A stretch of 22,307 nt of DNA. Origin: a virus. The position numbers were made by a program, and so were the translations under genes. The notes under the pieces are model-generated. The model made no database searches and was not told the origin of the DNA. It was given only the letters and a program-made list of their open reading frames with translations. Positions 1 to 22,307 of the stretch are shown in pieces. The stretch's first letter is position 1. The number at the start of each line of letters is the position of its first letter. The stretch lies in IMG/VR virus record IMGVR_UViG_3300034068_001187, positions 1-22,307 of that record; one strand, given 5' to 3'.

Positions 1-923
1 TAGGTTCAAATCGTCCCGCATGGTGGGGCGCGCAGGAAGGCCGATTGAAGGCCGGACAGATGACGCCCCTCTACTGCTTCGCAGATGGCATCGGTGCCCG
101 CGAGGTAATCGAGTCAAAGGTGTTCACTAGTGAAGGCCTCATCGTGGATGGCGTGAAGGCGCTTACGGCACGCCACGCCAACGGCAACTCCACGGCCTTG
201 TCAGTCGTCGGGGAGAATTATGGAGTGCTTCAGGATTCAAAGTTCTTTGAAATCCTTGAACAGGTGTACCACTCCCGCCCGCTAGTCGAAACAGCTGGCA
301 CTCTCCGCAACGGGCGCCGTATATGGGCGCTGGTTCAGGCTGGGGAATGGTCCGTCGCAGGTGACAAGGTCAAATCGTATGACTTATGGCTCAACACTCA
401 TGACGGGAGCGGTCAATTCAGTTTATACGCCACGGAGGTTCGTGTGGTTTGTCAGAACACTTGGAACCTAGCAATAGGCGCCAAGGGTTCCCGTGTCATC
501 GGGGTTCGCCACACCTCAGGGATTGAGGGCATGATCGCTCAGAGCATTGCCCTGCTAACTAACCTGCGTGACTCCCGCGCTCTTGAACGCGCCAAGGCCG
601 CTCAACTGGCATCCCTTGCCATGGCTCAGAGTGAAGCACGGGCTTTCTTCGGTGAGCTAGTCGGTTTGAAGGCTGAGGCCGATAAGCCCTCAGTCCGCCT
701 GACAAATCAGGTTGACGAACTTAACACGCTGTTCAATCGGGGAACGGGCAACCTTGGCCGGACCCGCTGGGATGCCTTCAATGCCGTGACCGAGTTCGTG
801 GACCATTCCCGCACGGTTCGCCTAACGGATGGCCGAGGAACTAGCGAAGCCCGCTTTGAATCCTCCCTTATGGGTTCAGGGGATGCAGTCAAAGCCCGCG
901 CCTTTAGCCTGTTAACGGCCTAA
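1..923 (+). CDS. DUF932 phage/plasmid-like protein, 5' end cut by the window
   Basis: The frame is open to the left edge of the window (from base 3), so the gene probably begins upstream. A TTG at 45 has GGAAGG just before it and an ATG lies at 60. However, the residues encoded before 45 (NRPAWWG) resemble the W-containing N-terminus usual in DUF932 proteins. The core fits the family: a VVGENYGVLQ block, then TAGTLRNGRRIWALVQ, then THDGS followed by TEVRVVCQNTWNLA, then a VRHT block. DUF932 proteins occur in phages and plasmids and their biochemical role is not settled. A strong terminator follows directly, so this is the last gene of a plus-strand transcript. I am confident of the family and less so of the true start. 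Confidence 0.85.
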   Translation, partial: GSNRPAWWGAQEGRLKAGQMTPLYCFADGIGAREVIESKVFTSEGLIVDGVKALTARHANGNSTALSVVGENYGVLQDSKFFEILEQVYHSRPLVETAGTLRNGRRIWALVQAGEWSVAGDKVKSYDLWLNTHDGSGQFSLYATEVRVVCQNTWNLAIGAKGSRVIGVRHTSGIEGMIAQSIALLTNLRDSRALERAKAAQLASLAMAQSEARAFFGELVGLKAEADKPSVRLTNQVDELNTLFNRGTGNLGRTRWDAFNAVTEFVDHSRTVRLTDGRGTSEARFESSLMGSGDAVKARAFSLLTA

Positions 924-940
924 CCTAGCCTAGCCTAGAC

Positions 941-972
941 AAGCCCGCCCTTGCAAAGGGGTGGGCTTTTTC
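941..972 (+). terminator. Rho-independent terminator after the DUF932 gene
   Basis: AAGCCCGCCC pairs with GGGTGGGCTT (one G-T pair) around a short loop, followed by TTTTT. It lies 18 bases after the stop codon of the DUF932 gene. A short CCTAG tandem repeat (924-939) sits between stop and stem. Confidence 0.85.
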
Positions 973-1009
973 GTGCCCTGATGCTGGGCTTGCCCTTGTC
1001 TGTTTTGTG

Positions 1010-1089
1010 GTGACTTACAAAAGTGAGGGCTTTTGGGCTTGAGAGGGAAAAGGCAGGGTATGCCACGGGAGCGCACTTACGTAAGTCAC
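1010..1089. repeat. 9-bp inverted repeat with central palindrome, operator-like
   Basis: GTGACTTAC at 1010-1018 is the exact reverse complement of GTAAGTCAC at 1081-1089. The right copy overlaps a perfect 12-bp palindrome, ACTTACGTAAGT, at 1075-1086. The arms are about 60 bases apart. Symmetric sites like this usually bind dimeric regulators or replication proteins; which protein binds here is unknown. It precedes the direct-repeat cluster at 1231-1385. Confidence 0.5.
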
Positions 1090-1230
1090 TTTAACCTCGC
1101 GCGCGTGCGGGTGAGGGTTAGGGCCAAGGGTCAAACCCACTCAATAAATGGAACGGTTTGAAGGTTACCTCATAAAGCTAAGGCATTCAAAGCAAGCCAC
1201 TTAACCAACTAAAGCAACGCCACGCCTTGC

Positions 1231-1385
1231 CCTCCTATTTCGTTTTTTGGCACCTGCTATTTGGTTTGTCCTGCGATTTCGCGCCTAAGGTAGACAACGG
1301 CCTGCGATTTCGCTCATTTAAGCCCTGCGATTTGGCGGAATGCCTTCACTCTAGCCACAGAGGGGACAAATACCGATTTCGCATT
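1231..1385 (+). repeat. Cluster of iteron-like direct repeats (left cluster)
   Basis: Six related copies of a motif close to CCTGCGATTTCGC lie in the same orientation: 1231 (CCTCCTATTTCG then TTTTTTGG), 1253 (CCTGCTATTTGG), 1270 and 1301 (CCTGCGATTTCGC), 1324 (CCTGCGATTTGGC) and 1371 (TACCGATTTCGC). Start-to-start spacings are 22, 17, 31, 23 and 47 bases. Three more copies occur at 3684-3753, also non-coding. Such arrays can be replication-initiator sites (iterons), repressor sites or phage-specific promoters, and the sequence alone does not decide. A 60-codon open frame across the cluster (1227-1409) looks like a by-product of the repeats. Confidence 0.7.
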
Positions 1386-1726
1386 AAACCCCCTTTCCTT
1401 TCGATTTAAAGGGTTTTGTTACTAACCCCTACCACTTACTCAAACCTGAGCTGGAATCGTCTTAAATCAAACGGAAGGTGTATTTCCCATGGCTCCCAGA
1501 CAAGTGACCAACCGGACTAGCCCTCTCCTATTCGTTAGTCTCCTTATTTGGTCTGGTTTGTGTCGTTATCTACGGCAGAGCTGGAGGTAGGCTTGAGCCG
1601 TGCTCCTTAGTCTGTCCTGCTTTATACGGCATCAAGGGTATTTATGGCAACGAATCTTTGTTGCGGCCTAGCGTTGAGGGTTAATTCTCAGCCGTAACGC
1701 TTGCCCACGTTTCAAATCAAACCAAC
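1386..1726. other. Non-coding stretch with hairpins, function unknown
   Basis: No convincing gene is seen. There are two adjacent inverted repeats: GCAAC/GTTGC (1648-1664) and AGCGTT/AACGCT (1670-1701), the second with an inner TGAG/CTCA pair. A 33-codon open frame (1489-1590) starts with ATG about 10 bases after GGAAGG and encodes a hydrophobic middle (PLLFVSLLIW). Its rare arginine codons and lack of context make it doubtful. The stretch could be a leader, a structured RNA or part of a control region together with the repeats on its left. Confidence 0.35.
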
Positions 1727-1753
1727 AAAAAAGCCCACCGTGTAAGGGTGGGC
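1727..1753 (-). terminator. Rho-independent terminator of the short minus-strand unit
   Basis: Read on the minus strand, GCCCACC pairs with GGTGGGC around a 7-base loop and is followed by TTTTTT. It lies 7 bases beyond the stop codon of the gene at 1761-2021, so it ends the two-gene minus-strand unit. Confidence 0.85.
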
Positions 1754-1760
1754 CGTTGGC

Positions 1761-2021
1761 TCATTTCTTAGCTTCTTCGATTGCGTCCCAGTTGGTGCCT
1801 AGGTTAGCGTCAAAGGTATCGTACAGCGTTTCAGCAACAGAGAGGGATTGCTCGGAATCCCATGACGTCCTAAAGTCGAGAGGAGTCCAAGCCTCCAAAT
1901 ATACCATCGGGTATTTTTTGCGTAATTTGCCCAAGTCTTTTAAAAACTTGGCTTCGCTTGCCTCGTCTTTTTTAGATGGGGCGTGTTTCTGTGCTTCCAG
2001 TATTTTTTCTATGATTGTCAT
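1761..2021 (-). CDS. Small hypothetical phage protein (86 aa)
   Basis: I do not recognise a family. The product is soluble: a lysine-rich helical N-terminal half (residues 1-36, ending LGKLRKKYP), then a tryptophan-containing part (EAWTPLDFRTSW) and an acidic C-terminus. No signal peptide or membrane segment is seen. The start ATG has no clear SD; the leader is A-rich. It lies 19 bases downstream of the Api92-like gene and just before a terminator, so the two probably share a transcript. Codon choice looks like its neighbours and the opposite-strand frame gives no better alternative. Confidence 0.6.
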   Translation of the reverse strand: MTIIEKILEAQKHAPSKKDEASEAKFLKDLGKLRKKYPMVYLEAWTPLDFRTSWDSEQSLSVAETLYDTFDANLGTNWDAIEEAKK

Positions 2022-2040
2022 GATGTTTTGATTGTCTAAA

Positions 2041-2547
2041 TTAGGCGGTTTGAGCCTTTTGCCGTTCTACGTTTTTAACGTCCTCTTCCTCGTCGTAAGG
2101 TTTCCAATCAAACTCCCTTGCGGCAAACTCACGCCAACCTTCAACGCTTGGCCTAGGGTAAAACTCTTCGCTGACTTGTCCGTTTTGATAAATCTCGCAG
2201 CCACAAAAACCAACCCCTGCTTCTAAAAAGGACAGTTTAAACGTGACCGTTGGTAGCAACTCACTAAGGGCGCGAATTGCGGCACTAGGTGGTGCCCAAG
2301 CTGATTCAAATACGGAATAGGCGGAATTGTCGCCCTCAATGTCGCTTGGTTCAATCTCGGCTTCAATGTCCCATTTAGTCCCCCAATTTGTGACGGCCCA
2401 ATCATACCATTCGCCGCTTTCTCCGTTTTTATATTCGGGCGGCATCGGTTTGATTTTGTTCAACGTGAACGGTTCACCGTTGAGCCACTTTGAAAAGGCT
2501 TCAACGTCTCCGGTAATTACTAAGGCATTTTGACACCAGTTAGGCAT
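2041..2547 (-). CDS. Api92-like (DUF1281-type) phage protein
   Basis: This protein (168 aa) begins MPNWCQNALVITGD, the signature start of the Api92/DUF1281 family, which is widespread in phages and phage-derived regions. It continues with the family pattern NWGTKWD (about residues 55-61), then FESAWAPPSAAI, then a FLEAGVGFCGCEIYQNG block. The fold is ferredoxin-like in known members, and the biological role is unknown. I chose the internal ATG at 2547 over an upstream start at 2607 because the family begins at MPNWC. No SD is evident. It is transcribed away from the gene at 2718 and leads into the gene at 1761-2021. The acidic, charged tail after about residue 150 (DEEEDVKNVERQ) is variable in the family. 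Confidence 0.85.
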   Translation of the reverse strand: MPNWCQNALVITGDVEAFSKWLNGEPFTLNKIKPMPPEYKNGESGEWYDWAVTNWGTKWDIEAEIEPSDIEGDNSAYSVFESAWAPPSAAIRALSELLPTVTFKLSFLEAGVGFCGCEIYQNGQVSEEFYPRPSVEGWREFAAREFDWKPYDEEEDVKNVERQKAQTA

Positions 2548-2717
2548 TTTGAAAGTGTGATAGTTTGCGGAATTGCCACCCATCACGCCAAGAGACAAGC
2601 ACAGCACAAAAACAGCGTCAAGCTCTTTTCTTATAATTTTATGCTTGCAAACTGTTGCTCGGTTCTTTTTTTATCAAAGCGCACTCAGGCAATCCCGCTT
2701 TGAGCGCACTAATAAAA
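2548..2717. promoter_or_regulatory. Divergent intergenic region, promoters expected
   Basis: The genes at 2547 (minus) and 2718 (plus) diverge from here, so it should hold a promoter for each. An AT-rich block with TATAAT (2632-2637 on plus; TATAAG-like on minus) lies in the middle. I could not find a well-spaced -35 element for either direction, so the exact promoters are unassigned. Confidence 0.35.
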
Positions 2718-3404
2718 ATGCAACGCTTGGAAGTACACCTCACACGAATCAGCATGAATGCAAAGACTGGCCCCATCCCAGTCTCGACCTCAACGGCTAC
2801 CAATTGCCCTCCCTCCTGTCCGTTCAATAAAACAAGCGAAGGGGGTTGTTACGCTGAAACTGGCCCGCTCGCTTTGCATTGGCGCAAAGTCACCCAAGGG
2901 TTGCGCGGTCTTGTGTGGTCTGCTTTCTGCGATGAAATCAGCCGTTTGCCCAAGGGTCAATTATGGCGGCACAATCAGGCGGGTGACTTGGCGGGTGATG
3001 GCGAATATATTGACGCCCACAAACTGGCCGAATTAACGCAAGCCAACAAGGGCCGCCGAGGATTCACTTATACGCACAAGCACACAACGGACGAAAACGT
3101 GGAGGCGATACGCTGCGCCAACGCACACGGCTTCACGGTTAATTTATCCGCCAACAACCTAGCGCACGCCGATAAGCTGGCCGATTTTAAAGCTGGCCCC
3201 GTGGTTTGCGTGCTACCTTCAAACCAAACCGAGAACACCACAACCCCAGCAGGGCGCAAGGTGGTTATTTGTCCTGCTACCTTCCGCGAGCATACCTCCT
3301 GTGCCACTTGCGGCTTGTGCCAAAAGCAACGCGAGGCCATCGTGGGCTTTCCCGCTCACGGTATGAGCAAAGCCAAGGCCAACGCAGTAGCCGCAGCCGC
3401 TTAA
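2718..3404 (+). CDS. Cysteine-containing plasmid/phage protein (DUF7227-like)
   Basis: The product (228 aa) has a conserved-looking N-terminus: NAKTGPIPVSTST, then CPPSCPF and GCYAETGPLALHW, a pattern I associate with a family of uncharacterised phage and plasmid proteins that includes DUF7227. A second cysteine set lies near the C-terminus (CATCGLCQKQR), and VVICPATF supplies another. Spaced cysteines suggest metal binding. The middle holds a strand-loop pattern (GFTYTHK, GFTVNLSANN, PVVCVLPSN), like a small alpha/beta barrel. The start could be ATG 2718 or ATG 2754; a TTG-initiated extension to 2655 is unlikely. The C-terminus ends in an alanine run. It is a single-gene transcript with its own terminator. 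The family call is moderate and the function unknown. Confidence 0.65.
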   Translation: MQRLEVHLTRISMNAKTGPIPVSTSTATNCPPSCPFNKTSEGGCYAETGPLALHWRKVTQGLRGLVWSAFCDEISRLPKGQLWRHNQAGDLAGDGEYIDAHKLAELTQANKGRRGFTYTHKHTTDENVEAIRCANAHGFTVNLSANNLAHADKLADFKAGPVVCVLPSNQTENTTTPAGRKVVICPATFREHTSCATCGLCQKQREAIVGFPAHGMSKAKANAVAAAA

Positions 3405-3424
3405 GCCCTAGCCCTAGCCCTCAC

Positions 3425-3452
3425 GCCGCTCCCTAACCGGAGCGGCTTTTTT
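3425..3452 (+). terminator. Rho-independent terminator
   Basis: A perfect 8-bp stem, GCCGCTCC with GGAGCGGC, closes a 6-base loop and is followed by TTTTTT. It ends the gene at 2718-3404. Confidence 0.9.
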
Positions 3453-3529
3453 GTGCCCTTACGGCTTCCTTGCGCCACAACCTGATTGGTTTGATGATGA
3501 AATCAATTTCGCGGCGTCACGAAAATGAT

Positions 3530-3573
3530 GGCTTCGCGCCCTCGCGCCCGCTCGCGCCTACGCGCCCGAAGCC
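3530..3573. repeat. Hairpin with four TCGCGCC-type repeats in its loop
   Basis: GGCTTCG (3530-3536) pairs with CGAAGCC (3567-3573). The 30 bases between hold copies of TCGCGCC beginning at 3534, 3542 and 3552, and CGCGCC at 3561, spaced 8 to 10 bases apart. There is no T-run after it, so it is not a terminator. Confidence 0.6.
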
Positions 3574-3612
3574 AACTAGGAACCAATCTTCTTCCTAGTG
3601 GATTCCTAGTTG
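3573..3612. repeat. CTAGG inverted repeats with two alternative pairings
   Basis: CAACTAGGAA (3573-3582) can pair over 10 bases with TTCCTAGTTG (3603-3612) or over 8 bases with TTCCTAGT (3592-3599). The two pairings exclude each other. The set may be a double operator or a switchable RNA hairpin upstream of the gene at 3760. Confidence 0.55.
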
Positions 3613-3683
3613 AACCAAGGCAAAAAACTTTTATTGTTTCATCATCATCATCTTAACATTTATTATAGAAAAAAGATGTTGAC

Positions 3684-3753
3684 CCTGCTATTTCGTTTTT
3701 TCAACCTTTGCCTACGATTTCGTTTTGGCAATTCCGCCAGCGATTTCGCTCTC
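3684..3753 (+). repeat. Cluster of iteron-like direct repeats (right cluster)
   Basis: Three copies of the motif of the left cluster: CCTGCTATTTCG followed by TTTTTT at 3684, CCTACGATTTCG followed by TTTTGG at 3711, and CCAGCGATTTCGC at 3737. Spacings are regular (27 and 26 bases). The last copy ends 6 bases before the start codon at 3760, so a protein bound here could also control that gene. Confidence 0.7.
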
Positions 3754-3759
3754 AGGAAT

Positions 3760-3966
3760 ATGAAAGCTGAACACATCCGCATGATTGATGACTTAGAAGA
3801 ACAAGGCTGCTTAGTTGTGGTCCTTGACCGATTCCAAACCGCTGGCCTTAAACGTGACGATTACGGTTACATCCGTTTCGTTATGACCGAACGTGCTGAG
3901 GGTGCCATTGAGTGCATTCGTGACACCGAAGCTGCTAAGGAAATCCGCAAAATCGACCACAACTAA
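3760..3966 (+). CDS. Small hypothetical protein (68 aa), first gene of the accessory run
   Basis: I do not recognise the family. The product begins MKAEHIRMIDDLEEQGCLVVVLD and shows a helix, a hydrophobic strand (CLVVVLD), a GYIRFVM strand and a charged helical end, consistent with a small alpha/beta protein. The frame is open further upstream, to 3610, but that part runs through the direct repeats and encodes a low-complexity sequence, so I take the ATG at 3760, which has AGGA two bases before it. It is the first gene after the repeat region and may be controlled by it. The next gene begins 9 bases after its stop. Confidence 0.6.
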   Translation: MKAEHIRMIDDLEEQGCLVVVLDRFQTAGLKRDDYGYIRFVMTERAEGAIECIRDTEAAKEIRKIDHN

Positions 3967-3975
3967 TTAAATCAA

Positions 3976-4269
3976 ATGAACACAAAAAATCCCGACATAA
4001 TGATGATAGAAACAGTTGAGGGCGAATTCTATCGTTCATCACAAGCCGCAAACATCGAACATGCCCGCGCACAAAAAGCAACCGCATACATGGATTTGTT
4101 TTATGGTTACAGTAGCGCCATGGATGGTTTGACTTCTATGGAGCAGGTTGCCAACATGATGGAGCATAATTCACACCGATACGACATTCGCATCGTTCTA
4201 ACCATCAACGACAAAATCGTTTTGCCAGAGTGCTACCTTGGCGAAGCGTATCGCGTTATTAACAATTAG
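3976..4269 (+). CDS. Hypothetical protein (97 aa)
   Basis: No family is recognised. The product is soluble and probably mixed alpha/beta: an N-terminal stretch (IMMIETVEGEFYRSS), a helical middle with many alanines and methionines (HARAQKATAYMDLFYGYSSAM), and a strand-rich end (YDIRIVLTINDKIVLPECY). The start ATG has no SD and an A-rich leader (AATTAAATCAA), as in several genes of this run. It lies 9 bases after the previous gene and 17 before the next, so it is very likely part of the same transcript. Confidence 0.6.
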   Translation: MNTKNPDIMMIETVEGEFYRSSQAANIEHARAQKATAYMDLFYGYSSAMDGLTSMEQVANMMEHNSHRYDIRIVLTINDKIVLPECYLGEAYRVINN

Positions 4270-4286
4270 GTAATGGAGAATACCAA

Positions 4287-4529
4287 ATGAAACCAGACCT
4301 TGATTTAACTAGAGCAATTTTTTTAGGACGTATGCTTGGCGTAACAGCGGGATGCGCCGATTACCTTGAACCTTGTGACCGCGATATGTTAGTTGCGCGA
4401 TTACAACGAATTGCCGAATGCAGCAGAGAAATTAATCAAAAAATTATTGAACTAGAAAGTTTGGTGCTTTCATCAGAGTTCTTGTCTGAACCGTGGATGG
4501 TAGAAAGGTATCAGGAGGGGAGCAAATGA
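4287..4529 (+). CDS. Hypothetical helical protein (80 aa)
   Basis: No family is recognised. The product looks entirely helical: LDLTRAIFLGRMLGV, then RDMLVARLQRIAECSREINQKIIELESLVL, which has a heptad-like pattern and may form a coiled coil. The start has GGAG about eight bases upstream (TGGAGAATACCAA). Its stop overlaps the next start (ATGA at 4526-4529), which suggests coupled translation. Confidence 0.6.
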   Translation: MKPDLDLTRAIFLGRMLGVTAGCADYLEPCDRDMLVARLQRIAECSREINQKIIELESLVLSSEFLSEPWMVERYQEGSK

Positions 4530-4738
4530 CTAAAGCAAACACATCCGACAAATTTGATCGTTATGAATTAAACCAATATGGTTTTATATGGAATAACGCA
4601 ATCGTCACTCGCGTAGCCAGCGGAGTTCGTTGGGGTTGCTTACTGCACGTAGAAACACCAAAGGAATTGTTTGCAATTCGGATTACCCCAAGCGGTTTGA
4701 TTCGATTTGGTAAATCTCGCAAAAAAACAAAAATATGA
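4526..4738 (+). CDS. Hypothetical basic protein (70 aa)
   Basis: I chose the ATG at 4526 because AGGAGGGG ends five bases before it and it forms an ATGA overlap with the previous gene; an upstream in-frame ATG (4493) has no such site. The product has several predicted strands (YGFIWNNAIVTRV, WGCLLHVET, LFAIRITPSGLIRFG) and a lysine-rich end (KSRKKTKI), as in a small beta-barrel or nucleic-acid-binding protein. The family is not recognised. Its stop overlaps the start at 4735. Confidence 0.6.
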   Translation: MTKANTSDKFDRYELNQYGFIWNNAIVTRVASGVRWGCLLHVETPKELFAIRITPSGLIRFGKSRKKTKI

Positions 4739-5280
4739 ATAAAGAAATCGAAAACTACCTACAAAAACACAACGCTTGCCGCGAAGGCGCGGCTTATGCT
4801 CGAACCCAAAAATCCCTTGCTGAAGTTTGGGACAACTGTCCTAAGTTGGAATGGCTATTTTGGATGCTTGCAAAGCAACCCAACAAGCCAGAAAAGGAGC
4901 TTCGTCTATTCGCCGTCTGGTGCGCTCGCCAAGTCCAGCATCTAATGAAAGACAAACGTAGCCTTGACGCGCTCGACGTAGCTGAACGCTTTGCTTTAGG
5001 AAAAGCCAGCGTAGAGGAGTTGCGTGCTGCGTGGGATGCTGCGCGGGGTGCTGCGCGGGGTGCTGCGGATGCTGCGGATGCTGCGCGGGGTGCTGCGCTG
5101 GGTGCTGCGGATGCTGCGTGGTATGCTGCGTGGGGTTCTGCGGATGCTGCGCGGGGTTCTGCGGATGCTGCGTGGTATGCTGCGTGGGCTGCGGGTGCTG
5201 CGGGGGCTGCTGCGCTGGGTGCTGCGCGGGATGCCCAATTAAAACAATTCAAGAAAATGATTGAAAACCCATTCAACTAA
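4735..5280 (+). CDS. Imm-5-like protein with long alanine-rich repeat tail
   Basis: Residues 1-95 resemble the Imm-5-like domain of putative immunity proteins common in phages: a W-containing block (EVWDNCPKLEWLFWMLA), then RLFAVWCARQVQHLM and the ALDVAERFALGKASVEEL helix. From about residue 97 to 167 the protein is a tandem repeat built on AA-D-AA-RG units, predicted to be one long alanine-rich helix. The end is KKMIENPFN. Repeated alanine helices after this domain are usual in the family, but the copy number varies. Immunity function is a label by similarity and is not proven for phage members. The start overlaps the preceding stop (ATGA). Opposite-strand and shifted frames through the repeat are artefacts of its periodic codons. 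Confidence 0.75.
   Translation: MNKEIENYLQKHNACREGAAYARTQKSLAEVWDNCPKLEWLFWMLAKQPNKPEKELRLFAVWCARQVQHLMKDKRSLDALDVAERFALGKASVEELRAAWDAARGAARGAADAADAARGAALGAADAAWYAAWGSADAARGSADAAWYAAWAAGAAGAAALGAARDAQLKQFKKMIENPFN
5024..5234 (+). repeat. Tandem 9- and 12-base repeat inside the Imm-5-like gene
   Basis: Units of 9 bases (GATGCTGCG, encoding DAA) alternate with units of 12 bases such as CGGGGTGCTGCG (RGAA) or TGGTATGCTGCG (WYAA). Unit sizes are multiples of three, so gain or loss of units keeps the frame. Near-identical neighbouring units point to recent expansion by slippage or unequal recombination. Confidence 0.85.
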
Positions 5281-5306
5281 ACAAAACAGATAGGAAATCA
5301 AAAATT

Positions 5307-5738
5307 ATGACTAAAGAAATAAACATTAGCTACCTAAAAATGATTTGGAATAATGCCCTCACATTTAAGGATCGTTTGTATTCAGAGCTGCAAAACGCTC
5401 ATTCAATGGCTGAAAACGCAAGGGAGGCCTATGTCTTAGCTCAAGCCGCCGAAGTTAGCCACACAGAAGGCGAAGAACGTCCTTTGTTAGACGGAGAACT
5501 CATCCACATGGGAGATGAGCATCAATGCATCCGTTCGGGTGATGAAGGTCAAGTGTTGCAGGAAAATTGGGTTGTTTTTGATAAAAGTGTATTAAATACT
5601 CCCTGGCAAAAATTCTTGCCAATTGTAGTTGCAACTGGCAAGGAGTGGATAATTTTAAACTCACGCACAAAGCGTCCTCTGCCCAAAGCCATAGCCGATC
5701 CCTACAACCTTAGCTGCTTTGGGCCGCGCCGTTACTAA
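5307..5738 (+). CDS. Hypothetical protein (143 aa)
   Basis: No family is recognised. Residues 1-55 are helical (DRLYSELQNAHSMAENAREAY, possibly a coiled coil). The rest is richer in strands, with an HMGDEHQCIRSGDEG segment, a VVFDKSVLNTPW segment, a hydrophobic strand (FLPIVVATGKEWIIL) and a PLPKAIADPYN end. The start at 5307 has AGGAA some 11 bases upstream, weak and distant. It is 26 bases after the previous gene and 20 before the next, in the same run. Confidence 0.6.
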   Translation: MTKEINISYLKMIWNNALTFKDRLYSELQNAHSMAENAREAYVLAQAAEVSHTEGEERPLLDGELIHMGDEHQCIRSGDEGQVLQENWVVFDKSVLNTPWQKFLPIVVATGKEWIILNSRTKRPLPKAIADPYNLSCFGPRRY

Positions 5739-5758
5739 TCTGCAAAATAAACAAAAAC

Positions 5759-6127
5759 ATGAACAAAGAAAAACAACGTATCGCCATCGCAGAAGCGTGT
5801 GGGTGGATCCGCGAATATGCCGATGTCCCTACATGGAACGCCGAGCTTAACGACTACAAGGGCGGCTATGAGCCAATTCATACTAGGGTTTTTAGACGTA
5901 AAGAAAAAGGCGTTCTAACAGAGAATCTTCCCGATTATCTTAATAATCTTAATGCCATGCATGAGGCGGAGAAGGTGCTGCTGACGAAAGACGGATTCTG
6001 CGGGTGCTGGGAAACCTACAGCAACATCCTCACCGCAAGCATGGGATGCACAGATATATTTCATGCCACCGCCGCGCAACGCGCCGAGGCTTTTCTACGC
6101 ACGATTGGTAAATGGGAGGACGAATGA
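5759..6127 (+). CDS. Phage ABA sandwich domain protein
   Basis: The product (122 aa) has the marks of the Phage_ABA_S family: an N-terminal IAIAEACGW, a LPDYLNNLNAMHEAEK block (about residues 60-75), and an ATAAQRAEAFLRTIGKW ending. This family is common in phages and metagenomic viral contigs, forms a small alpha-beta-alpha sandwich, and has no established function. The glycine- and cysteine-rich GFCGCW in the middle is unusual. The start has an A-rich leader without SD. Confidence 0.75.
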   Translation: MNKEKQRIAIAEACGWIREYADVPTWNAELNDYKGGYEPIHTRVFRRKEKGVLTENLPDYLNNLNAMHEAEKVLLTKDGFCGCWETYSNILTASMGCTDIFHATAAQRAEAFLRTIGKWEDE

Positions 6128-6212
6128 ACGCATCGCAAATAACACCTAAGTTTAATATATAAAGCATTATCGAGCATAATGTTCAACATACGATACATAA
6201 CCCATTCCAAAC

Positions 6213-6407
6213 ATGACCCGCGCCGACATTCTCATCAAGTATTCCCGCCGCACCCTAGCCGACATGGTTATTGAACTGGAGCACAAGGTAACGGATTTAG
6301 AGGAGCAATCCTTTGACTACGCTACTCGCGCCATGCGTGCGGAAGTTGCTTTAGTCCAAAAAGACAAACAACCTCATGAGGTGTTAAACTTAACACAACA
6401 TGGCTAG
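6213..6407 (+). CDS. Small coiled-coil protein (64 aa)
   Basis: No family is recognised. The sequence TRADILIKYSRRTLADMVIELEH is followed by a regular leucine/valine pattern through about residue 50 (HKVTDLEEQSFDYATRAMRAEVALVQ), typical of a short coiled coil. No SD is seen. It is separated from the previous gene by 85 bases and followed by a terminator, so it closes the plus-strand run. In that gap a 12-codon frame at 6124-6162 overlaps the previous stop but is too short to support. Confidence 0.55.
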   Translation: MTRADILIKYSRRTLADMVIELEHKVTDLEEQSFDYATRAMRAEVALVQKDKQPHEVLNLTQHG

Positions 6408-6424
6408 AAGTTAGGCAAGTAACC

Positions 6425-6461
6425 AACCCCATTCGGCTTAACCGCTGAGTGGGGTTTTTTT
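6425..6461 (+). terminator. Rho-independent terminator of the accessory gene run
   Basis: AACCCCATTCGGC pairs with GCTGAGTGGGGTT (two G-T pairs, otherwise complementary) around TTAACC and runs into a tract of seven T. It lies 17 bases after the last gene of the run. Confidence 0.9.
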
Positions 6462-6924
6462 GCGTACCATGCCGCTTTAGCGGTAACAAATCACGTAATA
6501 TGTCAGGACTGACATAAATCCATGGGGTTTTACCGTCCTATGTGCAATTTTGCATGTTTTTTTGCTAGTTTCCCAAACCAGCGTTAACCTAAAGAATTTT
6601 ACCTAACGTAAGCTACATGTCTTAGGTACTTAGCATTAAGGCTTTGGGTTAATCGTGAAGCGACACCTCACCCATTGCAGGGAAGTATCGCTTCAAGTTT
6701 GTCTCGGTAATTAGCACCAAGGAATGGGAAACCTGTTACGCTCATAGAACACCGTGGCATTGCTTCGATTCCGGTATCGTTCTACGCACTCACACGCTTG
6801 CGCGTCAGCATGAATTAAGGCAGGGCGGTAATAGATCGCTCCCTGCCACCAACCTAACCCCAAGTCGTCTGTACCGTCTTTCAGGCCATGGAACCGGACT
6901 TCCTTTTGTTATCGAGGGTATAAA
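6462..6924. other. Structured non-coding region, function unknown
   Basis: No gene is supported on either strand. The region holds several inverted repeats: CCGCT/AGCGG (6472-6483), the 8-bp palindrome at 6499-6516, an AT-rich hairpin running into seven T (about 6539-6562), GAAGCGA/TCGCTTC with a 24-base loop (6657-6694), and GGCAGGG/CCCTGCC with a 15-base loop (6819-6847). The last two have no T-run, so they are not simple terminators. A structured RNA or a control region are both possible; I see no tRNA, tmRNA or known riboswitch pattern. Confidence 0.4.
6499..6516. promoter_or_regulatory. 8-bp perfect palindrome, operator-like
   Basis: TATGTCAG and CTGACATA are perfect inverted arms separated by GA. 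Spacing and length fit a site for a dimeric HTH repressor. The phage encodes several small HTH proteins nearby, but which one binds is unknown. Confidence 0.5.
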
Positions 6925-6966
6925 AGAAAAAACCTCATGGTGTTAACGGCACCTTGAGGTCTTTTG
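6925..6966 (-). terminator. Hairpin terminator, probably bidirectional
   Basis: On the minus strand ACCTCAAGGTG pairs with CACCATGAGGT (one mismatch) around a 7-base loop and runs into TTTTTTC. This should end the minus-strand transcript carrying tRNA-Gln. The plus-strand reading also has a short T-run (CTTTT), so it may work in both directions. Confidence 0.8.
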
Positions 6967-6987
6967 GCGTAATCCAAACCGTCAGGT

Positions 6988-7119
6988 ATGAACTACTCCG
7001 AAATTGATTTACCTAAAGTCGCCGTTAACGACTACAGAACACAACCTACAGTAGCAGGAGTGAACCGTCAAGAACTTTTACTAGCTATTTCTCATTGTTT
7101 CTTAAAATTGGCTCCCTGA
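6988..7119 (+). CDS. Possible small ORF (43 aa) facing tRNA-Gln
   Basis: ATG at 6988 opens a 43-codon frame encoding a plausible small protein (MNYSEIDLPKVAVNDYRTQP, then a GVNRQELLLAISHCFLKLAP helix). Its stop lies inside the 3' part of tRNA-Gln on the other strand. There is no SD at useful distance and no recognisable homologue, and the terminator just upstream would isolate it from any plus-strand transcript. I list it because the composition looks protein-like, but it may be chance. Confidence 0.2.
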   Translation: MNYSEIDLPKVAVNDYRTQPTVAGVNRQELLLAISHCFLKLAP

Positions 7120-7182
7120 CATGGATTTGAACCACGACTAGGTGAGTCAAAGTCACCTGTGCTGCCATTACACAATCAGGGA
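7109..7182 (-). tRNA. trnQ: tRNA-Gln (anticodon TTG)
   Basis: A full cloverleaf can be drawn: acceptor TCCCTGA/TCAGGGA, D-arm GTGT...GCAC, anticodon stem GGTGA/TCACC around CTTTGAC (anticodon TTG), T-arm CGTGG-TTCAAAT-CCATG, discriminator G and an encoded CCA. It is the last element of the minus-strand transcript, before the terminator at 6925-6966. It decodes CAA and probably CAG. Confidence 0.95.
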
Positions 7183-7195
7183 AAAGGATTACAAA

Positions 7196-7606
7196 TTAGG
7201 CGGCTTTTGCGGAGTTTATGCGGATTTTCCGCATGTGCCACAATAGCGTCGATGTAGAGGCTAAATTAGCCCCTAATCTATCACAGATGGTAGATAGACG
7301 CTCCTGTGCCTTGTAAAGGGCTAAAATGGCCGTTTCTCGGCGTTTTAGGGGCTTTCCCTGATAGGCTCCGCGCCTAATCCTTTCAAAGTTCAGCCCATAC
7401 GCATCACAAAACTCCTTCAAGGTCTTCTGGCCAAGGTATAACTCAGCCGCTTTAAGATTCATTGGGGCCTTGGAGTTCTTGTTGTACTTGTTCTTGCGGA
7501 CATGACGGCGCTTGGGCTTATTAACGTCACAAATGGCTTGAGGCTTAGGTTCAGGAAACTGAACCAGACCTGCATCGACTAACTTCTTTATGTTTATGTT
7601 TTGCAT
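7196..7606 (-). CDS. Putative DNA-binding protein between tRNA genes (136 aa)
   Basis: The family is not recognised. The N-terminus (residues 1-45) is basic and disordered (PKRRHVRKNKYNKNSK). Residues 50-95 look like a helix-turn-helix (LGQKTLKEFCDAYGLNFERIRRGAYQG), followed by further helices (RRETAILALYKAQERLSTICDRLG) and a basic end (MRKIRINSAKAA). High positive charge and the HTH-like segment suggest nucleic-acid binding. It is flanked by tRNA-Gln (13 bases downstream) and tRNA-Gly (upstream) on the same strand, so it is probably co-transcribed with them. No SD is visible before the ATG. Confidence 0.6.
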   Translation of the reverse strand: MQNINIKKLVDAGLVQFPEPKPQAICDVNKPKRRHVRKNKYNKNSKAPMNLKAAELYLGQKTLKEFCDAYGLNFERIRRGAYQGKPLKRRETAILALYKAQERLSTICDRLGANLASTSTLLWHMRKIRINSAKAA

Positions 7607-7685
7607 TGTTTTATTAGGAAAAAGACGAGGCCCCTACTATCTAGGAACCCTAATGCCCTGTACCACACATGGTGGGTAGGCAAAT

Positions 7686-7761
7686 TGGAGCGGCAGACAG
7701 GAATCGAACCTGCAACATCCAGCTTGGAAAGATGGCGCTCTACCAGTTGAGCTACTACCGC
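7686..7761 (-). tRNA. trnG: tRNA-Gly (anticodon TCC)
   Basis: The cloverleaf has acceptor GCGGTAG/CTGCCGC, a canonical D-arm (GCTCAACTGGTAGAGC), anticodon loop TTTCCAA (anticodon TCC), T-arm GCAGG-TTCGATT-CCTGT, discriminator T and an encoded CCA. The anticodon stem CCATC/GCTGG has one T-C mismatch. It decodes GGA and GGG. It lies 2 bases from tRNA-Thr. Confidence 0.93.
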
Positions 7762-7763
7762 AT

Positions 7764-7835
7764 AGCCCCCGATAGGGATTGAACCTACGACAGCCAGTTT
7801 ACAAAACTGGTGCTCTACCACTGAGCTACAAGGGC
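7764..7835 (-). tRNA. trnT: tRNA-Thr (anticodon TGT), no encoded CCA
   Basis: The acceptor GCCCTTG/CGGGGGC (two G-T pairs), D-arm GCTCAGTGGTAGAGC, perfect anticodon stem CCAGT/ACTGG around TTTGTAA (anticodon TGT), and T-arm GTAGG-TTCAATC-CCTAT are all present. After the discriminator T come AT and then the 5' end of tRNA-Gly, so CCA is not encoded and must be added by the host enzyme, unlike the other two tRNAs here. It decodes ACA. Confidence 0.93.
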
Positions 7836-8094
7836 AAAAATGCAGTCATCGCGTGTTTCAATGGGACAAATAAAAGAACCCCTTGCAGGTTCTCCCTGCA
7901 CAGCATTCACGATGACTAGACCCTGCCGCACGGACAGACCGGAAGTTTCCAGTACTCGAAGCATCCATGCACTACGTTCAGGCGTTTTACCCCGTTTTTG
8001 GTGGAGCCATATTCCTGAGACTTGGCTTGCGATCGCACAGGGAAATTGATCAAAGAACAACGACGTTCAAATCATATCCTAAAACAAAAACAAG
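7836..8094 (-). other. Gap between tRNA-Thr and the next gene; weak hairpin and a doubtful ORF
   Basis: On the minus strand AGAACC pairs with GGTTCT (7875-7893), followed by TTTATTT, a weak terminator-like hairpin. A TTG-initiated 81-codon frame (8060-7815) crosses it and ends inside tRNA-Thr. Its protein has a helical middle (RSAWMLRVLETSGLSVRQGL), but the tRNA overlap, the weak start and the absence of a recognised family make me leave it uncalled. Confidence 0.35.
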
Positions 8095-8358
8095 TTATTT
8101 TTCATGTCCGCACATACAGGGCATGAGCTGCTTACACTTAGGACAATCAAGGCGCGTTCCGCAGCACACATCCTCAGTCATATCCGTCAGGATGCGGATG
8201 CGTTGATTGGCGTGCGCTAACGCTTCCTGCAGTTGCTTAATGCGCTCATCCTTCAAATCCACAATAGGCTGCGGTTTCTTGGACTTGAAGATTGAGTCAT
8301 AGTTATCCCTGTAGGCAGGGGTGCATGACCTATTGCGATCTCCTTTTCCGTTGCTCAT
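8095..8358 (-). CDS. Small phage protein with C-terminal cysteine cluster (87 aa)
   Basis: The N-terminus MSNGKGDRNRSCTPAYRDNYDSIF resembles a recurrent start in small uncharacterised phage proteins (glycine/lysine, arginine, then Y-x-x-N-x-D-x-I-F). Residues 34-62 form a short coiled coil (DERIKQLQEALAHANQRI). The C-terminus has six cysteines (CCGTRLDCPKCKQLMPCMC) and a final His, probably a small zinc site. The start has AGGA just upstream and overlaps the preceding stop (ATGA), so translation is likely coupled. Function unknown. Confidence 0.7.
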   Translation of the reverse strand: MSNGKGDRNRSCTPAYRDNYDSIFKSKKPQPIVDLKDERIKQLQEALAHANQRIRILTDMTEDVCCGTRLDCPKCKQLMPCMCGHEK

Positions 8359-8978
8359 AAATCCTGTTTGTTAACACCAGCGTTAAGTTCGTGCTTTGCC
8401 TTCGTTAGAATCTTTTCCATGCTTTCAGCGTCCGCAATCCGACAACTGCTAAAGTAGTTTGGCTTAAACGCATTTCCGCTGTCTGATTCCTCGATGGTGT
8501 CCAACAGGAAGAAAAGCTGATGCCACAGAGAACTAAGGCGAAAAACTGTACTCCTTAACGCAGCCATTTCATTTCCCGACAAGCCTAACAAGCGGGCCTG
8601 TTCTAGGCATTCAGCCTCGGCTTTTTCTAAGCGTTGTTCGGCTAAATCAGCACAAGACGCTTTATCTCCGGCAAACCGTGCCCAAGTTAAAGCTGAAGAT
8701 TGCGTCTGTTTTAATTCAGCCTCCGCTTTCTCGGCGCGGGCTTGCCAATGATCAATAATCTCAAGCGATTTCTTGAAACTGTTCCATTCGGGTTCGTACA
8801 TCTTGTAGCCGATCCAATGGCCCATGTTTAAATTGTCTTTCTTTAACCGCTCCATTTCGTCGTTGAGGTGTGCGAGTTCGGTTTCAAGTTGGCGGGCAAA
8901 TGATGCGTGAACCATTTCACTGCCGTCCTCGGTACGGTAAGCCAAAACTTGTTCATCCGTTCGTGGTGTGGTGCTCAT
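8355..8978 (-). CDS. Coiled-coil phage protein (207 aa)
   Basis: The protein opens with TPRTDEQVLAY and FARQLETELAHLNDEMERLK, an arrangement seen in many early phage proteins (a PRTD segment followed by FARQLE and a coiled coil) of unknown function. Two long coiled-coil stretches follow (about residues 25-48 and 75-130, including ARAEKAEAELKQ and EQRLEKAEAECLEQ), then a mixed C-terminal part (LSSLWHQLFFLLDTIEES). No membrane segment is clear. The start has a GGAGG SD and overlaps the upstream stop (ATGA); its stop overlaps the next gene likewise. Confidence 0.7.
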   Translation of the reverse strand: MSTTPRTDEQVLAYRTEDGSEMVHASFARQLETELAHLNDEMERLKKDNLNMGHWIGYKMYEPEWNSFKKSLEIIDHWQARAEKAEAELKQTQSSALTWARFAGDKASCADLAEQRLEKAEAECLEQARLLGLSGNEMAALRSTVFRLSSLWHQLFFLLDTIEESDSGNAFKPNYFSSCRIADAESMEKILTKAKHELNAGVNKQDL

Positions 8979-9433
8979 TTGCTGGCCTCCTTCGTTGCGT
9001 CAAGGACATCATCAACATATTGGCGATGGTAGCCCTGTTCGGTGTGCCGTCGTTCTAACGCATCCCGCAGCACGCGCACCTTCTCGCGTTCACGATCAAC
9101 CCAGCTCTGGAACTTGTTGGCATCACTGGTGCCGCAAATTAGGGTGAGGGCATGGAGCTGGGCTTCGGCTTTCTGTGCTCGCTCCAAATAGCCTTTTGCT
9201 TCACCCTCCTTCATGGTTGCGATGCGGGCATCCACCATCTTCTGAATCTCTTGCTCAAACGCATCAACTAACATTTTTGCCGCTACTTGCGTGGCTTCAT
9301 CGGTGGACAAGCCTTCGCCAATAATCATGCGACCCTCTGAGGTAATGCGAAGCACTGCGAGATTTGAATTGTTAAAAGTTATTGAAGGATATGGAAAGGA
9401 GATTGGGGAATTGGTAGTATAAGTTGGTTTCAT
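8975..9433 (-). CDS. Hypothetical coiled-coil protein (152 aa)
   Basis: I chose the ATG at 9433 because it has GGAGG at good distance and overlaps the upstream stop (ATGA). An extension to 9523 would run through the end of the upstream HTH gene. Residues 1-40 are strand-like (SPISFPYPSITF, LAVLRITSEGRMIIGE), with a short GLSTDEATQVAAKMLVDAFE helix. Residues 65-135 are a helical, charged region (AQKAEAQLHALTLIC, REREKVRVLRDALERR). The family is not recognised. The KAEA-type repeats resemble those of the next gene, so the two may share ancestry or simply composition. Confidence 0.65.
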   Translation of the reverse strand: MKPTYTTNSPISFPYPSITFNNSNLAVLRITSEGRMIIGEGLSTDEATQVAAKMLVDAFEQEIQKMVDARIATMKEGEAKGYLERAQKAEAQLHALTLICGTSDANKFQSWVDREREKVRVLRDALERRHTEQGYHRQYVDDVLDATKEASK

Positions 9434-9717
9434 TTGCTGACCTCCGATGTTTTCTTGGGACCAAGAATGCGCGTACCCATACCATTCATCCGAAGATACT
9501 TGGTAACGGTTGGTTTGCTGCACCCAATTCTGCTGGCAATTTCAGTGGATTTAATACCCCTAGAATACATTTCAACCATCTTGGCGATATGTTTTGAGGT
9601 TACGACAAACTGGTTCTTATCCCCTTCAATGGCACCGCCACCCTCCCTCATAAGACGAGGAGCGTGACGTTCAATCAGGGATATGCAATTTTGCAGGGAT
9701 TCAATTGTGATAATCAT
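9430..9717 (-). CDS. HTH DNA-binding protein, paralogue of 10163-10450
   Basis: Residues 40-78 contain a clear helix-turn-helix: IAKMVEMYSRGIKSTEIASRIGCSKPTVTKYL, the pattern of homeodomain-like/resolvase-type HTH domains. The N-terminus has ISLIERHAPRLM, which matches LIRAHAPKFL in the protein at 10163-10450, and the domain order is the same. It is probably a transcription factor of the phage. The start ATG at 9717 lies inside the end of the MazG-like gene (17-base overlap) and has no SD, so it may rely on coupling. The operator is unknown; the palindromes at 6499-6516 or 1075-1086 are candidates only by proximity. Confidence 0.75.
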   Translation of the reverse strand: MIITIESLQNCISLIERHAPRLMREGGGAIEGDKNQFVVTSKHIAKMVEMYSRGIKSTEIASRIGCSKPTVTKYLRMNGMGTRILGPKKTSEVSK

Positions 9718-10066
9718 TTAACAGGGTGCGTTCAGCGTCTAGGTCACGGTTGAGTGCTTTATCCGTAGTAAATTTGTCGGGATAGCGAATCTTGAGTTTT
9801 TCAATGTTAGCCTCCGCAATCGTCTCCATGTCGGTATCAAGAGCACGGCAAATGAGCGGAATGTACCAAAGCACATCGCCTAACTCTTCCTTGAGGTTAA
9901 CTATGTCTATCGGCTTACCGTAGGCATGGTTCTTCTTGATCACATCAGCCATTTCAGCGGCTTCCGTAACCAATCCCAAAACCCCGTGTAAAAGGTCGTG
10001 CTGCTTGCTGGCCGACATCGATGCGGTCCGCAGAGCGTTCTTTTGATATTCAGTAAATGTTTTCAT
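9701..10066 (-). CDS. MazG-like nucleoside triphosphate pyrophosphohydrolase
   Basis: This 121-aa protein has the MazG/all-alpha NTP-PPase pattern: LVTEAAEMADVIKK with E35 and E38 and EELGDVLWYIPLI with E61 and D64, which bind the magnesium ions. The enzymes of this superfamily hydrolyse (d)NTPs to the monophosphate and pyrophosphate. Phage versions are thought to adjust nucleotide pools or alarmone levels during infection; the substrate here is not determined. The length fits single-domain phage members. The start ATG overlaps the stop of the 38-aa membrane protein (TAATG). Confidence 0.9.
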   Translation of the reverse strand: MKTFTEYQKNALRTASMSASKQHDLLHGVLGLVTEAAEMADVIKKNHAYGKPIDIVNLKEELGDVLWYIPLICRALDTDMETIAEANIEKLKIRYPDKFTTDKALNRDLDAERTLLNDYHN

Positions 10067-10182
10067 TAAGCTGGTTTGCTATCGTCGTCGTCTTCGTCTT
10101 TGTCTTTAGTTATGGGCCAAATAATTACAAGAAGTAGGGCCAAAAGTATCCAAACTATGTAATCAATTATTTTGTTGTTCAT
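10066..10182 (-). CDS. Small single-pass membrane protein (38 aa)
   Basis: This short gene is easily missed. It encodes MNNKIIDYIVWILLALLLVI with a single strong transmembrane helix (about residues 5-23), then PITKDKDEDDDDSKPA, a very acidic tail. The ATG overlaps the end of the HTH gene upstream by 20 bases and its TAA overlaps the MazG-like start (TAATG), filling exactly the gap between two called genes. That fit and the clean hydrophobic-then-acidic design make it credible. It could be a small membrane regulator or a holin or spanin-like accessory; no family is recognised. Confidence 0.65.
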   Translation of the reverse strand: MNNKIIDYIVWILLALLLVIIWPITKDKDEDDDDSKPA

Positions 10183-10450
10183 TTTTAATCCGCGCTTGGC
10201 GCAGGACTAATCGAATACTGGAAACGCAGCGATTCATTAAGCGGGCTATTTGATGATGACTCAATCCCCTAGCCTGTAACTCAAGAATCATTTGCTTATC
10301 GTCTCTTGTGAGACGCCTCCAGTTTCTGGTTTTCGCTACACCCTCGTCTTTCAAAAACTTTGGAGCATGAGCACGGATGAGATTTTCCATCCGCCTCATG
10401 GCATCCGAGTAATCAATCCCGTTGGGTGTAACGGAATCCAGACTATTCAA
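10163..10450 (-). CDS. HTH DNA-binding protein, paralogue of 9430-9717
   Basis: Residues 47-83 form an HTH: LTRDDKQMILELQARGLSHH, then QIARLMNRCVSSIRLVLRQ, close to the helix-turn-helix domains of resolvase/terminase-like small proteins. It shares LIRAHAPKFL and the overall layout with the protein at 9430-9717. The start is probably TTG at 10450, since AGGAGG sits about eight bases upstream and TTGA overlaps the stop of the upstream gene; an internal ATG would lose part of the N-terminal helix. It is a likely phage transcription regulator with an unknown target. Confidence 0.75.
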   Translation of the reverse strand: MNSLDSVTPNGIDYSDAMRRMENLIRAHAPKFLKDEGVAKTRNWRRLTRDDKQMILELQARGLSHHQIARLMNRCVSSIRLVLRQARIKNEQQNN

Positions 10451-10674
10451 CTATTCCCCTCCTTCTGCGCGTCCTCCTGTTGTTCATTGGTGATGTTTTG
10501 CCACCACATTTTAATGCTCATGAGTGCGGTCAGGGCTGCGGCTTGGCATACGGTCATTTCTTCCGCAGTTTGGTTTTCAGGAAGCGGTGGGTCGAACACG
10601 GTGTTAACCGTGAACTGATCGCCGTCTTCCGCGATGATGATGGTTGCTGTGCGTTTGGTTGTGGTTTCTTTCAT
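10447..10674 (-). CDS. Hypothetical protein (75 aa)
   Basis: No family is recognised. The first half looks like strands (RTATIIIAEDGDQFTVNTVF), followed by a proline-rich link (DPPLPENQ) and a helix (TAEEMTVCQAAALTALMSIKMWWQ). The sequence is acidic with no signal peptide. The gene ends in an overlap with the next start (TTGA), and the SD for that next gene lies in its last codons, a compact arrangement pointing to a real operon member. No SD for its own start. Confidence 0.6.
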   Translation of the reverse strand: MKETTTKRTATIIIAEDGDQFTVNTVFDPPLPENQTAEEMTVCQAAALTALMSIKMWWQNITNEQQEDAQKEGNS

Positions 10675-10685
10675 ACAAAAATATT

Positions 10686-10895
10686 TTAAAGTTCGTGGGG
10701 AGTGCCATGTCGAGCGTTATCGAGTCTTTCCATCTCGTCTATCTCGGCATCCGTGTAAGCTACGTCAGGTTCGCCAGAGTAGAATTCGGCAAACACGGCA
10801 TCTTGTTCTTCCTTGGACATTGCTTGTGACAAAAAAGCGGATGCGAAAACATAATCCGCTGCGTTGTAAGGGATTTTTTTATTCGGGTTACTCAT
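10686..10895 (-). CDS. Hypothetical acidic protein (69 aa), first gene of the minus-strand unit
   Basis: No family is recognised. The product is acidic and mostly helical (NAADYVFASAFLSQAMSKEEQDA, then YTDAEIDEMERLDNAR). No membrane segment or signal peptide. It is the first gene leftward of the divergent region at 10896-10997, so its promoter should lie there. The start ATG at 10895 has no clear SD. It is 11 bases before the next gene. Confidence 0.6.
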   Translation of the reverse strand: MSNPNKKIPYNAADYVFASAFLSQAMSKEEQDAVFAEFYSGEPDVAYTDAEIDEMERLDNARHGTPHEL

Positions 10896-10997
10896 GACAT
10901 TTCAGAGCTAAAACTACTCGTTATTCAAAAGCAACATTAATTTTTTAGTAAAAAAAGTTTGACACAGGTGATCGAATAATTCTTGGTCCGTTTGGTT
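10896..10997. promoter_or_regulatory. Divergent control region between the two main early units
   Basis: The minus-strand unit starts at 10895 and the plus-strand replication unit at 10998, so promoters for both must lie here or upstream. The region is AT-rich. A TTGACA (10959-10964) fits a -35 box for the plus strand, but no -10 with 16-18 base spacing follows; AATAATTC lies too close (12 bases). No matching pair is clear for the minus strand. Confidence 0.45.
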
Positions 10998-11408
10998 ATG
11001 AAAAAACTAGCGATTAAGTTCCGCGAAGCACAAATCTTCGCCCACGCCGCCCACAACCTTGTTCAAGGAAGCTCGTTCTTCTCTGACCATGAGTTCTTGG
11101 GTGAGGCTTACGAGGCATACACGAAAGCGTATGACGACACCATCGAGCGCATGATTGGTCTAGGTAAGGATGTAAATCCGCTCGCCATTACCGCAGAGGC
11201 GGCTAATGATGCTCTGGATACTTACAAGCTGGCCAATGCCGATTCTTACGACATTTTCTATGCTCTGCTTGGCTTGGAAAAGAGCATTTGCGAAATCGTC
11301 AGGGATACGATTGAGGAGGGTGTGACGCATGGCACTAGCAACCTTCTTGAAGGGTTTTCTGATCAGTCTGAAATGCGCCAGTACAAGATCAACCAACGCA
11401 TCCTATGA
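10998..11408 (+). CDS. Dps/ferritin-like four-helix protein
   Basis: The protein (136 aa from the ATG at 10998) aligns without gaps to the Dps core as I remember it from E. coli: H19, H31, D46 and E50 fall exactly where the ferroxidase residues H51, H63, D78 and E82 lie, with the G24/F27 and R51/G56 positions also kept. The position of D67 is a glycine (G35) next to E36. The C-terminal TSNLLEGFSDQSEMRQYKINQ matches the last Dps helix. Dps proteins bind or protect DNA and oxidise iron; a reduced or altered iron site is possible here. A TTG start (10983) would add five residues; neither start has an SD. It is the first gene of the replication unit and overlaps the next gene (ATGA). Confidence 0.75.
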   Translation: MKKLAIKFREAQIFAHAAHNLVQGSSFFSDHEFLGEAYEAYTKAYDDTIERMIGLGKDVNPLAITAEAANDALDTYKLANADSYDIFYALLGLEKSICEIVRDTIEEGVTHGTSNLLEGFSDQSEMRQYKINQRIL

Positions 11409-11575
11409 AAAGCAAACCCAAATTGGGTCGCCCCCGTATGGGTGACAAAACTCGCGTAGTTCTTAGCGCATCAGTCCATCCTGATACTTTAAGGAAGCTC
11501 ACTGTTATGGCAAATAAACTCCCTGTAGGCCAACGCCGCTTGGGAATCCTGTTAGATAAAATGGCTGGTAAATAA
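11405..11575 (+). CDS. Ribbon-helix-helix-like regulator (56 aa)
   Basis: A short gene between the Dps-like and OB-fold-like genes. MKSKPKLGRPRMGDKTRVVL begins with the basic GRPRxGD segment common before RHH domains in small phage and plasmid proteins. A strand (RVVLSASV), helix (HPDTLRKLTVMANKL) and second helix (RRLGILLDKMAGK) follow, as in the MetJ/Arc fold. RHH dimers bind operators through the strand. It starts in an ATGA overlap with the upstream gene, which supports it. It could autoregulate the replication unit, but no operator is assigned. Confidence 0.75.
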   Translation: MKSKPKLGRPRMGDKTRVVLSASVHPDTLRKLTVMANKLPVGQRRLGILLDKMAGK

Positions 11576-11580
11576 TTTTT

Positions 11581-12168
11581 ATGTCCAAAACAACCACACT
11601 GTCAGAGATCATTAACACTCCTACATCCGAGAATTCTTGGGTCGATGGGTCTTTCAAAGCCGCTGTGACGCAAACGCGCCCACCTAGCGGTAAAATGCCG
11701 GGGAAAGCCCTGCTTGTCGATTGTGACAACGGTGCCATCACGATTGATGCTTCGTTCTTTGGTCGTGACCCAAGCTATCTGGAGGGTAAGATCGTTTCCT
11801 TCTCTGGTGCTGGCATGAAGAAGGGCGATTACAAGGGTAAGGCTCAAGTTGCCATTGGTCAAAAGGCTCGCGTCGAGGTGTTCCAAGACAGCTCTGATGG
11901 CGAAGCTGGCAAGCACATGCCCATCGCTCGTCCTCCGGTTGCAGCAAGCGCAGCAGCGGTCATTAAACCCGATTTTAACGAAGAATTGACCAAGATTGGG
12001 TTCCTGTGGCTCCATAGCCTTAATCAGGCCCTAATCGCCAAGGAAACGGCAAATCTGGTCTATGGCTACGAACTGTCTAAGGAAGAATTCCAAAGCTGCA
12101 TCTCCTGCATCTTTATTGAAGCTAACAAGAAGAACCTCGGTGCTCACGTAACTCCAGTCGGGAAGTAA
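11581..12168 (+). CDS. OB-fold-like, putative single-stranded DNA-binding protein
   Basis: The protein (195 aa) has a strand-rich N-terminal region: SWVDGSFKAAVTQTR, GKALLVDCDNGAITIDASFF, LEGKIVSFSGAGMKKGDYKG and KAQVAIGQKARVEVF, arranged like an OB barrel. A linker of prolines and alanines (about residues 115-127) leads into a helical C-terminal domain (ELTKIGFLWLHSLNQALI). Its position directly before the nuclease and primase-helicase genes fits a replication or recombination ssDNA-binding role. The acidic C-terminal tip of bacterial SSB is absent. The function is inferred from fold pattern and context. No SD is seen. Confidence 0.55.
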   Translation: MSKTTTLSEIINTPTSENSWVDGSFKAAVTQTRPPSGKMPGKALLVDCDNGAITIDASFFGRDPSYLEGKIVSFSGAGMKKGDYKGKAQVAIGQKARVEVFQDSSDGEAGKHMPIARPPVAASAAAVIKPDFNEELTKIGFLWLHSLNQALIAKETANLVYGYELSKEEFQSCISCIFIEANKKNLGAHVTPVGK

Positions 12169-12172
12169 AACA

Positions 12173-12991
12173 ATGTCCTTTTTCCAACAATCCAGCCATT
12201 GGTATCAGCTTGGTTCTGATGGCAACCTCACTCCTCAACACGATTACACCCTTCGGGATGCTCGTAAGCACAAGGCATTCCCTTCGATTACGACTATTCT
12301 CAAAGAGCGGGCCAATCCCATGTTAGACATGTGGAAGATGAATCAGCTTTTTGATGCGGTAGTAAACAACCCCAAGAGCGTAAACGAGACAGAAGAGCAG
12401 TATAAGGACCGCATAGGCGAGATCGCGGGTAAGAAAGGTAAGGATGCGGCGGATTTTGGAACAAGGCTTCATGATGCTCTGGACCAATACCCACAACTGC
12501 CATTGGAGCATGACTTGCGTCCATTTGTAGAAAAGTTTGGTCCTGAGTATGATAAGCGAATCAAGACCCGTCTGGCCAGTGAAATCATGCTGTACGACCC
12601 TTACACGGGCGTAGCTGGTCGGACGGACTTGGTGGCTGATACCTACGAATATGGTGTTGCCATCATTGATTACAAAACAAGCAAGTTTAAGAAGGGTAAG
12701 GCCAGCTTTTGGGACTCCTACAGGGTTCAATTAGCTTTTTATGCTCACTGCTATCAGGTAAAAATGAATTTACCAGCACCACCAACGATCATAAACGTCG
12801 GCATCAATAGTCTTGAACCTGATTTGCCGCAATGGAAGGTGTACACCTTAGAAGAGCAAGAACAGGCTTACCGTGAATATCTCGCTATTGCATTCCTGTG
12901 GTTTAGCACCAAGGATTATTGGCCTAAGGGTGATTTTACGCGCCCGTCGCAACAAGTGATCAAGGGAAACGATAATTTGATAACAGCTTAA
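12173..12991 (+). CDS. PD-(D/E)XK (RecB/Cas4-like) nuclease
   Basis: Catalytic motifs are visible in order: GTRLHDALD with H100, E137, the GVAGRTDLVAD motif with D152, IIDYKTSK with D166 and K168, and YRVQLAFYA with Q186 and Y190, which make up the PD-(D/E)XK active site. This is the PDDEXK_1/RecB family type. Members degrade or process DNA ends, 5'-3' in many phage versions, and pair with ssDNA-binding proteins. Its 272-aa length is usual. No four-cysteine iron-sulfur set is seen, so it is closer to RecB-type phage exonucleases than to typical Cas4. It lies 4 bases after the OB-fold-like gene and 14 before the primase-helicase. Confidence 0.85.
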   Translation: MSFFQQSSHWYQLGSDGNLTPQHDYTLRDARKHKAFPSITTILKERANPMLDMWKMNQLFDAVVNNPKSVNETEEQYKDRIGEIAGKKGKDAADFGTRLHDALDQYPQLPLEHDLRPFVEKFGPEYDKRIKTRLASEIMLYDPYTGVAGRTDLVADTYEYGVAIIDYKTSKFKKGKASFWDSYRVQLAFYAHCYQVKMNLPAPPTIINVGINSLEPDLPQWKVYTLEEQEQAYREYLAIAFLWFSTKDYWPKGDFTRPSQQVIKGNDNLITA

Positions 12992-13005
12992 CCGAAAGGA
13001 ACTCA

Positions 13006-14835
13006 GTGGACACAGCGGAATTGAACAATGCGCTCAAAGGGCGCATGGATGAAATGGTAGCAATGCTATTTCCAAATGCTAAGGTTCGCGGCAATATCGC
13101 GCACCTTGGTTCCATTAACGGTGAAGCTGGAGACAGCTTCCACATTTACGTTAGCGGGACTAGGGTTGGCTGCTTTATTGACCGAGCCAATGAATCAGAC
13201 AAGGGCGGAACACCGCTCTACCTTTGGTCCAAAGCCAAGAACATCACGTTCTTCCAAGCCGTTAAAGAGGCTAAGGAATGGCTTGGGGTCAAAGATGAGT
13301 ATGCATCCGTTAAAAAGTACAAGCCGAAGACCTATCAAGCTCCTGAGGTCAAGGGTAAGGACATTCAGTTGGTTACAACCAACACCAAGGCTGAGGATTA
13401 TCTCATAGGAGAAAGAAGGCTGAACCGTGAGGTGGTTACAATAAACCGGATTGCTGATGCTCATCAAGGTGAGGTCATTGTCTTCCCGTACTTCGACAAC
13501 TGTAAGGACAAAGCGGTTCATTTGAAGTTCTTGGGCATAGACCGTGACGAGAACGGCAAGAAGAAGATGTGGTCCTCAGATGGCACCAAACGCTGTTTGT
13601 TCAGCAAATGCACGGTGTCGGACGATGAACGGCACCTTGTTATTACCGAGGGCGAGATCGACGCCATGAGCTATCAATCGGCGGGCATATCCGCAGTCAG
13701 CGTCCCTAACGGGGTGTCTGACCAAGAGTGGATTGAACTCGATTGGGAATGGCTAGAGCGGTTTGAGAAGATATACATATCAACCGATATGGATGGAGCG
13801 GGTCGTGAAGCGGCTGAGAAGCTGGCCAAACGCCTTGGCTTGCATCGAACCTACGTCGTAACCTTACCGCATAAAGACGCCAATGACTGCCTCAAAGCTG
13901 GATTCACCCAAGAAGACTTCCTTAAAGCCCTTAACGCCTCCAAGCAGATCGACCTTGAGGAAATCAAGTGCGCGAATGCGTTCACTGATGGCGTATGGGA
14001 CCTTTACGACGCGAAGAATGCCTCCCAAGGGTACAGCACGCCTTGGGATGATTTACCGTTACGCATTAGACCGGGCGAGTTTACTGTACTATCGGGCTAC
14101 TCTGGCCATGGTAAAACTCAACTCCTTAACCACTTAGTCATTCATTTGATTAGCAATGGTGCGCGAGTTTTTGACGCATCCTTGGAGATTAAGCCCTCCA
14201 AGACGCTCCAAATGATGACCAAGAGCGCATTGGCCAAGAAGCAGCCGGACAACAAGGAAGAGTTGATCAAGTGCATTGATTGGCTTAGTGGTAGCCTGTG
14301 GTTTTATGACCACGTTGGCGTAGCTAGTCGTGAGCGTATCCTTGATGCTATGAGCTATGCTCGTAAGCGGTTTGGGGTGGAAATTTTCATCATTGATTCC
14401 TTGTTCAAGTGCGGCATCGCTGGTGAGGACTTCACGGGTCAACGCACCTTTATGGACCAACTAACGTCGTTCTGCAATGATACGGGTGCTCATGTCATTC
14501 TGGTGGCTCATAGCCGCAAGAGCGAGAATGAGGACCGTGTACCCACCAAGACCGACATTAGCGGCAGTCAGGACATTAACAATGCCGCATTCAATGTTAT
14601 CGTGGTGTGGCGCAATAAGCTCAAGCAACGTAAATGGGATGAAGCCAAGCAGCGTGGCGATGTGATGAAGCAGACCGAGATTGAAGGCTGGTATGATGGT
14701 CGCATCCGTATCGACAAGCAACGCTTTGGTGATGGCGAGGACAAGGACGTTCCGTTGTTCTTTGACCGTACCTCATGGCAGTTCTGGACTAAGCAATACG
14801 TCCGACACACCTACTTCGATGCCAAAGGAGTGTAA
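13006..14835 (+). CDS. Primase-helicase, Twinkle/T7 gp4-like (TOPRIM + RecA-fold helicase)
   Basis: The 609-aa protein combines a primase-like half and a DnaB-family helicase. TOPRIM motifs are VITEGEIDAMS (E215) and STDMDGAG (D261, D263). The helicase has Walker A GYSGHGKT (364-371), Walker B FIIDS (D464), a sensor VAHSRK and the DISGSQDINNAA motif. It unwinds DNA at the fork as a hexamer and may prime lagging-strand synthesis. The N-terminal 100 residues lack the paired CxxC cysteines of the zinc-binding primase domain, so priming is uncertain. The start is GTG with AAAGGA five bases upstream. It is the central gene of the unit, and its end overlaps the SWIM gene. Confidence 0.92.
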   Translation: MDTAELNNALKGRMDEMVAMLFPNAKVRGNIAHLGSINGEAGDSFHIYVSGTRVGCFIDRANESDKGGTPLYLWSKAKNITFFQAVKEAKEWLGVKDEYASVKKYKPKTYQAPEVKGKDIQLVTTNTKAEDYLIGERRLNREVVTINRIADAHQGEVIVFPYFDNCKDKAVHLKFLGIDRDENGKKKMWSSDGTKRCLFSKCTVSDDERHLVITEGEIDAMSYQSAGISAVSVPNGVSDQEWIELDWEWLERFEKIYISTDMDGAGREAAEKLAKRLGLHRTYVVTLPHKDANDCLKAGFTQEDFLKALNASKQIDLEEIKCANAFTDGVWDLYDAKNASQGYSTPWDDLPLRIRPGEFTVLSGYSGHGKTQLLNHLVIHLISNGARVFDASLEIKPSKTLQMMTKSALAKKQPDNKEELIKCIDWLSGSLWFYDHVGVASRERILDAMSYARKRFGVEIFIIDSLFKCGIAGEDFTGQRTFMDQLTSFCNDTGAHVILVAHSRKSENEDRVPTKTDISGSQDINNAAFNVIVVWRNKLKQRKWDEAKQRGDVMKQTEIEGWYDGRIRIDKQRFGDGEDKDVPLFFDRTSWQFWTKQYVRHTYFDAKGV

Positions 14836-15127
14836 ACAAGTTGAGGGCGAAGCACTACGTTATTGGGTGGAATCCTCGGAAGAGGATAAACCGCATTTCG
14901 TGGATTTATTTGAGGACGGTGGCAACGGTCATTGCTCATGCCCTCATTATCAAATCAAATGCCGTCCTAAATACCGTGAGGGTGGGCGTATCATCAATCA
15001 TGGATACCCCAACGCCACACGTTGCAAGCACATCAACACTGCCATGCTGTTTCAGATGGACCAGATCATTCAACAATCCAGAAAAAATCATGAAGATTAT
15101 GTTAATAGCCTTAATCATACTATTTAG
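14819..15127 (+). CDS. SWIM zinc-finger-like protein (102 aa)
   Basis: The ATG at 14819 lies within the end of the primase-helicase gene. The protein has C39-S-C41 and C69-K-H71, the CxC...CxH spacing of the SWIM domain, with NHGYPNATRCKHI before the final His. SWIM domains bind zinc and occur in DNA-recombination and chromatin proteins. The N-terminal WVESSEEDKPHFVDLF segment is acidic and typical of SWIM neighbours. The frame is open upstream to 14681, but that part is a shadow of the helicase. The end overlaps the start of the lysozyme-like gene by 38 bases. Alternative function: a small recombination mediator. Confidence 0.7.
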   Translation: MPKECKQVEGEALRYWVESSEEDKPHFVDLFEDGGNGHCSCPHYQIKCRPKYREGGRIINHGYPNATRCKHINTAMLFQMDQIIQQSRKNHEDYVNSLNHTI

Positions 15128-15524
15128 CGTAACGCTAATTGGCGTTAGAGCTTCCAGCAAAGTAATAACCTACCCACCGTTGGAAGAAGTTAATGAAATC
15201 CGCTTCCTGAAGTGCATTGAGCTAGTCGAGAATAGCCGTGGGAAGACAGGTAAACGAGGTGAGTACGGTATCTACCAGATTCACCCAGCCACATGGAAAG
15301 AGCACAGTAACATACCAATGGTTATGGTTCCCGAATCAGTGCAACGTAAGGTTGCTCTTAACATCCTGCGCCACAATGCCCAAATCATTGAGCGTCGCGG
15401 GGACGTTGTTAACAACTATTCTCTAGCCATAGCTTGGTGCGCTGGTCCTTACGCCAAAAGAATTAGCTCACACGCATGTAACTACGCTTACCGAGTAATC
15501 AATTTGTATCCAGAAACACAATGA
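15090..15524 (+). CDS. Secreted lysozyme/transglycosylase-like protein (144 aa)
   Basis: The N-terminus KIMLIALIILFSVTLIGVRA is a signal peptide or signal anchor with a likely cleavage after RA (residue 21). The mature part begins with a lysozyme-like core: ELVENSRGKTGKRGEYGIYQ, an IHPATWKEHS segment, and a helical end with WCAGP and NYAYRVINLYPE. E47 or E44 is the candidate catalytic Glu. Such proteins cleave peptidoglycan between sugar residues for lysis or entry. I reject the longer TTG start at 14841, which runs through the SWIM gene. The gene lies apart from the holin genes on the other strand, so it may serve DNA entry or be a signal-dependent endolysin. Confidence 0.75.
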   Translation: MKIMLIALIILFSVTLIGVRASSKVITYPPLEEVNEIRFLKCIELVENSRGKTGKRGEYGIYQIHPATWKEHSNIPMVMVPESVQRKVALNILRHNAQIIERRGDVVNNYSLAIAWCAGPYAKRISSHACNYAYRVINLYPETQ

Positions 15525-15802
15525 ACAATGCACAAAAAGCCCAAGAGTTAGTCCTTGGTGACCGTAACGTCAGTTACGGCAACCCTAAGGACGATTACAC
15601 CAAGACAGCCAAAATGTGGTCTGGTCTTTTGCACTCCAAACTAAAAGAAGACATCACCGCCGAAGATGCGATACTTATGATGGTCTTACTCAAATTAAGC
15701 CGCGAGATGTTTCGCAGTAAGGAAGATAACATCGTAGATGCCCACGGTTATCTCCTTTGCTATGACTGGGCACTAACCGGACAAAAGCCAACTGAAGCAT
15801 GA
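15521..15802 (+). CDS. DUF6378 phage protein (93 aa)
   Basis: The sequence fits DUF6378: AQELVLGDRNVSYGNPKDDY with the GDR...YG.P pattern, KMWSGLLHSKL, ITAEDAILMMVLLKLSREMF and DNIVDAHGYLLCY. This domain is common in small phage proteins. It is all-helical and structurally reminiscent of MazG-type folds, but the function is not established. It starts in an ATGA overlap with the lysozyme-like gene and ends in another with the zinc-ribbon gene. Confidence 0.8.
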   Translation: MNNAQKAQELVLGDRNVSYGNPKDDYTKTAKMWSGLLHSKLKEDITAEDAILMMVLLKLSREMFRSKEDNIVDAHGYLLCYDWALTGQKPTEA

Positions 15803-16008
15803 AAAACCGCAATGTCGCTAATGAGCGCAATTGCCCCGAATGCGGGGTATCGTGGGTGGGTGCCGTTATCCCGCCTGACCTTCGTAAGGAATACAACAAC
15901 AAGACCAACTACACACGGTTAATCCAATGCTACGATTGGAAGACCAAGAAAACCACGGGTTATGAATGTCCCGATTGTTTTGAATCATTTCCATTATCCA
16001 GAAAATGA
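15799..16008 (+). CDS. Zinc-ribbon protein (69 aa)
   Basis: CPECG near the N-terminus (residues 12-16) and CPDC near the C-terminus make a two-knuckle CxxC...CxxC zinc ribbon. The region between is basic and charged (RKEYNNKTNYTRLIQCYDWKTKK), possibly with a nucleic-acid-binding role. No named family. Its start (ATGA) and end overlap neighbouring genes, as throughout this unit. Confidence 0.7.
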   Translation: MKNRNVANERNCPECGVSWVGAVIPPDLRKEYNNKTNYTRLIQCYDWKTKKTTGYECPDCFESFPLSRK

Positions 16009-16547
16009 AAATAACTATTGGCATCGACAACGGAACTACGGGCAGCATTGGCATTATCTTGCAAGATGGACACAAAAAAGAGGCTTTCTTTGCGGAAACA
16101 CCCTCAAAAATGTCCATCCTTGGCAAGAAAGAGCGCCATATCCGCCGCATTGATCACCAATCCCTCAATGAACTCTTGATGGTTAACGCCATAAAGCCAA
16201 TGGTCTTGAATAATAATGTAACCGTCCACGCTTACATTGAGCGTCCATTTACCGGACGGTTCATGGGCGCTGTGTTGCCCGCTCAACGCTCATTTGAGGC
16301 CGTTCTGATCGTTCTGGAGCAGTTGAACATCCCTTACAGGGTGATTGACTCGAAAGAGTGGCAGAAAGCCCAATTGCCTGACATTAAAGGCTCAAAGGAG
16401 CTAAAGGCGGCATCTTGTGCCCTTGGGCGGTCAAAATGGCCAGATTTGGCTGCAATGGTGCTTAAACACGGTGATGCGGACGGGCTAATGATTGCTGATT
16501 ACTACCACAATAAGGTAGTATCGGAAGCATCAGCCAATGAGTCCTGA
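16005..16547 (+). CDS. RuvC-like Holliday-junction resolvase
   Basis: The protein (180 aa) shows the RNase H-fold signature of RuvC-family enzymes: IGIDNGTTGSIGI with D8, HAYIERP with E79, and HGDADGLMIADYY with H155 and D159 near the C-terminus. Residues D8, E79 and D159 form the likely metal site. The length is normal for RuvC. Such enzymes cut four-way DNA junctions, in phages to resolve recombination or branched DNA before packaging. It lies with the nuclease and primase-helicase in one unit. No SD is visible; the start overlaps the zinc-ribbon stop. Confidence 0.88.
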   Translation: MKITIGIDNGTTGSIGIILQDGHKKEAFFAETPSKMSILGKKERHIRRIDHQSLNELLMVNAIKPMVLNNNVTVHAYIERPFTGRFMGAVLPAQRSFEAVLIVLEQLNIPYRVIDSKEWQKAQLPDIKGSKELKAASCALGRSKWPDLAAMVLKHGDADGLMIADYYHNKVVSEASANES

Positions 16548-16752
16548 CTCTCCTACCTACAAACTGGGCGAAATGGTGTATCACAAGACTGAAGATACGC
16601 CGGGGGTTATCGTTGGGTTGCTTTACAAGTCTTCGGGCCTACTGTATCAAGTGTCTTGGCAGGGTAGGCTAATAGAAGAACACGAATCAGTTGAATTGAC
16701 CTCGGAAAGGCCCTACTTCACCAGTACCAACAGCCAAGCAGAAGAGGCATAA
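16537..16752 (+). CDS. Small SH3-like beta protein (71 aa)
   Basis: The pattern YKLGEMVYHKTEDTPGVIVG, then SSGLLYQVSWQGR and EEHESVELTSE, is that of a short beta-barrel (SH3/KOW-like) domain, often seen in small phage proteins of unknown function. It overlaps the resolvase end by 11 bases and is the last gene of the plus-strand unit. No SD. Confidence 0.6.
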   Translation: MSPDSPTYKLGEMVYHKTEDTPGVIVGLLYKSSGLLYQVSWQGRLIEEHESVELTSERPYFTSTNSQAEEA

Positions 16753-16757
16753 TGTGC

Positions 16758-16784
16758 TTGACACGTAAAGCGGATTAATATACC
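16758..16784 (+). promoter_or_regulatory. Candidate sigma70-type promoter for a small RNA
   Basis: TTGACA (16758-16763) is followed after 15 bases by TATACC (16779-16784). The spacing is 2 bases short of ideal. No gene lies downstream before the terminator at 16851-16887, so a promoter here would make only an untranslated RNA. Confidence 0.4.
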
Positions 16785-16790
16785 TTCGGT

Positions 16791-16887
16791 ATCAGATTAA
16801 AGCAAAACGTAGCTATTGGCTACGAATGGTTGGCCAAACCTGCCTTAACGACCCCTCTTACGACTCTGTAGGAGGGGTTCCTTTTTT
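16791..16887 (+). ncRNA. Candidate small RNA, about 95 nt
   Basis: Between the candidate promoter and a strong terminator lie CGTAGC/GCTACG (16808-16824) and GGTTGGCCAAACC (16828-16840), two more inverted repeats. A small hairpin with a TTCG loop straddles the presumed start (ATACC/GGTAT, about 16780-16792). No open frame of useful length exists. This is the layout of a small regulatory RNA, or of a 3' untranslated region processed from the upstream transcript. Targets are unknown. Confidence 0.35.
16851..16887 (+). terminator. Strong terminator at the end of the replication unit
   Basis: ACCCCTCTTAC pairs with GTAGGAGGGGT (one G-T) around a 6-base loop, followed after TCC by TTTTTT. The T-run touches the last codon of the converging gene at 16886-17113. 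It terminates the plus-strand unit, or the candidate small RNA. Confidence 0.9.
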
Positions 16888-17113
16888 AAAGCAGACGGAA
16901 GTAGTTCTGCGGTTTTTTGCAGGAGCTAGTCATTCCACGACGCTTCTCAACTATGCCGTCTTTTTGCCATTTATCTAGTTTATCCCTAGCGGTTCTTTCA
17001 TTCAGTTTATATTTAGCAACAAAATCCATGGCCGTGAACCAACCCGCTTCATCAGGTATAAATTCAGCCGACATTAACTCATCCATCTTGGCCCAAGGGT
17101 CGTTAGTTTTCAT
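16886..17113 (-). CDS. Small winged-helix-like protein (75 aa)
   Basis: The segment WFTAMDFVAKYKLNERTARD, then KLDKWQKDGIVEKRRG, is a winged helix pattern: helix-turn-helix followed by a basic wing. CKKPQNYFRLL closes the domain. It is likely a DNA-binding regulator, perhaps of the lysis end of this unit. It starts in a TAATG overlap with the metallophosphoesterase gene, so it is translationally coupled, and is the last gene of the minus-strand right-hand unit. No T-rich terminator is visible for this strand. Confidence 0.65.
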   Translation of the reverse strand: MKTNDPWAKMDELMSAEFIPDEAGWFTAMDFVAKYKLNERTARDKLDKWQKDGIVEKRRGMTSSCKKPQNYFRLL

Positions 17114-17844
17114 TAGTAAGTCTTAACTTCGGAGGCAGTGCGGAATTTACCATTAATACCCCGTACTTGGAATATGGAGTAGGTTCCATCATCCTCGACC
17201 CACCCATAAGCCCAACCATGACTCCACCTTAGTTTACCCGTCTTGCGGTTTGCATAGTCAGGGTTAAGGTCGCACAAGCAACCAATGCAACGCGCCTCCT
17301 GCGGATTGAGGCCGGGGGTTTGAAAGGATTCGATTGAGTGGCAATGGCCAAAGGCCACGTTTCCATAGATACGGCTATGGGATGCACACGCTGACATTCC
17401 GGTATGGAATCCATGAACCACGTTAAGGTGTCCAATCTGGAGCACACCCGCACGACTATCGTAGGGCATTAGAGAGGCTTTGTTCCTCCTTGCGACGTAC
17501 TCTATGTCCAGTACCATTCTGTGCCCCAAATCGGCTTTAACGGCATCTACTGAATTAACTAGGTCGTATGCACGCACATCGTGATTACCCAGCATCAAAG
17601 TGTTTTCTGAACCACCTTCAAAGAAAGCATCAGCAAATTCTGCCCCTGCTTGAAAATCATCCCGCATGGATACTGCGCGATCATCCTCCGAGGCTCCCTT
17701 GCGGATAGCGGAGAAATCCCATAGGTCGCCAGCTATCACCCTTATTTCAGGTTTAAAGTCCTTCGTGAAATTGATGCACGCATTGCAAGCACGCTCATCC
17801 TTGTGAATCCCATGAATGTCACTAGCAATGACGAACTTTTTCAT
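17113..17844 (-). CDS. Calcineurin-like metallophosphoesterase (243 aa)
   Basis: All five metal-site motifs are present: SDIHG (D9, H11), GDLWD (D40, D43), GNHD (N87, H88, D89), VVHGFH (H144, H147) and FGHCH (H167, H169). This family hydrolyses phosphomonoesters or phosphodiesters, with substrates ranging from phosphoproteins and cyclic nucleotides to DNA ends; the phage substrate is not known. A cysteine group (CIGCLCDLNPD) near the end is unusual. Its gene lies between the chemoreceptor-like gene and the winged-helix gene, 38 bases after the former. A weak promoter-like TTGTCA with TATGCT is seen in that gap. Confidence 0.88.
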   Translation of the reverse strand: MKKFVIASDIHGIHKDERACNACINFTKDFKPEIRVIAGDLWDFSAIRKGASEDDRAVSMRDDFQAGAEFADAFFEGGSENTLMLGNHDVRAYDLVNSVDAVKADLGHRMVLDIEYVARRNKASLMPYDSRAGVLQIGHLNVVHGFHTGMSACASHSRIYGNVAFGHCHSIESFQTPGLNPQEARCIGCLCDLNPDYANRKTGKLRWSHGWAYGWVEDDGTYSIFQVRGINGKFRTASEVKTY

Positions 17845-17882
17845 GGATTCTGAAGCATATCACTTTATAAAAAATGACAAGA

Positions 17883-18506
17883 CTATTTATTCTTACGACG
17901 TTTTGGTTTAATGGAAACCAGCACTTTTTCTTTGGGTTTAATCCAAGGTGCTACGGCAAAAACGATGCCCAGCCCAGCAGCAACGGTAGCAAATCGCTCA
18001 AAGGTTAGCAGGGATGAATCAGCCGCACTCTTGTATTGGCGCGATATGGTCAAGTTCTCCAAAAGCAGCCTGTTAATCAGCTCGGTCATTGGGTCAATCA
18101 CCCCATAAAGTTCAGCAGTCATTGCTGGGGAATTGAGCGTTTCAATCTTCCCGCTATCACAAGCCGCACGGGCTTTCTTAAGGTAGGCTTTAACCAATTT
18201 ATGCTGCGCCAACAATTCTGGATGCTGATTGTACTCGGCAATCAATTTCTCGGCATCAATTTCCAGCTTATTGAGGGAATCACAGAACTCTTTTGAGTTC
18301 ATCAACCCTTTGCTTGCTTTGGCCTGACCATCAACAATAGATAAAGCGTAAACATCAAAAAGTGGACTCAACACATTGCTGGTACGTGCGAATTCTTTAT
18401 CGCTTTGTGCAATGTTAGATGAAACATTTTGAACCGTCATTACGCCAACACCTGAAAAACAAATCACTGTTAATGCGAGAGCAGCAGTAATGGCTTTAGG
18501 GTTCAT
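17883..18506 (-). CDS. Two-TM protein with chemoreceptor-like four-helix sensor shape (207 aa)
   Basis: The first TM (residues 6-24, ITAALALTVICFSGVGVMTV) is followed by a helical region rich in charges (about 28-165) whose sequence (VQNVSSNIAQSDKEFARTSN, ending SPLFDVY) resembles the periplasmic four-helix-bundle domain of methyl-accepting chemotaxis proteins. A second TM (about 170-189, VAAGLGIVFAVAPW) precedes a short basic tail (KPKEKVLVSIKPKRRKNK) instead of HAMP and signalling domains. This is a receptor stripped to its sensor, or a convergent shape. Its position beside holin genes suggests membrane or lysis work. Recognition by shape only; confidence is moderate. It overlaps the holin gene (ATGA). 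Confidence 0.6.
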   Translation of the reverse strand: MNPKAITAALALTVICFSGVGVMTVQNVSSNIAQSDKEFARTSNVLSPLFDVYALSIVDGQAKASKGLMNSKEFCDSLNKLEIDAEKLIAEYNQHPELLAQHKLVKAYLKKARAACDSGKIETLNSPAMTAELYGVIDPMTELINRLLLENLTISRQYKSAADSSLLTFERFATVAAGLGIVFAVAPWIKPKEKVLVSIKPKRRKNK

Positions 18507-18829
18507 TTTTTAATCAGTTTGCTTGGATTCTTAGAATAGCTCTTAGCCAAATTGGTTAGACCGTCGATTATCTCAGGGCTTACCACCCCTGCCACACCAT
18601 ACGTTATTGCTTTAACCAAGGAGCTGACTTCAATCTGTTCCACGATAAACCAAGCGATGGTGGAAACAATAGCAGCCATCAGGATGCGTCGAATGCTATC
18701 CCACGGTGTGCCTTGAATCGGATTGGCGAGCAGACGAGCTGTCATACCAGCTCCGCCAATGACTGCCGTAAGCCATCCCGTCTCTTTCCACACCTTGGCT
18801 ATTTCCATGAGGTCTTTTGGGTCATTCAT
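18503..18829 (-). CDS. Holin, LydA/Phage_holin_3_3-like (108 aa)
   Basis: The size, a hydrophobic pattern with three likely membrane segments (about residues 17-35, 46-65 and 72-90) and a charged end (SKNPSKLIKK) fit a class I holin. The GWLTAVIGGAGMTARLLANP and ITYGVAGVVSPEIIDGL segments recall the LydA family. Holins make the inner-membrane hole that ends infection. The gene overlaps its neighbours on both sides by 4 bases, which supports a lysis cassette with 17883-18506 and 18826-19227. Confidence 0.7.
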   Translation of the reverse strand: MNDPKDLMEIAKVWKETGWLTAVIGGAGMTARLLANPIQGTPWDSIRRILMAAIVSTIAWFIVEQIEVSSLVKAITYGVAGVVSPEIIDGLTNLAKSYSKNPSKLIKK

Positions 18830-19227
18830 TTGGATTTACGGGTCATTCTATCGCCAAACCACCATCCAATGCAATTAAATGCACAAAACTGGATTTCATC
18901 AATCATGTCTGCTTGCTCAAGCGAAGTGACCCGAAAGAATACAATGGTCACCAAGACAAGTAATAGCAGGGTAATGACTGGGCGGAAAAGGGTGATTGTG
19001 TTAGCAGCCCACGGAGAGATGTTATCAGGAGGTGTGGCAGCTTGTTGACTAGCGGTAAAAGCGTCCCATCGAGCTTTATCGCTGGCAATTTCCGCCATAG
19101 CCTTTGCCTCTTCAAGTTTCCGTTTGTGCTCTTGGCCCGCTTTATAATTGTCAAAGAAACCATTTCCAATACGGAGTAAGACGCCTAATGCGCCGCCTCC
19201 TAGTGCGTTTGTGATGAGGTCGAGCAT
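18826..19227 (-). CDS. Three-TM holin-like membrane protein (133 aa)
   Basis: A glycine-rich hydrophobic start (LITNALGGGALGVLL), a charged helix with coiled-coil look (KRKLEEAKAMAEIASDKARW), then SPWAANTITLFRPVITLLLL with VLVTIVFF, and a final IGWWFGDRM. The RP-x-hydrophobic pattern after a charged helix recalls the 3TM holin family of gene-transfer agents and phages. It is a second holin-like gene next to the first, possibly an antiholin or a membrane partner. Start ATG without SD. Confidence 0.65.
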   Translation of the reverse strand: MLDLITNALGGGALGVLLRIGNGFFDNYKAGQEHKRKLEEAKAMAEIASDKARWDAFTASQQAATPPDNISPWAANTITLFRPVITLLLLVLVTIVFFRVTSLEQADMIDEIQFCAFNCIGWWFGDRMTRKSK

Positions 19228-19229
19228 AG

Positions 19230-19760
19230 TTATGCAGCTTTAGGGTTAGTAAGACGACGGAACAAGAAATACGGGAGCCAAAGCCATTTTGGCATCTTGA
19301 TTATCTTAACATGGGTGTTCTGCACCGTAGGCACATTAGCATCCCACAGTTTAACGCGAATGGGTTCACCATCCGGTGAGCAACAATTGATCAACGATAC
19401 ATTGCGCGTGGGGTCCCTGCCAAATTTCCAATAGTTATCATATTGGCCACACTCAATAGTACCCGAAATAACGCAATTTGAGAGCTTAAAGCCATCAATG
19501 GCTCCCTTGACCGTGGTTGAGCCTTCAATCGTGCAGGATTCAACGGAATAGCCGCTACCGCGCACGCAATCAATGCTATCCTCACGACTGTCAGGGATAG
19601 TCAGTCCGCGAGCCACAAGATTGTTCACATTTGAGCATTTAAACAGGTCATCCCAATCTTTGGGGAAAACTGGAGGCTGCCACACCTCGGACGTAATGAG
19701 CCTATCGTTGTCTTGTGGGCCAACGTAAGACTTCCAATTGACATCCGAGGTGCCGCTCAT
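19230..19760 (-). CDS. Right-handed beta-helix-like protein (176 aa)
   Basis: The middle (about residues 55-130) has repeating short strands with cysteines and asparagines (VESCTIEGSTTVKGA, FKLSNCVISGTIECG, NVSLINCCSPDG), as in parallel beta-helix (pectate-lyase-like) proteins. The C-terminal MPKWLWLPYFLFRRL is a hydrophobic, basic segment that may touch a membrane. Beta-helix proteins in phages are often tail-spike or adhesion parts; the short length suggests an accessory. It lies 2 bases upstream of the holin-like gene at 18826. Confidence 0.6.
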   Translation of the reverse strand: MSGTSDVNWKSYVGPQDNDRLITSEVWQPPVFPKDWDDLFKCSNVNNLVARGLTIPDSREDSIDCVRGSGYSVESCTIEGSTTVKGAIDGFKLSNCVISGTIECGQYDNYWKFGRDPTRNVSLINCCSPDGEPIRVKLWDANVPTVQNTHVKIIKMPKWLWLPYFLFRRLTNPKAA

Positions 19761-19763
19761 GAC

Positions 19764-19961
19764 TTATTTGGGAACCGGAACGGGCCTTGGCGCATTGTCG
19801 CCGCCATCCAGTCCAAGCTCTTTGGCTAGGAGTTGAGCAGAGCGCAAGCAGAGGTCATGTTGATTAGCGTCAACAGGAGCACGACGACTAGCGGCGTAAA
19901 GGTTATTGAGGGCAATATCCTTGGTTAATTCAGGTGCGGGTGATGAAGGTTGATTACTCAT
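19764..19961 (-). CDS. Hypothetical protein (65 aa)
   Basis: No family is recognised. A proline- and serine-rich N-terminus (NQPSSPAPELTK), a central helix pair (ALNNLYAASRRAPVDANQHD, then LCLRSAQLLAKELG) and a proline-rich end (APRPVPVPK). It may be a small linker or assembly protein of the tail region. The start lacks an SD. It is 3 bases before the next gene. Confidence 0.55.
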   Translation of the reverse strand: MSNQPSSPAPELTKDIALNNLYAASRRAPVDANQHDLCLRSAQLLAKELGLDGGDNAPRPVPVPK

Positions 19962-20003
19962 GGTTATTCAATAATGACAATCCATTAGGCTTTTGCAAGG
20001 CAA

Positions 20004-20348
20004 TTAGGCCGCAGGAGGGGTGGGTGGTGCCCACGGCAATGGAACAGGCTCCGCTTTGTTTGGGTTCAGTTGCTTGGCAATTTGAAGATCAATATGTTCA
20101 GCGTAGTTAGGGCTGGCAGCAACAACACCCTGAATCCATCCCAATACGATGGCTTCCGTCAGTTGGTCATACGGAATGACCGCAGACGTTGGGTCATATT
20201 TGAATGGGGTGGCTCCAGAAAAGGTTCCACTCAATCCGGTGGCACTATCCGTACCAGTTTTAGTCCAGCGGGTTTGAACAACAAAATCAGGGTTTCCGCC
20301 CTGAGTGTTGGCAAGCATATCAGTAACTTTCCATGTGTAGGTGATCAT
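20004..20348 (-). CDS. DUF7936-like phage protein next to the tail fibre (114 aa)
   Basis: The order TYTWKVTDM, VVQTRWTKTGTDS, SGTFSGATPF, VIPYDQLTEAIVLGWIQG and a proline-rich end (PVPLPWAPP) fits the DUF7936 family, which is common beside tail fibre genes in environmental phages; I recall it from cyanophage genomes. Its function is not established; a virion or tail-assembly role is inferred. It is 5 bases from the tail fibre gene, so probably co-transcribed. No SD. Confidence 0.65.
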   Translation of the reverse strand: MITYTWKVTDMLANTQGGNPDFVVQTRWTKTGTDSATGLSGTFSGATPFKYDPTSAVIPYDQLTEAIVLGWIQGVVAASPNYAEHIDLQIAKQLNPNKAEPVPLPWAPPTPPAA

Positions 20349-20353
20349 AGGTA

Positions 20354-22307
20354 TTAAGATTTAGATTCTAAGGTTTTGATGCGTTCCAGCAAGTTTTTAT
20401 TCATCGCATTGAGTTCTTTGACGGCATTAACCAATGCGGCGATGATTGGACGTTCTTCAAGAGAATAACGATCATCCTTTTGGTCGTAATGAACGGCTTC
20501 GGGAATTACGGTTTCAACTTCTTGAGCAATGAAGCCCGTGTAGGCAATATCACGCCGCAGCGTCGATTTTTCGTTCCAATGGAAACGCACGGGACGAAGA
20601 CCGAGAATAGCGTCAAGACCGCGCTCAAATTCATTGATAACGTCCTTGTAACGACCATCAGAGGTTTGAACAAGGGAAACGCACGTTACGGTGCCGTATT
20701 CGTTAGCTCTGAAAATGGTGCCGCCACCGCTATTGTTAGCGTCAATCGGAGAATAGCTACTGCCAGTAAGGAGCGTGATGTTAAGGCCAACATAGCCACT
20801 GGCTACACCAAGACCCCAATGGGTATTGCCGTATCCATTGTATCCCGTGCTGCGAATGGCATCAGCTCGGCTACCACCAAGGGTAACGCGCCCCATGTTG
20901 GATTCGTTTTGCGGGTCGCAATAATATCCATAGTCAATGTTATCGTAAAGCAAAGCAGCATATACCGCATTGTTACAGTAGATGTAATTGTTTGCCTGAA
21001 TCAGGCTAAACTGCGATGTCCCATTGGGATTCATGTAGTATCCCGTATCATTGCTATCGTAATAAATTGGAGCGCGAAAATCTTGTTCAGCAATTCCAAT
21101 GTATTTGATTCTTACATGATTATCGCCCTCGCCAATTGTCATTGCTAACGTGCTGTTATATCCGTTTACATAAAAATTGTGAGCACTATATGCTTGATGC
21201 GCGTGGTATCTAATACCAGTATAAAAAGCAATATCCATTGGCTGCGGCCATGCTCCAGCTCGTTTGCCGATTAAATACTGATAATCGCTATCAGAATGCC
21301 AATTAATTATTAACCTATCTGAAGTTGATACACCTTGATTACCAATATAAATAGCGGTTCCTGCGTCGGTAGTTAGTCTAGAAATTCTGGAATTTGAAGC
21401 GAAATCTCCATAGTATCCTGTGTTATCGCTATCGTAGAAAATTGGTGCTCTCCAAGAACCACCAGCTATTCCAGTTCCATCGCCTTGTGCAAAGGAAAAT
21501 TTTGTATATGCTGTTCGATTGCCTGAGCTTCTAGATGGAACCGTATTTGAGCCAAGGTTATTTGTTGAAGTCTCAGCGGTGATAAGAAAAGTATTAGCAG
21601 GATTATCATGCCATAAACCCCAACCAGTATTAGGTTCAAAATCAGCGAAAATAGCGGTCCACCCCTCAGAAGTAACTTGTTGGATGGCGATTGCACCACC
21701 AGATGAGCTTGTGCCACTAGCATTTACCAATAGGCCGGGTTTATTATATGTAGCCGCATTTACTGAACCTGCGATATTTACAGACGTACCTGTGTTGTTG
21801 AAATCTGCATAATACCCAGCATTATCACTGTCATAGAAAATTGGTGCGCGGAAATCGCCTGTTGCATAACCAGTACCAACAACATGAAGCGGATAGCTTG
21901 CATAACTATCGCCACCCGTATTGACTTTTAGATATCCGCTGTCTTGGACGGTCATTATCCCGGTATCTGCGTTATTTCTAAATACAAAATAAGCACCTGT
22001 TCTGTAGTACGTAGTGCTATTGGGAGCAAAATAAAACCGTGGTTTGCCTTCACTTGATTCATGCCAAACATCTGTTGAAGGATGTAGGTTATTTATTCTA
22101 GCTACAGTAAGGGCACTGATATTTGATGTAGATACTGGGTCCACATAATAATTCGTGTTATCACTATCATAGAAAATTGGAGCGCGAAATGAACCTACAG
22201 CAGTTACAAAATTACCAGTATCAATACTAAGAGCAAAAGTACCTGTTCCAGAAATATCAGAACTTGAACCATTGACCCAAAATCTCATACCGGATTGCGC
22301 GGCAGTG
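20354..22307 (-). CDS. Tail fibre with S74-type chaperone domain, 5' end cut by window
   Basis: The frame is open to the right edge, so the N-terminal part is missing. The visible part (over 640 aa) has repeated FRAPIFYDSDNTGYY-like units, four clear and one degenerate, each followed by beta-rich stretches, as in trimeric tail fibres. The C-terminal 100 residues are an intramolecular chaperone: SDGRYKDVINEFERGL, then RPVRFHW, YTGFIAQEVETVIPEAV and a coiled-coil end (VKELNAMNKNLLERI). In this S74 family the domain assists trimer folding and cuts itself off, with Ser-Asp at the start as catalytic residues. The fibre binds the host receptor. It is the first visible gene of the minus-strand late unit. 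Confidence 0.92.
   Translation of the reverse strand, partial: TAAQSGMRFWVNGSSSDISGTGTFALSIDTGNFVTAVGSFRAPIFYDSDNTNYYVDPVSTSNISALTVARINNLHPSTDVWHESSEGKPRFYFAPNSTTYYRTGAYFVFRNNADTGIMTVQDSGYLKVNTGGDSYASYPLHVVGTGYATGDFRAPIFYDSDNAGYYADFNNTGTSVNIAGSVNAATYNKPGLLVNASGTSSSGGAIAIQQVTSEGWTAIFADFEPNTGWGLWHDNPANTFLITAETSTNNLGSNTVPSRSSGNRTAYTKFSFAQGDGTGIAGGSWRAPIFYDSDNTGYYGDFASNSRISRLTTDAGTAIYIGNQGVSTSDRLIINWHSDSDYQYLIGKRAGAWPQPMDIAFYTGIRYHAHQAYSAHNFYVNGYNSTLAMTIGEGDNHVRIKYIGIAEQDFRAPIYYDSNDTGYYMNPNGTSQFSLIQANNYIYCNNAVYAALLYDNIDYGYYCDPQNESNMGRVTLGGSRADAIRSTGYNGYGNTHWGLGVASGYVGLNITLLTGSSYSPIDANNSGGGTIFRANEYGTVTCVSLVQTSDGRYKDVINEFERGLDAILGLRPVRFHWNEKSTLRRDIAYTGFIAQEVETVIPEAVHYDQKDDRYSLEERPIIAALVNAVKELNAMNKNLLERIKTLESKS
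20920..22195 (-). repeat. Repeated RAPIFYDSDN units in the tail fibre
   Basis: The motif (W/F)RAPI(F/Y)YDS(D/N)(N/D)xxYYx(D/N) occurs four times, with DNA copies near 22190, 21855, 21455 and 21080. A fifth, degenerate copy (YAALLYDNIDYGYYCDP) lies near 20950. Distances of roughly 330 to 400 bases between clear copies show a modular build and could support recombination between fibres. Confidence 0.75.

Follow-up and report, generated by a model that had tools for sequence, protein, structure and literature searches.

A likely Dps-type miniferritin of a phage lineage with its own iron-site signature, encoded at the head of a replication unit in an uncultivated phage

The window analyzed here, i.e., the whole stretch of DNA, is a 22,307-base record of an uncultivated phage in IMG/VR. 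On its (+) strand, a frame encoding a 136-aa protein runs from an ATG start at position 10998 to a TGA stop at 11406–11408, and we annotate this gene (10998–11408) as a likely Dps-like miniferritin. It is preceded by an intergenic stretch (10896–10997) that extends from a leftward unit, whose nearest ORF (10686–10895) lies on the (−) strand, to the rightward unit headed by the miniferritin gene; a promoter search of this stretch returned no match above chance. The genes that follow, all on the (+) strand, encode a 56-aa basic protein with no Pfam or PHROG match (11405–11575; its start overlaps the miniferritin stop by 4 bp, ATGA), an OB-fold protein that is probably a single-strand DNA-binding protein (11581–12168; AlphaFold2 [AF2] pLDDT of 77, with Foldseek matches to OB domains and ssDNA-binding proteins), a PD-(D/E)XK nuclease (12173–12991; PF12705 and the exonuclease phrog_298) and a Toprim primase/DnaB-like helicase (13006–14835; phrog_239 at 8.5e-100, Toprim_2 and DnaB_C). 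Comparison with near relatives indicated purifying selection on the miniferritin gene (dN of 0.013–0.043, dS of 0.34–0.41), and the PADLOC search for defence systems gave no match to it. Elsewhere, the window contains a gene for a DUF7227 protein (2655–3404; match at 2.2e-90), a family of unknown function, as well as dense GCTGCG-type repeats (4992–5255) within ORF 4735–5280, which translate into an Ala-rich stretch of AARGAA/DAA repeats. Between 7109 and 7835 lie three tRNA genes (Gln, Gly and Thr), and a 79-base stretch at the tRNA-Thr gene is the sole near match of the window to isolated phages (Synechococcus phage S-CBS4).

Sequence searches placed the 136-aa protein in the ferritin superfamily, with 28.3 bits against Pfam Ferritin (PF00210; cut-off, 24.5), a match to PHROG 3636 at 3.7e-10 and, in a single-sequence search, a match to Helicobacter NAP at 1e-4. 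A profile built from 36 relatives matched solved Dps proteins, specifically D. radiodurans Dps2 (E-value of 7e-13) and MrgA (1.4e-11), while phrog_3636 was matched by all 36 aligned members (best, 1e-13) and PF00210 by 29 of them. Because the Pfam, PHROG and profile matches all support it, the homology is independent of the ligand-spacing pattern described below. Counting against a miniferritin, the protein reached only 25.1 of the 114 bits required by the NCBIfam Dps equivalog NF006975.

The AF2 monomer model, built on the 36-member alignment (pLDDT of 96.7, pTM of 0.90), consists of helices at residues 2–21, 27–54, 61–75, 83–106 and 111–135. The short helix at 61–75, which separates long helices two and three, is the equivalent of the Dps BC helix; AF2, Foldseek and VIA all describe a four-helix bundle with this short BC-loop helix and no fifth C-terminal helix. 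The best 50 PDB matches listed by Foldseek are all Dps-type (top TM of about 0.84), and VIA aligned 131–133 residues to MrgA and other Dps proteins with Z-scores of 18–19, among which MrgA (18.9) ties with the mini-bacterioferritin 9qq5 (19.0). The original prediction had called this a Dps/ferritin-like protein, and both the significant homology and the predicted Dps bundle, as opposed to some non-ferritin fold, bear this out. When the fold was searched against predicted viral proteins (BFVD), Lactobacillus phage Semele ranked 17th (E-value of 7e-3). The same database holds four proteins of 333–763 aa (A0A6J7WPK9, A0A6J7XDU5, A0A6J7WIS1 and A0A6J5LAB8), annotated as prohead protease or ParB/sulfiredoxin, that align with the Dps fold across ~140 columns, which suggests that they are fusions with a Dps domain.

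The putative iron ligands occupy the positions known from Dps. Residues H31, G35, D46 and E50 lie 12, 16, 27 and 31 residues past H19, equal to the intervals between H51 and H63, D67, D78 and E82 in E. coli Dps, and the spacing of H19, H31, D46 and E50 is therefore as exact as had been claimed. The first ligand histidine, H19 (H51 in E. coli), is encoded within HAAHN (codons H16 to N20; 11043–11057, (+) strand) and precedes N20, a position held by Trp in Dps proteins. The second, H31 (H63), begins HEFLGE (codons H31 to E36; 11088–11105, (+) strand), which also includes G35 at the D67 position and the adjoining E36, both as originally described. Codons D46 to E50 (11133–11147, (+) strand) specify the predicted ligands for the site of the partner subunit (D78 and E82). 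The pattern H-x11-H-x14-D-x3-E has a single occurrence in a six-frame translation of the window and arose anywhere in the protein in 0.06% of 200,000 shuffles of its 136 residues.

To place these residues in a family, we considered the 54 loci obtained by a pattern scan of IMG/VR together with the window, two loci found by primase search (L013 and L015) and a contig of a Verrucomicrobiales MAG (L024), which make up 41 distinct sequences. R9, Q12, D46 and E50 are invariant (41/41), as are H19, H31 and Y38, whereas G35 is found in 40/41 (Glu in L015); the counts for H19, H31, G35 and Y38 lean high, since the patterns that found most relatives contain H16/H19 or H31/G35/Y38, and none of them contains D46 or E50. 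Nevertheless, H19 is present in 27/27 sequences found through the helix-B pattern alone, and H31, G35 and Y38 are present in 3/3 found through the helix-A pattern alone; G35 also occurs in L013, L024, L005 and L006, which were found by other routes. All 41 sequences thus retain, at fixed spacing, each of the four ligands (His, His, Asp and Glu) for which perfect conservation in Dps proteins has been described (PMC4192664), with neither histidine lost in any relative. Residue 20 is Asn in 36/41 and His in 5/41, and residue 36 is acidic in 43/43 aligned sequences, two isolated-phage proteins among them. Further conserved positions include I53 (38/41), E94 on helix C (38/41) and E125 on helix D (37/41). 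Among 29 Verrucomicrobiales Dps proteins used as bacterial controls, D46 and E50 are likewise invariant (29/29), but residue 20 is Trp in 29/29 and residue 35 is always Glu, Asp or Gln. Two loci are unusual: L070 (5899–6717) encodes a member with a C-terminal extension of ~110 residues, and a 6-kb contig (L056) carries two copies of the family gene, at 2019–2420 on the (+) strand and at 3576 on the (−) strand, with the same identity to the query, a pair that may be an assembly palindrome.

The Trp beside the first ligand histidine is well conserved in Dps, although not universal, and its replacement, along with the absence of a carboxylate at position 67, distinguishes the phage site from the canonical one. 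In canonical Dps, the acid at 67 contributes to site B via a water molecule (PMC6675082); as it is missing here, we did not file the phage protein in the subset with a canonical ferroxidase center. We do not take this as speaking against Dps, however, because NpDps4, an active Dps of solved structure, has Asn at 67 with an acidic neighbor that is not a ligand and still oxidizes Fe2+ with O2 (PMC6675082). The residues of the phage site predict that site A is intact and site B weakened. With neither the acid at 67 nor the Trp, catalysis may be slow, may use another metal or may be lost, with the ligands serving assembly. Two substitute ligands were considered and set aside: E36 is a possible replacement, but the equivalent acidic neighbor does not act as a ligand in NpDps4, and K130 apparently lines up with NpDps4 His164, a third-subunit ligand, but is Gln or Leu in 8/41 sequences.

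In a tree with the 29 Verrucomicrobiales Dps proteins, a single branch (support of 96/69; 96% of bootstrap trees) sets all rows of the phage family apart from the bacterial proteins compared; because only this one bacterial order was sampled, a closer bacterial group may exist elsewhere. The signature of the lineage is the glycine at position 67 together with the Asn or His that replaces Trp beside the first ligand histidine, so the D67-to-Gly change pointed out in the original prediction is real but is a family trait and not a local decay. Recent capture from a host was also considered: among 190 Verrucomicrobiales genomes, only the 3.3-kb MAG contig L024 scores high (171 bits), the next hit being an ordinary Dps at 49 bits, and L024 may itself be viral. 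Searching 50,697 GenBank phage records by tblastn, with four members as queries, gave weak matches only (best E-value of 1e-3), namely to Listeria phage records (no annotation), cyanophage S-EIVl and Caulobacter phages. The lineage occurs in many other uncultivated phages but is nearly absent from these GenBank records. Considering the homology, fold, ligands and tree together, we find it reasonably likely that this gene encodes a Dps-type miniferritin of a phage lineage.

The position of the gene at the head of the replication unit, part of the original prediction, holds in the window, its close relatives and the lineages of L013 and L015 but is not a trait of the family. Five relatives (L010, L011, L012, L016 and L017) have the 56-aa ORF, OB-fold protein, nuclease and primase, with no miniferritin detected in the stretch examined, and none of the ORFs read at the miniferritin place in L010, L011 and L012 is a miniferritin. 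Other members lie between the terminase and portal genes (L034 and L068 in the same arrangement; L042 by similarity), close upstream of the major head protein gene (L070) or in tail regions (L054, L069 and L071). In L049, the gene is followed by a PD-(D/E)XK nuclease and an AAA ATPase, and it adjoins a DnaB-like helicase in L040 and another helicase in L041. A survey of related phages, as the original prediction had proposed, therefore yields no neighbor common to all lineages, and the idea of a fixed partner gene was rejected; the miniferritin behaves as an independent accessory gene that is dispensable at the replication-unit place in relatives. Concerning the OB-fold protein of this unit, the relatives in L011, L012, L013 and L015 end in acidic tips (EDENPF, EEDPF, PEDPY and DAGSPF) like the C-terminal tip of SSB, while the protein of the window lineage (11581–12168) ends in HVTPVGK and has no such tip.

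The company of replication genes raises the question of whether the cage binds and physically shields new phage DNA or displaces host Dps, as the original prediction had suggested. PHROG 3636 carries the label 'DNA binding protein', and the gene accompanies replication genes in the window, L013 and L015, precedes the nuclease in L049 and sits beside the helicase in L040; the packaging, capsid and tail locations of other members argue against such a role. A basic, flexible N- or C-terminal tail is one common mode of DNA binding by Dps. In the window protein, which has a pI of 4.8 and a net charge of −9, only the start Met precedes helix A and a single residue follows helix D. Across 56 sequences, 0–4 residues precede helix A in 55 and 1–7 follow helix D in 53, with a median pI of 5.16 and a median net charge of −6. 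Given this acidity and the lack of tails in nearly all members, iron/oxygen chemistry is the more likely function; we keep DNA binding as a weaker reading and consider it unlikely. The loss of the 67 carboxylate and the Trp would instead fit a degenerate miniferritin retained for a structural or interaction role, e.g., as part of the virion or as a poisoning subunit in the Dps cages of the host. The members beside portal and terminase genes (L034, L042 and L068) or near the major head protein gene (L070), as well as the fold matches to proteins called prohead protease, are in line with this idea, but four core ligands invariant in 41 diverse sequences are hard to explain without metal binding, and we judge such a role improbable. 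It is highly unlikely that the protein is instead a mini-bacterioferritin or an enzyme of the ferritin type, with a di-iron site inside each subunit, despite 9qq5 being the top VIA match and E94 and E125 being conserved, since the ExxH motifs of bacterioferritin are missing (E50-R-M-I53 and E125-M-R-Q128), both conserved glutamates have a Glu counterpart in a Dps protein (E125 in MrgA, E94 in NpDps4), H19/H31/D46/E50 match Dps, and the BC helix is present.

Compared with bacterial Dps proteins (E. coli Dps, B. subtilis MrgA, H. pylori NAP and D. radiodurans Dps2), the phage protein has the same fold with a BC helix and the same spacing of the two histidines on helices A and B and of the Asp and Glu on helix B; it differs in G35 for Asp/Glu 67, Asn/His for Trp, the lack of tails and an identity of roughly 15–22%. 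The closest known systems include the His-type cyanobacterial Dps proteins NpDps4 and TeDpsA. NpDps4 shares with the phage family a residue at 67 that is not a ligand and has an acidic neighbor, a His replacing Trp after the first ligand histidine and an E-x-R-x-Y-like stretch on helix D, but it has His78 where the phage protein has the canonical Asp, D46, and His164 where the phage protein appears to have Lys130. Dps-like genes have been published in Lactobacillus plantarum phages, near replication and repair genes (PMC6669764), and in Gratiaviridae, Flandersviridae and other gut phages (PMC8008677), with a role in oxidative-stress tolerance proposed (PMC6669764, PMC8008677). These are likewise Dps-like genes in phages but in different ones. 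The DNA-binding label of PHROG 3636 finds no support in our results for this lineage.

We propose that the miniferritin probably oxidizes and stores iron during infection, based on its fold and ligands. Twelve subunits would form a hollow cage, with site A at each two-fold interface, where H19 of one subunit and D46 and E50 of its partner would bind iron with high affinity, and site B formed by H31 and the bridging E50, which would be weaker without the usual water-mediated carboxylate. The cage would take up Fe2+, oxidize it with O2 and/or H2O2 and retain the iron as a mineral; the effect may be less Fenton damage to DNA and/or iron held during infection, an accessory role tied to no single partner gene. 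In the window phage, the miniferritin and replication genes probably share a transcript, so that the miniferritin would be made at the same time as the replication proteins. More tentatively, this may be a phage-specific miniferritin class with a rebuilt ferroxidase center (intact site A, carboxylate-less site B and no Trp switch), an independent tool of many kinds of phages against iron-driven or host-made oxidative damage, with a reaction preference unlike that of host Dps; we regard this extended proposal as possible but doubtful.

Phage Dps proteins are already known, and our literature searches on their mechanisms turned up no biochemical work; the present analysis adds a separate lineage marked by particular residues around the iron site. 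That these changes run through a coherent phage lineage suggests that phages have long kept such genes as tools of their own, as opposed to having copied them recently from host Dps. The signature narrows the residues worth testing to a few, and the lineage is relevant to the question of whether phages handle iron and peroxide within the cells they infect.
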